A DNA stretch of 64,000 nt, from NCBI GenBank assembly GCA_029856105.1, contig JAHQWH010000155.1:1-64000 (forward strand), written 5' to 3'. The position numbers and the translations under genes are program-made. A model generated the notes under the pieces. That model was not told the DNA's origin. It did not search any database and saw only the letters and a list, made by a program, of their open reading frames with translations. Shown here piece after piece: positions 1 to 64,000 of the stretch; the stretch's first letter is position 1; the number at the start of each line of letters is the position of its first letter. This stretch comes from Promethearchaeia archaeon (lineage in GTDB: Archaea > Asgardarchaeota > Lokiarchaeia > Sigyniarchaeales > SOKP01).

Positions 1-2
1 TA

Positions 3-236
3 GCATGGATTAAGGGAATTGGCATAATCTCGGCGAGAAAAATAATAGAAAACGCAAATGAATTACTTCAGCTAGAGAAAAGCATCCAGAAAGTTTTAGA
101 TTCAATAAAAGAAAACTTTGTGAAAAACTGTCCAAAATGCAATGGTGCTATGGTGAGCAAATATATTATTCTTGGACCTGATAGGCGATTAAAAGCAAGA
201 CAGTGTACTATATGTAAATTTTATTTACCTGAATAA
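3..236 (+). CDS. C-terminal end of a zinc-ribbon protein (5' end outside the window)
   Basis: An open frame enters from the left edge and ends at TAA 234-236; it was too short for the ORF track. The visible 77 residues hold a helical, lysine-rich stretch and then two cysteine knuckles, CPKC and CTIC, about 25 residues apart, which is the layout of a small C-terminal zinc ribbon. The fold suggests binding to nucleic acid or protein, but the main domain lies outside the window, so no function can be assigned. The next gene is on the opposite strand and converges on it. Confidence 0.6.
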   Translation, partial: AWIKGIGIISARKIIENANELLQLEKSIQKVLDSIKENFVKNCPKCNGAMVSKYIILGPDRRLKARQCTICKFYLPE

Positions 237-262
237 TCCTGTTTACTTAAAAAAGTCAAGGT

Positions 263-1222
263 TTACATTCCTAATCCAAATAGAAATACAAAAGCCATAA
301 GATAAAGGAATATAAAAAATACTCCAGATTTTTTGTCCATTTTTTTTCTGACTGCTACTACAACAATTACAATTAGACTAACAACGAGCGTATATAAAAC
401 CGTAGGTACTGCTAATTCTGCTGTAACTGCTTGAGGGAAGAGGACTTGGCCAATGCCTATAGATAAAGTAGAATCAACGATACAAGAACCAACTATATCT
501 CCAATTGCTATGGAATGATGACCGTGACGAAGGGCGTGTACATCAACGACGAGTTCTGGTAGCGATGTTCCTATTGAGAGGATAAAGAAACTGATGATAT
601 ATTCGTGAATACTTAGACGTTGCGATATAAAAATAACGGAATTTACGATGATATAGGAGCCAGCCGTGACGCCGACAAAACCAATTGCAGCAAACAAAAG
701 GAGAATTTTTTTACTCTTTGTTGGTTGCGTCGTTTCTATCAATTCTACTCTATGCAATATACTCTCTTTATTCGCGTTATATATTAACCAAAAATAAATT
801 ACAAGGCTGAAAACCATAAATAGCGCGTTCAAACGAGTAATGTATCCTTTCTCAACAATAGTAAAAATCAATAATAAAGACAGAACTTCGCAAGAACCTA
901 ATATTATTATGTCCTTTCTATTAACATGAAATGCACCACAAATTAGTGGTAGAAGTCCAAAAACTAAAGTGAGTTGCGTGAGATCTGAGCCAACAGAATC
1001 TCCTACATCAATATCTCCGTGACCTAAAGAACAGGAAATAATTGAATTAAAAATTTCAGAAATATCTGTTCCTATTGATACTAAAGTCACTCCAATTATT
1101 AACGGTGATATCCCTAAAGCTGTTGCAAGTAATGCTGAGTTTTTTACGGCAAAGCTACTAGAGAAGATTATAATAGCAACTCCCCCTATGAGAATAATAA
1201 ACGCTAAGATTATATCAATCAT
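263..1222 (-). CDS. CaCA-family cation (Na+/Ca2+-type) exchanger
   Basis: This 319-residue membrane protein has two inverted halves of about five membrane segments each, as in YrbG/CaxA-type calcium/cation exchangers. The second alpha repeat is canonical (SIGTSLPELVVD, then GDIVGS, near residues 215-245). The first repeat is altered: it reads SIGTDISEIF then GDSVGSDL (near residues 50-80), so the usual S-x-P is replaced while the acidic residue is kept. A short charged loop near residues 160-170 separates the halves. The family moves Ca2+ out of the cell against Na+ or H+; the ion here is not determined. It stands alone between convergent and co-directional neighbours. Confidence 0.85.
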   Translation of the reverse strand: MIDIILAFIILIGGVAIIIFSSSFAVKNSALLATALGISPLIIGVTLVSIGTDISEIFNSIISCSLGHGDIDVGDSVGSDLTQLTLVFGLLPLICGAFHVNRKDIIILGSCEVLSLLLIFTIVEKGYITRLNALFMVFSLVIYFWLIYNANKESILHRVELIETTQPTKSKKILLLFAAIGFVGVTAGSYIIVNSVIFISQRLSIHEYIISFFILSIGTSLPELVVDVHALRHGHHSIAIGDIVGSCIVDSTLSIGIGQVLFPQAVTAELAVPTVLYTLVVSLIVIVVVAVRKKMDKKSGVFFIFLYLMAFVFLFGLGM

Positions 1223-1512
1223 TAAATTACATCCTCTATATAATATACTCAGTTGTATCGTAAATCCCTAAATAGAATTAATCGAGAAATATTAGCCAAG
1301 ATTATCTGTCTAACTTGAATTAGTGTCTTAAAACCTTTTTGAATAATTGAAATCGCTGCTTAATTTTCGAGATTAATTGAATAAATACTCAAATTATTTG
1401 TACAATTCATCTATTTAACTGTAAATTATAAATATTATCTTTTTTCTTGGTAAAAATAACTTTATTAAAAATTAACTTTAATTTCAGTAAAAATTTCTCG
1501 ATTTTATTTCTT

Positions 1513-2265
1513 TCATAGTCTTTGGATTAATTCTGACATTAATTCTCCTCCGCTACCTCTTAAAAATATATCAGCTATATCATCCATTGCGGTACGCTCT
1601 CGATTTACGAAGATTACTTTTGCCCCACTTTCTTTCGCGATGGAAGGTAAAAAACTTGCGGGGGATACAGTTAAAGAGCTTCCTACCATCAGAAAACAAT
1701 CACAAGACCTACAGGCGTTCATTGCTCTTTCTATCACGCTTGAGCGCAATGGTTCTCCAAATAGCACTACTTTTGGTTTTATATATCCACTACATTCACA
1801 AACTGGATATTTTAAGTTCTTAGTCTCAACTTCCTCAAAAAGAAATTCTTTTTTACACCTAATACATTCTAACTTTTCATAAGAACCATGTAATTCGTAA
1901 ATTGGTATATTATTATAAGTTCCACTTCCCGCACGTTGATGTAGTGCGTCTATATTTTGAGTGATTATTGCAATCATTTTCCCAAGTTTTTCCAGCTCAA
2001 CAACCGCATAATGAATTGGATTCGGCTTCGCATTAACTACAATATCTACTAATTCGTTGTGCATGGTCCAGAACTTGCTCGGGTCTTCCAGAAAGTAGTG
2101 GTAGCTCGCATAAATTGAAGGATCGTAGCGAGACCACAAGCCTCCCTCGCTTCTAAAATCTGCGATCCCCGATTCAGTTGAAGCTCCTGCTCCCGTAAAC
2201 ACAACGATTTTCTCGGAATTCCTTACGATTTCAGTGGCTTCAATTAAATTTTTTTCATCAATCAT
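1513..2265 (-). CDS. cobB: Sir2-family NAD-dependent protein deacylase
   Basis: At 250 residues this is a normal-length sirtuin. It shows the NAD-binding GAGAS motif (25-29), TQNID (102-106), the catalytic histidine in ELHGS (H126), four zinc cysteines (C134, C137, C156, C158) and the C-terminal GSSLTVSPA motif. The family removes acetyl or longer acyl groups from lysine using NAD+; in archaea Alba and metabolic enzymes such as acyl-CoA synthetases are known or suspected targets. An Alba gene and an acyl-CoA synthetase gene are in this window, but not adjacent. It lies 18 bases downstream of the PIG-L deacetylase on the same strand, so the two may be co-transcribed. Confidence 0.93.
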   Translation of the reverse strand: MIDEKNLIEATEIVRNSEKIVVFTGAGASTESGIADFRSEGGLWSRYDPSIYASYHYFLEDPSKFWTMHNELVDIVVNAKPNPIHYAVVELEKLGKMIAIITQNIDALHQRAGSGTYNNIPIYELHGSYEKLECIRCKKEFLFEEVETKNLKYPVCECSGYIKPKVVLFGEPLRSSVIERAMNACRSCDCFLMVGSSLTVSPASFLPSIAKESGAKVIFVNRERTAMDDIADIFLRGSGGELMSELIQRL

Positions 2266-2283
2266 TAAATCATTATTAGTTAT

Positions 2284-2970
2284 CTAAAAGTTATAAAAAT
2301 TATTTTTATCTTTTAATTTGAAAGAACCAAACCGTTCTCTTCTTCTATTTCTTATAGCTAAACTTTGCCATTTCATATCATGCATAAAAAATTGAGTTTT
2401 ATGTAGTTTCAAAGCGTTATACACCTTAAATCTCAAATTCCCTATTCGTATTTTTACTAGATTTTCATCTTGAGCTTTTAAAGGATTATATAAAGCGTAT
2501 ACATAAAATTCCAGGCTTTTTAGATTCAGTTCTTCAGCTACTTTAACTGCAATTTCATAAGTTGCCTGATGATCTGGATGATTATTATTAGCACTGGGAA
2601 TTACAAATCTATCAGCATCTTCTAAAATATCTTTAATTTTATCAACCGCTTCTTCTATATACTTGCTTAATTCTTGATCAAAAAATTTCAAAAAGTGTCT
2701 ATTTTCCTTTTTAATTCCCAAAAACTCACCAGCAGCATCTGCCTCATCTAATCTCGTTTTAGCCAATTTATCTTCAGAGATTCTAGTAGCTTCACAATCT
2801 TCAAGATCACCAATGATTTTTGGTTTTCTATAACAAGCTCTACCATCCGTAAGCCAAATAATATGAACATTATGACCCTCATTAAGCCATGTCAGAATAG
2901 AGCCTCCTGCACCATAAGATTCATCATCAGGATGAGGTGCAAAAATAACTATCTTCAATATAAACTCCAA
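2284..2970 (-). CDS. PIG-L (LmbE-like) family deacetylase
   Basis: This 228-residue protein starts with a beta strand leading into the zinc-site motif PHPDDE (residues 12-17), and has the second metal-binding motif HPDH near residue 135. These define the PIG-L/LmbE superfamily, zinc-dependent hydrolases that remove N-acetyl groups from N-acetylglucosamine linked to lipids, mycothiol precursors or small molecules. There is no signal peptide, so it should act in the cytoplasm. The substrate cannot be told from sequence; glycolipid or cofactor biosynthesis is possible. It lies upstream of the sirtuin gene on the same strand with a short gap. Confidence 0.88.
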   Translation of the reverse strand: MEFILKIVIFAPHPDDESYGAGGSILTWLNEGHNVHIIWLTDGRACYRKPKIIGDLEDCEATRISEDKLAKTRLDEADAAGEFLGIKKENRHFLKFFDQELSKYIEEAVDKIKDILEDADRFVIPSANNNHPDHQATYEIAVKVAEELNLKSLEFYVYALYNPLKAQDENLVKIRIGNLRFKVYNALKLHKTQFFMHDMKWQSLAIRNRRRERFGSFKLKDKNNFYNF

Positions 2971-3172
2971 ATTAAGTTTTAAATAGTACTTTGACTAAGA
3001 ATATAATTAAATTTGTAATAAAAGTTTTTAAAATTTCAACAATAGACAAGTACAAGAAAGTAAATTTCGAGGTTAATTAAACAATATTTAAAAATCTTTA
3101 AAGATATATTCAATAAACATTTTTTTTAAAAATTATTTTGAAGGGGATATTAAAAAATAGGAGAAATAAGAT

Positions 3173-4615
3173 ATGACAAAAGAATTAAAAGCTAGTAAAA
3201 AAAAGAAAAATGCAAACTCTAAAAAAATCATGGCTTCATATGGCTCCCGTGAATTACTTGCTCAATGGATTGTTGCTTCGTTCGGTTTCACGGTGTTCTT
3301 CTTTTATGAGAACGTTATAGGATTACCGACATTGATGGCGATGTGGGCTTTTGTGATTTATAGTATTTGGAATGCGATAAATGATCCTTTAGTTGGTTGG
3401 TTAATGGAAAAGATTCATATGCCATGGGAAAAAAAAGGATTGAAACGCTTTCCATGGATTATGATTGGTGTTATCCCTTGGTTAATTTCTTTTTTATTTA
3501 TATATTTAGTACCGACTGATTGGTATGGCTCAGCTTCAGTAGTTCAAGCGCACCAATTTCAAATTTTTGCGTGGTACGTCGTAACTTTATGTATTTATGA
3601 TACATGTTATACTCTATTTGATGTTAATGTAATATCTCTTTATCCTGACAAATTTAGCGAAGCAAAGGAGCGAAGAACTGTTCAAGGGTTTGGAACAATT
3701 TTAGGAATAACTGGACTTGTTCTCGCGTTTATTCTCCCATCGGTTTTATTCATTGATACTTTTGTAGCTGAAACTTATGTCCAAGCAGCAACATTCAGCA
3801 TCATAGTGGGGTTTGCTCTTTTTCTTCTCGTAATTCCAGGTGTAAGGGAAAATCAAAAACTTAAAGAACTATATGCAAAAAGAAAAGAAGCCGGAGAAGA
3901 ACAAGAGGTAGAACCATTCTTTAAGTCGACCGGACGGGTGCTTAGAGATCGAACATTTATGATGAAGGTAATTTTTTTTTTTGGATACCAAGTAGGTGCA
4001 GTAATGATTCAAACATCAGCATTATACATCTCCACATACATTTTAGGAATGTCAGATGAAGCTATTATATATCTTTTAGGATCTATGCTTTTAGGAGCAC
4101 TCGTTTCGACCCCATTATGGACATTTTTTGCTCATAAAATAGATGATAATAGAAAAATGAGCATAGTAGCAGGTATTCTTTTGTTTATTACATTCTTACC
4201 AATGATATTTATTTTGGAACTAATTCCTTGGATGATTGCTCTTTTTTTCTTTGGAATTGGAATTGGTGGCCACTGGTACATTGATCTACCAACAATGGGT
4301 GACGTTCTAGACGATATAGCCGTGAGGACAGGTAAAAGCCAGCAAGCGATATATTACGGTTTTCAATCGTTCTTTATTAAATTTGGTCAAACATTTATCT
4401 CAATATCAATAGCATTAAGTCATGTAATGACAGGTTATGTAGAAGGAGCGCCAACACAATCACCTTTAGCACTATTTGGGATAAGAATTCACACTGCAAT
4501 TGTTCCAGCTATTTTGGTTCTTATTACAGTACTTTTATTTTGGAAATTTTATAAATTAACTCCTGACAGAGTAGCTAAAAATAAGGAAAAATTAGCTGAA
4601 ATGGATCTTAGATAA
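3173..4615 (+). CDS. GPH-family (MelB-like) MFS symporter
   Basis: This is a 480-residue protein with about 12 membrane segments after a lysine-rich cytoplasmic N-terminus. The motif NAINDPLVGWLMEK (near residues 67-80) is the hallmark of the glycoside-pentoside-hexuronide:cation symporter family, followed by a basic loop before the third helix. Such proteins import sugars, glycosides or sulfonated sugars with Na+ or H+. It is followed on the same strand, after a 303-base gap, by a glycyl radical enzyme and its activase, which suggests it could bring in their substrate. A long T-run after the stop codon suggests it has its own transcript end. Confidence 0.85.
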   Translation: MTKELKASKKKKNANSKKIMASYGSRELLAQWIVASFGFTVFFFYENVIGLPTLMAMWAFVIYSIWNAINDPLVGWLMEKIHMPWEKKGLKRFPWIMIGVIPWLISFLFIYLVPTDWYGSASVVQAHQFQIFAWYVVTLCIYDTCYTLFDVNVISLYPDKFSEAKERRTVQGFGTILGITGLVLAFILPSVLFIDTFVAETYVQAATFSIIVGFALFLLVIPGVRENQKLKELYAKRKEAGEEQEVEPFFKSTGRVLRDRTFMMKVIFFFGYQVGAVMIQTSALYISTYILGMSDEAIIYLLGSMLLGALVSTPLWTFFAHKIDDNRKMSIVAGILLFITFLPMIFILELIPWMIALFFFGIGIGGHWYIDLPTMGDVLDDIAVRTGKSQQAIYYGFQSFFIKFGQTFISISIALSHVMTGYVEGAPTQSPLALFGIRIHTAIVPAILVLITVLLFWKFYKLTPDRVAKNKEKLAEMDLR

Positions 4616-4629
4616 ATAATTTCATTTTA

Positions 4630-4642
4630 TTTTTTTTTTTTT
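4630..4642 (+). terminator. Oligo-T transcription stop after the GPH transporter gene
   Basis: Thirteen consecutive T residues lie 15 bases after the transporter stop codon. Archaeal RNA polymerase commonly stops at T-runs on the non-template strand without a hairpin, so this is a plausible terminator. Confidence 0.45.
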
Positions 4643-4696
4643 CATTAATTATGATTGATTTAATATAAGAATAAAAGTAATAAATAAAATTAGGGA

Positions 4697-4712
4697 AATA
4701 TAAATATATAAA
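4697..4712 (+). promoter_or_regulatory. TATA-box-like sequence upstream of the glycyl radical enzyme operon
   Basis: The sequence AAATATAAATATATAA lies in an already AT-rich region about 210 bases before the gene. If used, transcription would start near 4735-4740 and the leader would contain the 4753-4803 inverted repeat. AT-richness makes chance matches likely. Confidence 0.3.
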
Positions 4713-4752
4713 AAAGAACTACAACATTGATATTTACATATTTCACGCTTTA

Positions 4753-4803
4753 GGAAGAAAAATCATACGAGGAGAGACTGGTAAAAAACTCTTACTTTCT
4801 TCC
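4753..4803 (+). other. Inverted repeat, possible structured leader RNA
   Basis: Perfect 8-base arms GGAAGAAA (4753-4760) and TTTCTTCC (4796-4803) enclose 35 bases that are less AT-rich than the surroundings and contain a second short stem (GTAA/TTAC) and GAGAG/CTCTT pairing options. It sits 115 bases before the glycyl radical enzyme start. It could be an RNA leader structure, an sRNA or an operator; no known riboswitch was recognised. Confidence 0.35.
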
Positions 4804-4918
4804 AAAATAGCAAATTATTAATATTTCTAATTAATAGCTTTTAATTAATTCTATAACAATTTATGTAATATTTAGCAATTTCATAAAATTTCGATTCCCT
4901 AACAATTTATTTTAAGGT

Positions 4919-7513
4919 GTGATAAAAATTATTGAAATTATTGATAATGCAAGTGAGAGAATAAAAAGGATTAGAAGCAGATTCCTTGATGATGTTCCTA
5001 TAATTTCCATAGAGCGAGCTCAACTTTATACAGAAAAATGGAATGAAACTGAAAATAAGGGCTACCCTCTTGGTGTTAGAGTTGCTCTTTCAATGAAGAA
5101 TGTTCTTGAAAATATGACTATCTATATAGATCCTGATGATCGAATTGCAGGAAAATGGACAGAAAATTTTATCGGAATACCTATTGACATAGAACGTGGA
5201 ATATGGAACAATGTTTTTGAAGTTGAAATTGATGCAAAAACAATGAATAAGTATATGAAAGAAAGCAATAAGAACTATATGTCATATATGATAAATAAAA
5301 TTGGACCTGATGGTCTTCGTGAATTACTTGAAAATACTAAAAAAATTGGTGCTCCTATTACAACTCTTGGAACTGATACTCTTGATAAAAGAAAAATCAA
5401 TCCATATCAAATTCGAGAAGAAGATAAAAAAATTCTATTGGAAGAACTTATTCCTCATTGGAAAAATAAAACACTCTCTGATATTCTAGAGAAAGAGTAT
5501 GCTAATTCTGATGTATATACAGGTGAATCGTATGAATTTTTAACTCACCTACCTTTAAAAACAGCTCAAAATGATATAGTTATATCCCCCTGTGCGGTGA
5601 TTGCTGAATGGCAAGGCCATTTAGTTCTTGATTTTGAAACGGTCTTAAAAAAAGGACTCTTAAATATGCAGAAGGAAGTCCAGGATGAGATCGAAAAAAA
5701 TAAGGATTTAACCGATGAACAAAAAGATTTCTTAAGGTCTATTGAAATAACACTTGAGGCTGTATTGATTTTTTCGCGTAGATTGGCAGAAAAGGTAAAA
5801 GAAGAATTAAATAAGACTACCAATGTTGATCGAAAAAAGGTACTTTCAGATATGTATGAAACATGTAAAAGAATCCCAAATTTTCCTCCAACTACACTTC
5901 GTGAAGCAATACAAACGTTTTGGATTGTTAAATCAACTGTTGATTTAACCTTACCCTTTAATGTGCATGGTCCAGGTCGTTCAGATCAACTCTTTTATCC
6001 TTTTTACCAATCAGACATTGAAAAAGGTCTTATCACTCGAGAAGAAGCGCGTGAATTATTTGAAGAGTTAGTTCTGAATATAATGAGTCATAATATCCGT
6101 CCTTATTCTAACGCTGTGAGTGATTTTAGCCAGCGATTTGAAGGTTCAGAACCAGTGACAGTAGGGGGCTTAAATGAAGAGGGAGAAGATGCCACAAACG
6201 AACTCACTTATGTAATTTTAGAAGCAGCAGACAGATCAAAAGCCGCTCTTAATTTTGCGGTTCGTTTTCATGATAAAACTCCTGAAGAACTATATATGAA
6301 GGTTGCTGAAATCCAATACAATGGATATTCAAGTATATCTATATTAAATGATAATGTATGTATTGAAGCATTAAAGAAACGAGGAATTAGAGAAAAAGAT
6401 GCAAATGCTTATTCAATCACTGGATGTGTAGACATGTGCAGTCCAGGTAAAACAGGAGGAATTGGTTTTTCGGCTCTTTTACTGTGTAGAACTTTAGATA
6501 TGACTCTTCGAAATGGCAACTGCTTAACAATAGGGGGTTTAGTAAATGATGTAGGATTAAAGACAGGAAATCCAGATAACTTTAATACATTCGACGAATT
6601 TCTCGATGCTTTTTCCCAACAAATAAATTTTGTTATTAAGAAAATTGTAGAAGCCACTACTATACGTGATAAACTATTTGCCAATTCTTATCCAGCACCT
6701 TTCATATCTGCATTTATGCGAGGATGCTTTAAAAACAAAAAAGATGTAACTCAAGGAGGTGCTTTTTACGATGCGGAAGGAATTCTTATAATGAATAGTA
6801 TTGCAAATATGGTTGATTCATTATATGTAATAAAAAAACTCATCTTTGAGCAAAAAAAATTCAATTTTAAAGATTTGATACAAGCAATTGATAAAAATTT
6901 CACTGATAATTACCAATTAATCCATAAACTGATTTTGGACCTTGATGGAAAATGGGGGAATGGAAACCCAGAATGTGACGAACTTGCTCGAGAAGTTACC
7001 ACACGGATATTTGAAGAAACTTATAAGTATAAAACTTATAGAGGTGGAGTTTATGCTCCCTTTGTTATTTCAATGACTTCTCACACATATGATGGGCGAA
7101 TAGGTATCGCAACGCCAGATGGTAGACTTGCAGGAAAACCATTTGCAGCAAGCTGTAATCCATACAATGTTGAGAAAAATGGACCAACTGGCGTCATTCG
7201 ATCAGTAGCTGCTCTTGATTTTCAGCATGTTTGCGGTTGTGCAGTTAACATACGAATGCATCCGTCTGGGATTGGAAAAACAAGAGAAACTAGAAAAAAG
7301 TGGATTTCTCTTATAAAAACTTACTTTAGTTTAGGAGGTCAACAGCTTCAACCTACGGTTGTATCTACAGAAGTGTTAAAAGCAGCCCAGCAAAACCCAG
7401 TACCATATAGAAATATAGTTGTTAAAGTTGGAGGTTACTCCGCTTATTTCACTGACTTAGGAAAGGAAATTCAAGAGGAGATCATTTCTAGAACAGAACA
7501 TACTAGGGTTTAA
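4919..7513 (+). CDS. Glycyl radical enzyme (pyruvate formate-lyase/glycerol dehydratase family)
   Basis: This 864-residue enzyme carries the catalytic cysteine loop ITGCVDMCSPGKTG (thiyl Cys503) and the glycyl radical motif KVGGYSAYF (Gly839). The last residues (EEIISRTEH) match the dehydratase/lyase branch rather than true pyruvate formate-lyase, which has adjacent cysteines. Most members of that branch have GCVE, where Glu is the general base; here it is GCVD, so the reaction is open (diol dehydration, C-N, C-S or C-C cleavage are all possible). The activase gene follows after 8 bases. The GTG start lies inside a GGTGTGAT Shine-Dalgarno-like sequence, so a start a few codons later, perhaps ATT, is possible. 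Confidence 0.92.
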   Translation: MIKIIEIIDNASERIKRIRSRFLDDVPIISIERAQLYTEKWNETENKGYPLGVRVALSMKNVLENMTIYIDPDDRIAGKWTENFIGIPIDIERGIWNNVFEVEIDAKTMNKYMKESNKNYMSYMINKIGPDGLRELLENTKKIGAPITTLGTDTLDKRKINPYQIREEDKKILLEELIPHWKNKTLSDILEKEYANSDVYTGESYEFLTHLPLKTAQNDIVISPCAVIAEWQGHLVLDFETVLKKGLLNMQKEVQDEIEKNKDLTDEQKDFLRSIEITLEAVLIFSRRLAEKVKEELNKTTNVDRKKVLSDMYETCKRIPNFPPTTLREAIQTFWIVKSTVDLTLPFNVHGPGRSDQLFYPFYQSDIEKGLITREEARELFEELVLNIMSHNIRPYSNAVSDFSQRFEGSEPVTVGGLNEEGEDATNELTYVILEAADRSKAALNFAVRFHDKTPEELYMKVAEIQYNGYSSISILNDNVCIEALKKRGIREKDANAYSITGCVDMCSPGKTGGIGFSALLLCRTLDMTLRNGNCLTIGGLVNDVGLKTGNPDNFNTFDEFLDAFSQQINFVIKKIVEATTIRDKLFANSYPAPFISAFMRGCFKNKKDVTQGGAFYDAEGILIMNSIANMVDSLYVIKKLIFEQKKFNFKDLIQAIDKNFTDNYQLIHKLILDLDGKWGNGNPECDELAREVTTRIFEETYKYKTYRGGVYAPFVISMTSHTYDGRIGIATPDGRLAGKPFAASCNPYNVEKNGPTGVIRSVAALDFQHVCGCAVNIRMHPSGIGKTRETRKKWISLIKTYFSLGGQQLQPTVVSTEVLKAAQQNPVPYRNIVVKVGGYSAYFTDLGKEIQEEIISRTEHTRV

Positions 7514-7521
7514 ACATTTAA

Positions 7522-8430
7522 ATGAAAGGTATAGTATTTGACATTCAAAATTATGCAATATATGATGGACCTGGTATTAGAACTATAATTTTTTTGAAAG
7601 GATGCCCTCTAAAGTGTGAGTGGTGCCAAAATCCAGAATCACAAAAACTTAATCCTCAAATATCTTATTTTAAAGAGAAATGTCAACTATGTGAAATTTG
7701 CATTAATGCGTGCCCTAATAATGCCCTTCAGTTATTAAATGACGAAATTAAGAGAGATAAAACCCTCTGTACTACATGTGGAATTTGCTCTGAAATGTGC
7801 CCGAACCAAGTGATGGAGATTATCGGTAGGAATATCTCCGTCGAAGAACTAGTAGAAATTGTATTAAGGGATAAACCCTTTTACGATAATTCTGGTGGAG
7901 GTGTAACTATTTCCGGGGGAGAACCTACGATGCAAATAAATTTTCTTTTAGAACTACTTAAAGTATTAAAAAAACAAGGGATACACACTGCAATAGAAAC
8001 ATGTGGGTATTTTAATGAAGATTTAATCGGCGAATTAGTTAAATACATAGATTTATTTCTATTTGATATCAAATTGATTGATAATGAAAAGCATAAGGAA
8101 TTTACTGATGTATCTAATGAAAAGATTCTCACAAATTTCTCTAAAATTCTCTCTAAAGTAGGGAGTGAAAGAATCATTCCTCGCATCCCTTTAATCCCGG
8201 GAGTTAATACAGATGTAAGTACAATTCAACATATAATAACCTTTTTACATGAAATTAATTATTATGGTCAAATACATTTAATGCCTTATAACAAATTAAC
8301 AAAAACAAAGTATCAGAAAGTTGGAATGGGAGATTTATATAAGGATATGGGAGATTTAAACGATGAAAATTTAAATGAAATCACTAAGCTGTTTGAACAA
8401 CATTCCTATGATGTTATTATAAATCATTAA
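7522..8430 (+). CDS. Glycyl radical enzyme activating enzyme (radical SAM)
   Basis: At 302 residues this matches activases that install the glycyl radical by hydrogen abstraction. It has the radical-SAM cluster CPLKCEWC (C-x3-C-x2-C, near residue 30), then an inserted ferredoxin-like domain with two 4Fe-4S cysteine sets (CQLCEICINACP and CTTCGICSEMCP, residues about 54-95). Such inserts are typical of activases for dehydratase-type glycyl radical enzymes and are absent from PflA. The GGE SAM-binding motif (SGGEP, near residue 132) is present. It lies 8 bases after the enzyme gene, so the two form an operon. Confidence 0.95.
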   Translation: MKGIVFDIQNYAIYDGPGIRTIIFLKGCPLKCEWCQNPESQKLNPQISYFKEKCQLCEICINACPNNALQLLNDEIKRDKTLCTTCGICSEMCPNQVMEIIGRNISVEELVEIVLRDKPFYDNSGGGVTISGGEPTMQINFLLELLKVLKKQGIHTAIETCGYFNEDLIGELVKYIDLFLFDIKLIDNEKHKEFTDVSNEKILTNFSKILSKVGSERIIPRIPLIPGVNTDVSTIQHIITFLHEINYYGQIHLMPYNKLTKTKYQKVGMGDLYKDMGDLNDENLNEITKLFEQHSYDVIINH

Positions 8431-8460
8431 AATAAAAATAAATTAGTTTTTCTACTTCTT

Positions 8461-9507
8461 TTACCAACGCCAATAAATGTCTTCAGCGTGTCCTAACATC
8501 TTTTCAATACGAATCTTTTCTCCATTATCTAAAATTAAATCACCAGAATAAAAACCATGCATCAAAGATGAGTTAAGATAAATTAATCCAAAATTCATTT
8601 TTTCGCGATGTGATATGATAGGTTCCAAAACCATATTAAACCTATTATCGTTGCTCGTAAACTTCCAGGGCATTGTAGGATCTCTGTTTTTGTGATGAAA
8701 TATAACCTCATCAATTTTATGAGCTTTTCCATCGTAGAAAATGATGTTTTCCGTATGGGTTGCCCCTTCTTTACTACCGACTGAACCGAAACCATAGCCA
8801 ATGTTAAAAGCAACTGGTACTCCAGAGACAAGGCCGCAGCCAGAACCCCAGAGCCAATGCGTTTTATAAGGCCATATCCCGCGTCCCCAATCCATGAGGC
8901 CAAAAGATGTTTCAGGTTCAAAACCATATGATTTATCACCAATAGTAATAGAGCCTTCTGCAGGCATGTAGTTAATCTTATGGTTATAGTAAAACAACTT
9001 TGGGTCGTCATACCCAGTAACGACCACAGTATTATCCATTTTTTGGTCGTCATGGAGTGTAATTGAACCTTTTATCCCCTTATTTTGAAAGGAGGGGTCG
9101 TCAATAGTAAGAATTCGTTTATTGCCTTGTTTCGAGATAGTAGCGTTAAATTTTTTGGTTGGAAACTCAATCACGCTGTCTTCTAAAGAGTTTAAGGGAA
9201 GAACTTTAGATTTTGTAAAGAATTTAAACAAGCCTTTGCCATCTCTTTTAATGTTTTTAAAATCGAGCCATACATAACTCATTTGAGTCAAATACCCTAT
9301 ATCTCCTATAGTTAACTGAAATCCAAAGTCCTTGTTTAACACAGAAAAATGGTCCCATTCTTTTATTCTCGTCCAACCTTTACCTATTTTTTCCTTATTG
9401 TATTTTAATAAAGGTTTTCTTGCCCATCCGCGTTGAACAAGCGAACCATCGTCGTTAAATAGGTTTGAGGGTTCTATTATCTCATTTTGATTACCCATAT
9501 CTTTCAC
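8461..9507 (-). CDS. DUF2804 family protein
   Basis: This 348-residue protein shows the aromatic, glycine-rich signature of the DUF2804 family: GLMDWGRGIWPYKTHWLWGS (near residues 205-224), followed by GYGFG and a C-terminal half rich in beta strands that ends in DIYWRW. The family is predicted to have a lipocalin or AttH-like beta-barrel fold and has no established activity. No signal peptide or membrane segment is visible. The gene converges on the glycyl radical activase and is about 110 bases downstream of the class III aminotransferase on the same strand; the meaning of that pairing is unknown. Confidence 0.8.
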   Translation of the reverse strand: MKDMGNQNEIIEPSNLFNDDGSLVQRGWARKPLLKYNKEKIGKGWTRIKEWDHFSVLNKDFGFQLTIGDIGYLTQMSYVWLDFKNIKRDGKGLFKFFTKSKVLPLNSLEDSVIEFPTKKFNATISKQGNKRILTIDDPSFQNKGIKGSITLHDDQKMDNTVVVTGYDDPKLFYYNHKINYMPAEGSITIGDKSYGFEPETSFGLMDWGRGIWPYKTHWLWGSGCGLVSGVPVAFNIGYGFGSVGSKEGATHTENIIFYDGKAHKIDEVIFHHKNRDPTMPWKFTSNDNRFNMVLEPIISHREKMNFGLIYLNSSLMHGFYSGDLILDNGEKIRIEKMLGHAEDIYWRW

Positions 9508-9620
9508 TTTAAATTTGTTTAAGAATATTAATATTTCGAGTTTCGAGAAAATAAAGTTTTTTGTTTGTGTGTTTTGTTTGTTTTTCCTACTGCTAAAAAT
9601 TGTAAAAAAATTATGTAATA

Positions 9621-11018
9621 TTATTCTATTTGCTGACAGATACGGTCTATTTTTTCGATTGTTCCGTCTACAATTTCGTCAGAGTGGAGAATACACATGT
9701 AAAATCTACTTCCAGCTACGGAAATTATTTCTTGATCCACTAAAGCGGCACCCATATATTCCATAAACTTTTTCCTTAACGGGAGTTGCCCTACCTGGTC
9801 AGAAATGTCAAAACTTAAACCAAAAAGGCACGAAGTATGAAAGTGAACTGTACCACCAAGATTATATGAAAACCACGGTAATTCATATTTAGCGAAAACT
9901 TCATTTAGTCCATTTGCTAATCGGGCTCCTGCCTTTCCAGCCTTTTCCGTTGCACCCGTTTCCTCAACTAACTTCATTGCATGATAAGCAGCGGCACATG
10001 TTAAAGGATTTGCTGCTATTGTCCCTCCACTATAAGCTCTTTTGCCACCACCTACTCCTGCTGCACAAAAGCGCATTATCTCTTCCTTTCCACCAATCGC
10101 GGCTGCAGAAGGATATCCATGTCCTACAATTTTCCCAAAAACAGACAAATCAGGAGTATAACCGTAATATGCTTGACCCCCACCCATATGCAACCTAAAA
10201 GCGCACACAACTTCGTCTGAAATCAATAATGCTCCATTTTCATGGCACAATTCTTCTATTTCTTTATTGAAACCAGGTCTTACGGGATTGGCTCCTGACT
10301 CGCCCCCCATAGGTTCGATGATTACGGCAGCTACTTTGCGCTTCTCCTTAAACATCTTGCGCAATACATCAATGTCGTTGGGAGGGCAGGAATCCATCCA
10401 TTTATATATAGATTTTGGAATCCCATGTGATTCTAATAATTTTGTACCGGGCACATGCATGTCGTAAACCAATTGATCTGACCATCCGTGATAACTGCCA
10501 CCTATTTTAATAACCCATTTACGATTTGTAGCAACTCTGGCAATCCTTATAGCAAGCATATCAGCTTCTGTTCCTGTTTGGAGCCATCTTATAACTTCAC
10601 AAGATGGAAAATGTTTCTGAAGTTCTTCAGCAGCAAGATATTCGTATTCGTTAGTTATTCCATGACATGGTCCAATATCCCTAATAACTTCGATAACCTT
10701 TTCCGTCAAAACCGGATGATTATGACCAAGGATAATTGGTCCTCCGTCCATTAAATAGTCAGTTAGAACGATATCATCAACAGTCTCCATGTAACAGTCA
10801 AAAACGCGCTTACTAGCTAAGGGAAAGGGATAATTAAAAGCGAGATTATGTTCAACCCCTCCGGGTATGATTTTCCTAGCTCTTTCAAAAGCCTCTTTAG
10901 ATTTCTTGTGATTTTTTTCGTATCTCTCAACGATTCCCTTCAATTCATCGGGTTTAAATTTGCTAATAGGCAAATCAACAATATTTTTAATTTTAGCTAT
11001 TTTTTCCTCATATTCCAT
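9621..11018 (-). CDS. Class III PLP-dependent aminotransferase (glutamate-1-semialdehyde aminomutase-like)
   Basis: This 465-residue protein has the class III fold: a substrate loop near residue 53 (PGGVEHN), GTEADMLAIR at about 149-158, the PLP-contacting ISDEVVCAFR (D268) and the Schiff-base lysine in FGKIVGHGYP (K296). The arrangement resembles glutamate-1-semialdehyde aminomutase and related amino-sugar or beta-amino-acid aminotransferases. It is not clearly HemL: the active-site motif GHGYP departs from the usual GGG-P, and no haem genes are near. It is divergent from the FGGY kinase gene, so a role in breakdown of an amino-substituted carbon source is possible but speculative. Confidence 0.85.
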   Translation of the reverse strand: MEYEEKIAKIKNIVDLPISKFKPDELKGIVERYEKNHKKSKEAFERARKIIPGGVEHNLAFNYPFPLASKRVFDCYMETVDDIVLTDYLMDGGPIILGHNHPVLTEKVIEVIRDIGPCHGITNEYEYLAAEELQKHFPSCEVIRWLQTGTEADMLAIRIARVATNRKWVIKIGGSYHGWSDQLVYDMHVPGTKLLESHGIPKSIYKWMDSCPPNDIDVLRKMFKEKRKVAAVIIEPMGGESGANPVRPGFNKEIEELCHENGALLISDEVVCAFRLHMGGGQAYYGYTPDLSVFGKIVGHGYPSAAAIGGKEEIMRFCAAGVGGGKRAYSGGTIAANPLTCAAAYHAMKLVEETGATEKAGKAGARLANGLNEVFAKYELPWFSYNLGGTVHFHTSCLFGLSFDISDQVGQLPLRKKFMEYMGAALVDQEIISVAGSRFYMCILHSDEIVDGTIEKIDRICQQIE

Positions 11019-11141
11019 AAAAGATCCCCAATAAAATTCTTTAAATTATTAACTGGTATAGTCAATTAAAAAGACTTAATTTAGAAAGGAAAGCCTTCCA
11101 TAAAAAAATCTTTATTTACTTTAAAAACATTTATATTTAAT

Positions 11142-12767
11142 ATGTCAGACTCAGAAAAAAAATACATACTTGCAATTGATCATGGTACAGGTGGACCTAA
11201 GACGGCCATAGTATCAACCCATGGAGAAGTAATTGATTGGGCATTTCAAGAAGTTCCCTTACACGTAGAAAAGGGAGGTGGAGTTGAGCAAGATCCAAAC
11301 GATTGGTGGAATGCCATTCTTAAGACAGCTAAACAAGTGATTGATAACGGAAAAGTCTCAGCTAATGACATAGTGGGTGTTTGTAATTCGAGTCAATGGA
11401 GTGGTACTGTGGCTCTAGATAAAGATGGAGATCATTTAATGAATTCTATAATATGGATGGACACTCGAGGCGCACCTTATATGAAGAAATTCCATAAAAG
11501 TTTAATCCAAGTAAGTGGATATTCTGTCCTTAAAATGAGAAAATTAGTTAAGGTTACAGGTGGAGGCGCAAGTTTATCCGGAAAGGATCCTCTTGCCCAT
11601 ATTTTATGGATAAAAGATTGCCGTCCAGAAATTTACGATAAAACTTTTATGTTTTTGGAACCCCACGATTATGTAAATTTAAAATTTACGGGCAAATTTG
11701 CTGCCTCTTACGCTTCCATTCACATGCATTTTTTAACAGACATTCGAGATATCAACGATATCAAGTATTACAATAAATTAATGAAAATGGTTAAAGTCGA
11801 CCCAAATAAATTCCCTACAGATTTAAGATGGTCTACAGAAGTTTTGGGACCAATTAGAGACGAAATTGCTGACGAACTTGGTTTAAAAAAAGGTATTAAA
11901 ATGATCATGGGCGCGCCAGATCTACAAACAGCAACTATTGGATCAGGAGCGGTTAGAGATTACGAAGGACACATTTACATAGGAACGTCTGACTGGTTGT
12001 TATGTCATGTACCATATAAAAAAACAGATATCTTTCATAATATGGCTAGCTTCCCATCAGCAATAAAAGGGCGGTATTTTGTAGCAAACGAACAAGAAAT
12101 AGCGGGTGGAGCTTTATCGTTTCTAAGAGATAAAATTCTATATCATAAGGATGAACTATTAAGAGAGGAACAAGTTCCAGATGTTTATAAAATATTCGAT
12201 CGAATTGTAGAAAAAGTTCCAGCAGGTTCTAATAATTTAATTTTTACGCCGTGGCTTATCGGAGAAAGAGCTCCCGTTGACGACCATGCCGTTCGTGGTG
12301 GGTTTTACAACTTATCGTTAGAGATGTCCCGAGAACATCTAATAAGAGCAATCTTTGAGGGTGTTGCTTATAACGTAAAGTGGCTTCTTCAATATGTTGA
12401 AAAATTCATCCAAAAATGGAAAATGAAAGAAAATCCGGGAATGACGAAAAAAGACGTTGTAATGCCCGAGCTTAACATAATTGGCGGTGGCGCGACTAGT
12501 AATATTTGGTGTCAGATTTTTGCCGATGTTCTTAATAGGACAATTAAACAAGTTAAAGACCCAATACAAGCAAATGCTCGTGGAGCCGCATTTATCGCGT
12601 CAGTTGGGTTGGGGTACCTTATTTGGGACCAAATCCCCGGACTAATCCAATATTCAAATGTCTTCAAACCAAATCCAGAGAACAGAGCTATATACGACAA
12701 GCTTTTTAGCGAATACACCAATATATATAAAATTATGAAAAAAACATATAAACGCTTAAACGAGTAA
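11142..12767 (+). CDS. FGGY-family carbohydrate kinase (xylulokinase-like)
   Basis: The 541-residue protein contains the FGGY kinase landmarks: the N-terminal phosphate-binding DHGTGGPKTAIV (near residues 13-24), IWMDTRGAP, the second-domain GTSDWLL region, GERAPVDDHAVRG with the likely catalytic Asp (near 380) and the C-terminal adenosine motif IIGGGATSNIW (about 446-456). The family phosphorylates sugars or polyols such as xylulose, glycerol or ribulose with ATP; the substrate is not set by the sequence. A promoter-like CTTTAAAAACA lies about 20 bases before the ATG, so the mRNA may be leaderless. It is divergent from the aminotransferase and converges on the acyl-CoA synthetase. Confidence 0.87.
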   Translation: MSDSEKKYILAIDHGTGGPKTAIVSTHGEVIDWAFQEVPLHVEKGGGVEQDPNDWWNAILKTAKQVIDNGKVSANDIVGVCNSSQWSGTVALDKDGDHLMNSIIWMDTRGAPYMKKFHKSLIQVSGYSVLKMRKLVKVTGGGASLSGKDPLAHILWIKDCRPEIYDKTFMFLEPHDYVNLKFTGKFAASYASIHMHFLTDIRDINDIKYYNKLMKMVKVDPNKFPTDLRWSTEVLGPIRDEIADELGLKKGIKMIMGAPDLQTATIGSGAVRDYEGHIYIGTSDWLLCHVPYKKTDIFHNMASFPSAIKGRYFVANEQEIAGGALSFLRDKILYHKDELLREEQVPDVYKIFDRIVEKVPAGSNNLIFTPWLIGERAPVDDHAVRGGFYNLSLEMSREHLIRAIFEGVAYNVKWLLQYVEKFIQKWKMKENPGMTKKDVVMPELNIIGGGATSNIWCQIFADVLNRTIKQVKDPIQANARGAAFIASVGLGYLIWDQIPGLIQYSNVFKPNPENRAIYDKLFSEYTNIYKIMKKTYKRLNE

Positions 12768-12789
12768 AATTAAAAAAATAATAAAAAAA

Positions 12790-14646
12790 TTAACCTTTTA
12801 TTTCTTTTCCGCTTTCCATTTTTGTTATATCTTTTTCTTGGAGTTCTCTTCTCTGTACTTTTCCTGTTATTGACACGGGAAGTTTTCGAGCGACCTCAAT
12901 TAGTCTTGGGCTCTTCCATTTCGCCATATTTTCCAAGCACCATTTCTTAATATCTTCAACTTCGATATTCTTTCCAACTTTGAACCCTTTCTTTAATACG
13001 ACCCATGCTTTCACCTTTTCACCAGAGCTTTCATCTGGCAATCCCGCTACAGCGACTTGATCTATCGCAGGATGGTGTCCCATTAAATCCTCGACTTCTT
13101 TTGGATATACAGAATGGCCAGAAACTTTAATTAGCGACTTCTTCCTATCTCTTATTTCACAGAAACCGTGCTCGTCCATAAATCCAATATCTCCCGTAAG
13201 TAGCCAGCGTTTTCCACCCCACATTTTAAGGTTATCTTCCTGTTCCTTTTGTTTTCCCAAATAACCCAGCATGACTTGAGGTCCTGCAACACAGATTTCA
13301 CCCGTATGTTCTACGCCAAAATTATTTCTTTCAAGAGTTCCATCGCAAATTGGTCCAGCTTCAAAATTATCGGAATCGAAAATAGCCCAATCGGTACCCG
13401 GGAGGGGTAATCCTAACTTTCCAGATTTATTTGGGCCCCAAAATGGTGCTACACTTACTACAGGAGATGTTTCGGTTAACCCATAACCAACTCGTATCGG
13501 GCAGAAGATTTCTTCGAAGGAAATGCGAATATTATCGTGTAGAGGTCCCGCTCCTTGCGTAGCATATTTTAGTTTTTTCGTAAAATCGTACTTCTTGTTA
13601 TACTCCTCAACGCCCATTTCATTTACATAATCAGTCAATCTCTTAAATAGCATTTCAACGCCAGTATACATAATACCTTGAGGGGCATCTAGTTTATTTA
13701 TTGCCTCGGATAAAACATCGTCTGAAGGGGGCTTTGGAAATAGAAGCATTTGCATTCCTAAAGATAAAGCGCCCGACATAACACATGTTAACCCAAAGCT
13801 ATGAAAGAAAGGTATACTGCCAATTGTTACCATACCTGGTTGGAGATTTGTCCACGGTTTAATCATATATAAGTTTGAGATGAGGTTAGCATGACTAAGC
13901 ATAGCAACTTTAGGTAACCCCGTTGTTCCACCAGTCATAAGATATACTGCGGGATCGGTCCATGGGTCTATATCTACGGTAAAATCTTTTGGTTCGGTTT
14001 CTTCGATTATTTGTTTCATCCAATAAATCTTATAATCTTCTGTTTCACTAGGAATTTTATCTTTTGCACTTGGAATTCCAAGTTGTTGTACAGTTTCCTC
14101 GTCAGCAGTGAAAAAATCGGTAAAATTCGAAGGTATTAAATACTTAACGCTAGTCTTTGGAAGGATAGTAGCAGGTCCAGCGATATATAACATATCCATT
14201 AGTACTAAAACTTTCGCCTTCGTCATAGTTAGAGCATGTAATAACTCCATAGGTTTATAAGTAGGATTGATTCCTTGTACAATTGCACCAATATATTGAC
14301 AACCCATATAGGCAACAACAAAATTTATGGAATTAGGAAGATCAATTGCTACGACATCTCCTTTTCTGATACCTAACGTATGGTAAAGGAACGTACCAAA
14401 TTTTTTTCCGTATTCGAATAATTTTCTTAGTTTAACTTTTTCCATGTAGGAACCATAAGCAAATACACAAATATCATTATCCCATATTCCAAAATCATCA
14501 GCAGACTTAATAAATCCCTTCCACAGCGGGGTTATATCAATACCATCCACGTCTTTAAGTTGTTTTGGAACGCCTTCAGGCCAATAATCCCCGAACCATA
14601 CTTTATTTTCGTCGACTAAAAATTCTTTATCATTTAAACTTGTCAT
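12790..14646 (-). CDS. AMP-forming acyl-CoA synthetase (ANL superfamily)
   Basis: The protein has the adenylation motifs in order: TGGTTGLPKVAMLSHAN (near residue 255), YGLTETSP (near 415), GDIGFMDEHG (near 515), the hinge DRKKSLIKVSG and the C-terminal catalytic lysine in SITGKVQRRE (near 605). This is the layout of medium/long-chain acyl-CoA synthetases that activate carboxylic acids with ATP and CoA. The ORF track starts at a GTG three codons upstream (14655); the ATG giving MTSLNDKE is the more likely start. With thiolase, MaoC hydratase and methylmalonyl-CoA mutase elsewhere in the window it fits acyl-CoA metabolism, but the chain length is unknown. Confidence 0.92.
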   Translation of the reverse strand: MTSLNDKEFLVDENKVWFGDYWPEGVPKQLKDVDGIDITPLWKGFIKSADDFGIWDNDICVFAYGSYMEKVKLRKLFEYGKKFGTFLYHTLGIRKGDVVAIDLPNSINFVVAYMGCQYIGAIVQGINPTYKPMELLHALTMTKAKVLVLMDMLYIAGPATILPKTSVKYLIPSNFTDFFTADEETVQQLGIPSAKDKIPSETEDYKIYWMKQIIEETEPKDFTVDIDPWTDPAVYLMTGGTTGLPKVAMLSHANLISNLYMIKPWTNLQPGMVTIGSIPFFHSFGLTCVMSGALSLGMQMLLFPKPPSDDVLSEAINKLDAPQGIMYTGVEMLFKRLTDYVNEMGVEEYNKKYDFTKKLKYATQGAGPLHDNIRISFEEIFCPIRVGYGLTETSPVVSVAPFWGPNKSGKLGLPLPGTDWAIFDSDNFEAGPICDGTLERNNFGVEHTGEICVAGPQVMLGYLGKQKEQEDNLKMWGGKRWLLTGDIGFMDEHGFCEIRDRKKSLIKVSGHSVYPKEVEDLMGHHPAIDQVAVAGLPDESSGEKVKAWVVLKKGFKVGKNIEVEDIKKWCLENMAKWKSPRLIEVARKLPVSITGKVQRRELQEKDITKMESGKEIKG

Positions 14647-14793
14647 TTTATCCACTAATCTTTCAGTATCATATTTTATATTTAGATAATAGAAATTTTT
14701 CTATTATTATAATATCTTTGATATACTATTATATAATAATTTAACTTGATTTGGTTTAAGTTTCAATTTATTAATTGACAATTTTGAACATTT

Positions 14794-15651
14794 ATGGGAT
14801 TTAAAGAAAACTTTAAGGAAAAGTTAAGAGAAATACTGAGCGACGAAGAATTATCCGTACTTCCGCGGGGTTTCCAAACTATAGGTAGAGTAATAATAAT
14901 AAGATTAAATCCCGTATTGCTGGAGAAAAAAATCCTTATTGCAAAAAAGTATATGGAACTTTTACCGAGTACTAGATCCGTTTATTTAAACACGGGCAGA
15001 ATTAAAGGAAAATATAGAACGCCAGAAAATATTATATTTTTAGTGGGAGAAGATAATCCAATTGTGGAACATAAAGAACACGGAGTTATCTATAGATTCG
15101 ATTTTACTAAGATAATGTTTAGTATGGGAAATCTGAACGAAAGAAAATTTTTAGCAACATTAGTGAAAGAAAATGAAGTAATTGTTGACATGTTCGCGGG
15201 TATTGGATACTTTTCTTTGCCAATCGCGAAACATTCGAAGCCAAAAATAATATATAGTATAGAACTCAACCTTGAATCCTTTAAATTTTTAACTGAAAAT
15301 ATCAAAATTAATCATCTCGATGATATTATTGTCCCCATTAATGGCGATAGTAAGAAGGAAGTTATTAAATTGAGTAAATCTGGAGTGAGAGCTGACCGAG
15401 TGATTATGGGTGTTTTTCCAGCTCCAAAAGACTTTATTAAAGAGGCTTTAACTTTAACAAAGGAGATTGGAACAACCTTTCATTATGAAGGTGTCACTAC
15501 GAAAGAAAATTTCCTAAGTTTGTTCAATGAATTTAAAGAAATTGCGGAAACAAGTAATTATAAATGCAAGTTATTATCAAAAAGATTAGTAAAAAGTTAT
15601 GGTCCACATTTATACCATGTCGTTATCGATATCTTAGTAAATAAAGATTGA
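14794..15651 (+). CDS. Trm5/TYW2-family tRNA position-37 modification enzyme, probably Taw2
   Basis: The 285-residue protein has the Rossmann SAM-binding motif DMFAGIGYFSLPIAKH (near residues 132-147) preceded by the beta-rich region typical of the Trm5/TYW2 family. The motif after strand four reads MGVFPAPKDF. True Trm5 m1G37 methyltransferases have an NLP motif there, so this looks closer to TYW2/Taw2, which transfers the 3-amino-3-carboxypropyl group of SAM to the wyosine precursor at G37 of tRNA-Phe. That choice rests on one motif and the lack of a Trm5 N-terminal domain. It is divergent from the acyl-CoA synthetase across 147 bases of AT-rich promoter DNA. Confidence 0.85.
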   Translation: MGFKENFKEKLREILSDEELSVLPRGFQTIGRVIIIRLNPVLLEKKILIAKKYMELLPSTRSVYLNTGRIKGKYRTPENIIFLVGEDNPIVEHKEHGVIYRFDFTKIMFSMGNLNERKFLATLVKENEVIVDMFAGIGYFSLPIAKHSKPKIIYSIELNLESFKFLTENIKINHLDDIIVPINGDSKKEVIKLSKSGVRADRVIMGVFPAPKDFIKEALTLTKEIGTTFHYEGVTTKENFLSLFNEFKEIAETSNYKCKLLSKRLVKSYGPHLYHVVIDILVNKD

Positions 15652-15657
15652 GACGCT

Positions 15658-17112
15658 TTATTCGTTTCTTCCTTCTTGATCTGTTATCAAGAGCGCTCTC
15701 TTTTTCATAGTTTCATTTATTTCTTTATAATCTTTTTCAGCCGTAAAGAAAAGTGGAACCCAAAAGCAAATAGAAATTAGTCCAAAAATTAGCGTGGACC
15801 AAAAAATCGTAGCAGAAAAACTACCTGTCATAGTAACCACGAAACCACCAATAACGGCGCCTGATGCGCGCCCTATAGTATCAATAAAGGAGCCCACCGC
15901 AATCATGGTACCTCGATTTTCGGGGAAATTTACATCAATAAGAGAACTATACCAGTTAGGACCAATACCCATTGTAAAAGCAAGCCCAAGACCTATAAAC
16001 ACGCAATAAATTAACCATAAAACCCAAAATGCGATGTCGTTGAGGATTAGAGCGCCAAAAAAGAAAGTTGAGCTTGTTACATTAGGCGACATAGCAAATG
16101 CGAATAGGAGAAATGGTAGAGTTAAAATTGAACAAATTACTGCCACCTTCACCCTACCAGAAAGATCTCCATTTTGAACTTTTTTATCTCCCCAATGTGC
16201 AAGTCCAAATTGACCTATAATTAATCCTAACAACACCGCAAACAATAATAATATAATAACTTTGATATCAACGACATTTACACCGATTTCAAGTTGAATA
16301 TAAGGAAATATATAAGCTACTAATAGTCCGGAAGCAATAACATCGAAAAAATTAAACATTAAAAAGAAGTTTGACTTTCTTTTAAAAACAAACTTTAAAT
16401 CTGAAAATTTAATTTTATATGAATAGCGCATGTCTTCGTCTGTTAAAACATTTTCTAAAGATTTCTCTTTTGCCGCTCTTTTAGGTTCTACGGTAATAAA
16501 AGAATTCAAAATAGTAAAAACAAGCGCAATAATTCCCAGGAAAAAGTACGGTAACCGCCATGTGTATAAAAAATCGGGATAATTTATTGTAATATAATTA
16601 ATCTTCTCAGGAATGGTTAACAAATTAATTGCTTCATAGTCAATCGCGTTAAACGCTAAAGCAATTGCTCCAGCAACGAGACTTCCAATAGATGATATTA
16701 AACCCCAGAAGGCGAAAGACTTTGAACGAGAATCTGATGAGATTATATCAGCTAAATAAGAAATTACAAGTGGAGTTGTTACGCTTACAGCAATAGCAGC
16801 AATAATTCTAGCAAGGATTAATTGCCAAAACTCTTCTACAAATATGTGTAATATCGCTGTTATTGACCATAAACACCCAGCAAAAATTAAAATCTTTTTT
16901 CTTTGTATCAAATCGGTCAAATAACCAAACATTAGTACCGAAACGCCATTAACGATCGTATAGACGCTAATGATAATCCCTATACTATCAAAATATATAC
17001 CTAAATCTGCAGCAATTAAAACTTCATTAGGAAGGAATAAAGCACTGTCCATCAAAATGATTAAGATTAAAGATAAAAAGAAAAATAACGAAATTATCTC
17101 CCGTTTCTTCAT
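15658..17112 (-). CDS. MFS transporter
   Basis: This is a 484-residue protein with about 12 membrane segments. The motif-A-like loop GYLTDLIQRKKILI lies between helices two and three (near residues 63-76), and a long central cytoplasmic loop (about 210-240, with KRAAKEKSLENV) separates the two six-helix halves. The sequence resembles spinster/drug- or sugar-exporter type MFS members, but nothing visible fixes the substrate. The short C-terminal tail is charged. It converges on the Taw2-like gene with only 6 bases between stop codons. Confidence 0.82.
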   Translation of the reverse strand: MKKREIISLFFFLSLILIILMDSALFLPNEVLIAADLGIYFDSIGIIISVYTIVNGVSVLMFGYLTDLIQRKKILIFAGCLWSITAILHIFVEEFWQLILARIIAAIAVSVTTPLVISYLADIISSDSRSKSFAFWGLISSIGSLVAGAIALAFNAIDYEAINLLTIPEKINYITINYPDFLYTWRLPYFFLGIIALVFTILNSFITVEPKRAAKEKSLENVLTDEDMRYSYKIKFSDLKFVFKRKSNFFLMFNFFDVIASGLLVAYIFPYIQLEIGVNVVDIKVIILLLFAVLLGLIIGQFGLAHWGDKKVQNGDLSGRVKVAVICSILTLPFLLFAFAMSPNVTSSTFFFGALILNDIAFWVLWLIYCVFIGLGLAFTMGIGPNWYSSLIDVNFPENRGTMIAVGSFIDTIGRASGAVIGGFVVTMTGSFSATIFWSTLIFGLISICFWVPLFFTAEKDYKEINETMKKRALLITDQEGRNE

Positions 17113-17282
17113 ATTTAGCTCACATGTATTAAAATTATAAATTTAAATTTAATTCGTCGCAATCTTATAATAAGCTTTTCTTTTTTCTAAAGCGATATTT
17201 TTAAATTCACATCGATCAAAACTAATAATTACAGTATTTTTTTTTAGATTTTTATAATATAGATCGAAAAAAATGATTGAAA

Positions 17283-18374
17283 ATGTCTGAAGAAAAAATT
17301 GAAGTAGAACCAAAAAGAAAGGAACATTTACATAAGCGATATGAGTGGTTAGATCAGTTTCGAGGTTTAATAATAATTTTTCTCATTATTTCAGTAATCA
17401 CATGGCCGTTATCAGGTGATTTTGTAGGTTATATTACTCCAATAGGGCCTCCTCTCTTAAATCATGGATTTCAATATTACAAAGGATATCCCGCGATAAT
17501 CACAATTATAGATATTGGACAGCAAATTTTTATGTTTATACTAGGATATGTTGGCTTTATCGCATTTACCAGTAGAAGAGAGAAGAAAGGCGTTGGCGCT
17601 GCATGGAAGCATGGTCTGATAAGGGTTGCAGTTCTATATGCTTTGGCCTTTTTAGATGATGGATTAATAGGAGGTCTACTTTTTGGTGATGGTATCCCAT
17701 GGGATGAAGTATTATGGTATGGCACTTTAGCAAATTTAGCGATAGGAAGTTTTGCTGCTTATCTGTTTACATATTTAATTCCTAAGAACGCAGATAAAAG
17801 ATTATTTGTATGCATTGGAATAATGATTGTTCACGCAATACTATATGCAACTCCTATATTCGAGCATAAGGGACTTGGTGGAACCGGTACTCTTACTTTT
17901 CCTTTTAATGCGTTGAATCATGCAGCTATTGCTATTGCTGGGACTTGTTTCTCTCAATGGTATAAAATGGATTCTAGTGATCCTGATGTTGGGTTTAAAA
18001 AGAGAATATTGCCAGTAGCAACGATTTTTATAATTATATTCTATTGCTTGGATTGGATACAACCCGCAGAACACCATGACGCTACAACTTCCCTTGCTTT
18101 TCTCGCAATCGCAGCTTCTGGTTTTTTAATTGCAGTATTTTATGGGTTTGAGAAAATGAATTTTAAAGTACCGGTACTTTCCGAAATGGGAAAAAATATG
18201 CTACTTTTGTTTATTATAGCATTTGTTTTTGATGTATATGTCGGTCTTCTAGATAGAGATTTTCTTATAGCAAACCCTATACTCACTATGATTCTGGTTG
18301 GCGTTTTACCAATTGTTATAGAAGCAGGAATCGCAATGTTACTAGCAAGAAAAAACATTGTTGTAAAAATCTAA
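17283..18374 (+). CDS. Multi-pass membrane protein, HGSNAT/DUF1624-like acyltransferase family
   Basis: The protein has about ten hydrophobic segments after a short charged N-terminus. The opening RYEWLDQFRGLIIIFLI is the signature of membrane acetyltransferase-like proteins related to heparan-alpha-glucosaminide N-acetyltransferase and acyltransferase-3 families, where an R/D-x-x-RG motif opens the first helix. Such enzymes acylate sugars or lipids at the membrane. The ORF track starts at TTG 17277; the ATG two codons later (17283) is preferred. It is divergent from the MFS gene, sharing an AT-rich promoter region. The acyl acceptor is unknown, and a transport role cannot be excluded. Confidence 0.65.
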   Translation: MSEEKIEVEPKRKEHLHKRYEWLDQFRGLIIIFLIISVITWPLSGDFVGYITPIGPPLLNHGFQYYKGYPAIITIIDIGQQIFMFILGYVGFIAFTSRREKKGVGAAWKHGLIRVAVLYALAFLDDGLIGGLLFGDGIPWDEVLWYGTLANLAIGSFAAYLFTYLIPKNADKRLFVCIGIMIVHAILYATPIFEHKGLGGTGTLTFPFNALNHAAIAIAGTCFSQWYKMDSSDPDVGFKKRILPVATIFIIIFYCLDWIQPAEHHDATTSLAFLAIAASGFLIAVFYGFEKMNFKVPVLSEMGKNMLLLFIIAFVFDVYVGLLDRDFLIANPILTMILVGVLPIVIEAGIAMLLARKNIVVKI

Positions 18375-18570
18375 TCTTTATTTAACTTTTTTTCTTTTAT
18401 TTTTTGAACAAATTAAACATTTTACATTTTTATAAAATGGAAATATTACTTGGTTTTATTATTCTCTTTAAGTGAGTAAAAAAATAATAATTATACTGTA
18501 AAATATATAAAAGTATAAATTTATTATATTTTTGAATAAAATTTAAAATTACTATAAAGAAGTATTTTTT

Positions 18571-19854
18571 ATGAAAAACACAAAAATTGGTTTAGACTAT
18601 AGTCATGGTGGTATGCTTACTTTAGAAGCTTCTAGCTATTCGGATTTCACTCAGTTCTTATTTGCATCTGCTTATAAATTAGGAAAGATCGAGGCTGGTT
18701 TTTACGCGTTAGAGAAAGCACGAATTTACGATGCAGTAATTATTTCTATACCTAAGAACATTAACTTAAAACCGGAAGAAATAGAAGTTTTAGAGGAATA
18801 CGTAAGAACTGGCGGAAGTTTACTTATTATTGGCTCCCGAGGTGGAGAATATTTAAATAGGACCAATATAAATGAATTAACAAAGAAATTTGGATTTGAA
18901 TTCCAAACAGATGAAGTTAATGATTCAGTGAATTACGTTAATTTGCAAAAAAGACCGTTATTAACAGATTTTAAACCGCATTATATCACCGAAAACATAA
19001 AAAAGATAGTTCTATCAAGCACTTGTTCGTTAGCAACCTTAGGCTTTGTAGAAGACGAAAAAAATATACAGGTTGAGGTGTTAGTAAGAGGCGGTTTAAA
19101 CTGCTGGAGGGGTAGGTTCGAAGAACAGAAATGGATTGAAGATGATAGTCCTAAGATTCCCTTGCTTGTTGCCGTTAATTACTACAAAGGTAAAGTCGTC
19201 GCTTTTGGGACGTTATCTATATTTTCGTCTCTTGGAAGAGAATACGGGTTTTCTGCTTTTGATAATGATATAATAATTGCAAACATATTAAGATGGCTGA
19301 CTTTAGACGTTAATTCCGAAGGACAAGTAATTACTATCGATTTACAAAAGGATTTATTCTTTTGGGCAGATTCTATTGTTAAAGAAAAAAGGTGGGAAAA
19401 TTTCTCTGATTTAGTTAATGTTAGTCTAAAACATTTTAAAGATAATTATAGTTCAATAATGAAGGAATTAAAAGAAATTCAAAAAGAAAGATATCAGAGA
19501 AAACAAGAGTATAAAGAAGCTGAAAAAGAAGAAGAAGAAGAAGAAGAAGAGGAAAAAGTTATAGATTTGATACCGAAAAGGAAGAAAGAAGATTTAGAAG
19601 ACATTATAAGCGCAATTGAAAGCGCTACAGGAGAGACATTTGATCGCTCGTTTGCGCCAGATGAGGAGGATGTTACCGAAGAAACTAATAAAAACGCACC
19701 AGAAGTTTTCTCTGAAGAATTACCAGACGATCTTAACAGTTTAACCGTGAAAGAATTGAAAAGTTATTGTAAAAAGCACGATATTAACCTCCCAGCTAAA
19801 GCTCGAAAAGCAGATATTATTAAAATTGTTAATTACGTTTTAGACGAAGATTAA
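18571..19854 (+). CDS. GIFT-like (GldG/IFT52-like) domain protein with C-terminal SAP domain
   Basis: The 427-residue protein has three parts. Residues 1-240 form an alpha/beta domain with DAVIISIP, then an EEIEVLEEYVRTGGSLLIIG motif, as in GIFT/DUF4350 domains of GldG and IFT52, which are related to glutamine amidotransferase folds but lack the catalytic triad. Residues about 300-335 are a highly charged helix with a run of nine glutamates. Residues about 385-425 (LTVKELKSYCKKHDINLPAK) match the SAP domain, a DNA-binding helix-extended-helix motif. The combination suggests a scaffold linked to DNA, but no function is known. It precedes the Trm11-like gene by 85 bases. Confidence 0.6.
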   Translation: MKNTKIGLDYSHGGMLTLEASSYSDFTQFLFASAYKLGKIEAGFYALEKARIYDAVIISIPKNINLKPEEIEVLEEYVRTGGSLLIIGSRGGEYLNRTNINELTKKFGFEFQTDEVNDSVNYVNLQKRPLLTDFKPHYITENIKKIVLSSTCSLATLGFVEDEKNIQVEVLVRGGLNCWRGRFEEQKWIEDDSPKIPLLVAVNYYKGKVVAFGTLSIFSSLGREYGFSAFDNDIIIANILRWLTLDVNSEGQVITIDLQKDLFFWADSIVKEKRWENFSDLVNVSLKHFKDNYSSIMKELKEIQKERYQRKQEYKEAEKEEEEEEEEEKVIDLIPKRKKEDLEDIISAIESATGETFDRSFAPDEEDVTEETNKNAPEVFSEELPDDLNSLTVKELKSYCKKHDINLPAKARKADIIKIVNYVLDED

Positions 19855-19939
19855 TCTTAACTTAACCTAAAAATAAAAATAAGATGCTTCTTTTTCAAAA
19901 TCATTGTAAACTATTTATAATTAACAAATAGGTTTTTTT

Positions 19940-21343
19940 TTGAATAGGTTTTTATTTGTTTTAGGCTCAAATTGGCAATTGTCTTTGGCTGAACTTGACA
20001 ATCTTTTAAAGAATTCGCAATTCAGAGGAAAAATAACCGACTATTCGGCAAACATCGCGATAGTTGAGTTTGAATCGCTGCAAAAGAGCAGGTATTACGT
20101 AAACGATTTAATGACAATTCAATATATTTTAGGAGGTTGCCAGAAAATTGCTGAAATCTACGATTTTATCGATATCCAAACTATAAATGACGGCTTTCCG
20201 AAAACAGTTGAGAAATTCAAAAAGATTGACTTTACTAGAAAGGGAATTTTGAAGGTTATAAACTTCACGCTCAATAAAATATTCCCAAGGATACAAAATG
20301 AAAGTATATTTTACGCAGTATCCATCTATCCAAACCTATTTGATGATGATTATTATTCTGATGTGTTGGTAAAACATTTTCTACCTTTTTTGAATAAATC
20401 CATTATGAGCTTGTTAAAAGAGAAGGGTGCTGAAAAATCTTTATATTATAAATACCCCGAAGAAAATATTAAAGCGGGTAATTTAAATCCAATTTTCCCC
20501 CATCACTTGATAAAATATGGCTTATTCAATAAAGATCGAGCAGAAATAATCTTTGGTTTTACAGAAGAAGGAGTGTATATCGCGCGTACTTTTACGGCTG
20601 ACGATCCGAATTTTAAAAAAAAAATTGACGAAGAAAGGCCATTTAAAGAGTTTAAAAGTAGCATTTCGCCAAAATTGGCTATTATTATGCTAAATTTTTT
20701 AAATTTATTTGAAGAAAGAGAAAATAACCTAATTCTTGATCCATTTGTGGGAAATGGTACTGTTCTTTTATTTGCATTAATAGAAGATTTTCAAATTTAC
20801 GGTTCTGATATTGATGGTACCAAAATTAAGAATACTTTGCGTAATTTAAATTGGTTATTAAATGAGCTTGAGGAACCAATTCCACTTTTGTTAAATGAAA
20901 GGGTTAAAAAAGCAGACGTTAAGAAATTGTCATCTTCTTTTAGCAAAGAATATTTTGATGGTATATGTACAGAACCAGAATTGGGCCCTTTTTACAAACA
21001 AAAACCCTACTACACAGAGGCCAAAGAGCTTATTGATTCAAAACTAAACTCGATTTACGAAGCTACTTTTAGAGAAGGTTATAAAGTTTTAAAACCTAAG
21101 TGTAGAATATGTATCGTATTACCGATCTTTAATACAATTGATGGCGGCGAAGTTCAATTAAAAATTGAAGAAATAGCTCGGAAGCACAACTTTGAACTAG
21201 TGCCAATGTTAGACCTAAATAGAATAGTAAATAAATCGAACCGGAAGCTTCAATTTAAGAAAGGGCAAGTTAGAGCTATAATCGATGCCAAAAAGAATCA
21301 AATAATAAAAAGAAAACTTTATGTTTTCGAAAAGATGAGCTGA
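19940..21343 (+). CDS. Trm11-like SAM-dependent RNA/DNA methyltransferase family protein
   Basis: The 467-residue protein has an N-terminal THUMP/FLD-like region (1-170) and a C-terminal methyltransferase domain with LDPFVGNGTVLLFAL (near residue 270) and YGSDIDGTKI. This order matches Trm11/Trm-G10, which methylate the exocyclic amine of a guanosine in tRNA. The catalytic motif IV, normally DPPY, reads CTEPELGP, so the chemistry or substrate may differ. The start is TTG at 19940. Endonuclease III begins 12 bases after its stop, so they probably share an mRNA. Confidence 0.75.
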   Translation: MNRFLFVLGSNWQLSLAELDNLLKNSQFRGKITDYSANIAIVEFESLQKSRYYVNDLMTIQYILGGCQKIAEIYDFIDIQTINDGFPKTVEKFKKIDFTRKGILKVINFTLNKIFPRIQNESIFYAVSIYPNLFDDDYYSDVLVKHFLPFLNKSIMSLLKEKGAEKSLYYKYPEENIKAGNLNPIFPHHLIKYGLFNKDRAEIIFGFTEEGVYIARTFTADDPNFKKKIDEERPFKEFKSSISPKLAIIMLNFLNLFEERENNLILDPFVGNGTVLLFALIEDFQIYGSDIDGTKIKNTLRNLNWLLNELEEPIPLLLNERVKKADVKKLSSSFSKEYFDGICTEPELGPFYKQKPYYTEAKELIDSKLNSIYEATFREGYKVLKPKCRICIVLPIFNTIDGGEVQLKIEEIARKHNFELVPMLDLNRIVNKSNRKLQFKKGQVRAIIDAKKNQIIKRKLYVFEKMS

Positions 21344-21355
21344 TCCGGTTAAAAT

Positions 21356-22024
21356 ATGAATCACATCAAAATTTTAGACCAAATTGAACAAGCCTTAGAA
21401 GGAGAAGCTCACCTTGACGAGTTAGCTAGAAAAAAACAAGATCCATTTAAAATCTTAATATCTACGATATTATCTGCAAGATCTAGAGATTCAAATACTA
21501 GAGAAGCTACAAATAGTTTATTTATAAAATATAAAACTCCAAAAGAAATCGCAGAAGCGAGCGTAGAAGATTTAGAGATGTTGGTTTTTAAATCAGGCTT
21601 TTATAAGGTTAAAGCGGCTCGCATTAAAGAAGTTTCTCGAATAATAAAAGAAGATTATCAAGGAATTGTGCCAAAAGACTTTGAAGAGTTAGTTTCTCTA
21701 CCTGGAGTAGGTGCTAAAACAGCTAATTGCGTATTAGTATACGCCTTTAAGATTCCCGCAATACCAGTGGATGTTCACGTTCATAGAATCCCTAATAGAT
21801 TAGGTTGGATAAAAACAACTAAACCAGGGCAAACAGAAGAAGAATTAAAGAGAATTATTCCTCGAGAGCAATGGATTAGAGTGAATCGATTATTTGTGCG
21901 GTTTGGGCAAGAAATTTGCCTGCCAATTCGTCCCAAATGCGATATTTGCCCTTTAAACGACATTTGTTCTAAGGATTTTTCGATGGAAATAGCTATGAGA
22001 AATAAAAAAAAGAAAAAGAAATGA
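21356..22024 (+). CDS. nth: Endonuclease III (DNA glycosylase/AP lyase)
   Basis: This 222-residue base-excision repair enzyme shows the helix-hairpin-helix SLPGVGAKTANC (catalytic lysine in GAKTA, near residue 120), the catalytic aspartate in PVDVHVHR (near 141), and the 4Fe-4S cysteine pattern C-x6-C-x2-C-x5-C at the C-terminus (CLPIRPKCDICPLNDIC). It removes oxidised pyrimidines from DNA and nicks the abasic site. The length is normal and the protein ends in a short lysine-rich tail. It lies 12 bases after the Trm11-like gene and converges on the rhomboid gene. Confidence 0.95.
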   Translation: MNHIKILDQIEQALEGEAHLDELARKKQDPFKILISTILSARSRDSNTREATNSLFIKYKTPKEIAEASVEDLEMLVFKSGFYKVKAARIKEVSRIIKEDYQGIVPKDFEELVSLPGVGAKTANCVLVYAFKIPAIPVDVHVHRIPNRLGWIKTTKPGQTEEELKRIIPREQWIRVNRLFVRFGQEICLPIRPKCDICPLNDICSKDFSMEIAMRNKKKKKK

Positions 22025-22026
22025 TT

Positions 22027-22605
22027 TTAATAAGTTTCAAAGGATTTTTTCTTCCTTTTAAGAGCATAGCCCGCTAAAAATCCTCCTAATAAGCCAAAAA
22101 TATGAGCAAAATAGTTGATTCCGGGCGAAAACGAGGAAAATACGAAATAAAACACATAAAATAAGCCTACAATTATTAAGGGAGTGTCCCTTTCCACGAT
22201 TGTTAACGATAAAGTAGCTCCAATCAACCCGAAAATTGCACCAGATGCGCCTAGGCTTATTACATTAAAAGGTAACAAAAATAATGAAAACACATTTCCA
22301 ATTAATCCTGAAATTAAGTATATCAATAAGAATTCGAATTTAGAAAAAGTGAGCTCGACATAGGTTCCAAAAAGCAAGAGTGCTATCATATTAGAGAAAA
22401 GGTGCATAGCGTCACCGTGTAAAAACATTGAAGTAAAAAGTCGCCAAATTTCAAGTTCGACAAAGACTTTATTATTGATTTGAACCAATTGATAAAATAA
22501 ATCCTCGAAAGCTAAAGAGAAAAAAATGTACAAAAGTACATTTGTAGAAATCAGAAATATTGTTATCCTAGCTTCCTTAAAATTTGATGCGTCTAAAACA
22601 TACAT
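22027..22605 (-). CDS. Rhomboid-family intramembrane serine protease
   Basis: The 192-residue protein has six predicted membrane helices. It carries the oxyanion-side motif HGDAMHLFSNM (near residues 65-75), the nucleophile serine in LGASGAIFG (near 118) and the catalytic histidine in FAHIFGLLGGF (near 167), the full serine-histidine dyad of active rhomboids. Such proteases cut membrane-anchored proteins inside or near the bilayer. Its substrate is unknown. Its stop lies 3 bases from that of endonuclease III, and the gene starts 100 bases from the divergent PIMT-like gene. Confidence 0.92.
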   Translation of the reverse strand: MYVLDASNFKEARITIFLISTNVLLYIFFSLAFEDLFYQLVQINNKVFVELEIWRLFTSMFLHGDAMHLFSNMIALLLFGTYVELTFSKFEFLLIYLISGLIGNVFSLFLLPFNVISLGASGAIFGLIGATLSLTIVERDTPLIIVGLFYVFYFVFSSFSPGINYFAHIFGLLGGFLAGYALKRKKKSFETY

Positions 22606-22704
22606 AACTTAATTATCCCAACAGATTTGACAATTAGTATTTTATAATATTTTAATATAAATAGATATAATAATTATAATATTTATCAATATTTTGTAGA
22701 CAAA

Positions 22705-23841
22705 ATGGAAAATCGTAAATTATTTCGTTCAAAAATACAGTTGTTATTTACGCTATATTTTAATGGCTATTTGAGAGATATTAGGCTATTTAAGGCATTT
22801 TTAGACGTTCCTCTAAAAGAATTTATACCAAAAGAAATACAGGATCAAGTTAGAATTTACAACGATGCCCCAGTTCTATTTTACTTCAATAAAGAGCGAC
22901 CAGATACACTTAGAACGATCTCTGCTCCCCATATGATTTCGATCATGTTACAAGAATTAATTTTGAATGTTAATGACGATTTACTTATTTTAGGAGCAAA
23001 GAGTGGATATATCGCTGCGTTAGCTCATAAATTAGCTCCAAATGGTAGAATTGTAATAATAGAAGCAAATCCAAAGATTGCAAATGTTACTTTAGAAAAT
23101 TTAAGAAAAGCTAATCTACTTGAGAAAGTTGAAGTTATCGTAGGAAACCCATTATTTGGATTTAATGAACGATATCCTTGGCAAAAAATCCTCGTAACTG
23201 GTGCTATAAAAGAAGATCGAATATCTACATTATTACAACAACTCGATCCGAACGAAGGCGTTTTGTTCGCTCCAATTGGCGAAGATTTGATTCAAACATA
23301 CACCCAAATAATTCGTTATGAGGAGAATTTTTATGGAAAGAAGCATTTACAAGTAAGGTTTACTCCACTAATGACTCAAGTTGAATTAGACGAATTAAAA
23401 TTGGATATTGATTATGAAGAATTGGATGTAACAATCAACCAATCAGAAGCAGATAATTTTATTGGCACTCCTTATACGAAAAATATGTCCGTTAACTATG
23501 AATCTAATATATTAGATGAAGTAAGGCTAGAACCTTATTCAAAAAGTCAATCTTACGATATAAAACCTGAGAATATCTTTTATGCTTTTCTACAGCATAA
23601 GGACCAAACAATCAATTCGGCAAATAATAAGGAAAACCTAGAATATTTAGAAAATATAATTAATTCTTTAGAACAAATAAAAACATATAATGACTTCATT
23701 AGAAAAGAAATTGAAAAAAGGAAATCTTCTGATTCCTCATTATTTGATAAAAAAATTAAAGTAATTGATAAATACCAACTTGAAGTCAATAGCATACAAA
23801 AAAGAATAAAGAAAGAGATAAATAAAATCCAAAAACAATAA
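22705..23841 (+). CDS. PIMT-like methyltransferase with C-terminal coiled-coil extension
   Basis: The first 210 residues resemble protein-L-isoaspartate O-methyltransferase: ISAPHMISIMLQEL (near residues 72-85) is the substrate-loop motif, followed by the SAM-binding strand LLILGAKSGYIAALA and the acidic VIIEANPKIA. The glycine loop reads LGAKSGY where active enzymes have GTGSGY-like sequences. Residues 210-378 are an added region, charged and helical at the end (repeated KIKVIDKYQLEV, KRIKKEINK). PIMT repairs isoaspartate damage; with the altered loop and extension this may be a paralogue with a different target. It converges on the UroD-like gene. Confidence 0.72.
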   Translation: MENRKLFRSKIQLLFTLYFNGYLRDIRLFKAFLDVPLKEFIPKEIQDQVRIYNDAPVLFYFNKERPDTLRTISAPHMISIMLQELILNVNDDLLILGAKSGYIAALAHKLAPNGRIVIIEANPKIANVTLENLRKANLLEKVEVIVGNPLFGFNERYPWQKILVTGAIKEDRISTLLQQLDPNEGVLFAPIGEDLIQTYTQIIRYEENFYGKKHLQVRFTPLMTQVELDELKLDIDYEELDVTINQSEADNFIGTPYTKNMSVNYESNILDEVRLEPYSKSQSYDIKPENIFYAFLQHKDQTINSANNKENLEYLENIINSLEQIKTYNDFIRKEIEKRKSSDSSLFDKKIKVIDKYQLEVNSIQKRIKKEINKIQKQ

Positions 23842-23865
23842 GATTACATTAAAAACTGCTCATTA

Positions 23866-24948
23866 TTAGCAATTATATTTTCCATACTTTATTGCAGCAT
23901 TAACGAATGTTCTCACATTTTCTATTGGAATTTCTTTAAATATAACCGTACTAGGACCTATGATAAAGCGTCTATTTTCTTTCAAAGCGGTCATTAATTC
24001 TTTTACGTGAGATTCAATTTGATCTTGAGTTCCATATGGAAGTGTATAGGATACGTCCCCAAAACCGACTATTACAAAATCCGGATGGTGTTCATTTACA
24101 TAAAAAGGGTCACATCCTCCTTCAAACCCTTGTAATCCTTGGAATCCAGCTTTCTTAAAAGATGAGATTAATTCTGTGACATCTCCATCAGTATGAATTT
24201 GAGAAATCATACTGGCATCCGAAATAAGCGAATTTAATTCTTTGTAATAGGGCATAAAATCCGTTTCCCACCTTTTAGGTGAAATCATTGAACGATCTTT
24301 ATATGCAACATCGTCTAAAATAGTGATGACTTTACCTCTTTTTCCTGTTGCGTTTATTAAACCTCTCAGATTAGTTTGTGTAAAATGAGCGTAAAATTTA
24401 ATTAATTCTCTGTAAAGGGTTGTGTTCTTTTTGAAATGATAACTAAAATTTGACATACCCATACTTCTCCACACTCGATCGAAGATACCGTCTACAGTTA
24501 AAACAGGAAAAATGTAGGGTGATATCTTTTCATAACGAGTTATAGTCTTTTTAATTATTTCACTATTGTCTATTTCCTTTAGATTAGCACTGAGTTCATT
24601 TAAGAGGTCTAAATTATTTATGTATCCGCCTTCATAATACGAAGTTTTGCGTCTCGTTGATTGTCCATCTTCTTTTATTCTAACGATTTTTCCCGTCCCA
24701 TCGTACACTTTAACGCTTTTTATTTTAAAACTTAAGGGAAATGGGGCAAAAACAGAATCAAACTTTAAAGCAAAAGGAATGTCGAAATAGAGGTTATTAA
24801 ATAATCTCTCATTATGACTGTTTAATATTTTTTCTTTATTTTGCGTGATAAATTCTTCTCTAATGTATTGAACATGTGTAGGAACTCTATCTAGCTTTTT
24901 CCGCTCATTATCGTCGTAAACTGCTAAATAACGCTCGCACGAATTCAT
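23866..24948 (-). CDS. Uroporphyrinogen decarboxylase-family protein (MtaA/CmuA-like)
   Basis: This 360-residue protein has the UroD TIM-barrel layout with an N-terminal RVPTHVQYIREEF, a central DDVAYKDRSMISPKRWE (near residue 220) and QIHTDGDVTEL (near 255), ending with a glycine-rich strand that carries FEGGCDP. The motifs match corrinoid methyltransferase-type UroD homologues more than haem UroD, which has conserved arginines near the N-terminus. Such proteins move methyl groups between methylated substrates, corrinoid proteins and cofactors. No corrinoid protein lies next to it, so the methyl donor and acceptor are unknown. Confidence 0.78.
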   Translation of the reverse strand: MNSCERYLAVYDDNERKKLDRVPTHVQYIREEFITQNKEKILNSHNERLFNNLYFDIPFALKFDSVFAPFPLSFKIKSVKVYDGTGKIVRIKEDGQSTRRKTSYYEGGYINNLDLLNELSANLKEIDNSEIIKKTITRYEKISPYIFPVLTVDGIFDRVWRSMGMSNFSYHFKKNTTLYRELIKFYAHFTQTNLRGLINATGKRGKVITILDDVAYKDRSMISPKRWETDFMPYYKELNSLISDASMISQIHTDGDVTELISSFKKAGFQGLQGFEGGCDPFYVNEHHPDFVIVGFGDVSYTLPYGTQDQIESHVKELMTALKENRRFIIGPSTVIFKEIPIENVRTFVNAAIKYGKYNC

Positions 24949-25044
24949 ATACTTATAATAATGAAATTTTACTATAAAATTGTTATTTAATGATGATTCT
25001 GTTTTAAATAAAGAATAAAAAAATAGGTTAATAAAAAAGATTTT

Positions 25045-27150
25045 TTAAGTATATTTTTCTTTAAACTCCTTTAACTTTGCTAGTACTTCGTCTCTTAAAG
25101 AACCAACGACTAATTTATCTGTTTTGATATCTTTAGCAAACTGCATAAATTGATGTAAAACAAGCCCCGGGGGAAATTGGTCCCTCATATCTTCTATGAA
25201 AGCGCCTAAGACATTTCCGGTTATGGTTTGATCTATTTTCTTAAAAACATTTGAAAAAAGATCGTTAATAAGAGCACTTTTCCCTGTACTTATTGAAGTA
25301 ATAGAACCCTTAACAGTTTGAGCGGGAGCCCCTACTTGATTATCAGATGATTGAGTTAATTCAGAGCCCTCACGGCCTTGAACAATGATCTCTGGCTCAT
25401 ATCTTGGATAATCACCCTGTCCAGAACAAGTGTAATTAAGATTTAACGATTCATTTCCCTTCAATTCAGCAATCTTGACTTGCAATTCAGATTCTTCCCC
25501 AATTTTCACAACATTATAGTCATCGATGTTAATATTAGTTAAATTAAAACCTCTAGGGATTTTATCCTTGACAATAATATTTTCTAATTCTACATTTCCT
25601 TTATTTTGAATTCTAAGGCTAATGGAGAATTCTCCTTCAGACGTTCCAGGTTTTATGCTTTTAAGCGTTTTCAGTTTACGCTTAACGTATTTCACTTTGA
25701 TCTCTGGTTCCATATCTGGAGATTTAATAAATAAATTTCCTTCAACTGGGCTATTTATTTCTATATTTACAGGAGTTTTATAAAGCGTTTCTGTAGGTGG
25801 TCTTGGATTCCTTGCTTTAAGTGGGTATGAGACAATTAATTTGGCGCCTTGGATAAATTCGCTAGATAGATTGAAAAGTTCGATAATAATTTGGTGTTTT
25901 GAGTCTGGACTTTGGTCATTCGGTGCAAGCTCAAGTTTTTTAGTAAAATCAGTCCGAGAACTAATATCTATGTTTCCTAGCGTAACTTTAACTTGATTTA
26001 TTAATGGTGGTACAAAATCTTGGGGAATTTCATCAAGAATGTTAATTGCTCCTATAATTGAAGTACCATTATTAACAATTGTATTTTCTATTACCATGTC
26101 TGTATTCGCGTAGGCATCAACCTCGGGAGGGTTAATAGATTTATTTACATTAGCTCTTAAAACGGGGTAAACGGTGGACTCCTTATTGATTTCACCAACA
26201 ACTCTGGTAAGCACTACAAATAACGTTGTAAATTCGATCGAGGAACTTAATTCAGGAACGTCTTTAGATTCAACTTGAAAATCATAATCCCACGATTGTT
26301 CAGGATTAAGTAACCGATTAGGGGCTTGAGATACGACGTTTTCGGTTCCCGTAGTAATTTTTTGTAACACCTTAACGTTTTCTATTCTCACTTGAAACTC
26401 TGACTCGTTAATAAATTCAACACTACAATCCCACATTCCCGGTTGAGATCCTTCGTCTCTATCAATTCCAGACATCGAATCAGTGAGCCCTCGAACTTCT
26501 GGATTAAGCATTGTTAGTTTATAATTATTGATTAAGTAAGTAACATCTAAAGTTCCTAATGCTTTTACATCGTTATCTTTCAAATTTACCGCACAAGTTA
26601 ATTCTAACTCAGCTTTTTGTTGTCCATCTAACGAAACAATATCCCAACTCAAAAATCTTAATTCTGACTCTTCAATTATACCAGCAACACCGATATTAGG
26701 ATTAAGAATCTCAATTTCTTGGAAGAACGAGGGTATTTCTCTTTTCACTTTAATGTTTGAAATAGGTATGTCTAAGGGATTCGTTAGTACTAACTTCAAT
26801 TTGCATTTATTTTCTGTTTCAAACAGAAACGCGTTATTTACTTTATCTGAAATTGATGTAGTAGTATCGAAAATATCGACAACTTTAAGTGAAGGTTCTT
26901 TTAAATTTTGAACTTCGTATTCGCTTTTATGTTCTTGAGTAGGGTTTAAAATTCCCACATCCAATTCTCTCGAACTAATTGTTGTGTTAACAATTTCTTT
27001 TAAATCGCATCCTAAATTCCATAGCCGACTTTTCTGGGAAGGGTTCTTTATTAAAATTTTTCCGTTTCCTTTTATTTCTTTTTGGTTTAATTGCCCATCT
27101 AAAAGAGTTTTTTCATTTTCTGTAATATCAACGATTATTAAATCAGACAT
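25045..27150 (-). CDS. Large beta-sandwich repeat protein (DUF11-like), no signal peptide
   Basis: The 701-residue protein is built mostly of repeated beta-sandwich units of about 100-130 residues. Each has a strand carrying L-x-x-N-P or I-x-N-x-G, then KVREIP- or IKDKIPRGF-like turns, as in DUF11/CARDB domains (clear near residues 115-145, 355-375 and 505-530). The last 90 residues are helical (LVLHQFMQFAKDIKTDKLVV). Most DUF11 proteins are secreted or on the surface, but this N-terminus (MSDLIIVDITENEK) has no signal peptide or membrane segment, so it appears cytoplasmic. I do not recognise a named family; a scaffold or adaptor role is only a guess. Confidence 0.6.
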   Translation of the reverse strand: MSDLIIVDITENEKTLLDGQLNQKEIKGNGKILIKNPSQKSRLWNLGCDLKEIVNTTISSRELDVGILNPTQEHKSEYEVQNLKEPSLKVVDIFDTTTSISDKVNNAFLFETENKCKLKLVLTNPLDIPISNIKVKREIPSFFQEIEILNPNIGVAGIIEESELRFLSWDIVSLDGQQKAELELTCAVNLKDNDVKALGTLDVTYLINNYKLTMLNPEVRGLTDSMSGIDRDEGSQPGMWDCSVEFINESEFQVRIENVKVLQKITTGTENVVSQAPNRLLNPEQSWDYDFQVESKDVPELSSSIEFTTLFVVLTRVVGEINKESTVYPVLRANVNKSINPPEVDAYANTDMVIENTIVNNGTSIIGAINILDEIPQDFVPPLINQVKVTLGNIDISSRTDFTKKLELAPNDQSPDSKHQIIIELFNLSSEFIQGAKLIVSYPLKARNPRPPTETLYKTPVNIEINSPVEGNLFIKSPDMEPEIKVKYVKRKLKTLKSIKPGTSEGEFSISLRIQNKGNVELENIIVKDKIPRGFNLTNINIDDYNVVKIGEESELQVKIAELKGNESLNLNYTCSGQGDYPRYEPEIIVQGREGSELTQSSDNQVGAPAQTVKGSITSISTGKSALINDLFSNVFKKIDQTITGNVLGAFIEDMRDQFPPGLVLHQFMQFAKDIKTDKLVVGSLRDEVLAKLKEFKEKYT

Positions 27151-27276
27151 TTTCTCTGCTTCCTTACCTTTTATTGATTTATTGACAATTTTTTAACAAT
27201 AAAAAAATAAAGTTCAAAAATATAAATTTTAGGAAATAGAGAATTTTTTAATCAAAATTAGGATTATTTAATTAAG

Positions 27277-28131
27277 TTGAAAGATCAAAATAATTTTTAC
27301 TTTTGGCAGATTATCGCGCAATTTAACGATTTAATGAAATCTGCCATTGAAGGACCTAATTGTACAGATCCTCAAATTTGTAAAGGAGATTGTTGTTCTA
27401 TCAAAATTGATGTTCCAAAAATTCTAGCTGAGGAATATATTAAAAGAGGACATGCCAATAGGAGAGATTTCATTAGAAGCAACATATTTACTTTTCAGTT
27501 AAGGTTTAATGAAAAAACAGGAAAATGTTTTTTATTTGATAAAGAATTAAATGGATGTTTGATTCACAAATCTCGAATTAAACCACCCCAATGTTGGATT
27601 TATCCTACAGGATTCTCAAATCCAAATAATATTGAAATTAATTGTAAGAAAAGCTCTGGATGGAAAATAATTGATGTTGCGAAGGCAAAAGAAGCCGAAG
27701 AGCTTTTGCAAAAATACATTTTTCTATGTAATATTGAAGCTAAAAAAGAATTAAGATTAATTAGAGAGAGATTAGGTTATAAGGATAGTAGAAATTCAAA
27801 ATTAAAGTTTAAACTTTTAAAAGAAGAGCTTATGAGTATTGCTCCAAGTAACTTAGGAGGGTTTAAAGATTTATGGGAAAATTTCGGACTTTTACCTGCT
27901 GAAGGTTTGTCTTTACAAATGAAAAAATTTTGCTTTATTCACAATAGTAAATGCAATTTTCTCTCTGATAATTTCTTGAGTTGTAATAAAATCTGTGAAG
28001 TGGTAGCAAACAAATTAATCCAATTCCTACGACTTAATTTATATCCATACATTAAAAAAAATAGTTCGGATATCTGCGGCGATTATCCTTTATTTAAATT
28101 GTTCAACCACAGCAATTTATTCTCTGGTTAA
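27277..28131 (+). CDS. YkgJ-type cysteine-cluster protein
   Basis: The 284-residue protein has the zinc/iron-chelating cysteine cluster of the YkgJ family: CTDPQICKGDCC (residues about 29-40), then CFLFDKELNGCLIH (near 88) and PPQCWIYPTGF (near 104). Further cysteines cluster at the C-terminus (CNFLSDNFLSCNKIC). The family is thought to bind metal and has no settled enzyme activity. The start is TTG at 27277. It is divergent from the DUF11-like gene; there is no obvious operon partner. Confidence 0.75.
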   Translation: MKDQNNFYFWQIIAQFNDLMKSAIEGPNCTDPQICKGDCCSIKIDVPKILAEEYIKRGHANRRDFIRSNIFTFQLRFNEKTGKCFLFDKELNGCLIHKSRIKPPQCWIYPTGFSNPNNIEINCKKSSGWKIIDVAKAKEAEELLQKYIFLCNIEAKKELRLIRERLGYKDSRNSKLKFKLLKEELMSIAPSNLGGFKDLWENFGLLPAEGLSLQMKKFCFIHNSKCNFLSDNFLSCNKICEVVANKLIQFLRLNLYPYIKKNSSDICGDYPLFKLFNHSNLFSG

Positions 28132-28313
28132 TAATGTTGCGTCATTAAGGATTTTTGTCGGATAGTAAAATAGTTATTAATCTTAATACATCTTGAATAT
28201 TCCGAAGATAATATCTATGTATTACTTATTTTTAAGATTATTATCTTTATCTGTTTAAATAAGATTTATATATTAGATAGGAAATATATTTAATTAAAAA
28301 TTAATGTGATTTA

Positions 28314-28682
28314 ATGTCATTTGGAGATAAAAAATTATCTGAACTTACCGAAAAGGTTTTTAGTGAGAAATATGAATTTGTTGATGGACCGCAAAAAATA
28401 AAAGGGCAATCCGGTAAATATTGGACGTTTAACGCGGTTATTAATAACGGGAAACATGGTAGATATGGAGTATTTATTCGAGATTGGAAAAGAGAAATAT
28501 CCATTACACAATTAAGACAACTACATAAAGCATGCGTTGATATCCCCGAGATAGAAGGGGGAATTATGATTTGTAATATTGCCACAGATTTTTCGCGTGA
28601 TTACAGTACTCAATTTGGAATTCAGCTTCTATCAAGAGGGCATTTGGTCTCCAAATTGAGGAATAGAGAATTCCAATTTTAA
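28314..28682 (+). CDS. Putative Mrr-like PD-(D/E)XK nuclease-fold protein
   Basis: This 122-residue protein has the core of a restriction-endonuclease fold: a strand VFIRDWKREIS with a D-x-K motif (D57, K59), a helix with Q66, then GGIMICNIATDFSRDY and FGIQLLSRGHLVSKL at the end. This order (acid-x-lysine, helix, I/V-rich strand with a F-S motif, then I-x-L-x-x-x-x-L) is that of Mrr-like nucleases and archaeal Holliday-junction resolvase relatives. A GTGAT Shine-Dalgarno sequence lies just before the ATG. It stands alone, with no methylase or helicase next to it, so restriction is unlikely. The assignment is by motif only. Confidence 0.45.
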   Translation: MSFGDKKLSELTEKVFSEKYEFVDGPQKIKGQSGKYWTFNAVINNGKHGRYGVFIRDWKREISITQLRQLHKACVDIPEIEGGIMICNIATDFSRDYSTQFGIQLLSRGHLVSKLRNREFQF

Positions 28683-28785
28683 AAATTTTTATTTCTTTTT
28701 GGCACACACTCAAGAATTCACCATTCTTAAGAAAGTAAATTTATTTAATTCTCATTCTATTTACTTAAGTGTAATATATTAATTA

Positions 28786-29997
28786 ATGATTAAACCTACA
28801 AAGTGGAATATTGTGCTTACAAATAGAGTAAAAGGTGTTGATTATGCCATAAGAGAAATAGCTGCTGTTGCCCATGAAGTAGCTAAAAGTGGTAAAAAAG
28901 TTTATCATTTAAATATTGGAGATCCAGTTGCCTACGACTTTCCTACTCCAGAATTTATTTCAGATGCTTTATTTAAAGCTAGTCGCGAGGGTAAAAATAA
29001 TTATGTCAATTCACTAGGTGTTATTGAACTACGAGAAGAAATTAGTAGAATTCTTTATGAAAAACAAAACCTCAAAATTGGAATCGACGATATTCTGGTT
29101 ACTTCAGGAGTTACTGAAGGAATTTATTTTATTATAGCGAGCTTAATCGAAAATGGTAAAGAATTACTTATACCAGGTCCATCGTATCCATTATATATTA
29201 ATTATGCAAAATTTTTTGATGGAAAACCAGTTGAATATGCTCTTAACGAGGATGAGGATTGGGAGCCTGACATTGAAGATTTAAGGAAAAAAATTACAAC
29301 TAAAACTCAAGCAATATTAATATGCTCTCCAAATAATCCAACTGGGGCTATGTACGGAGAGAAAAAAATTAAAGAAATAATTAATTTAGCAGGAGAATAT
29401 GATTTACCTATTTTATCTGATGAAATTTACGATCAAATTACATATGATAAGCCGTATGTCTGTCCCGCCTCCTTAACCAAAGACGTCCCCATTATTGGCT
29501 TAAACGGTTTTTCAAAAACGCATTTAGTAACTGGGTGGAGGCTCGGATATCTTTATTACCATGATCCTGAAAACAAACTCGACGAATTAAAGAATGGCAT
29601 AGCAAAAATGGCGAGAGCGCGTCTATCTGCTAATTCTGTTGCTCAGTTCGCAGCAATAGATATTTTAAGAACTCCAAGCAATCACACCGTAGAAATGGTA
29701 CAGAAATTAAAAGAACGACGAGATTATTCGTACAATAGATTGCGAAAAATTGAGGGAATTAGTTGCGTTAAACCTAATGGTGCGTTTTACCTCTTCCCAA
29801 AATTAGATCTTAAAGAATTAGGAAAATGGAAAGACGATAAGGAGTTAGTAGTGGATTTACTTAAAGAGACTGGGGTCTGTATCGTTTATGGTTCTGGCTT
29901 TGGAGATTATGGAAAAGACCATATGCGAATAACTTTTTTACCAAAAGTAGAAATCCTTGATAAAGTATATAACCTAATTGAAGGATTCTTAAAGTAA
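28786..29997 (+). CDS. Class I/II aminotransferase (alanine/aspartate aminotransferase-like)
   Basis: The 403-residue PLP enzyme shows the aminotransferase class I signature: SPNNPTGAMYG (near residues 183-193), LSDEIYDQITYD (near 215, PLP-contacting Asp and Tyr), the Schiff-base lysine in GFSKTHLVTGWRLGY (near 244-258) and the terminal arginine in GDYGKDHMRITF. These fit the AlaA/AspB subgroup that moves amino groups among alanine, aspartate, glutamate and 2-oxo acids. The length is normal. It lies upstream of the HerA cluster but 238 bases away, so it is probably a separate transcript. Confidence 0.92.
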   Translation: MIKPTKWNIVLTNRVKGVDYAIREIAAVAHEVAKSGKKVYHLNIGDPVAYDFPTPEFISDALFKASREGKNNYVNSLGVIELREEISRILYEKQNLKIGIDDILVTSGVTEGIYFIIASLIENGKELLIPGPSYPLYINYAKFFDGKPVEYALNEDEDWEPDIEDLRKKITTKTQAILICSPNNPTGAMYGEKKIKEIINLAGEYDLPILSDEIYDQITYDKPYVCPASLTKDVPIIGLNGFSKTHLVTGWRLGYLYYHDPENKLDELKNGIAKMARARLSANSVAQFAAIDILRTPSNHTVEMVQKLKERRDYSYNRLRKIEGISCVKPNGAFYLFPKLDLKELGKWKDDKELVVDLLKETGVCIVYGSGFGDYGKDHMRITFLPKVEILDKVYNLIEGFLK

Positions 29998-30235
29998 AGA
30001 TTTATTCTAACAAAATTTTTGATTTTTCAATATCTTTCATTAATTTCATATTAGCCACTTAACATTCGTTCTAAAAACTATTAAATTTTAAAAGTCCTTG
30101 AAGTTTAAAAATGGTGAAGGCTAATAATTTTAAAAGAACAAATAATCTCTTAGCCAAGGATTAATACAATTTTTTATTTATATTGATAGAATAATTAATA
30201 TATTAATTAAAAATGAAATGTAATGGTTTTATACT

Positions 30236-31984
30236 ATGATTATTAAAATCAATTCGTTAGAGAGTACAATTGAAATTTTTTATGAAAATTACATACATCT
30301 TCACGGCTTTTTAAAATTAAAAGCAAAAGATGAAAAAAATAACAAGGAATATATTATTATCGTTCAGATCCTTAATGAACAAACAATTTTGGATTATGTA
30401 TTAACGCGTCAAAAATTAAGAAACGTTAAAATGACAGAATATATTAAATCAGAATTAGAAATGGAATTGCAATATGTCATTCAAGGTCGTCCTATTATTT
30501 TTGTAGAAAAAGATAAAAAATCTAAAAAAGAAATTCCTCATGTAATAAATGTCTTTTTTGAAATTGAAGATTTAATGGAAAGTAAAGTACTCACACCTCA
30601 TTCCATGGAAATCCCAGAAGATCAGAGCGATGTTCACGAATACTTAAAACATATTTTCCCCCCCGATGGAATTTTTATGGGATATTTAGCATCTGAAAAA
30701 AAAGTGGAGGTATACTTTCCTTTTAAATATTTAATGTATCATTTTTTTATAGCTGGTGCTACAGGAATGGGAAAATCAAACTTAAACCAGGTGTTTATCG
30801 ATGGATTGCTCCAACATAATGCTCAAATAATACTTGGCGGCAAAGGAAATAGAATATCAATGCTAGCAATAGATATGCACGACGAATATGCTTTAGGTTG
30901 TATTAAATATGGTGTAAACGATATTTGCAAAGCTGTAAATTACAATAAAGAGTTAATAGGGTCGTGGTTTTACCTTTATCCAAATAAAGGAATACCGCCA
31001 ACAGAATTAAGAAGCGTTGCGGAGCCTTGTCTGATTAATTACCAAGAGATAAAGCCCGAAGATCTTTTTGCAACTGGTTCATTCAATGATTTACAAGTAG
31101 GAGCTATTTTTTCAGCTTATAGAAGCGATCAGGAAGATTATATTGAAAATCTATTGACAGACGGATATCGCCCTCCTGGCGGTCACGATGAAAAAACGAT
31201 GGCTGCAATAAGGAGAAGAATGCATTGGTTAGAATATTCGGAGATGTTTCAATCTAATGCTGCAAGCAAATTACCAGAAATCGTAAAAAAATTGGAAACA
31301 GGAGGAGTGATTGTTTTTAATGCGTCGATGATTTCAGATTTAGAACAATTTCTTTTTAACAGCGTTTTGGCCAGAACATTGTTTGATTTACGTAAATCGC
31401 TCAAATCTTCCTCAGATATAGCTACTTTGGAAAAAAAATTAGACCAAACATTACCTAAGAATTTTTATCAAAATTATAAAAATAATCTAAAGGACTTATA
31501 CGTTAAAACTGGAACAATTGTTAAAGATCCATCAGAAATGCCAATAATTATCTTTACAATTGAGGAAGCTCCTAGCATATTGCGCCCGGAAATGATGAGA
31601 TATAATAACGTATTTAAAGATATTTCACGTCAAGGAAGAAAGTTCAATTTGGGATTAGAAGTAATATCCCAACAGTATTCCCCCATAGATGATACTATTT
31701 TATCAAATATGAATACGGTAATTAACTTACCTTTAAGGTCTGAAAAAGAAAAAGCAGTAGCGGCTAAGACTTTAGGAGGGGGAATTCAACATAGCGATTT
31801 GGAATCATTAACTGGAACGAGAGGTATCGCGTTAATATCTGGAATTTGGCTAACTAACTTTCAAAAATTAAAAATACCTTTATACGATGAATACTTTGAG
31901 CGTCATTCGAAAAAGTTTTACGAAGATTTCTCGAAAAAAATAGCTTCTTTAGGGATATCTCCTCCCCCCACTTCGCTTTCATAA
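30236..31984 (+). CDS. herA: HerA-type DNA translocase/helicase
   Basis: The 582-residue ATPase begins with a beta-barrel HAS-like domain (1-150) and has the Walker A motif GATGMGKSN (174-182), Walker B AIDMHDEYA (near 211-219) and the C-terminal sensor region with ISRQGRKFNLGLEVISQQYS. HerA forms a hexameric ring that pumps DNA, working with the nuclease NurA and with Mre11-Rad50 to resect double-strand break ends for recombination. The four genes follow here in order on one strand. The NurA frame opens within about 30 bases of its stop codon. Confidence 0.95.
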   Translation: MIIKINSLESTIEIFYENYIHLHGFLKLKAKDEKNNKEYIIIVQILNEQTILDYVLTRQKLRNVKMTEYIKSELEMELQYVIQGRPIIFVEKDKKSKKEIPHVINVFFEIEDLMESKVLTPHSMEIPEDQSDVHEYLKHIFPPDGIFMGYLASEKKVEVYFPFKYLMYHFFIAGATGMGKSNLNQVFIDGLLQHNAQIILGGKGNRISMLAIDMHDEYALGCIKYGVNDICKAVNYNKELIGSWFYLYPNKGIPPTELRSVAEPCLINYQEIKPEDLFATGSFNDLQVGAIFSAYRSDQEDYIENLLTDGYRPPGGHDEKTMAAIRRRMHWLEYSEMFQSNAASKLPEIVKKLETGGVIVFNASMISDLEQFLFNSVLARTLFDLRKSLKSSSDIATLEKKLDQTLPKNFYQNYKNNLKDLYVKTGTIVKDPSEMPIIIFTIEEAPSILRPEMMRYNNVFKDISRQGRKFNLGLEVISQQYSPIDDTILSNMNTVINLPLRSEKEKAVAAKTLGGGIQHSDLESLTGTRGIALISGIWLTNFQKLKIPLYDEYFERHSKKFYEDFSKKIASLGISPPPTSLS

Positions 31985-32003
31985 TAATATAATTAAAATT
32001 TTT

Positions 32004-32009
32004 AGGTGA
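32004..32009 (+). promoter_or_regulatory. Shine-Dalgarno sequence of the NurA gene that decides its start
   Basis: AGGTGA at 32004-32009 is a strong match to the archaeal 16S anti-Shine-Dalgarno. It ends six bases before ATT 32016, and no ATG, GTG or TTG is in the NurA frame at this distance. It supports a start at ATT (or ATA 32013) rather than at the ATG 204 bases downstream. Confidence 0.55.
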
Positions 32010-32015
32010 ATAATA

Positions 32016-33212
32016 ATTTCTTTTAATTTCGAATTAATCTCGTTAGAAAAATCTTTTGAAGAAAGACCAGAAATATCTATAGATGAAGATGTTAAAAAAT
32101 TTAAAGAATTCATTAAAGAAAGAAGAGCTAAATGGACTGAAGAAGAAAAGATCGAACTTGAAACAGACAAATTTGATAACGATGAGAGTTTAAGAAACAC
32201 AAATTCATTATTTAGTGAGATGAACCATCGACCATTAAAGGGTGAATTGTTCGATTATATAAATAACGATTGTAAAATAATTGGTTTTGATGAGAGTTCA
32301 AATACACTCAGTGGAACTTATGCTAGATTAGCTTCTTTCAAATTTGGAGAATGTCAAGTAACTTTTAAAGATGGAAAATATCACAAAGAAAAGATTATGT
32401 ATAAACCTATTACAACCTACATTGAAGATAACGAACATAAGCTTATTATATATAAGACTGTAATTGAAAATTTCGTAAAAACAATAAAACGGAATTTTTA
32501 CAAAAGTAATTTGAAAGATAAAGTTGATAAATTAGAAGAGTGGTACGAGTCGACATATAAAAAAAAGATTGAAGAGCATATCAGTGCACACTCTTACTAT
32601 TACCCAACAATGGGACATGTAGTAGATAGGATAAGAACTGCTGATGAAATTTTAAAATCTTTAGTTAGGATTAAAGAAGAAAGTAATTGGGGGAAAAATA
32701 AAAATGTTGTATTTCTTGGAGATGGCATTCAAATGTTTCGCCAACATATTTTTCCTCCTGTCGCATTCACGGAATTCTTTTATAGGTTCATTCAATCGTA
32801 TGAAATTAATTACTATAGTTTTTCGAAGACATGTCGCTTAAGGGATGCTCAAGGTAATTTTTTATTGCCAATATGGTCAGAGATATATGAGGATAACTTC
32901 TTAGTTGAATTACCGGATCTTTCTAAGTATACTAAAAGTAAAGCATATCTTACGAGGTTGCAAAAAGATAGCTCAGCTCTTAGATTTGATATCTGCGATG
33001 ATTTAGATACAAAAGACGCAAAGTATATTTTAAAGAATTTGATTCCATATTCTCCACAAGGGTATCCCCTTAGTTTGGTGGGGGCACACGAAGCAAGTAC
33101 TTTATTGGTGTCGGAATATAATAAGTTTGATGCGGCTTTCATGGAACTTCAATACGATAAAAAAACAAAAAAATACGCTCAAAAATGGAGACAAAAAGTA
33201 TTAGGAAAATAA
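32016..33212 (+). CDS. nurA: NurA-domain 5'-3' nuclease
   Basis: The ORF-track version starts at ATG 32220 (330 residues). The same frame is open upstream to TGA 32007, and the added 68 codons read like protein (FELISLEKSFEERPEI...), so I extend it to ATT 32016, giving 398 residues. NurA cuts DNA ends together with HerA. The metal-binding aspartate lies in IIGFDESSN, and other features are the central VVFLGDGIQMF and the C-terminal PLSLVGAHEAS, where NurA proteins have conserved acidic and histidine residues. The assignment rests mainly on this position between HerA and Mre11. Confidence 0.82.
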   Translation: MSFNFELISLEKSFEERPEISIDEDVKKFKEFIKERRAKWTEEEKIELETDKFDNDESLRNTNSLFSEMNHRPLKGELFDYINNDCKIIGFDESSNTLSGTYARLASFKFGECQVTFKDGKYHKEKIMYKPITTYIEDNEHKLIIYKTVIENFVKTIKRNFYKSNLKDKVDKLEEWYESTYKKKIEEHISAHSYYYPTMGHVVDRIRTADEILKSLVRIKEESNWGKNKNVVFLGDGIQMFRQHIFPPVAFTEFFYRFIQSYEINYYSFSKTCRLRDAQGNFLLPIWSEIYEDNFLVELPDLSKYTKSKAYLTRLQKDSSALRFDICDDLDTKDAKYILKNLIPYSPQGYPLSLVGAHEASTLLVSEYNKFDAAFMELQYDKKTKKYAQKWRQKVLGK

Positions 33213-33251
33213 ATGTTTTTAATATAAATGATTTTAGGATAAGGGATTTAA

Positions 33252-34562
33252 ATGATTAAAATTGTACACATATCTGATTCTCATCTAGGTTATAGAACAA
33301 GAAGAGGTACAACAAATAAATGGGCAATACAAAATTATTCTAAACCTTACGAGCAAGAAATTTACGATTTGTTTCTAAAGGTTATGGAAGATATTTCTAA
33401 GATTAAAGATTTGGACTTTTTAATTCATTGTGGTGACATGTTCCACAATCCTTCTTTATTTAGCTCATATCCTCCACCAGAGCCCGCAAGAAGAACTTTT
33501 AAAGAGGGTTTAGAAATTTTTTTTAAAAACACTAAAAATCAAACCCCTTTCATTTATGTTGAAGGAAATCATGGAGTCTTTAGAGGTTATGAGTATACGC
33601 CGTTTGAATCCCATATACAAAAAGATGAATACCCAAATCTTCATTATTTTAAAGGTCAAGATTTAACTAATGCCATTAATAATAACCAACCTTTAAAGTT
33701 AGAATTTCCCTTAAAAGAAGTGAGATTTTACTTGTTCCCTTTTTTTGAATTTAAATATTTTGAGACATATGAAGCCGCATACGATAAATGGGTAGAACTA
33801 CAGCGACCAAATAAAAACGACGATTTTATTAATATTGCGGTTGCGCACGGTTCAATTGCCGACGGCACTTTACATAGAAAAGTCAATTCTGATGATTTTG
33901 GATATGATTATGTAGCTCTTGGGCATGAACACGGATTAAAAAAGGTTTCCAAGAATCACTATTATTCAGGAAGCTTGCTCCCAATGAATTTTAAAGAAGC
34001 TTACGAAAAACAAGGGTATCTAAATGTAGAAATAGATAAAAAAGCTAAAATCTTAAATATTGAAGAAATCTCTACAAGTGAGTTACTCAAAAGAACTTTT
34101 GAGATTATCCAAATTGACGCTAGCCCTCAACATACTTCCGCAGATTTAGAAGTTCTCATCAGAAATGAATTGAATCCGTTCATCTCTGCCGATGGATTTG
34201 ACCCCAAAACTGCTGCTAGGCTGAAATTCAATTTTAAAGGGGAAATAACATTCAAAAAAAATTGGCAAATTAACGATTTAATGACGAAAATCCGGAGCGA
34301 ATCTTTTTCTCAATCTGATAAGTTTAATATTCTTCAAATAATCTGGAAGATTTTCGATAGATCTGAGGATGCTGAGAACGACCTTAGCGCTGGCTTAATT
34401 CAGGATTATATATTAGAACACCCCGATGAAGAGTTTAAGGCTTTTGTTAAAGAAAAATTAACTGAGGATAAATCCCAGTTTGATGTAGACAAGCTAACTC
34501 AATTCGGAATGAAAGCTTTAAAAAAAGCGTTAAAATTCATGGAAAGAGAAAAAGAGGTGTAA
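33252..34562 (+). CDS. mre11: Mre11 exonuclease
   Basis: The 436-residue calcineurin-like phosphoesterase carries the five metal motifs: HISDSHLGY (residues 6-14), HCGDMFHNP (near 60-68), VEGNHGVF (near 103), AVAHGSI and GHEHGL. Mre11 is the nuclease of the Mre11-Rad50 complex; it trims blocked DNA ends at breaks. The C-terminal part after residue 300 is helical and charged, as expected for the Rad50-binding region. Rad50 starts 3 bases after the stop codon, so they are translationally linked. NurA ends 39 bases upstream. Confidence 0.95.
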   Translation: MIKIVHISDSHLGYRTRRGTTNKWAIQNYSKPYEQEIYDLFLKVMEDISKIKDLDFLIHCGDMFHNPSLFSSYPPPEPARRTFKEGLEIFFKNTKNQTPFIYVEGNHGVFRGYEYTPFESHIQKDEYPNLHYFKGQDLTNAINNNQPLKLEFPLKEVRFYLFPFFEFKYFETYEAAYDKWVELQRPNKNDDFINIAVAHGSIADGTLHRKVNSDDFGYDYVALGHEHGLKKVSKNHYYSGSLLPMNFKEAYEKQGYLNVEIDKKAKILNIEEISTSELLKRTFEIIQIDASPQHTSADLEVLIRNELNPFISADGFDPKTAARLKFNFKGEITFKKNWQINDLMTKIRSESFSQSDKFNILQIIWKIFDRSEDAENDLSAGLIQDYILEHPDEEFKAFVKEKLTEDKSQFDVDKLTQFGMKALKKALKFMEREKEV

Positions 34563-34565
34563 AAA

Positions 34566-36659
34566 ATGTACATTACAAAGCTTACATTTAAGAATTTCAT
34601 GGGATATAAGCAATTGAGCCTTCCTAAAAGTATTGAGGAATTTCCTAAAGGGCTAATACTCGTTAGTGGTAAAAATTCCTACGGTAAATCGAGCATTTTC
34701 GAAGGAATTGTGTTTGCCTTCTTTGGACCTAAAATATTTAAAGGTCGAAATGCCGCTTCCTTTATTACTTATGGGGAATCTAAAGCGGAGCTTACAATAT
34801 TTTTTACTTTAGACAACAAAAAATATAATATTTTTCGTAGATGGGGCAGAACCGGAGCTACAACTACAAAATTGTTTGAATGGGACAAATCTACTTACCG
34901 CGAAATAAAGAATTTTAACATTGAAAAATTTTTTGAAATTTCTTCCGAGCAAGCTTTAAGTACTGTATTTGTAAGGCAAGGGGAAGTGGAAGAATTGGCA
35001 AATAAAAAAGGTGCCGATTTAAGGGAAATGATAATTGACCTTTTTAGGTTAGATCTCATAGATGATGCGCTAAATTTTCTGGATGTCGAATCTAAAAAGA
35101 AAAGATTTAGTAAGGAAAATTTAGAAAGGAACAAAGTCCCAATTGAGCGAATTGAAGAAGATATTAATCGCATTACTCTTGAAAATGCAAACTTTGAAAA
35201 GGTTGTTAAGGAAAAAAAGAAAAAAGAAGAAGAATATGGACAAAAAATTAAAAAATATCCCTCAGATGAATTAATTACTAATTTGGAAAAGCTGTACAGT
35301 CAAAAAAATGTTGTTAACGATAAGTTTCTTTCGTATAGAAAGGATTTTGAAGAAAAGATTAAAAGTACAAAATTACACATTGAGGATTTTAAACATTTAA
35401 AAAAAATCGTAGAAAAAATTGAGAATAGTCTAAAAGAAAAGAAAGAATTAACCCTAGAAAAAGAACTTATAGAGAAAAGAAGAGAAGCTACTATTAGGGG
35501 TCTAGGAAAAACAAAAGGAAAAATTGAAGATAGTAAAAGGAAAATAAAAAAAATGGAAGATAGCTTAAAATTTACAACAAGAGAAGGGGGATTAGAAAGC
35601 GCTCAATGCCCCACTTGCCAAAACGAATTAACAAAAGAGCATTTTGACCAGATGATACTGGAATTTAATAAGGATCTAAAGATAAATGATGAAAAAGTTA
35701 AATCTATTACAAAAATAATAGATAATTTTGATGTAGAAATTAATTCGTGTCAAAACAAGTTAGAAAAAAGTAATGAAAGTGTTATAAGAATACAAGGTTT
35801 AAAGGACGACTTTGAAAATTACCAGAGATATGAATCAGAACTAAGGAAAGTTCAAGAAGAATTAGACGGTTTCCTTACGAAATATAAGTCAAAATTCGCT
35901 GATACTAAACCAGAAAAAATTAAATTACTCTCTATAGAAAAAGAAAAGCTTTACATCGAATTGAATGCAATTACAGTGGATATTAAAGAAAAACAAAATA
36001 ATATTAAGAAAAATATCGATAGGATTGTAGATTTACGTAGTGAGATTAATCATATGAAGAAACTGGAAAAAAAAATTGGAGAATTTGAAATTGATATTGA
36101 TCACATTAGTAAAGCAAAAGAATTCGTAAGGAGGTTTGTAACTGAATATATGGTCGTGAAGCGATTAGTAAAAAATATCGCATCAACTACAAATAAATAT
36201 ATTAAAGATTTTACTTCAGGTCAATATAGCGATCTAACTATTGACTTGTTCGGTACAAAAAAGACGGGATTATCGCTAAAAATCATGGATAATTTCAATG
36301 GCGTTCCTGAGTCAATAGAAGTCCTCTCTGGAGGAGACAAAACCGCTTTGGGAATGGCCTTACGTTTAGCAATATCCGAATTAATGAGCAAAATTCGACC
36401 TACGAAGGAATCACCAAAGAAAAATCCAAAGATTGACATTTTACTTTTGGACGAACCTTTAGCTGCGCTCGATGAGACCAGAAGAGAGCGAATTCTTAAA
36501 CACCTAATAAAATCAAAAACATTTTCACAAATTTTCCTTATTACCCATACAGCTATCCCATCAGATTTCAATACACATAAAATTATAGTTAATAAAGATC
36601 ATTCTACGGGCATAAGCACTGCAAGATTCGAGGAAGAGACAGCTCAAATTCTTTATTAA
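34566..36659 (+). CDS. rad50: Rad50 ATPase
   Basis: The 697-residue SMC-like ATPase has the N-terminal Walker A GKNSYGKSSIFEG (near residue 35), a Q-loop near RQGEVEE (near 141), a coiled coil with the zinc hook CPTC (near 350), the signature LSGGDKTALGMALRLA (near 585) and the Walker B LLLDEPLAALDE (near 627). It opens and tethers DNA ends with Mre11. It is shorter than the 850-900 residues usual in archaea; the ATPase ends are complete, so the loss is in the coiled-coil arms. It is the last gene of the HerA-NurA-Mre11-Rad50 set. Confidence 0.95.
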   Translation: MYITKLTFKNFMGYKQLSLPKSIEEFPKGLILVSGKNSYGKSSIFEGIVFAFFGPKIFKGRNAASFITYGESKAELTIFFTLDNKKYNIFRRWGRTGATTTKLFEWDKSTYREIKNFNIEKFFEISSEQALSTVFVRQGEVEELANKKGADLREMIIDLFRLDLIDDALNFLDVESKKKRFSKENLERNKVPIERIEEDINRITLENANFEKVVKEKKKKEEEYGQKIKKYPSDELITNLEKLYSQKNVVNDKFLSYRKDFEEKIKSTKLHIEDFKHLKKIVEKIENSLKEKKELTLEKELIEKRREATIRGLGKTKGKIEDSKRKIKKMEDSLKFTTREGGLESAQCPTCQNELTKEHFDQMILEFNKDLKINDEKVKSITKIIDNFDVEINSCQNKLEKSNESVIRIQGLKDDFENYQRYESELRKVQEELDGFLTKYKSKFADTKPEKIKLLSIEKEKLYIELNAITVDIKEKQNNIKKNIDRIVDLRSEINHMKKLEKKIGEFEIDIDHISKAKEFVRRFVTEYMVVKRLVKNIASTTNKYIKDFTSGQYSDLTIDLFGTKKTGLSLKIMDNFNGVPESIEVLSGGDKTALGMALRLAISELMSKIRPTKESPKKNPKIDILLLDEPLAALDETRRERILKHLIKSKTFSQIFLITHTAIPSDFNTHKIIVNKDHSTGISTARFEEETAQILY

Positions 36660-36783
36660 TCTCTAATTCCTATTATAAAGGAAAATAATCTAATATTAGT
36701 TAAAATCCTAATTTTTTAAATGCATTAACATGAACATCAAGGAATAATAAAAAAAGAAAAATGGAAATTTAATATGAATTTGT

Positions 36784-36972
36784 TTATAAATCTCGTGCCT
36801 TAACGGTTTTTCTTCCATTTGCTTTAGCACGCCGAATAGCGTTGTCAATTATCTTTATTATTATAGCATTAAATGTATCTCCATCAAGCACGCCTGAGCT
36901 TGTGTTACAATCCTTTGCTTTTATATACTCTCGAACTTTAGATTTTACATATAGGGGTTCTACCTTAGCCAT
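36784..36972 (-). CDS. Short histone-fold protein
   Basis: This 62-residue protein reads as an archaeal/NF-YB-type histone fold. The helix-one region VKSKVREYIKAK and the central helix FNAIIIKIIDNAIRRAKANG are followed by the conserved GRKTVKARDL, the loop that contacts DNA in archaeal histones. The protein stops right after RDL, so the third helix of classical histones is nearly absent. The N-terminus (VKSKVREYIKAK with a cysteine) is closer, as I recall, to the short bacterial-type histones than to HMfB. It binds DNA by inference. The start is an ordinary ATG. Confidence 0.75.
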   Translation of the reverse strand: MAKVEPLYVKSKVREYIKAKDCNTSSGVLDGDTFNAIIIKIIDNAIRRAKANGRKTVKARDL

Positions 36973-37305
36973 TTTTTTTCTTCCTCTTCTTATAATTCTT
37001 ATAAAGTATTAAAAAATCAGATTATAATTGATTTTTTATTAATATTAATTTTGCCATCTGAGTTTTTAAATGTTTTGTCATATCTTAATAATCTTCCAAA
37101 TAATTTTCTAAATACTACATTATTTGAACCACTATGGGACTTAAGAAATTAATCGTAAATGTGCTATTTTATTGATGTAGAGTAAAAAAAATGAAATCCT
37201 ATTAACAAATCAAAACATTACGATTGAACTAAGAGGGGTAAATTAAGAAAAAAAAGAGTGGTTTTTTGGTATTTTGTTTTAGCGAAGAGAAATTTATTTT
37301 TTTCT
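36973..37305. other. 333-base intergenic region between the histone and Alba genes
   Basis: No frame, repeat or RNA gene is visible. It is AT-rich DNA that carries the promoter of the histone-fold gene (minus strand) and the downstream end of the Alba gene. A weak GAGGGGTAAATT stretch near 37230 stands out only by base composition. Confidence 0.5.
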
Positions 37306-37629
37306 CTATTTTGGAGGAGCAAGCACGATTTCAATGCTTGATACGTTGTTAGTTTGCCCACTTTCGCCTTCGAGCTGCTCTGTACTGAGGGTAATTCCTT
37401 TATATTCAGTTCCTTTTAAGAATCTATTTCTTAAAATCTCACATACATCAACCGCATGAGAAATAGCTCTACCTCTGGCCTTAACTGTGCAATCCACTCC
37501 TTTATTAAGGATCATCATAGTGGCCATAACATAATTCATAGTGGGACGTCTGCCAACGAAAACGCTGTTTTCCTCTTTTCGGGGCATTCGTTTTTTTACA
37601 TCCTTTACTTCCGTATTTTCTTCAGGCAT
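37306..37629 (-). CDS. albA: Alba DNA/RNA-binding protein
   Basis: The 107-residue protein has an Alba core after a charged 20-residue tail: NSVFVGRRPTMNYVMATMM, then GVDCTVKARGRAISHAVDVC and IEIVLAPPK at the C-terminus. The lysine in the V-x-x-R-P region and KARGRAIS, which lines the DNA/RNA groove, are present. Alba coats DNA and RNA and is a known acetylation target in other archaea; a Sir2 deacylase gene is in the window. A 6-base inverted repeat (CGTAAT, T6, ATTACG) lies about 50 bases upstream of the start. Confidence 0.95.
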   Translation of the reverse strand: MPEENTEVKDVKKRMPRKEENSVFVGRRPTMNYVMATMMILNKGVDCTVKARGRAISHAVDVCEILRNRFLKGTEYKGITLSTEQLEGESGQTNNVSSIEIVLAPPK

Positions 37630-37681
37630 TTTTTTTTCACTATTTTGTTTTGTATTTTTTGTATACTGTATCGTTGTATCT

Positions 37682-37699
37682 CGTAATTTTTTTATTACG
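37682..37699. promoter_or_regulatory. Inverted repeat upstream of albA
   Basis: CGTAAT and ATTACG flank six T residues, making a perfect short dyad about 52-70 bases before the Alba ATG, where a promoter or operator would be. It could be a regulator site or a leader hairpin; six-base arms alone can occur by chance. Confidence 0.25.
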
Positions 37700-37896
37700 A
37701 TTTAAACTACATTTTTTAAAATATTTTTCTTCATAAAAATTTTATTATCTTACTAATAATGTGATTTAATATTCGATACTCAGATTTTCAACTCATTTAA
37801 AGGTATTTTAGCGATCTGCTTTTCTAAAACAATTTTCAAAAAGATTTAAAATATAGTTTTTAGATTAAAAAAAAAATCAAAATAAATTATAAAAAA

Positions 37897-38121
37897 TTAC
37901 AAACTTTCTAATTTTAGTCCAAGAAACATTAACCACCATGCGAGAAACATTAGTATCGTTCCTATAATGCCCCAGGTTTCCGTGTGATTATATGTCCCAA
38001 GAGCTAGAGGGGGTAGTAGATCTGGAGTTACAAAGAATAAATTAGTTAATACATAAAATCCCCCTGCGAATAGGAAGGACGATAAAATTACAGTAAATTT
38101 CGTTATTGGAGTCCAAGCCAT
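37897..38121 (-). CDS. Small two-helix membrane protein, duplicate A
   Basis: The 74-residue protein has two hydrophobic helices (about 8-30 and 50-68) joined by a loop with PPLALGTYNHTETWG. It shares about 58% of residues with the 74-residue protein of copy B (38525-38749), including the ends MAWTP and MFLG. No family is recognised. It lies beside a signal peptidase I fragment; a role near the secretion machinery is only a possibility. The gene is part of a tandem duplication. Confidence 0.7.
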   Translation of the reverse strand: MAWTPITKFTVILSSFLFAGGFYVLTNLFFVTPDLLPPLALGTYNHTETWGIIGTILMFLAWWLMFLGLKLESL

Positions 38122-38222
38122 TTAATATCACCTAATTTATCAAAGTAAAATGTGTAATTAATATTTATTAATTATTCCTAAATAAAAGTTTAATTTTTTT
38201 AAACAAGAAGTTCATATTTGAT

Positions 38223-38404
38223 TTAATCTAGTTCATTTGTTTTTGAGGGTTGTTTCTTAAAATTTGCTTGGTTTTTATCAATAGTTTTCTTTTGATCTTC
38301 ATCTTCATCTTGAAAAATATCCTGAATTATGCTTATCAGGAAGAACACTGATATTTTGACGAGTAAAGGAATTAATAACCCAGACTCCGTCAAAAGAACC
38401 TTTA
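38223..38404 (-). pseudogene. 3' remnant of a duplicated signal peptidase I gene
   Basis: On the minus strand this reads KVLLTESGLLIPLLVKIS and ends in DEDEDQKKTIDKNQ...NELD-stop, aligned to the last 60 codons of the intact signal peptidase at 38852-39517. The frame is open but has no start, no catalytic Ser or His, and it ends at the duplication junction. It is a dead fragment made when the segment was duplicated. Confidence 0.85.
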
Positions 38405-38406
38405 TT

Positions 38407-39033
38407 GATACTCAGATTTTCAACTCATTTAAAGAAGTTTTAGCAATCTGCTTCTCTAAAATAATTTTTAAAAAGATTTAAAATATAGCTTTTAGATAAT
38501 TAAAAAAAAAAATAATATGATAAATTACATACCTTTTAATCTTACTCCAAGAAACATTAGAAACCAAGCGAAAAAAACTAATCCCATTCCTATAATGCCC
38601 CAAGTTTCGTTGGAGCTGAAGGTTCCAAGAGCTAAAATGGGCAGTACACCTGTAAGTCCAAAGAATAATTCAGTTAATACAAACAATCCTCCCGCTAATA
38701 CGAGGAAGGAGAAAATTACGGTCCATTTTGTTGGTGGAGTCCAAGCCATTTAATATCAACTAATTTTTTAAAATAAATTGTGTAATTAATATTTACTAAT
38801 TATTGATATTTAAAAGTTTAATATTTATAAATTAAAAAGTAAATATTTGATTTAATTTAATTTATTTGTTTTTTGGGGTTGCTTCTCAAAATCTTCTTGG
38901 TTTTTATCATTTTTTTTCTTTTGATCTTCATCTTCATCTTGATAAATATCCCGAATTATGCTTATTACGAGGAACGCTGATATTATGACAAGTAAAGGAA
39001 TTAATAACCCAGATTCTGTTAAAACAATCTTTA
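38407..39033. repeat. Tandem segmental duplication, copy B
   Basis: Copy B begins with the same GATACTCAGATTTTCAACTC as copy A and continues through the second small membrane-protein gene and into the end of the complete signal peptidase gene. The copies are 630 and 627 bases long by my count and directly adjoining. Confidence 0.85.
38525..38749 (-). CDS. Small two-helix membrane protein, duplicate B
   Basis: This 74-residue paralogue of the protein at 37897-38121 has the same two-helix layout and the shared MAWTP start, ETWGIIG centre and MFLG end. Its loop reads PILALGTFSSNETWG. It lies 100 bases downstream of the intact signal peptidase on the same strand and is probably the ancestral location, since the peptidase is complete here. 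Confidence 0.7.
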   Translation of the reverse strand: MAWTPPTKWTVIFSFLVLAGGLFVLTELFFGLTGVLPILALGTFSSNETWGIIGMGLVFFAWFLMFLGVRLKGM

Positions 39034-39517
39034 CCCATCCAATATATGGTATTCCACCTATTACTACTCCTATTATTCGGGACTCTGGGACAGGTGCTTG
39101 ATCAGGTAGCGAGTTAGCGTCCCCTTTAGTCTGGAAATACCATGTATCCCCTACTAAATACTTGTCAACTACACGATGGACAATGGGTTCTTCAGGAGCA
39201 CCCGCCCATAATCCACGAGCGTCAAATACTATAACATCTCCATTTTTATCTTCAGCTGTACCATTTACTATATCCTCAGGATTGGCCCCCGCTACGAATA
39301 ATAAGTCTCCTTCGCGAATACTAGGCTCCATAGAGCCAGAAACTACGATAACTATAGGAGCCTCAGTATTAAGAGCAACTTGTAAACTAAAATAGAGTAA
39401 AAAGGAGCCGAAGAACGCAATACATATCATTACAACAGCAATAATTACTTTTTTGTGAGATATGGGCTTTTTTTCTTTTTCTTTTTTTTCTGAGTTCTTC
39501 AGATTATTCGTATTCAT
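38852..39517 (-). CDS. Signal peptidase I, Sec11 type
   Basis: The 221-residue protein has one N-terminal membrane helix (about 23-46), the nucleophile serine in VSGSMEPSIREGD (S62), GDVIVFDAR, and PIVHRVVDK with the histidine that replaces the bacterial catalytic lysine in archaeal and ER signal peptidases. A second hydrophobic segment (about 165-188) near the C-terminus is followed by a charged tail (DEDEDQKKKNDK). It removes signal peptides from exported proteins, acting on the outer face of the membrane. Its last part is duplicated as a remnant downstream. Confidence 0.93.
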   Translation of the reverse strand: MNTNNLKNSEKKEKEKKPISHKKVIIAVVMICIAFFGSFLLYFSLQVALNTEAPIVIVVSGSMEPSIREGDLLFVAGANPEDIVNGTAEDKNGDVIVFDARGLWAGAPEEPIVHRVVDKYLVGDTWYFQTKGDANSLPDQAPVPESRIIGVVIGGIPYIGWVKIVLTESGLLIPLLVIISAFLVISIIRDIYQDEDEDQKKKNDKNQEDFEKQPQKTNKLN

Positions 39518-39755
39518 TTTTTAAAAATCTCCTTTCTCTTGTCTAAATAAATAAAGAAGCGAATATATATTTTGTTCTAACATTTATATGAGATTCAAAA
39601 TATCGAATCGAGTTATTTGATATACTTTTTTAATCTTTTTTATCTAGAAATAATTCTAGAGATAGTATTTTATAGAATAGCATCTTAAAATATTTGTATT
39701 AAACTAATTAAAACATTAAACATCTTAAAAACTCATATGGTTGAGGCTTAACTAC

Positions 39756-40271
39756 ATGTTTTTAGAAGATCCGGTCTTAAAAGAATATATTGTTGATGAT
39801 ATTGTTAGAGAAGTTAATCAAAAAGGATTGAATATCGAAAAGATTTACGTAGAGAGTTTTATCGACAATTTTCTTGGCGAATACGAACGATTACCAAAAA
39901 GAAGTGAGATTAATCCTATTGTTTCAAGTTATATTAAAATGATCGAAGATAGCACACCAATAATTGAAATATCTCAAAATTCTGATGAATTTAATTCAAA
40001 GACAAATGTGATTGAACCAGTTGTAAAAAGTTTTATCCAGAAAAAAAACTTAATTAACTCAATTAAAAGTGAAGGGCTTTTCTGTCGCACAGGAGAAATG
40101 TTAGTTATTCCAAAACCAGAGGGGCGCAGATTATGTCCAATATGCGATAACGAAAACTGGTACAAAATCCATGAAACAATCGATCGAACGGATATTATTT
40201 GCGATTATCCTAAAATTTACGGAAAGAAATATACGTGTAGCGGTTGCGGAACTGTTTGGAAAGAGAAGTAA
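39756..40271 (+). CDS. Uncharacterised protein with C-terminal zinc ribbon
   Basis: The ORF track starts at TTG 39741; the ATG at 39756 gives a 171-residue protein (MFLEDPVLKEYIVDD). Residues 1-110 are helical and charged. The C-terminus holds CPICDNENWYKI and YTCSGCGTVWKEK, a four-cysteine zinc ribbon of the type seen in transcription-related or RNA-binding proteins. I do not recognise the family. It stands alone between the signal peptidase and the lipid-kinase gene. A stem-forming sequence follows its stop codon. Confidence 0.65.
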   Translation: MFLEDPVLKEYIVDDIVREVNQKGLNIEKIYVESFIDNFLGEYERLPKRSEINPIVSSYIKMIEDSTPIIEISQNSDEFNSKTNVIEPVVKSFIQKKNLINSIKSEGLFCRTGEMLVIPKPEGRRLCPICDNENWYKIHETIDRTDIICDYPKIYGKKYTCSGCGTVWKEK

Positions 40272-40311
40272 ATTCTGCAAGATAAACGTTACAAGTCTTA
40301 ATGATTAAGAT

Positions 40312-40356
40312 AAGTTGCGTTCCTTTCCCTCAATAAAGCGTTCAACTTTGAGGAAA
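40312..40356 (+). other. Overlapping stem-forming sequences downstream of the zinc-ribbon gene
   Basis: Two pairings compete: AAGTTG (40312-40317) with CAACTT (40343-40348), and TTTCC-C-TCAA (40324-40333) with TTGAGGAAA (40348-40356, one bulged C). It lies in the 189-base gap before the lipid-kinase gene. It might be a terminator, a leader or chance; no known RNA family was recognised. Confidence 0.25.
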
Positions 40357-40469
40357 ATCTGATTATATTTCATAAGTTTTATAACTATAAATTTTAAATA
40401 GTTCAATGTTTAAAGTTAAACTAAAATAAAAAATTGAGTTTCTTTTATTAAAAATCAAGCGTGTTAATT

Positions 40470-41429
40470 ATGGAAGCAGATTATGCGATAATTTATAATC
40501 CTGTTGCTGGAAAACCAGAACAGACTGAAAAAGATATAGAATATGCAAAAAAGTGTTTAGATGATTTAAACATTTCTTACAAGTTATTCAAAACAGAATT
40601 TGCAGGACATGCTATTAGTTTGGCTAACCAGTTAGCAAAAGAAGGGTATCGAGTCATTGGAGCTGGTGGAGATGGAACTTGCAATGAGGTTTTTCACGGT
40701 GTTATTAGCTCCAATTCAGGAGCTTTATGCGGGTTTATCCCAATGGGCTCTGGAAACGACATCCCTGCCGCAATTGGAATCACACCTGACATTAAAAGAG
40801 CGTGCGAAATTATAGCAGAAAATCATACTAGTAAATCAGATATTGGGTTTGCCAAAACGGACGAAGGAGTAGAGCGGTACTTTCTGGGCATTGGAAGTCA
40901 AGGATTTGACGCTGAAGTTGCGAGAAGATCAAATGAAAATAAAGAAAAAAATTATAATGCGATTATTCTAAAAACTTTATTCTCGTGGAAAAGTAGAGAG
41001 ATAAGGGTCACAATGGATAACGATACTTACGAAGGAATGGCAAACTTAGCAGCAGTAGGTAATGGAGGGGCTTATGGGGGCGGAATGTATGTATGTCAAA
41101 AAGCAAAAGTTGATGATGGGTTATTTGATATAAGCGTAGTAGATATTGGAAAATTTAAACTTCTTCTTCAATTTAAAAGGATGTATAACGCATCGCTTTT
41201 ACCCCATCCTAATATTTCTGAATATCAAAGCAAAAAAGTGAGAATTGAAATGAAAAATCCTGAAGATGAGCCTTACAACTGTCAAGTTGACGGCGAGGTT
41301 TTAGGACCCCTTCCAGTTACATATGAAAGTATTAAAGACGGCTATGAATTCATTCGTCCCAAAATTGACGAAGTCGCAGAAGCATTTAAAGAGAAGTATG
41401 GAAGATACTTCTATATATGTGAACATTAA
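40470..41429 (+). CDS. Diacylglycerol/lipid kinase family protein
   Basis: This protein has the DagK/YegS/BmrU fold: IIYNPVAGK at the N-terminus, the nucleotide motif VIGAGGDGTCNEVFHG (near residues 66-81), GFIPMGSGNDIPAA (near 92-105) and VGNGGAYGGGMYV further on. The family phosphorylates lipids such as diacylglycerol, or in archaea possibly archaeol precursors. There is no membrane segment. The ORF track starts at GTG 40461; the ATG at 40470 (MEADYAIIYNP) is preferred because the GTG resembles part of a ribosome site. It precedes a methyltransferase gene by 17 bases. Confidence 0.88.
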   Translation: MEADYAIIYNPVAGKPEQTEKDIEYAKKCLDDLNISYKLFKTEFAGHAISLANQLAKEGYRVIGAGGDGTCNEVFHGVISSNSGALCGFIPMGSGNDIPAAIGITPDIKRACEIIAENHTSKSDIGFAKTDEGVERYFLGIGSQGFDAEVARRSNENKEKNYNAIILKTLFSWKSREIRVTMDNDTYEGMANLAAVGNGGAYGGGMYVCQKAKVDDGLFDISVVDIGKFKLLLQFKRMYNASLLPHPNISEYQSKKVRIEMKNPEDEPYNCQVDGEVLGPLPVTYESIKDGYEFIRPKIDEVAEAFKEKYGRYFYICEH

Positions 41430-41446
41430 ATAATATTTTTTTTCTT

Positions 41447-42100
41447 TTGAGAATTAAATACATAAGTATTGATATGCCTGACTGGGACGATATATTCACA
41501 AAACGAGGTAAAGTCTTTACAAATCCACATCAAGATATGGAAAGGTTAACCAAAATCTTTAAAGAAAATGGCGTTCAACGAATTTTAGATTTAGGATGTG
41601 GAACTGGCCGGCATCTATTGTTTTTCTCAAAGAAAGAGTTTGATGTTTACGGTATCGATAAATCGCAAAAAGGTTTAGACATTGCTAAAAATTGGTTAGA
41701 CGAAGAAAAATTATCAGCAGAACTAACACATCAGAGAATTGATCAAAGATTTCCTTATGAGAATGATTTTTTTGATGTTGTTATCTCAATTCAAGTAATT
41801 CATCATAATTTAATGAAAAAAATACTCTTTTCCGTTAAAGAAATTGAGCGAGTCTTAAAACCAAAAGGATTTATTTTTATCACAGTTCCTTTTCCTCAAG
41901 CTTTTAACGTAAAAAACAGTAAGTGGAAATTGAAGAAAGTCGAAAAGAGAACATATATCCCTCAATCAGGTCCAGAGGAGGGGCTTCCTCATCATTTCTT
42001 TACAATAGCAGAACTAAAACGTGTTTTTAGCGCTTTTGAATTGTTAGAAATATATATTGACAAAACCAATCATCGCGCAATGTTAGGAAAAAAGAAATAA
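41447..42100 (+). CDS. Class I SAM-dependent methyltransferase
   Basis: The 217-residue protein has the SAM-binding motif ILDLGCGTGRHLLFF (near residues 46-60), YGIDKSQKGLDIA and the later FFDVVISIQVIHHNLMKK, all of the UbiE/Trm9-like branch. The substrate is not indicated. The track start is TTG 41447; an ATG at 41474 (MPDWDDIF) is equally possible. It follows the lipid-kinase gene by 17 bases, so the two may be co-transcribed. Confidence 0.88.
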   Translation: MRIKYISIDMPDWDDIFTKRGKVFTNPHQDMERLTKIFKENGVQRILDLGCGTGRHLLFFSKKEFDVYGIDKSQKGLDIAKNWLDEEKLSAELTHQRIDQRFPYENDFFDVVISIQVIHHNLMKKILFSVKEIERVLKPKGFIFITVPFPQAFNVKNSKWKLKKVEKRTYIPQSGPEEGLPHHFFTIAELKRVFSAFELLEIYIDKTNHRAMLGKKK

Positions 42101-42114
42101 AATGTAATATTCGT

Positions 42115-43299
42115 TTAAACTGAATTTTTAGGTTTGATCAACCTTGAACGAACGATTAATAAAACAGATGCTATACCGATGATTGGTAAAAAAATCACAA
42201 TTAAAATCAATAAATCAGAATCAGGAAGGTTAAAATCGTCGTTCCACGGAAAATTTCCTTGAAATTGGTTGTTAACTTCTAAGTAATTATTACAAATAAA
42301 TTGCTCTACTGTTTTTCCCGTTACTTCGAGACTATAATTTGAAATATGAGATAAATTATCTTCGGTCGTGTGATGGTAAGGCCAAGCGGGGTTATCCCAA
42401 AAGTTAATGATTAAATCTGCTGAGGGAATTCCATAATTTACAAATGGCACGTGGTCATCAGTAATGGAATTGATTATTGGATCAGAAGGAAATTGGTAAG
42501 TATATCCTAATTCTCTACCAGTCTCAAATAATTCGTTCAATAACGAGGAGGTTGAGTGTTGTTCGTTAATAAATTTTAAATTTGCTCCTCCAACCATATC
42601 TAATAATATCATCGCATCAAAATGCTCTTCAGAAGAGTAATAGAAGTTTTCGATGTCTTGTACAAATTTTGTAGAACCTTCGCACCAGTCCCAACCTAAA
42701 ATTCCATGGCTATAATCATAACCTTGATCTTCCGCATCAAAAAACAAAAACCAAATTTGAACAGACAGATTTTGTCTTCTGTCACATAAAACTTTAGCAA
42801 GTTCTATTAAAACAGCGCTACCACTTGCACCATCGTTGGCTCCTGGAACGGGTGAGTTCTGATTTACGCTATCCTTTGTGGCTCTGGCCCTTGAGTCGTA
42901 ATGAGCGCTTAAAATCAAAATATGTGTATAGTTTTCGTTCATTTTAAACAACACATTTTGGCAGTCTACCGAGTGAATTGTAAAGTTATGCAGTGTGTAG
43001 TTGATCGAAGGATCGATTTCTTGAAATTTTGAGACGAAGTATTTCGCACAATCTTCCCTACCTTGAGTTCCCGGCGTTCTATAATGCGTTGTATTAATAT
43101 TTAACTGATCTTCTACATATGTATACGCATTATCACCGTTAAAATATAAATCAACATCTAAATTTGTGAATGTTTTACTATTCGATAAGAAAATAATTGA
43201 GATAGTAATCGGTATTACCACGATTAGCACAATCGATATAATTAAGATTATTTTGTGAGATTTTTTTATATGGATCCACCGATGATAAGATACATTCAA
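42115..43299 (-). CDS. M28-family zinc metallopeptidase, membrane-anchored
   Basis: The 394-residue protein has an N-terminal signal-anchor (about 17-35), a M28 aminopeptidase-type catalytic domain and a second hydrophobic segment at about 362-384. The zinc and catalytic residues are visible: SAHYDSRA (His, Asp; near 135), GANDGASGSAVLIE (near 155), FDAEDQG (near 190), DMVGGA (near 238) and YHHTTEDNLSH (near 321). It should act outside the cell, removing amino acids from peptides. The two hydrophobic ends suggest membrane attachment. It converges on the methyltransferase gene. Confidence 0.88.
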   Translation of the reverse strand: MNVSYHRWIHIKKSHKIILIISIVLIVVIPITISIIFLSNSKTFTNLDVDLYFNGDNAYTYVEDQLNINTTHYRTPGTQGREDCAKYFVSKFQEIDPSINYTLHNFTIHSVDCQNVLFKMNENYTHILILSAHYDSRARATKDSVNQNSPVPGANDGASGSAVLIELAKVLCDRRQNLSVQIWFLFFDAEDQGYDYSHGILGWDWCEGSTKFVQDIENFYYSSEEHFDAMILLDMVGGANLKFINEQHSTSSLLNELFETGRELGYTYQFPSDPIINSITDDHVPFVNYGIPSADLIINFWDNPAWPYHHTTEDNLSHISNYSLEVTGKTVEQFICNNYLEVNNQFQGNFPWNDDFNLPDSDLLILIVIFLPIIGIASVLLIVRSRLIKPKNSV

Positions 43300-43351
43300 A
43301 TGACTTTATATTATTAATAAAAATTAAAAATAAAAAATATATTTATTTAGT

Positions 43352-43774
43352 TTAGAGTGGTTCAAAACCTAAATCTATTTTTGTTTCGCCTTTTATTTCC
43401 GTCTCCAAAAATGTAGATTTTACGGGCATACCTACGCTAATTGTTTCTGGTTTACTTTCATCCACACCTACTAATTGACCACTAACCATTGGTCCTTCGT
43501 CGAGCTTAATAACCGAGAAACAATAAGGTTTATTTCTACCATAACCTTTCTCTACAAAAAAAGGAGTACCTACAGTAATGCTTGTAAAGGCAGCAATTTT
43601 ACCTTTTCCTGACATCTCAACCCATTCCATATTAGTTGAATTACATTTCGTGCATAATCTTCTAACAGGAACATATTGCTCGCCACAATCTTTGCATTTT
43701 GAACCCATTAACTTTTTATTACGAATATAATCCAAATAACTTTCTATTGTAAAATCTTTATCTGCTTCTGTCAT
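43352..43774 (-). CDS. DUF35/OB-fold zinc-ribbon acyl-CoA-binding protein, thiolase partner
   Basis: The protein has a rubredoxin-like zinc ribbon (CKDC then CTKC, 15 residues apart) and an OB-fold with GKIAAFTSITVGTPFF, the layout of DUF35 proteins that form a channel between thiolase and HMG-CoA synthase in archaea. The ORF track starts at GTG 43786, but that GTG is inside a GAGGTGA Shine-Dalgarno; the ATG at 43774 (MTEADKDF) is the better start. It lies 14 bases after the thiolase stop. No HMG-CoA synthase gene is next to it, so the pair probably serves another acyl-CoA route. Confidence 0.87.
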   Translation of the reverse strand: MTEADKDFTIESYLDYIRNKKLMGSKCKDCGEQYVPVRRLCTKCNSTNMEWVEMSGKGKIAAFTSITVGTPFFVEKGYGRNKPYCFSVIKLDEGPMVSGQLVGVDESKPETISVGMPVKSTFLETEIKGETKIDLGFEPL

Positions 43775-43788
43775 TTTTCTTTTCACCT

Positions 43789-45048
43789 CTATTTTTCATA
43801 AATATGAACCACGCATGTACCACCAGATCCACCTAAATTATGTGTCATAGCTCTTTCAACATCAAATTTTACTTGTCTGTTTCTCTCAGCAATGCCTCGC
43901 ATCTGCTTAAAAGTTTCTACAGCATGAGCCGCCCCAGTAGCGCCTACTGGATGCCCTTTTGACTTAAGTCCCCCAGAAGTGTTAATTGGGAGCCTTCCAT
44001 CTAGTTTAGTTTCTCCATTTTTTATAGCTTCAACAGCTTTACCTTTCTCGTAAAATCCTAAATCCTCCATCGCGAGTATCTCTGCAATCGTGAAACAATC
44101 GTGTACCTCACAGATTTGAATATCTTTTGGTTTCAGACCGGACATTTCGTAGGCTTGCCTTGCTGCTTCTCTTGTAGCTATAAAACTCGTTAGACTATCT
44201 CTATCATGTAATGATAAGGCAGCACTTCCTTGACCAGTACCAGTTATCCAAATTGGAGTATCAGTAAATTTTTTTGCTACATCGCCAGCCACTAGAAATA
44301 GACATGCCGCACCATCTGTAATCAATGAACAATCAAATAATCTTAAAGGAGATGCTATGAATGGGTTCGAAGAACTTTTAAGAAAATCAAATTCATCTTT
44401 CCAATCGGGAACATCTCTACCTTGTTCTTTATATCTAACTATTTTACTAGCCATCATTTCTTTTATCGATTGTTGCATTTGAGCAAAGGGGTTCTCCTTC
44501 CCATTTTCATGGTTTTTTATTCCAACTCTCATCAAATCTTCCGCCGTAGTCCCATATTTATGGAAATGTGCCGAAGCAATTGCCGCATAAAGCCCTGGAA
44601 ATGTTGCCCCCGCGGGATATTCGAAAATAGAATCGGAAGCTGTGGCTAAAGTGTCGGTGACTAAAGTTGTTGATACTTCCGTCATACATTCTACCCCGCC
44701 TACTGCAATTACATCATGTACGCCTGAAGCAATAGCAATAACCGCTTGTCTTAAGGCAATGCCGCTACTAGCGCACGCACCTTCAAATCTAGGTGCAGGT
44801 TTTGGAGTTAGTCCGACCAAATTTGCCATCTGAGGACCTAAATGTCCTTGGTGGTTAAATAAATCTGAGGAATAATTACCGATATAGCACGCGTCAATAT
44901 CTTTCGGTTCAATACCATTATCTACTGTTTTGACAGCATTTAACCACGCTTCAACCCACATGTCGGGATTTCTTTGAAGTGGGAAATTTCTACCAAATTT
45001 ACACATCCCAGCACCAACAAGTGCGACTTTCCTTGCTAATTTTCCCAT
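43789..45048 (-). CDS. Thiolase-family acyl-CoA acetyltransferase
   Basis: This 419-residue thiolase shows the acyl-enzyme cysteine in EGACASSGIALRQAV (near residue 89), EVHDCFTIAEIL with the active-site His (near 314) and the C-terminal INTSGGLKSKGHPVGATG. The sequence resembles SCP2-type thiolases, which occur in archaea with a DUF35 partner, rather than bacterial AtoB. It cleaves or joins acetyl units on CoA thioesters. The DUF35 gene begins right after its stop codon; the MaoC hydratase is divergent 185 bases upstream. Confidence 0.9.
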   Translation of the reverse strand: MGKLARKVALVGAGMCKFGRNFPLQRNPDMWVEAWLNAVKTVDNGIEPKDIDACYIGNYSSDLFNHQGHLGPQMANLVGLTPKPAPRFEGACASSGIALRQAVIAIASGVHDVIAVGGVECMTEVSTTLVTDTLATASDSIFEYPAGATFPGLYAAIASAHFHKYGTTAEDLMRVGIKNHENGKENPFAQMQQSIKEMMASKIVRYKEQGRDVPDWKDEFDFLKSSSNPFIASPLRLFDCSLITDGAACLFLVAGDVAKKFTDTPIWITGTGQGSAALSLHDRDSLTSFIATREAARQAYEMSGLKPKDIQICEVHDCFTIAEILAMEDLGFYEKGKAVEAIKNGETKLDGRLPINTSGGLKSKGHPVGATGAAHAVETFKQMRGIAERNRQVKFDVERAMTHNLGGSGGTCVVHIYEK

Positions 45049-45233
45049 TTTTTAAACCTCTAATTGATTTTTATATTAAATTTTAAATTTTTAAAACTAA
45101 TAGATTGAATTTTCGACTTATTTTATTTCTTATTCTTTGGTTTTTATCTAAATTCAATAAAATTATTATTGCATATAATTTTTTTTTATATTTTTAGTCA
45201 ATATTTTTAGCTACCATTTCATTAAATGAGATT

Positions 45234-45677
45234 ATGAATAATTCAAAATTAGAGCCAGTTAAATTTGATGATTATAAGGTAGGTGATTCTGCGAAATTCA
45301 CAAAAACGATCACTGAAGAAGATGTTATGAAATTTGCAGAAGTTTCTGGTGATTACAACCCTATACACGTGAATCCAGAATATGCAAAGACTCAAATGTT
45401 TGGTAAACAAGTCGCTCATGGAGTTATCAGCGTGGGTTTAATTTCAGCATCACTAGGCGTAGAATTATTTGGCCCAGGTATACTTTATGGTGAACAAACC
45501 GTTAGATTCATTAATCCCGTATTTTTTGGAGATGTTCTAACCGCTGTAGCAACAGTAAAGGAAAAATTTACCAAAAAAGACGGTAAGTTAAAGTTTATTC
45601 GATGTGATACTAAGGTTTATAATCAAAACGACGAAATTGTAACCGATGGTGAAGCTGTCGTTTTACTCTTGAATTAA
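45234..45677 (+). CDS. MaoC-like (R)-specific enoyl-CoA hydratase
   Basis: The 147-residue hot-dog-fold protein has the hydratase-2 motif FAEVSGDYNPIHVNPEYAK (near residues 33-51), with the catalytic Asp and His (D-x-N-P-x-H), then FGKQVAHGVISVGLIS, then QTVRFINPVFFGD. The enzyme adds water to enoyl-CoA to give (R)-3-hydroxyacyl-CoA. The length is normal for the short single-domain type. It is divergent from the thiolase/DUF35 pair, which suggests a shared role in acyl-CoA breakdown or synthesis. Confidence 0.9.
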   Translation: MNNSKLEPVKFDDYKVGDSAKFTKTITEEDVMKFAEVSGDYNPIHVNPEYAKTQMFGKQVAHGVISVGLISASLGVELFGPGILYGEQTVRFINPVFFGDVLTAVATVKEKFTKKDGKLKFIRCDTKVYNQNDEIVTDGEAVVLLLN

Positions 45678-45844
45678 TTATCTTTTTATTATTATTAACT
45701 TAAGTGAAACATTTTAATCATCTTGTTTCATCTCTTTTTTTATTTTTTTAATGAATAAACACAAAAGTAAACAAGAACAAATTTAAATATTTGAAGAATA
45801 TAACTTTATTAATAACTACAGTGGTTAAGAAAAGAGAACATAAA

Positions 45845-47014
45845 ATGGAACATGAAGATAAAAATTATTGTAAAATAAAATGCAACCACTGTGGATATGT
45901 TTTTGTACCGCCTTATCAAGATGATTGTACCTGTAGAAATTGTAATCTTTTTTCGATAAAACTTTTTCGTTTTATATATGGGAAGAACAATTTTGTTAAT
46001 AAAGTAGAATCTAAAGAAGTTAAAAGCATATCGAGTAAAAATATTAAAGGAGCCGAAGAGAAAAAGATTTCAAAGATTGCTAAGAGCCTATATTTTTACG
46101 GAATTGTTTCAAAAGAGAGAATTCCTATATTTTATAACGATAAAAAATGGAAGTATTTTTTAGAGTTAACAAATAATTTAGATTATGTTTCTACGAGAAC
46201 TTTATCTGGAACGCTTGACAAAATGTTGATAATTATAGGAAACGAGGGCGAAGTAGAAGAAAATAAGTTAATCGCTCGTTTTTTTGAGAAAAATGGAGTC
46301 ATACACATTCTCATAGGAAATTTTTCAGATAAAGACAGCTATTGGATATTTAATCAGGTTTCAATGTTTTTCAACGATATAGTACAAAAGGATAAAATCA
46401 ATATTAAAAAATTGACGAAAAATGAAAAACGTGAGATTTCATTTAAAATGAATATATTCTTAAATAATATAGAAGAAGCAGTCGATTTAAAAGTTAAATT
46501 CGAGAAACCAAATTTTATTTATATAGATAATTGGCTCAGACTGCATTATTTTGGATTATCATCTGAATCGGTTGGTGTTATTTCACTTCTTTTAGATAAA
46601 GAGAATATTCTAAAATTTGGAGAGCAAAAACACTTTGAGCCTGATTCTGAAAACGATATTTCTCGATTAGTTAAAAAAATTATTGATTTTGGAGAATCAG
46701 TCTTAACTGCAAAAATTGAAGCGATTTTAGTAAGTATTCTTGCAAACATGAAAGGTTATCCAAGATGGATTTCAGTAAAATCAGGTTTCCAAAAATATCG
46801 TTTTTTTTCGATTAAAAAACTCGAAAATCAGTTCTATTTATATTGTATTACAGAAGGTAATATAGAAAATCTGGAATCGTTGGAATCATTTCTTTATATG
46901 TATTTAAAAGATGGAGTATCGAATAAATTTACCAGTTCACTAAAGATTTTTAATGAAATAAAAAATAAAATTCAAGGCATTATAGAAACTATTCCAGAAA
47001 GAAAGTTTTATTAA
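45845..47014 (+). CDS. Uncharacterised protein with N-terminal zinc ribbon
   Basis: The track version starts at TTG 45791; ATG 45845 gives MEHEDKNYCKIKC and about 389 residues. The N-terminus has CKIKCNHCGY and CTCRNCN, a zinc-binding ribbon. The remainder is a mix of strands and helices with DKMLIIIGNEGEVEEN and GVISLLLDKENIL but has no motif I recognise. It has no signal peptide. It precedes the VapBC-like pair by 137 bases, but shared transcription is not indicated. Confidence 0.55.
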   Translation: MEHEDKNYCKIKCNHCGYVFVPPYQDDCTCRNCNLFSIKLFRFIYGKNNFVNKVESKEVKSISSKNIKGAEEKKISKIAKSLYFYGIVSKERIPIFYNDKKWKYFLELTNNLDYVSTRTLSGTLDKMLIIIGNEGEVEENKLIARFFEKNGVIHILIGNFSDKDSYWIFNQVSMFFNDIVQKDKINIKKLTKNEKREISFKMNIFLNNIEEAVDLKVKFEKPNFIYIDNWLRLHYFGLSSESVGVISLLLDKENILKFGEQKHFEPDSENDISRLVKKIIDFGESVLTAKIEAILVSILANMKGYPRWISVKSGFQKYRFFSIKKLENQFYLYCITEGNIENLESLESFLYMYLKDGVSNKFTSSLKIFNEIKNKIQGIIETIPERKFY

Positions 47015-47151
47015 AACTCATGCTTATATTTTTCTCTATTTCTAAAATTACTAGTTCTTTATTTTATACTCTTGCGCATCCTTTCTTGAAATTTTTCTTA
47101 TTTAAAAAAGAATTAGAAAAGAATAAAAAGTAGAACTCTCTACTTATTAAT

Positions 47152-47418
47152 ATGGCAAATGTAAAATTAAATAATAAAAGCCTATTAGAGAAATTACAAG
47201 CAAAAGTCACTCTAAAATTAGGAAAAAAAATCTCTCAACAAGAGATATTAGATAATAGTATTGAATTTGCGTATAACCGACTTGACGAATTCATTTCTGA
47301 AAAGATTGATCATCCTCCAATCACTGACGATTTAATTAAGAAGATAAAAGAAAATGCAATTGATGCGCCTTTAATGCATCCGGAAAAATCTGATGACGAA
47401 TTAATATACGGGTTATGA
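47152..47418 (+). CDS. vapB: VapB-like antitoxin
   Basis: This 88-residue protein has a helical N-terminal region (LLEKLQAKVTLKLGKKISQQEILDNSIEFA) of the kind found in ribbon-helix-helix or AbrB-related antitoxins and an acidic C-terminal tail ending in ELIYGL. It lies 31 bases before a PIN-domain gene in the usual antitoxin-toxin order. I infer that it binds and blocks the toxin. The family is not certain. Confidence 0.6.
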   Translation: MANVKLNNKSLLEKLQAKVTLKLGKKISQQEILDNSIEFAYNRLDEFISEKIDHPPITDDLIKKIKENAIDAPLMHPEKSDDELIYGL

Positions 47419-47449
47419 AAAAAGAATTAAGACATTTATAGGGTAAACA

Positions 47450-47866
47450 ATGACAATCATAATTGATTCAAATTATTTATTTGCTTTAAAATCGAAAAAA
47501 GATAGAAATCACAAAAGAGCATTTGAATTATTCAAAGAACTTAAAAAAGATTCTATAAAACCATTAATTACCAATAATTTAGTCGTAAGTGAAATCTTTA
47601 CTTTAACCAATTCAAGATATAAAGGAAATATTTATTATTTAGATAAATATTATGAATTAATTTGGGGGCAAGAAAATTTTTTCAAGATTATTCAATTAAA
47701 ATCTGAAGAATTTAAAGATGTTTATAAAATATTAAAAAAATATACAACTCCTAAACGGTTATTAAGTTTTGTGGATGCTTCTTTAATATTTTTATATAAA
47801 AAATTCAATGCTAAAGCAATTTTATCCTTTGATAATCATTTCGATGGGATTATTTTACGATTATAG
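47450..47866 (+). CDS. vapC: VapC-like PIN-domain ribonuclease toxin
   Basis: The 138-residue protein is a PIN domain: IIIDSNYLFALK at the start (first Asp), a central NNLVVSEIFTLTN with the conserved Glu, then SFVDASLIFL and ILSFDNHFDG, giving the usual acidic cluster (D, E, D, D). VapC proteins cut tRNA or rRNA when free. The genes are 31 bases apart with a probable common promoter. A mobile-element origin is possible but nothing around it shows one. Confidence 0.82.
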   Translation: MTIIIDSNYLFALKSKKDRNHKRAFELFKELKKDSIKPLITNNLVVSEIFTLTNSRYKGNIYYLDKYYELIWGQENFFKIIQLKSEEFKDVYKILKKYTTPKRLLSFVDASLIFLYKKFNAKAILSFDNHFDGIILRL

Positions 47867-47887
47867 TTTTATATGTTCTTTCATATC

Positions 47888-48271
47888 TTAAAGATTTTGT
47901 AAAGCATTGGTATATCCTTCACTTTTTTTCGCCCAATCTATTAATCTAATACATGGGAATTCTTTACACTCATAACAAAATTCTAATTTCTTTTTAAATA
48001 CACAACAATCCCGAATCCAACACTCTTTTGTCCAACATTTTGTTAGATCCCCTCTACAAGTGCTACAATGGAAATCTGTGGTTTTTACATCGTCCCACAT
48101 GCCATCAAATCGTTTAACTAATTTTTTAGCAATTACGGGATTACTTGGAGCAAGATAAATGTCACATTCACCGCAATTCAGACCACATATAGCTATTAGT
48201 TTAAAAGTTTTATCAATTTTTTTACTATTCATAGTATTTATCACTTTCTGTGTATTATAAAAGAGAAACAT
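47888..48271 (-). CDS. DUF3795 cysteine-rich protein
   Basis: The 127-residue protein contains the DUF3795 cysteine pattern: ICGLNCGECDIYLA, then CSTCRGD, CWTKECWIRDC and CYECKEFPCIRL. These cysteines probably bind zinc or an Fe-S cluster. No function is known. The ATG at 48271 gives 13 extra residues; an internal ATG at 48232 (MNSKKIDK) is equally plausible. It follows the hypothetical gene at 48291 by 19 bases and may share its transcript. Confidence 0.78.
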   Translation of the reverse strand: MFLFYNTQKVINTMNSKKIDKTFKLIAICGLNCGECDIYLAPSNPVIAKKLVKRFDGMWDDVKTTDFHCSTCRGDLTKCWTKECWIRDCCVFKKKLEFCYECKEFPCIRLIDWAKKSEGYTNALQNL

Positions 48272-48290
48272 TATGAAAAATTATTTTGAT

Positions 48291-49451
48291 TTATATCCTA
48301 TACCAATACGATTGAATTCTAATATTATCATTATCAATAATATCTATGTTAGCAGTCCATTTGTAAATTTTTAACCATAATTTTCCTGGAAATGGATGCC
48401 ATCCTTTAATTGGTTGAATGTTAAGTGAAATTATATCACCTACACGATTTATATAATATTCTCCTGCAAAAATTCCCTTTTTATCATCAATACAACAAGA
48501 GAATTTACCTTTAATTTTCATATTACTTTTTAGGGTAATTAAATTAGGAATTGCGGGAGAGAATTCAAAAGAAATCGTATGACCTACTTCATTCTTTCCA
48601 GAAATCTTTTCTATCTCGTAAAAACCTTCATTGTTAAAAATTTCATAAGTTAAATTTTCGTTAATTACATTTAAATTAGACGAATTTATAAGCATTGGAT
48701 TTAAGTTTCCACTAAAAGAATTATTCCAATTTCCAATAATCGGTTCTAAGGAGTAGTGTGCTGAATAAAAATTCATACCGTTCATTCGAACTGGCATTTC
48801 AACTGGTTTCCTTAAAAATCCATGAATTTTTATAATAATTTCAGTATCTTTTTTGATTACCATACCAAACTCGTTGAGATATACTATTGGAAAATACTGT
48901 GGCTTTTTACTAGCGGTAACGATTGGAGTTAACATCGCAGTTAATTCTCTTCCAGGCGTATTTTCCTTAATTTTTAATTCGATGTCTTTTTCTAACTTGT
49001 CTTTCAAAAATAGATAAGCATCTAAACCCATATCATCTGTTTGAAATCTAAAATCGATTACTTCAAGTTGGTTAAACGAAACATTTGTCCCCATGTCCTC
49101 GAATAATTTCTTCCTAAACTCGATAATTGCTTCATTTGTATAATAGATGTCCATCAAGTCATCTTTTCTATACATGATTACCATAGGCAATTTTTCACCA
49201 GCTATACGAAAAATCTGGAGTTCAATTGCATAGTAAATAGGGTCTTCTTCGAAATTAATTAGCATTAAACGATCTATATGATCAGTAGTTATGTTAAATG
49301 GTGAATAAATCATATTTTTAGGCGTAGATTCGTAAATTTTTAGCGAATTATTTTTTTTACCAAGGTATTTGTGGTGATCTATAACGATATCTTTTATCTT
49401 CACATTATTCCGCTTTAAAAATGTTGACAATAATCTCTTTATAACGCCCAT
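48291..49451 (-). CDS. Uncharacterised 386-residue protein
   Basis: I do not recognise this protein. It has no signal peptide or membrane segment. The first 200 residues are a mix of helix and strand (with SFNQLEVIDFRFQ and DDMGLDAYLFLK), and the last half is strand-rich (YINRVGDIISLNIQ, WLKIYKWTANIDI), with repeated aromatic residues that suggest a beta-barrel or sandwich. It is between the DUF3795 gene and the interrupted adenosyltransferase gene, on the same strand as both. Confidence 0.5.
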   Translation of the reverse strand: MGVIKRLLSTFLKRNNVKIKDIVIDHHKYLGKKNNSLKIYESTPKNMIYSPFNITTDHIDRLMLINFEEDPIYYAIELQIFRIAGEKLPMVIMYRKDDLMDIYYTNEAIIEFRKKLFEDMGTNVSFNQLEVIDFRFQTDDMGLDAYLFLKDKLEKDIELKIKENTPGRELTAMLTPIVTASKKPQYFPIVYLNEFGMVIKKDTEIIIKIHGFLRKPVEMPVRMNGMNFYSAHYSLEPIIGNWNNSFSGNLNPMLINSSNLNVINENLTYEIFNNEGFYEIEKISGKNEVGHTISFEFSPAIPNLITLKSNMKIKGKFSCCIDDKKGIFAGEYYINRVGDIISLNIQPIKGWHPFPGKLWLKIYKWTANIDIIDNDNIRIQSYWYRI

Positions 49452-49468
49452 TATTATTTCTTCTTTTC

Positions 49469-49957
49469 TTAATATTCAATACCAAGACGAGCTTTAATCC
49501 CTTTTGAAGAGTAGTAATGTTTAATCATTCTCATTTCAGTGAGTAAATCTGCACGCTCTTTAATTTTAGGATGCATCTTAGGTCCACCAGTTATAATTAA
49601 TTCAACTTTTTCAGGTTTATTATCAATCAATTTTAATACTTCGTCAAGTTTTACGATTCCATATTCGACAGCAACACCAATTTCGTCAAGAATAACGACA
49701 TCGTATTCGTCGCCCATAATCACCTTCTCTGCAAACTTCACGCCTTTTTTTCCTTCTTCAAAGTCAATTTCTCCAGGAGTTGCGATTAAATCTGGCGTTC
49801 CAAACTGTTTCAATTCGAAATTTGGAACCCCTTTTACAGCCGTAACTTCCCCATATTGAGGGTATCCTTTCATAAATTGAATCATATATACTTTATATCC
49901 ATGACCCGTAGCCCGAAAGCCTTGTCCTAAAGCCGCAGTGGTCTTGCCTATAGGCAT
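49469..49957 (-). CDS. cobO: Cob(I)alamin adenosyltransferase (CobO/CobA type), 3' part of an interrupted gene
   Basis: The 162-residue frame starts MPIGKTTAALGQGFRATGHG and continues VYMIQFMKGYPQYGE, VVILDEIGVAVEYG and LIITGGPKMH, the P-loop enzyme that adds the 5'-deoxyadenosyl group of ATP to cob(I)alamin. Only the second half of the P-loop is present. The missing N-terminus (GLVQVYFGRGK) lies upstream in another frame at 49960-50037, and removing exactly 29 bases (49949-49977) joins them into GRGKGKTTAALG. As it stands the protein has a broken nucleotide-binding loop and is probably inactive unless the segment is removed or bypassed. Confidence 0.85.
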   Translation of the reverse strand: MPIGKTTAALGQGFRATGHGYKVYMIQFMKGYPQYGEVTAVKGVPNFELKQFGTPDLIATPGEIDFEEGKKGVKFAEKVIMGDEYDVVILDEIGVAVEYGIVKLDEVLKLIDNKPEKVELIITGGPKMHPKIKERADLLTEMRMIKHYYSSKGIKARLGIEY

Positions 49958-49977
49958 TACTATTTTTTTATAGCAAT
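49949..49977 (-). other. 29-base segment interrupting the cobO P-loop
   Basis: Read on the minus strand, GGT CGG GGT AAA is followed by 29 bases and then GGC AAG ACC ACT. Deleting those bases restores GRGKGKTT exactly. The segment contains ATTGCTAT-A6-ATAGTAAT, an 8-pair hairpin with one G-U pair, in-frame stops TAG and TAA, an overlapping ATG, and GCCTATAGGC as a palindrome at its junction. Confidence 0.8.
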
Positions 49978-50037
49978 TTTACCCCGACCAAAATAAACTT
50001 GTACAAGGCCAACATTTAATCTTTTTCTTTCGACCAT
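49960..50037 (-). pseudogene. cobO: 5' fragment of the interrupted cobO gene
   Basis: ATG at 50035-50037 opens a 25-codon frame, MVERKRLNVGLVQVYFGRGK then IAIKK-stop. The first 20 residues match the N-terminus and first beta strand of CobO; the last five come from the interrupting segment. The stop TAG is 2 bases upstream of the ATG used for the 3' part. Confidence 0.75.
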
Positions 50038-50222
50038 AATTATCAAGTTCCTTTAATTAATCTATAAAAATAAACTTGCACAAATCCTTAGTTTAATCTT
50101 TTTTAAATAATAAACAACCTTTTATTTTTTACATTAGAATATATTTTATACCATTAAGATATTCTTTAACTAGTTGTTTTGATAATTTTCAATATTAAGA
50201 TTAATGTAAAAAAATTAAGGGA

Positions 50223-51353
50223 ATGATTATGAGTTTAAACAACGAAAACATAGACCTGTATCGAAAATTACAGGAGCATCTTGATAAAATGCCATTAGGC
50301 TTTCCTTCAACAAAATCAGGATCTGATATTAAGTTATTAAAACGTCTATTCGCGCCCCAAGAAGCTAAAATTGCTACATTTTTAAAGTTTGGATGGGAGA
50401 GAGACCTTGAACCTTTATATACCATTTACGAACGTGCGAAAGAGACTGGAATCTCAAAAGAAGAATTAGAACAAGCTTTAGATAAAATGGTTCAAAAAGG
50501 ACTTCTTATGTTTAAAAGGAAGGCAGAAGAGAAATATTACGGTAATGCTTTACTCATGATTGGAATGTTTGAGTTCCAAGTAAACAAGCTCACAAAGGAA
50601 TTTATAGAAGATTTTCACGATTATTTTGGTAAAAAATGGCTTGCGGAAACTATAAAAGTGAAGGGTGCTCAATTACGGGTAATTCCAGTTGAGCAAAGTA
50701 TAGAATCCGGTCATAATGTTAGTACTTACGATGATGTCATAAAGCTTCTTGATACAACCGATGGACCATACATGGTAACTAATTGTCTTTGCAGGCAAAT
50801 AAAGGACATCTTAGAACAACCTTGTAAAGCGACTTCTAGGAGAGAATTATGTTTAGCTTTTGGATTTGCAGCAGAACTATATATAGAACAAGGATGGGGG
50901 CGTTCTATAAGTAAAGATGAAGTTCTTGAAATTCTACGAAAAAATGAGGAAGAAGGATTAGTGCTTCAACCTGACAACTCACAAAATTTAACAGTTATTT
51001 GTAGCTGCTGTAGTTGCTGTTGTGAAGGCTTATCAAAAATTAAATTATTACCAAATCCCGGAGATTTTACAATAACTAACTTTTACGCTGATGTGGAACC
51101 TGATCTATGCTCAGGTTGTGGAACTTGCGTTGAGATTTGCCCAATGGAGGCAATAACGCTCATTGATGATATATCCTCGATCGAGCGGAAACGTTGTATA
51201 GGATGTGGAAATTGTGTTATTAAATGTCCCTCTGAAGCAATTAAACTCCATAAAAGAAAAAGACAATTTATTCCATATCCGACAATGGATGATTTATTCG
51301 ATAAAATAATGGAAAGAAAAGTAAAACTTAAAGAAAAAGCTTTAGAAAGATAA
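50223..51353 (+). CDS. Ferredoxin-domain Fe-S protein with N-terminal helix-turn-helix-like region
   Basis: The 376-residue protein has a helical N-terminal half (50-100 with EREKAK-like and EELEQALDKMVQKGL, resembling a winged helix), a cysteine cluster CLCRQIKDILEQPCK (near residue 188), CSCCSCCC (near 260) and two C-terminal 4Fe-4S motifs, CSGCGTCVEICP and CIGCGNCVIKCP (about 300-345). It is likely to carry electrons in the cytoplasm. The redox partner is unknown; the OYE-like and DUF169 genes lie 0.8-2.7 kb downstream on the same strand. The start is ATG 50223. Confidence 0.82.
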   Translation: MIMSLNNENIDLYRKLQEHLDKMPLGFPSTKSGSDIKLLKRLFAPQEAKIATFLKFGWERDLEPLYTIYERAKETGISKEELEQALDKMVQKGLLMFKRKAEEKYYGNALLMIGMFEFQVNKLTKEFIEDFHDYFGKKWLAETIKVKGAQLRVIPVEQSIESGHNVSTYDDVIKLLDTTDGPYMVTNCLCRQIKDILEQPCKATSRRELCLAFGFAAELYIEQGWGRSISKDEVLEILRKNEEEGLVLQPDNSQNLTVICSCCSCCCEGLSKIKLLPNPGDFTITNFYADVEPDLCSGCGTCVEICPMEAITLIDDISSIERKRCIGCGNCVIKCPSEAIKLHKRKRQFIPYPTMDDLFDKIMERKVKLKEKALER

Positions 51354-51414
51354 GTAATTTTATATAAAATAAAATTTCTATGTTTTCTTAAAAATATTTA
51401 AGTTCAATTATTTT

Positions 51415-51978
51415 TTATTTCTTTTTTAATATTATGTAAAGAGAATCATCATCATGTGTTTCTTTATATGTTTTAATCTCTACTATTTCATAATCATTTT
51501 CAACTAAATTTATTAAAGATTCTTTAGAATAATATACAAAAAGCAAATCTCCATATCTCTCCTCTTTATCTCCCCTCCATAATGAATGGAAAAGAATTCC
51601 ATTTTCATTAAGCAAATCTTTTTGTTTTTTTAACGATGTTTTAAATTCACTTTTAGTAAGATGTTGAAGAACTTTATTGGAATATATACAATCAAAACTT
51701 CTATTTGTATCTAATTCTCTAGCATCTAATACAAAAACATCTGCATCTTCATGCTTTTTCTTATATAAATCGACAAAGAGAGATGAAATATCTGTTCCAG
51801 TTTCTTTAAAAATTTCGCTTAGAATATCTAAATCTTTTCCCTCTCCCATTCCTAGCTCTAACACTGTTGATCCCGCAGGGAGATGAGTTTTTAAAATTTC
51901 AATTAATTCTTTCCCTTCATAACCCTCAGACATCTTGATATATTCCCTTATATTTTTTTCGTCATCCCAATATCCCAC
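51415..51978 (-). CDS. Class I SAM-dependent methyltransferase
   Basis: The 187-residue protein shows the SAM-binding motif VLELGMGEGKDLDIL (near residues 40-54), then TDISSLFVDLYKKK, DVFVLDARELD and FDCIYSNKVLQHLTKSEF, all of the class I fold in a compact form. The substrate is not indicated. It lies in opposite orientation between the Fe-S gene and the OYE homologue and seems to be a separate transcript. Confidence 0.85.
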   Translation of the reverse strand: MGYWDDEKNIREYIKMSEGYEGKELIEILKTHLPAGSTVLELGMGEGKDLDILSEIFKETGTDISSLFVDLYKKKHEDADVFVLDARELDTNRSFDCIYSNKVLQHLTKSEFKTSLKKQKDLLNENGILFHSLWRGDKEERYGDLLFVYYSKESLINLVENDYEIVEIKTYKETHDDDSLYIILKKK

Positions 51979-52105
51979 AAAAAATCATCCCTTTGAACAA
52001 ATAATAATCTAATACATATTAAAAATATAATTCTTAAATATGAGAATAAATGTTTAAAAACAGTTAAGTTCAATTATAGTATGTATTTGTATTAAATTTT
52101 AATGT

Positions 52106-52117
52106 GATATTAATATA
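52106..52117 (+). promoter_or_regulatory. Start region of the OYE-like gene: GTGAT motif before ATA
   Basis: GTGAT (52104-52108) matches the Shine-Dalgarno-like motif seen in front of several genes here. In the frame of the OYE-like gene the only candidate starts after the stop TAA 52100 are ATT 52109 and ATA 52115; ATA is 6 bases from the motif. No ATG, GTG or TTG is available before 52184. Confidence 0.45.
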
Positions 52118-53254
52118 TATTCAAAACCAAAAAAAATAGGTCCAATAGAGATTAAAAATCGATTTGTAAGATCGGCTACATTTGAAGGAATGGCAACTGA
52201 AGATGGTTATGTTACTGATCAGCACATCGAACTTTATAAAACTTTAGCTAAAGGAGGAGTAGGTTTAATAATTACGGGTTATGCATATGTTCAAGAGAGT
52301 GGTAAAGCATTCGAAAAACAAACTGGAGTTAGTAGAGATGATTATATACCGGGTTTAAGTAGAATTGCTGAAACAGTTCATAAAAATGGAGATAATTGCA
52401 AAGTTGCTTTACAAATTGCACATTGTGGACATCAATCTCGTTATCTTGAAAATACAATAGCCCCTTCTGCTCAGGAGGAAAAGTTAACCAGAAAGATACC
52501 GCGCGAAATGACTAGAGAAGAAATAAGAGATACTATTGATGCTTTCTCCCAAGCGATCAGAAGAGCAAAAGAAGCTGGTTTCGACGCTGTGCAGTTACAT
52601 GGAGCTCATGGATATATCATAACTCAATTTCTTTCTCCTTATATAAACAAAAGAACGGATGATTATGGGGGAAGCATAGAGAATAGAACTAGGTTCCTTG
52701 AAGAAATTTACAATAAAAGTGTTGAGTTGGTTGGAAAGGAATTTCCAATCTTTATAAAAATGAATGGTGTTGATTTTATAGAGGGAGGAACTACTATAAG
52801 TGAATCTACTGAGGTTGCTAAAAGGTTAGAAAATATAGGGTATGCCGCAATTGAAGTCAGTGCAGGAATATGGGAAGTTGCAAAATTAAAAAAGAAAGAT
52901 CTTGGTTGGAAATCAACATTTTTACCAGAAAGTCGAATCTTTATTGGAACGATGAATGAACCTGCTTATAATCTAGCTTATGCAAAAGAATTCAAGAAAG
53001 TTCTTGATATACCCGTTATTCTAATTGGAGGTATTAACTCCCTCGATCTAGTAGAACAAATATTATCTAATGAAAGTGCTGACTTCGTGTCATTTTCTAG
53101 ACCCTTAATCCGAGAACCAGATCTTCCTAATAGATGGATGAAAGGTATTGGAAACCAAAAAGTAGATTGTATATTCTGCAATGGTTGTTTAGCTACGACA
53201 GTTACTCCAGGCTTACGATGTGCTAAATTACATGAGTCTAGTGCAGGTAATTAA
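52115..53254 (+). CDS. NADH:flavin oxidoreductase/old yellow enzyme family protein
   Basis: The track version starts at ATG 52190, in the middle of the first conserved motif. The frame upstream reads IYSKPKKIGPIEIKNRFVRS, the FMN-binding start of the family, so I extend it to ATA 52115. The barrel continues with QLHGAHGYIITQFLSP (near 150), NRTDDYGGSIENR-like residues and SRPLIREPDLPNRW. The C-terminus has CIFCNGC and a fourth Cys, the 4Fe-4S site of enoate reductase-type members. The product stops there, lacking the second flavin/NADH domain of 2,4-dienoyl-CoA reductases. It may reduce an enoate with electrons from the nearby Fe-S protein. Confidence 0.87.
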   Translation: MYSKPKKIGPIEIKNRFVRSATFEGMATEDGYVTDQHIELYKTLAKGGVGLIITGYAYVQESGKAFEKQTGVSRDDYIPGLSRIAETVHKNGDNCKVALQIAHCGHQSRYLENTIAPSAQEEKLTRKIPREMTREEIRDTIDAFSQAIRRAKEAGFDAVQLHGAHGYIITQFLSPYINKRTDDYGGSIENRTRFLEEIYNKSVELVGKEFPIFIKMNGVDFIEGGTTISESTEVAKRLENIGYAAIEVSAGIWEVAKLKKKDLGWKSTFLPESRIFIGTMNEPAYNLAYAKEFKKVLDIPVILIGGINSLDLVEQILSNESADFVSFSRPLIREPDLPNRWMKGIGNQKVDCIFCNGCLATTVTPGLRCAKLHESSAGN

Positions 53255-53283
53255 TTAAAATCCGTAAAAATGGTAGAAGAAAT

Positions 53284-54051
53284 ATGAGTAAATACGAAAA
53301 AACAGATGAGAAACTAAACAAATATCTTCGGTTAGCTACTTTCCCCGTTGCCGTAAAATTACTACAGAATCCCGAAGAATTAAATGGTATTAAATTTTTA
53401 AAAAAAACCGAAAAAAAAATTGCGCTTTGTCAAATATTCAGTTATGCGAGGTATTACGGATGGACAATGGGGTGTGTAAAGGAGGATAATTTATGTCCAC
53501 TAGCCGAAATAAGTCTCGGATTTGAAAAATCAAATAAACTTTTCGAAGAGGGTGCTTTTTTTGTAGGAAGATACAATGAGACAAAAGAAGCGGCTAAGAA
53601 AACCACTGCTACAATGCCTAAATTACCATTTGGCCAATATTCTGCGGTTGTTTCTGGCGCTTTAAGTCGCGTTGATTTTGATCCCGATTTGATTCTAATT
53701 TGGGGGAATTCTGCCCAGATTATGAGAATAATCCAGGGATCTTTGTGGAAAAAAGGAGGGAGGGTTTCAATGTCAACTTTTTGTGATGGAGTTTGTGCAG
53801 ATACTATTTCAAATGCCATTCTTACGGGTGAACTACAAGTTGCATTTCCATGTCTTGGCGATCGCCGTTTTGGTATGGCAACTGATACGGATTTAATTGC
53901 CTCAATACCTATGGGAATTGTTGAAGAAATAATAGAAGGTATGGAAAAAACCCACAGAGCCGGAACTAGATACCCTGTACCTTTTCAATTATCTACTCCT
54001 GAATTTTTTGTAAAACTAAAAAAACAATTAGATAAAGCTAAGAAAAACTAA
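53284..54051 (+). CDS. DUF169 family protein
   Basis: This 255-residue protein has the DUF169 pattern: ATFPVAVKLLQNPEEL at the N-terminus, CQIFSYARYYGW with the conserved Cys, then CVKEDNLCPLAEISLGF and FCDGVCADTISNAILTGE. The conserved cysteines hint at metal or thiol chemistry but no reaction is established. It begins 29 bases after the OYE-like stop codon and is likely co-transcribed with it. Confidence 0.85.
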   Translation: MSKYEKTDEKLNKYLRLATFPVAVKLLQNPEELNGIKFLKKTEKKIALCQIFSYARYYGWTMGCVKEDNLCPLAEISLGFEKSNKLFEEGAFFVGRYNETKEAAKKTTATMPKLPFGQYSAVVSGALSRVDFDPDLILIWGNSAQIMRIIQGSLWKKGGRVSMSTFCDGVCADTISNAILTGELQVAFPCLGDRRFGMATDTDLIASIPMGIVEEIIEGMEKTHRAGTRYPVPFQLSTPEFFVKLKKQLDKAKKN

Positions 54052-54156
54052 AAAAGAAATCAATTTTGCAAAAATCAGATATAAATTATAAGATTTTTAA
54101 CTGAACATTTATTTATCCTAAATATTATATAAAATTCTTATAAAAATTAGATTATT

Positions 54157-54897
54157 ATGACAATTCAAGCCCTTGATATTACTAATGGTATTGTTCTCAT
54201 AATTTTTTGCGCTCTTAATATTTATGTAGGTACTAGAATATCTTTGAAATATTTTAAATATAAACAGAGAGAATTATTATTGGTTGGCTTAGTATGGATA
54301 TTTTTGACTTGTCCATGGTATCCTGCGTCTATCTCATTTATATTATACCTTTTAACTGGAAATTCTTTAACGAATATTCCTTATTTTATAATCGGAAATA
54401 TTTTTATACCGATAGCGGTCATTTTTTGGATGATTACCTTAAAATATTTTATATTTAAAGAGAGAAAGAAGTTAATAATGATATTGTCAGGTGTTTATGG
54501 ATTAATTTTTTATATAATATTTTTTCTTCTATTAGGTATTAATCCTAATCTGATAGGTCAATTGAAAGGATTAACTGATGTTCAATATGGCATGTTTATT
54601 GTGGTTTATGTTCTTTCAATCTTAATAATATTAATGGGGACTGGATTTTTATTTACTCGAGAATCATTAAAGTCAGAAGATCTCGAAATTCGATTAAAAG
54701 GTAAACTAATATTTATTGCTTTTATCCTATTTACTATAGGTAGTGGTTTAGATACTTCAATTCCGTTAAATTTTGTGACTCTTCCGATAATTCGAGGGTT
54801 TGAGATAGCAAGTGCTATAGTATTTTACTTTGGCTTTTTTTTACCGAAATGGTTTAAGAATTTTATAAAAAAAGAAGGATCTCTAAAAGAAGATTAA
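54157..54897 (+). CDS. Seven-helix membrane protein
   Basis: The 246-residue protein has seven hydrophobic segments with short loops and a lysine-rich C-terminus. The third helix is followed by a basic loop (KERKKLI), which supports the usual positive-inside arrangement. I recognise no family. It lies between the DUF169 gene (105 bases) and the CoA-transferase genes (145 bases) on the same strand. A transport or sensor role cannot be judged. Confidence 0.6.
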   Translation: MTIQALDITNGIVLIIFCALNIYVGTRISLKYFKYKQRELLLVGLVWIFLTCPWYPASISFILYLLTGNSLTNIPYFIIGNIFIPIAVIFWMITLKYFIFKERKKLIMILSGVYGLIFYIIFFLLLGINPNLIGQLKGLTDVQYGMFIVVYVLSILIILMGTGFLFTRESLKSEDLEIRLKGKLIFIAFILFTIGSGLDTSIPLNFVTLPIIRGFEIASAIVFYFGFFLPKWFKNFIKKEGSLKED

Positions 54898-55042
54898 TTA
54901 TTTAACTATCTATTTTTAATATGATTCGGGGTATTTTTTTTTACATTTATTATTAAAATAGATTTTTATTAGGAGTATTTTTAATTTAAGAAAAATTGTT
55001 CCTAAATATTGTATTAATCTCTAAAATTCAATATTCTATGAA

Positions 55043-55918
55043 GTGAGGAGATCAAAAATTCGAAAAAGTAAATTAATAACCTTAGATGATGCAATTTCTA
55101 CTTACGTTCAAGATGGTGATCTAGTTGGTTTTGGGGGACTTTCGTTTTGGAGAAAACCGATAGAAGCATGTAGAGAGATAATTAGACAAGACAAAAAGGA
55201 CTTATCTCTTTGCACTTTTGTTGGAGGGATCGAAATTGATATGCTTGTAGCTGCAGGTTGTGCGTCTCAAGTGAGAGCCTGTTTCGTAGGAATGGAAATT
55301 TTTGGTATGGCTCCAAATTATAGGAAAGCTGTTGAGTCCGGATCAATAAAGATTTCTGAAGAAAGCGAAGCTTCTATTGCTTTAGGATTAAGAGCATCCT
55401 ATTTGAAAGTGCCTTTCATGCCTTTAAAAGGTATTATAGGAACTGATATGCCAAAAGTAAGGAATGATATTAAACAATTTAAAGATCCCTTGGGCTCAGA
55501 TACAGAGTTAATGGCATTGCCCAAAATAGATTTGGATGTGGCTATCTTACACGTTCCTTATGCAGATGAATATGGAAATGGAAATATTGCTGGAGCTGTT
55601 TGGATGGATGACGATATGGCAAAAACCGCTAAAAAAACGATTATAATAACGGAAAAATTAGTCGAAACAGAGGATATTAGGTATTTACCAGGGAAAGCGC
55701 AATTACCAATGCAAACAACAACCGCGGTAGTTAAGATCCCTTACGGGGCACACCCTACAAGTTGTTATCCCTTCTATACATTCGATCCTCTTCACATTCA
55801 AGCATATTTAAAAGCAGATTTTAAAAATTATAAAGAGAAATTTATTTCTGGAAAAAATTCCGTTCAGTATTTAGAGGAAGCTGGAGGAGTTCAAACTATT
55901 TTAAATATATTATTATAG
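55043..55918 (+). CDS. CoA-transferase family subunit A (GctA/IpdA-like)
   Basis: This protein of about 290 residues has the alpha/beta fold of family I CoA-transferase subunit A: DAISTYVQDGDLVGFGG near residue 18, AAGCASQVRACFVGMEIFG, and the C-terminal YPFYTFDPLHIQAYLKADF, a motif I associate with GctA/IpdA. These form an AB heterodimer that moves CoA between acids or, in the IpdAB branch, opens a ring of a steroid-derived CoA ester. The GTG at 55043 lies in a GTGAGGAG Shine-Dalgarno; ATT 55058 is a possible real start. Subunit B begins 11 bases after the stop codon. Confidence 0.83.
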   Translation: MRRSKIRKSKLITLDDAISTYVQDGDLVGFGGLSFWRKPIEACREIIRQDKKDLSLCTFVGGIEIDMLVAAGCASQVRACFVGMEIFGMAPNYRKAVESGSIKISEESEASIALGLRASYLKVPFMPLKGIIGTDMPKVRNDIKQFKDPLGSDTELMALPKIDLDVAILHVPYADEYGNGNIAGAVWMDDDMAKTAKKTIIITEKLVETEDIRYLPGKAQLPMQTTTAVVKIPYGAHPTSCYPFYTFDPLHIQAYLKADFKNYKEKFISGKNSVQYLEEAGGVQTILNILL

Positions 55919-55929
55919 GAGGTAAAAGT

Positions 55930-56814
55930 ATGACTGAATTTTCAAAAGAGTATACTATAGATGAATTAATGACAGTTTTAATGGCGAGAGAAGTCAGAAA
56001 TGATGATGTTATGATCGTAGGGGTGGCAACACCCATGGTCTGGGCAGCTTTTACTCTAGCAAAATTAACACATGCCCCTGATGCAATTTATCATTATATT
56101 ATGGGAAATACTTTTGTTATAGAACCACGACAGGTTTCTCTTCTTTATTTAGAAATGAATACAGCACGAGCGTATAGATTCCAAAATTCTGTTGAATGTA
56201 CCTTGGAGTCACTTCCTTCCGAAAAATTGACGACCATAGAATTTTTTCGACCCGCTCAAATAGACCAATTTGGAAATTCTAATAATGTATGTATAGGAGA
56301 TTGGAAAAGTCCGAAAATAAGGCTACCTGGGGCCGCAGGAATTTTAGATTTTAGTATGTTCTACAAAAGAGGATCTTTTTTATATACACCCCGACACGAT
56401 TCAAGAACTTTTGTTTCAACAGAAAGGCTCTTCTTCATCTCCGGAGTAGGATTCCCTGAAGGAAAACCATCGATATGTGGAGGATCTGGTCCTCAATGCG
56501 TCATAACTAATCTAGCATATTTAGATTTTGATGGAAAAAGCAAAAGAATGAGGTTGGCATCAATTCATCCAGGTGTCGTTATAGATACCGTTAAAGACTC
56601 AACAGGATTTGATTTGATTATTCCGAATGATTTAAAAGAAACAAAACCTCCTACCGTTAAAGAAATAGACCTATTAAGAGAGAATGTTGATCCTTTAAAG
56701 ATAAGAAAATTAGAAGTTCTTTCAGGCAATGAACGAGAAGAGCTATTAGATGAAATAATTCAAAAAGAATTAGCAAAGGAAAATAAGTTTCCAAAACTGT
56801 TAAAATGTAATTAA
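55930..56814 (+). CDS. CoA-transferase family subunit B (GctB/IpdB-like)
   Basis: The 294-residue protein is the partner subunit: DDVMIVGVATPMVWAAFTLA at the start, RPAQIDQFGNSNN, then RLPGAAGILDFS, RHDSRTFVSTERL and GGSGPQCVITNLA. True CoA-transferases have a catalytic Glu in a SENG-like motif near the N-terminus; this sequence shows YLEMNT instead, so it may be a hydrolase-like member rather than a transferase. A Shine-Dalgarno (AGGAGGT) precedes the ATG. It is one operon with subunit A. Confidence 0.83.
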   Translation: MTEFSKEYTIDELMTVLMAREVRNDDVMIVGVATPMVWAAFTLAKLTHAPDAIYHYIMGNTFVIEPRQVSLLYLEMNTARAYRFQNSVECTLESLPSEKLTTIEFFRPAQIDQFGNSNNVCIGDWKSPKIRLPGAAGILDFSMFYKRGSFLYTPRHDSRTFVSTERLFFISGVGFPEGKPSICGGSGPQCVITNLAYLDFDGKSKRMRLASIHPGVVIDTVKDSTGFDLIIPNDLKETKPPTVKEIDLLRENVDPLKIRKLEVLSGNEREELLDEIIQKELAKENKFPKLLKCN

Positions 56815-56836
56815 TAAGTATTAATGTGAATTTCTT

Positions 56837-57625
56837 ATGGATGAAAAAAATCAAAAAAATCAAACTATAGAGCTAATTAAGAATAGAAGAACGATTCGCA
56901 CATATGATCCAAAACCACTAACTCAAGATGAGATTGATGCAATCGTTCAAGGCGCAATGAGGGCTCCTACAGCCGGAAATCTGATGATGTATTCGATTAT
57001 TCAAGTAAGTGATCAAAAATTAAAAGATAAATTAGTAAAAACTTGCGATAATCAACCCCTTATAGCTAAAGCGCCGTTGGTCCTATTGTTTTTAGCGGAC
57101 ATGCAAAGATGGTGGGATTTCTTTAGAGTTAGCAATGTCAAGGAAAAATGCAATGAAATAGGTAGGGAGTTCCAAACGCCTCAAGAGTCTGATTTACTTC
57201 TCGCTTGTTGCGATGCATTAATTGCTGCCCAAAATTCTGTAATTACCGCTGAAGCTTTAGATATTGGTTCGTGCTATATTGGAGATATAATGGAGAACTA
57301 TGAAATTCACCGTGAGATGTTTAACCTTCCCAAATGGGTGTTTCCTATAACTTTGTTATGTTATGGACGCCCCAAAGGAGATAAAAACAAAATTCCTCTT
57401 TTAACACGCTTTCCTAAAAAATATATCCAGTTTACAAACCAGTATTCAAGGTTATCTATGAATGATTTCAACAATATGCTTGAAAATGACCCGAGAAAAA
57501 TAGTAGTTAAAGAAGCAGAAAATATGGGACAACAGCTATATCTTGGTAAACTAGGAGCAGAATTTACGGTGGAAATGCGTCGTTCTGTTAAGGTTGCACT
57601 CAAAGAATGGCTTAGAAAAGACTAG
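56837..57625 (+). CDS. Nitroreductase-family flavoprotein
   Basis: The 262-residue protein has the FMN-binding nitroreductase signature at residues 14-30 (KNRRTIRTYDPKPL), then APTAGNLMMY (near 47), KAPLVLLFLAD, and GSCYIGDIMENYEIH near 150. Members reduce nitro groups, quinones or enones using NAD(P)H. The C-terminal extension (FPKKYIQFTNQYSRLSMNDF) is longer than in minimal members. It follows the CoA-transferase B gene by 22 bases, so it is probably in the same transcript. Confidence 0.86.
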   Translation: MDEKNQKNQTIELIKNRRTIRTYDPKPLTQDEIDAIVQGAMRAPTAGNLMMYSIIQVSDQKLKDKLVKTCDNQPLIAKAPLVLLFLADMQRWWDFFRVSNVKEKCNEIGREFQTPQESDLLLACCDALIAAQNSVITAEALDIGSCYIGDIMENYEIHREMFNLPKWVFPITLLCYGRPKGDKNKIPLLTRFPKKYIQFTNQYSRLSMNDFNNMLENDPRKIVVKEAENMGQQLYLGKLGAEFTVEMRRSVKVALKEWLRKD

Positions 57626-57663
57626 GAATTAATAATTAATGAAAAAAAAATTATGAGACTAAA

Positions 57664-59163
57664 CTAAATAATATCATCCCAAGCAGCTCGTTCTTTATCG
57701 AGAAATTTTTCAGCTACTTTAAATTCCTTACCTATTAGCATTGTCGATCTTTTCTCAATATCGTAAGCGGGCCATTTAGGAATGCCATCGTGGTTAGGAT
57801 TTCCAGTACGAGCAAATGCAATCCAAGCATCCATTATTTTGTTGCTAATGGCTTCAGTTTCAGGATTATTACCGGCAAAATCCGCCATACCAGGAACATC
57901 AAGCGAATTAAAAACGAATGGTATTTCGAGAGCGTGACAAGCTCCTAATTTTCCATCGAATACGGGGGATGACCAAGTAAACAAGTAATTGTATGTATTA
58001 ACCTGATGCGTACTCTGCGCTTCAAGCAATTTAATCGTTGAAATGCGAAAAATATAATCGGTCATAAGAGCGTTCATTATCTCTTTAGGTTCTGTGGAAA
58101 ATTCACTTTCCCTCGCTTTTCTGTAAGTATCGATCATTACTTTGCTCTTATTCATATCAATGCCTAATCTGCTTAAAAATCCGACTAGGAGTTTTTCCCC
58201 CCCAGCATCACTCATTTTGCTTATTTCCGGACTAAGAGCTGTAAACAACTTAGCCTCATCCAAATTAGTGCCTATCATAAATTCAATATTCCCAAAATTA
58301 CCGTTTTGAAATGCTTTTAACGGATGTATGGGTAGTGTATCACCATCAATTAAAGGTCGAAAAGCAAGGAGATTGGTAGGGTCTTCTGCAAGAAGCTTGT
58401 TTTGTGCTTCAATAATTTTTTCGGGAGATATTTCACGCAAAGCATTAAGATCTCCTTTTTGAATTCCTAACATACGCATTAATCGTTTTGTAGGTTTCTT
58501 GGTTACCTTTGGATCAATAGCAGGGGCACTTTGAGCAATAACACGGCGAAAAAGTCCTTTAGTAGCTGGCATTGCGGGTAACGTAACAACTGCATAACCT
58601 CCAGCAGATTCACCAAAAATCGTAACATTAGAGGGATCACCACCAAATAATTCGATATTCTCCTGGACCCATTCTAGAGCTAAAATTTGATCAAGTTGTC
58701 CTACATTGGCAGTAACATCAGGAAGATATAGATAACCTAAAGCGCCTAACCGATAATTAATAGTAACCACTACAATATCCCCACGCTGTGCTAAGGTTGA
58801 ACCATTATACATAGGGTCGATCCCGCCTCCCATAATAAAAGCACCACCATGTATCCAGAACATTACTGGGCGTTTGTTATTATCTGCGGCGGGCGTCCAA
58901 ATATTAAGAGTTAAACAATCCTCACTTTCGGGTTTAAGTTTGCCAGTAAGTTCTTCGAGCTGAGTATATCCTTGAAAAGCACAATGTCCATATTTGGTAG
59001 TATCAAGCACATCATCCCAATTTCTTTTTGCAATGGGAGGAGTGAATCGTAGATCGCCTATAGGAGGCTCTCCATAAGGAATTCCTTTAAATATATCTAA
59101 TCCTTTTTCCTTATAACCTTGGATTTTACCAGATTTAGTTTTAATAACAACCATTTTATTCAT
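57664..59163 (-). CDS. Type-B carboxylesterase
   Basis: The 499-residue alpha/beta hydrolase has the esterase opening GKIQGYKEKGLDIFKGIPYG, ESEDCLTLNIWTPA, the oxyanion hole HGGAFIMGGG (near residue 105), the nucleophile serine in FGESAGGYAV (near 185) and the catalytic His in LGACHALEIPFVF (near 412). It hydrolyses carboxylic esters. There is no signal peptide, so it is intracellular. The protein is more like bacterial para-nitrobenzyl esterases, and acquisition from bacteria is a reasonable but untested idea. It converges on the nitroreductase gene. Confidence 0.92.
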   Translation of the reverse strand: MNKMVVIKTKSGKIQGYKEKGLDIFKGIPYGEPPIGDLRFTPPIAKRNWDDVLDTTKYGHCAFQGYTQLEELTGKLKPESEDCLTLNIWTPAADNNKRPVMFWIHGGAFIMGGGIDPMYNGSTLAQRGDIVVVTINYRLGALGYLYLPDVTANVGQLDQILALEWVQENIELFGGDPSNVTIFGESAGGYAVVTLPAMPATKGLFRRVIAQSAPAIDPKVTKKPTKRLMRMLGIQKGDLNALREISPEKIIEAQNKLLAEDPTNLLAFRPLIDGDTLPIHPLKAFQNGNFGNIEFMIGTNLDEAKLFTALSPEISKMSDAGGEKLLVGFLSRLGIDMNKSKVMIDTYRKARESEFSTEPKEIMNALMTDYIFRISTIKLLEAQSTHQVNTYNYLFTWSSPVFDGKLGACHALEIPFVFNSLDVPGMADFAGNNPETEAISNKIMDAWIAFARTGNPNHDGIPKWPAYDIEKRSTMLIGKEFKVAEKFLDKERAAWDDII

Positions 59164-59282
59164 AATCTTTCATTATTTTTATTATAATTATTTTATATTA
59201 GTTGAAAAATAATAAAAATATGTTTTTTATGAAGTATCTTTTCTTAGAAGAAAAAAAAATCTTGAATTAACTAAGACTATTT

Positions 59283-60014
59283 TTAGCTAAAATTTCTGTT
59301 AGGAAATAATTCGATTTTACGTCCTTTATGTTTAAATAAAATCAAATCTTTTTTTTTTAATTTATCAATGTGATACTTCACTGTACTTCGATTTAAATGT
59401 AGTTGAAGAGCAATTGCACTGGAATTAATTCCAGGGTTCTTTTCAATTAAATCCAATACTTTTAAGGAAGTTTTAGATTTTCCAATAAGTAATCGGGAAT
59501 ATTGATTTTGATCTTTGGTCATCTTTATAGGAAAAAAAACGCTAAACTGTCCTACTTTTTCCTTTTTTATAATTCCATATTGCATTAACACATATAGATG
59601 CCATTGTAATTGTCCTTTTTGCAAATTACATTGGCGAAGGAGCTCATTATTATGAATCCCTGGTTCTTGAAGAATACTGGTGATTATTTTTTTGCGATTT
59701 TCATTTTCAAAGATATCGTTGTAAGATAAGATGTGGTGTCCTTTAGTTGAAAAATCTTTTCCTTTGAAATACATCTTATATTCTTTAACTGTTAACGAAA
59801 GAAAAACCGATATTAAACCTAAAATCAGAACAGAAATAAATGCTATAAATGCCCATTTGATGGTATTATCTTCTGAGAAGAAATTTTCTTCAATTATTGA
59901 TATATATATCTGATAATCAACGAACGATAGAAGAATAATGAGTAATAGTACAAATCCTAATTTAAAATAAAAAGATATTTTGGTATGTTTAAATTTTTTA
60001 TCAAAATTACTCAT
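59283..60014 (-). CDS. Membrane-bound transcription regulator with two winged-helix domains
   Basis: The protein has two hydrophobic segments at the N-terminus (about 12-33 and 48-70) and then two DNA-binding units: residues near 108-150 (HNNELLRQCNLQKGQLQWHL) and near 187-235 (NSSAIALQLHLNRSTVKYHI). Both match the winged-helix ArsR/MarR-type recognition helix pattern. The ORF track starts at TTG 60023; ATG 60014 (MSNFDKKF) is better. It lies downstream of a membrane methyltransferase gene on the same strand (41 bases between the track frames). The signal it senses is unknown. Confidence 0.8.
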   Translation of the reverse strand: MSNFDKKFKHTKISFYFKLGFVLLLIILLSFVDYQIYISIIEENFFSEDNTIKWAFIAFISVLILGLISVFLSLTVKEYKMYFKGKDFSTKGHHILSYNDIFENENRKKIITSILQEPGIHNNELLRQCNLQKGQLQWHLYVLMQYGIIKKEKVGQFSVFFPIKMTKDQNQYSRLLIGKSKTSLKVLDLIEKNPGINSSAIALQLHLNRSTVKYHIDKLKKKDLILFKHKGRKIELFPNRNFS

Positions 60015-60064
60015 AGTTTTCAAATTTTCCCTTGATTACATATATGTAAAATTTACCGCTAGTT

Positions 60065-60661
60065 TTATGAACTTATCCTTTTTAGTTTATCTTTTTTTTT
60101 AAGTTTCAAAAAAGGAATCATAAAAGCCACCGTATTTTTGTATTCTAAATAATCTCCTTTATATTTCGATTTTAAGTATAAATCTTCAATTCCAGCTAAC
60201 AGAAGATAAGTTAACGCTTCAATAATCCAAATAGATACAACCCACGTTAACTCGTTACTTAATTCATGTATAAATGGAAAGACTGGACTTGTATTTAAGC
60301 ATATCATAGTAAGTCCAAAAGTCATAATAATTATTCCAAGATATTGTGGATGCCTTACATACTTATATGGTCCCTTTTGAATTAATCCCTTCCAATGAGT
60401 TAATTGATAAACTAAAGAAATTAAAAAGATCACCCCGCCTAACAAAGCTACATAAGTCCCAGGGTATCCAAAAAAGAATTTAAAATCAAATAAAAGAATA
60501 TCAGGATAGCTCAAAAAATTAATGAAATAAGAGATCAAAGGCAAACTCATTATTCCGAACCATATAGATGCACACGGGACAAACTGGAAAAATGGGATCA
60601 TCACAGCTGAAGAGTTTAATGCAATAGCTTTTATTTTATCAAAATACCGATTTAAATTCAT
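60065..60661 (-). CDS. Isoprenylcysteine/phospholipid methyltransferase-like membrane protein
   Basis: The 198-residue protein has about five membrane helices and the ICMT/PEMT motif KYVRHPQYLGIIIMTFG (near residues 100-116), in which R-H-P is the SAM-binding hallmark. It ends with the conserved-type EDLYLKSKYKGDYLEYK, as in ICMT proteins. Members methylate carboxyl groups of prenylated cysteine or phospholipid head groups; in archaea the substrate is usually not known. It sits directly upstream of the membrane-bound regulator, so the two may be functionally linked. Confidence 0.85.
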   Translation of the reverse strand: MNLNRYFDKIKAIALNSSAVMIPFFQFVPCASIWFGIMSLPLISYFINFLSYPDILLFDFKFFFGYPGTYVALLGGVIFLISLVYQLTHWKGLIQKGPYKYVRHPQYLGIIIMTFGLTMICLNTSPVFPFIHELSNELTWVVSIWIIEALTYLLLAGIEDLYLKSKYKGDYLEYKNTVAFMIPFLKLKKKDKLKRISS

Positions 60662-60779
60662 TTTATTTCTTCTTTTTTTATTATGTTTTTTTATAATTCT
60701 ATAACTAAAAAATTAGAAGAAATTTAGTTAAAAAAGGTTTGAGGTGCACTTTTTAAACATTTCTATAAATAAAAAAGAT

Positions 60780-61757
60780 TTAACTATTTTTTTTTATTTC
60801 TAAGGTTATTTTATCAAAAATTTTATGAATAGAGCTATAAATATTGAATTTACCGTCTTCCAAAGCGTTTTTTACAATATTAGTTACTTCGTTTTCGTCT
60901 ACAAAATTTTCCATGATAAGCTTTTCAACTTTAGAAAAAAGAAGTTCCTTAATTTTGTAAGAAAATCGATTTTTTTTCTTTTCGTTGATATTTCCTGAAA
61001 GTTCAACATGTTCTTTATGATCCCAAATACTTTGGAGAAGTTCGTCGATACCCTCGCCACTGATTGCATCAGTCAATACAACTGGGGGCCGATACCCGCT
61101 CTGAAATATCGTATCGTCAAGCATCATTTCAATTTGTACGGCTATGTCTTCTCCTCCTAAATCTTTTTTGTTAACATCGTAAATATCTCCTATTTCAATA
61201 ATCCCTGCTTTTTGCATTTGAATAACGTCTCCATAACCAGGAACTAAAATTACAACAACAGTATATACTAAATTGTACACATCGAATTCAGCTTGTCCGA
61301 CGCCAACAGTTTCAATAATGATTATATCCATGCCAAAAGCTTCGTATAGCATGCTAATATCAAAAACTGCTCTTGAAATTCCTCCTTGATACCCTCTCGA
61401 TGCAAGACTACGCATGAAAACGTTAGGGTGTAAGCAGATATTAGTCATTCTAACCCTATCCCCTAAAAAAGCACCTCCACTAAAAGGAGACGTTGGATCT
61501 ACAGAAATAATACCTACAGTTTTTCCTTCGTCTAACATTTTTTGAGCTATTGCCCCGGTTAAAGTGCTCTTTCCAACGCCAGGAGAACCTGTAAGTCCAA
61601 TAATATAAGAGTCGTGATTTATATTTTCAAAATGCTTGAAAATCTTAGAAGCCTTCTCAGGTTCGTTTTCAACAATTGTTATTAATCTAGCTAAAGCAAT
61701 TTTATCTTTCTTTTTAACTCTGTTAACTAAAGATTCTATAATGTCGTCATTCGTCAA
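60780..61757 (-). CDS. meaB: Methylmalonyl-CoA mutase-associated GTPase MeaB
   Basis: The 325-residue G3E-type GTPase has the P-loop GSPGVGKST (57-65), the family motif VDPTSPFSGGAFLGDRVRM (near 85-103), IIETVGVGQAEFDV (near 146) and the guanine-specificity motif NKKD (near 194). It loads and protects adenosylcobalamin in methylmalonyl-CoA mutase. The start is TTG 61757 with an upstream GAGGATG-like ribosome site. It is the third gene of the mutase operon, 69 bases after the B12 subunit. Confidence 0.95.
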   Translation of the reverse strand: MTNDDIIESLVNRVKKKDKIALARLITIVENEPEKASKIFKHFENINHDSYIIGLTGSPGVGKSTLTGAIAQKMLDEGKTVGIISVDPTSPFSGGAFLGDRVRMTNICLHPNVFMRSLASRGYQGGISRAVFDISMLYEAFGMDIIIIETVGVGQAEFDVYNLVYTVVVILVPGYGDVIQMQKAGIIEIGDIYDVNKKDLGGEDIAVQIEMMLDDTIFQSGYRPPVVLTDAISGEGIDELLQSIWDHKEHVELSGNINEKKKNRFSYKIKELLFSKVEKLIMENFVDENEVTNIVKNALEDGKFNIYSSIHKIFDKITLEIKKNS

Positions 61758-61826
61758 TAAAATACATCCTCAGATAAATTTTTGATATGAAATATTAATT
61801 AGATAAAAAAATTAAACATGTTTATT

Positions 61827-62225
61827 TTATTTTTTGAGATGAGTTCTAATAAACTCAACAATGTCAGAAGTCATGCTTCCTGGGCCATAAATGTTAGCTA
61901 CACCCATCTCTTTTAATTTTGTAAAATCTTGAGCGGGAATAACTCCTCCTACTAAGACGAGAATGTCGTTGAGCACTCCTTTTTCCTTTAAAAGATCAAT
62001 TACTTGTTTTGTATATGCGAAATGAGCCCCACTGTGTATGGATAAACCAAGAACATCGACATCCTCTTGAATTGCTGCTTCTACGATCTGTTTTGCATTC
62101 TGAAAACCTCCAAAAATGAGTTCCATGCCAGCATCTCTTAAGGCTCTTGATACTACGATCCCGCCCCTCCAATGACCATCAATTCCTGGTTTAGACATTA
62201 ATACTCTAATCTTTTTCTCACTCAT
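61827..62225 (-). CDS. mcmA2: Methylmalonyl-CoA mutase B12-binding subunit
   Basis: The 132-residue domain carries the cobalamin motif KPGIDGHWRGG (His18 is the cobalt ligand in D-x-H-x-x-G), then LGLSIHSGAHFAYT and ILVLVGGVIPAQD, the standard B12 fold. The ORF track runs 16 codons too far (62273), overlapping the large subunit; ATG 62223-62225 with a GGTG ribosome site fits better and leaves a 14-base gap. With the large subunit it makes the split archaeal-type mutase that turns succinyl-CoA and methylmalonyl-CoA into each other. Confidence 0.95.
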   Translation of the reverse strand: MSEKKIRVLMSKPGIDGHWRGGIVVSRALRDAGMELIFGGFQNAKQIVEAAIQEDVDVLGLSIHSGAHFAYTKQVIDLLKEKGVLNDILVLVGGVIPAQDFTKLKEMGVANIYGPGSMTSDIVEFIRTHLKK

Positions 62226-62239
62226 ATTTAACACCTTAA

Positions 62240-63913
62240 TTAAATTGCTAACGGAGGTTCCCAAATACCCCATATTTCTCTGTAAATATCACATATTTCA
62301 CCTATTGTTGCCCCTTCTTTTGTAGCTTCCATTATTATAGGCATCACATTTTCTTCTTTTTCGCAGACACTTCTTAGTTTGTCTAAAATCCTCTCTAACT
62401 TGGCGTTGTCTCTCCGTGCTTTTAACTTGTTAATCCGAGCAACTTCAATATCTATGGCTTTTTGCGATGTTCTAAAGACATCTGTGACTGTGTCGTATGG
62501 AACTTGATATTTATTGATACCTAACATGATTTCTTCCCCTTTTTCAATGCGTACCCTTCTCTTATGGAACGCGTCTCTCATTTCTTTGTAGAGCCAACCC
62601 GTAGATAAAGCTTTATCTATGGAACCAACCTTTTGAATTTTGTCCATATATTTCCATACTCTTTCTTCAACCTCATCAGTTAACCACTCCACATAATAAC
62701 TCCCTGCTAATGGATCTATTGTGTTAGTTATTCTAGTTTCATCTGCGATTACTTGTTGAGTTCTTAACGCAACTAATGCCGCTTCTTCTGAAGGCAGGCA
62801 TATAGCTTCGTCGTAGGAATTTGTATGGAGCGATTGACAGCCACCTATGTTAGCTTCTAAGCCTTGAATTGCTGTACGAACGATATTAATCAGAGGTAAT
62901 TGCGCCGTTAAAGAGCTTCCAGCGGTCTGGACATGAAAGCGGAAGCCAAAATTCTTTGGGTCTTTTGCTTCATATTTATCTTTCATCAATTTATACCATA
63001 TTCTTCTCGCTGCTCGATATTTAGCTATCTCTTCAAAAAAATCCTTGTGTGCAGCTAAATGAAAGGCTAATCTACCCACAAAATCATCAATCTTCCATCC
63101 CCGCTCAATTAAATTATCAATATGGGAACAAGCACTTGCAAATACGAACCCAAGCTCCTGAACGGCATCTATGCCCCCTTCGCGGTAATTATAACCCGTG
63201 AAATTAATTGGATGCCATTTAGGAACATTCTTTTGAGCTACTGTCCATTCAATAAAATCACATGCTATTCGTAATAAGTGGTTTGGTGGAGAGTTTTTAT
63301 AAGGGATATAGCCAACTGTCATCGTTAGAATATCATTTTGTGTCGTACCCATTAAATCTTTTATGTCATATCCGCGCATTTTTGCCATGTTAAAATACAT
63401 TGCACACACAGGAGCACAAGTAAAGGGTTCAACAACTAAAGCTACGCTAATTTTATCTATGGGTATGTCTTCTGTAAGCGCAAAAAGGCTGTCAATGCAG
63501 TAAAGCGGAACACCAGATGTACCAACCTCTGGTGCAGCATCGGAGTTTGTAGGGTCAATTCCGTTAAAAGTAAGCGCATCAACGGCAGCACTGAACCCTG
63601 TTTCACCATTCTCGTACAAATATTTCCATCGTAGATTAGTCTCTTCTGGAGTTCCATGGCCTGAGAATAACCTCATAGTCCATAATTTTCCGCGATACAT
63701 GGTAGGATAAACTCCTCTTGTATAAGGTTCTTGTCCAGGAAAGTTAATTTTATCTAAATAATCTCCTTTTACATCTAATGGAGTGTACAGCTTTTTTATT
63801 GGAATCTCAGAGTCGGTTACGAATTTGACATCGCGTTCTTTTGACTCTTTTATTTTTTCTTCCCATTTTTCTTTTTCTAATCTAATTTTTTCTAAATAAT
63901 CTTTATCAAACAT
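62240..63913 (-). CDS. mcmA1: Methylmalonyl-CoA mutase large (substrate-binding) subunit
   Basis: The protein has the TIM-barrel of the mutase alpha chain with PYTRGVYPTMYRGKLWTMRL (near residue 85), GTPEETNLRW, LTFNGIDPTNSDAAPEVG, FRFHVQTAGSSLTAQLP, then NIGGCQSLHTNSYDEAICLP (near 354) and DPLAGSYYVEWLTDE. These are the substrate-binding motifs; the B12 domain is a separate gene downstream. The ORF track starts at GTG 63925, which overlaps a GTGAT ribosome site; ATG 63913 is preferred. The pair and MeaB form one transcription unit for propionyl-CoA or branched-acid metabolism. Confidence 0.95.
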   Translation of the reverse strand: MFDKDYLEKIRLEKEKWEEKIKESKERDVKFVTDSEIPIKKLYTPLDVKGDYLDKINFPGQEPYTRGVYPTMYRGKLWTMRLFSGHGTPEETNLRWKYLYENGETGFSAAVDALTFNGIDPTNSDAAPEVGTSGVPLYCIDSLFALTEDIPIDKISVALVVEPFTCAPVCAMYFNMAKMRGYDIKDLMGTTQNDILTMTVGYIPYKNSPPNHLLRIACDFIEWTVAQKNVPKWHPINFTGYNYREGGIDAVQELGFVFASACSHIDNLIERGWKIDDFVGRLAFHLAAHKDFFEEIAKYRAARRIWYKLMKDKYEAKDPKNFGFRFHVQTAGSSLTAQLPLINIVRTAIQGLEANIGGCQSLHTNSYDEAICLPSEEAALVALRTQQVIADETRITNTIDPLAGSYYVEWLTDEVEERVWKYMDKIQKVGSIDKALSTGWLYKEMRDAFHKRRVRIEKGEEIMLGINKYQVPYDTVTDVFRTSQKAIDIEVARINKLKARRDNAKLERILDKLRSVCEKEENVMPIIMEATKEGATIGEICDIYREIWGIWEPPLAI

Positions 63914-64000
63914 ATTTAAAATCACGTTTTATTTAGCTATGTAATGTTAAACTTTCATTCAATTTAAAATTTGAAAAAAATCAGTAGAAGAAGCAATTTT

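What the first reader, a model, noticed from the sequence alone, without database searches (positions are those of the whole stretch)
49949..49977. A 29-base segment cuts the P-loop of the cob(I)alamin adenosyltransferase gene, and its removal restores it exactly
On the minus strand, frame one reads MVERKRLNVGLVQVYFGRGK and then runs into a stop. Frame two reads MPIGKTTAALG and onwards through a normal CobO. The junction falls inside the Walker A motif: GGT CGG GGT AAA | 29 bases | GGC AAG ACC ACT. Deleting the 29 bases gives GRGKGKTTAALG, the expected CobO sequence, without changing any other codon. The segment carries an 8-pair hairpin (ATTGCTAT-A6-ATAGTAAT, one G-U), two stop codons and a new ATG. 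Possibilities are a recent inactivating insertion, a very short intron, translational bypassing or reinitiation, or an assembly artefact. A canonical bulge-helix-bulge was not found, though UUGC in the segment can pair with GCAA in the second exon and UGGUC with GACCA across the exons.
Basis: partly seen in the sequence, partly recalled or inferred. Interest (0 to 1): 0.85.

Follow-up and report, generated by a model that had tools for sequence, protein, structure and literature searches.

The report
Tiny mRNA introns in Lokiarchaeia
A 29-base piece interrupting a vitamin B12 gene in a Loki archaeon is very probably a miniature intron: the same gene is cut at the same spot in 17 related genomes, and similar 30-base introns, which look removable by the cell's tRNA-splicing enzymes, sit in at least two other named genes.

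Summary
In detail: 29 bases with stop codons interrupt the Walker A motif of cobO, and removing them restores GRGKGKTT. It is neither an artefact nor a recent pseudogene. 17 independently assembled Lokiarchaeial genomes in four genera carry a 29-31-base insert at exactly this site; close relatives lack it precisely; the exons are under purifying selection. With the cut one base from the stated one (same product), all 17 form the three-base bulge, a 4-bp exon-intron helix and an 8-bp inner helix with at most one mismatch; the inner helix shows compensatory changes. The same kind of 30-base insert was then found in glycerol kinase (own genome and two others), at three sites of a zinc alcohol dehydrogenase (one a perfect canonical hBHBh'), and in an unnamed gene. 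The genome encodes both subunits of a crenarchaeal-type splicing endonuclease, RtcB ligase, and tRNA genes with non-canonical introns. Best explanation: pre-mRNA introns removed by the tRNA-splicing machinery. In the literature searchable here, demonstrated archaeal mRNA splicing was confined to cbf5. No RNA evidence could be obtained. Translational bypassing is the main rival, and disfavoured.

The parts
49979..50037 (-). cobO exon 1: ATG to ...GGT CGG GGT AA (MVERKRLNVGLVQVYFGRG + first two bases of the Walker A Lys codon)
49950..49978 (-).
49469..49949 (-). cobO exon 2: third base of the Lys codon, then GKTTAALG... to the TAA stop
49981..49984 (-). 5' half of the central helix H (GGGU, exon 1)
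   Evidence: paired in all 16 distinct sequences
49952..49955 (-). 3' half of the central helix H (GCCU, intron -6 to -3)
49978..49980 (-). 5' bulge AA^A; predicted cut between 49979 and 49978
   Evidence: geometry; cleavage inferred
49970..49977 (-). 5' arm of the 8-bp inner helix (AUUGCUAU)
   Evidence: 5 of 8 pairs with compensatory double changes among relatives
49956..49963 (-). 3' arm of the inner helix (AUAGUAAU)
49949..49951 (-). 3' splice region AU^A; predicted cut between 49950 and 49949, in a larger loop rather than a strict 3-nt bulge

Best explanation
The 29-base segment is a pre-mRNA intron of the archaeal bulge-helix-bulge kind, in its relaxed HBh' (bulge-helix-loop) form. Inferred mechanism: the cobO transcript folds so that the end of exon 1 (GGGY) pairs with the end of the intron (GYYU) next to an intron hairpin; the two-subunit tRNA-splicing endonuclease of the cell cuts after the second base of the AA^A bulge and two bases after the central helix; the exons are joined by RtcB; the mRNA then encodes an intact CobO with a restored Walker A lysine. 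It is one of a scattered population of 29-31-nt introns in protein-coding genes of this Lokiarchaeial family. Shown: recurrence, exact restoration, conserved geometry, compensatory changes, other cases, genes for the machinery. Inferred: actual cleavage and ligation.
For: Same-site inserts of 29 (8), 30 (8) and 31 (1) nt in 17 MAGs of 4 genera, all with in-frame stops or frameshift, all restoring GRGKGKTT. Geometry AA^N + 4/4 central pairs + at least 7/8 inner pairs in 17/17; pair counts 96.9% against 33-57% when slid, 5 inner pairs with double changes, 0/500 shuffles. In G140 (L055/L125) only the BHB placement restores the invariant Lys. Exon dN/dS 0.05-0.29. Same kind of insert in glpK (3 genomes) and adh (3 sites; G127 carries a full hBHBh' with 7-bp outer helix) and an unnamed gene; geometry is best at one product-preserving placement each time. 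Endonuclease: catalytic subunit closest to Aeropyrum pernix 3p1z with aligned catalytic His and a loop aligned to its extra loop; second subunit lacks the His. RtcB present. tRNA genes with non-canonical introns.
Against: No RNA or peptide data. In the window itself the lowest-energy fold is not the BHB (4.3 kcal/mol better alternative; BHB is the minimum in 6 of 17), and folding is not unusually stable (z -1.1). The central helix varies only on one side, so it has no compensatory double change. The 3' bulge is replaced by a larger loop. adh site 1 has only 2-3 of 4 central pairs.
Confidence: 0.88

Rival explanations
1. Translational bypassing (hop): the ribosome takes off at AAA, skips the hairpin and lands just before GGC, as in T4 gene 60 or the 27-55-nt mobile byp elements of Magnusiomyces mitochondria.
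For: Short, hairpin-bearing, patchily distributed inserts of similar size in several genes look alike on the surface; in 5 of 17 cobO genes the landing triplet is AAA or AAG, and adh site 1 has Ile triplets at both ends.
Against: Take-off and landing triplets do not match in 12 of 17 cobO genes (AAA against ATA, ACA or AGA), nor at adh sites 2 and 3; in G140 take-off from AAT would put Asn in place of the invariant Lys. It does not explain the exon-1/intron-3' pairing kept in all 17 or the full hBHBh' in G127.
Confidence: 0.06
2. Pseudogene or insertion allele: cobO is inactivated and no intact protein is made.
For: The frame is broken in the genome; this genome has only one PF02572 gene.
Against: Inserts persist across divergences where dS exceeds 1 while the exons stay conserved (dN/dS 0.05-0.09 in those pairs); no second disabling change in any of 17; the same happens in glpK and adh.
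Confidence: 0.03
3. Assembly or sequencing artefact.
For: All sequences are MAG contigs.
Against: 17 MAGs from many studies and assemblers carry inserts with diverged sequence at the same site.
Confidence: 0.005
4. -1 ribosomal frameshift at A AAA AAA in the segment, giving a 10-aa insertion in the P-loop.
For: In the window the heptamer is in frame just before the stop.
Against: The A7 run is absent from all relatives; 30-nt inserts carry in-frame stops with no such site; an insertion inside Walker A should destroy it.
Confidence: 0.01

Closest known systems
cbf5 pre-mRNA introns of Crenarchaeota (Watanabe 2002; Yoshinari 2006; PMC2738675)
   Same: Short introns in a protein gene, often with a relaxed BHB motif, splitting the codon of a catalytic residue, patchy gain/loss, tied to a hetero-tetrameric endonuclease; some are 33-39 bp and keep the frame
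   Different: Different genes (cobO, glpK, adh, an unnamed gene), different phylum (Lokiarchaeia), near-uniform 29-31 nt, several genes and sites in one family; cbf5 itself is uninterrupted in all 64 Loki-family genomes with a match
Archaeal tRNA BHB introns (hBHBh' and HBh')
   Same: 4-bp central helix, 3-nt bulge cut 2|1, same enzymes; this genome has them, also at non-canonical positions
   Different: Host is an mRNA; the exon strand of the helix is coding sequence
Putative 12-bp introns in an archaeal virus (Peng et al., as cited in PMC2738675)
   Same: Tiny insertions in protein genes proposed to be BHB introns
   Different: 12-bp units, frame-keeping, splicing not shown; here stops and frameshifts make removal necessary
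Magnusiomyces byp elements / T4 gene 60 hop
   Same: Short hairpin-bearing inserts in coding genes, patchy
   Different: Need matching take-off and landing codons, which fail here

Membership tests
Archaeal BHB (relaxed HBh') intron | Central 4-bp helix between exon 1 and the intron's 3' part | tested here: met
   64/64 cells paired in cobO against 14-72% when slid; one-sided changes only
Archaeal BHB (relaxed HBh') intron | 3-nt 5' bulge next to an inner intron helix, cut 2|1 | tested here: met
   17/17 AA^N then at least 7/8 pairs; 5 pairs with compensatory changes
Archaeal BHB intron, strict hBHBh' | Second 3-nt bulge and outer exon-exon helix | tested here: not met
   cobO: larger 3' loop, outer UGGUC/GACCA not contiguous. 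Met only at adh site 2 of G127
Archaeal BHB intron | Excision restores a conserved reading frame | tested here: met
Archaeal BHB intron | Host encodes a suitable endonuclease and ligase | tested here: met
   two PF01974 subunits, one with and one without the catalytic His; closest structure 3p1z; RtcB
Archaeal BHB intron | Cleavage and ligation of the transcript | not testable with these tools
   no RNA data held
Translational bypass element | Matching take-off and landing codons | tested here: not met
   identical or synonymous in 5/17 cobO genes only
Group I / II or spliceosomal intron | Ribozyme core, or spliceosomal sites with a branch point | not tested
   29-31 nt is far too short for a ribozyme; no spliceosome is known in archaea (general knowledge)

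The most novel reading that the evidence does not exclude
The window shows one copy of an active population of near-uniform (~30 nt) introns that are gained and lost repeatedly in protein-coding genes of Lokiarchaeia, perhaps by reverse splicing into mRNA at sites whose exon sequence can pair with the intron end, followed by return to DNA: a small mobile mRNA intron system in relatives of the eukaryotes' ancestor.
Probability: 0.35. Interest if true: 0.93.

Novelty: new variant of a known kind. Interest (0 to 1): 0.82.

Why it matters
Demonstrated mRNA splicing in archaea has rested on one gene, cbf5, in Crenarchaeota (PMC2738675). Tiny introns in several metabolic genes of Asgard archaea, the group nearest to eukaryotes, would show that the tRNA-splicing machinery maintains mRNA introns there, that open reading frames of Asgard genomes are being mis-annotated as broken, and that gain and loss of such introns can be studied in closely related genomes. 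It says nothing directly about spliceosomal introns, whose mechanism is different.

Tried and rejected
De novo scan of the window for HBh' structures joining ORFs: too many false positives, and cobO itself missed because exon 1 is only 20 codons. A stop/frame scan over about 2.4 Mb of relatives' DNA gave many antisense and low-complexity hits; only cobO, glpK, adh and an unnamed gene survived flank filters. Energy of single folds was not decisive for the window. ARAGORN with bacterial settings missed the intron-bearing tRNAs; Rfam found them. cbf5 as a guess at another intron host: no insert.

Full report
WHAT IS THERE. On the minus strand the cobO gene starts at 50037 and reads MVERKRLNVGLVQVYFGRGK, then runs into stops; the rest of CobO lies in another frame from 49948. 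It is the only PF02572 gene of the genome. Removing 29 bases yields GRGKGKTTAALG and a full-length family match. Two excisions, shifted by one base, give the same DNA product.

IT IS CONSERVED. Searching PF02572 in the genus found cobO in 21 of 24 genomes; 13, the window included, have an insert of 29 or 30 nt at the identical place and 8 have none. A phylum-wide search added four genomes of three other genera in the same family, with 29, 30, 30 and 31 nt. The match list of that search was cut, so absence outside the family is likely but not proven. A named collection showed the records to be Lokiarchaeota MAGs from many projects. Every unspliced reading meets a stop or loses the frame; every spliced one gives VYFGRGKGKTTAA.

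STRUCTURE. With the cut after GGNAA, all 17 show: four bases of exon 1 (GGGY, once AGGC) paired with intron bases -6 to -3 (GYYU); a three-base bulge AA^A (once AA^T); and an inner helix from intron base 2 with at least 7 of 8 pairs. On the alignment (16 distinct rows) 96.9% of cells pair, against 33-57% when the partner is slid by one to three columns; five inner-helix pairs change on both sides and no shuffle of 500 reaches the covariation score. The central helix alone is 100% paired against 14-72% slid, but changes only on one side. Exon codons fit: Arg codon third base G in 16 of 17 intron genes against 6 of 33 intronless rows; Gly codon GGY in 17/17 against 24/33; relatedness of the sequences is not controlled there. 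Random 30-nt windows of related coding sequence reach 4 central and at least 7 inner pairs in 0.06% of trials with four placements allowed. The 3' side is a loop larger than the canonical bulge; UGGUC/GACCA of the two exons can close it. This is the relaxed HBh' or bulge-helix-loop form. Energy gives weak support: it is the minimum in 6 of 17, and 4.3 kcal/mol above it in the window.

ONE INFORMATIVE GENOME. In G140 (L055, L125) the codon before the gap is AAT; only excision at the BHB position gives the invariant Walker A lysine (AA|A), while a ribosomal hop from AAT would give Asn.

OTHER CASES. A comparison of about 2.4 Mb from relatives found three more interrupted genes. Glycerol kinase in the window's own genome (contig C191, L284): 30 nt with a stop inside GITNQ^RET; also in G003 and, with a quite different intron sequence at the same site, in G126; the other orthologues whose alignments span the site report no internal stop. 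Zinc alcohol dehydrogenase: site 1 CGI^CGSD in four genomes, site 2 CGSD^VHM in G127, site 3 VGAQ^GHSG in G127 and G131, all 30 nt; most relatives uninterrupted. Site 2 of G127 is a textbook hBHBh': outer helix AUGUGGG/UCCACAU, bulges AU^U and AU^G, central helix UCGG/CCGA, inner helix UUUUUGAA/UUCAAAAA. A small gene of unknown family in G145 carries the same intron in two copies. Among product-preserving placements one fits the geometry best at each site: glpK 3/4 and 4/4 central pairs, adh site 2 4/4, site 3 3-4/4, the unnamed gene 4/4, adh site 1 2-3/4.

MACHINERY. The genome has two PF01974 proteins. One is closest to the Aeropyrum pernix catalytic subunit (3p1z, E 3e-34): its His aligns with the position that is Ala in the mutant 3ajv, and its segment FFGSPLGISKPR aligns to the YYGQPLDVEKPR loop region. 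The other lacks the His. This predicts an (alpha-beta)2 enzyme. A crenarchaea-specific loop with a conserved lysine has been linked to relaxed substrate recognition (PMC12397907). RtcB is present. tRNA genes carry introns, some at non-canonical positions.

EVOLUTION. On a tree of 50 cobO rows the intron needs 8 changes by parsimony (5 forced by well-supported branches), and sister genes differ in its presence (L090/L093, L094/L096, L123/L115). Intron genes are under purifying selection. Repeated precise loss, repeated gain, or gene exchange cannot be told apart here.

VERDICT ON MECHANISM. Recurrence, restoration, geometry, covariation and machinery make a BHB-type pre-mRNA intron the best explanation. 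What is missing is any transcript. Bypassing is the only rival with some appeal; its codon-matching rule fails in 12 of 17 cobO genes.

LITERATURE. PMC2738675 states that splicing had been confirmed for no archaeal gene other than cbf5 and discusses relaxed motifs and a catalytic-residue codon split by the intron. [quoted passage not shown] subscription papers and preprints are not held, so priority is not established. The review of recoding in archaea PMC8211752 describes ribosome hopping from T4 gene 60 and Magnusiomyces mitochondria in the passages found.

Noticed in passing
G000:C191 about 8897-10492 (L284): Glycerol kinase of the window's own genome is interrupted by a 30-nt insert with a stop in the GITNQRE motif; same intron class.
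   Followed up: yes
L340 (G127): One alcohol dehydrogenase gene carries two 30-nt introns at different sites, one with a complete canonical BHB.
   Followed up: partly
G145:C1 337364-337807 and 690773-691390: Two copies of a small gene without Pfam match carry the same 30-nt insert (SCNL^CAVTF); part of one copy is masked.
   Followed up: partly
L070, L072, L074, L076: tRNA genes of this genome have introns, some outside the anticodon loop; one tRNA has two.
   Followed up: partly
G004:C38 about 176600-179000; G145:C1 about 1056400-1058800: HdrA/MvhD-like genes with in-frame TGA at Cys-like positions, probably selenocysteine, as reported for Lokiarchaeota.
   Followed up: no
49956-49977: The A7 run of the window's intron loop is broken by T or C in all close relatives (AAATAAA, AAATCAA).
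   Followed up: no
47152-47866: Two adjacent small ORFs on the plus strand look like an antitoxin / PIN-domain toxin pair by eye.
   Followed up: no
50223-51353: Divergently oriented neighbour of cobO encodes a protein with two ferredoxin-like CxxCxxC clusters, read by eye.
   Followed up: no
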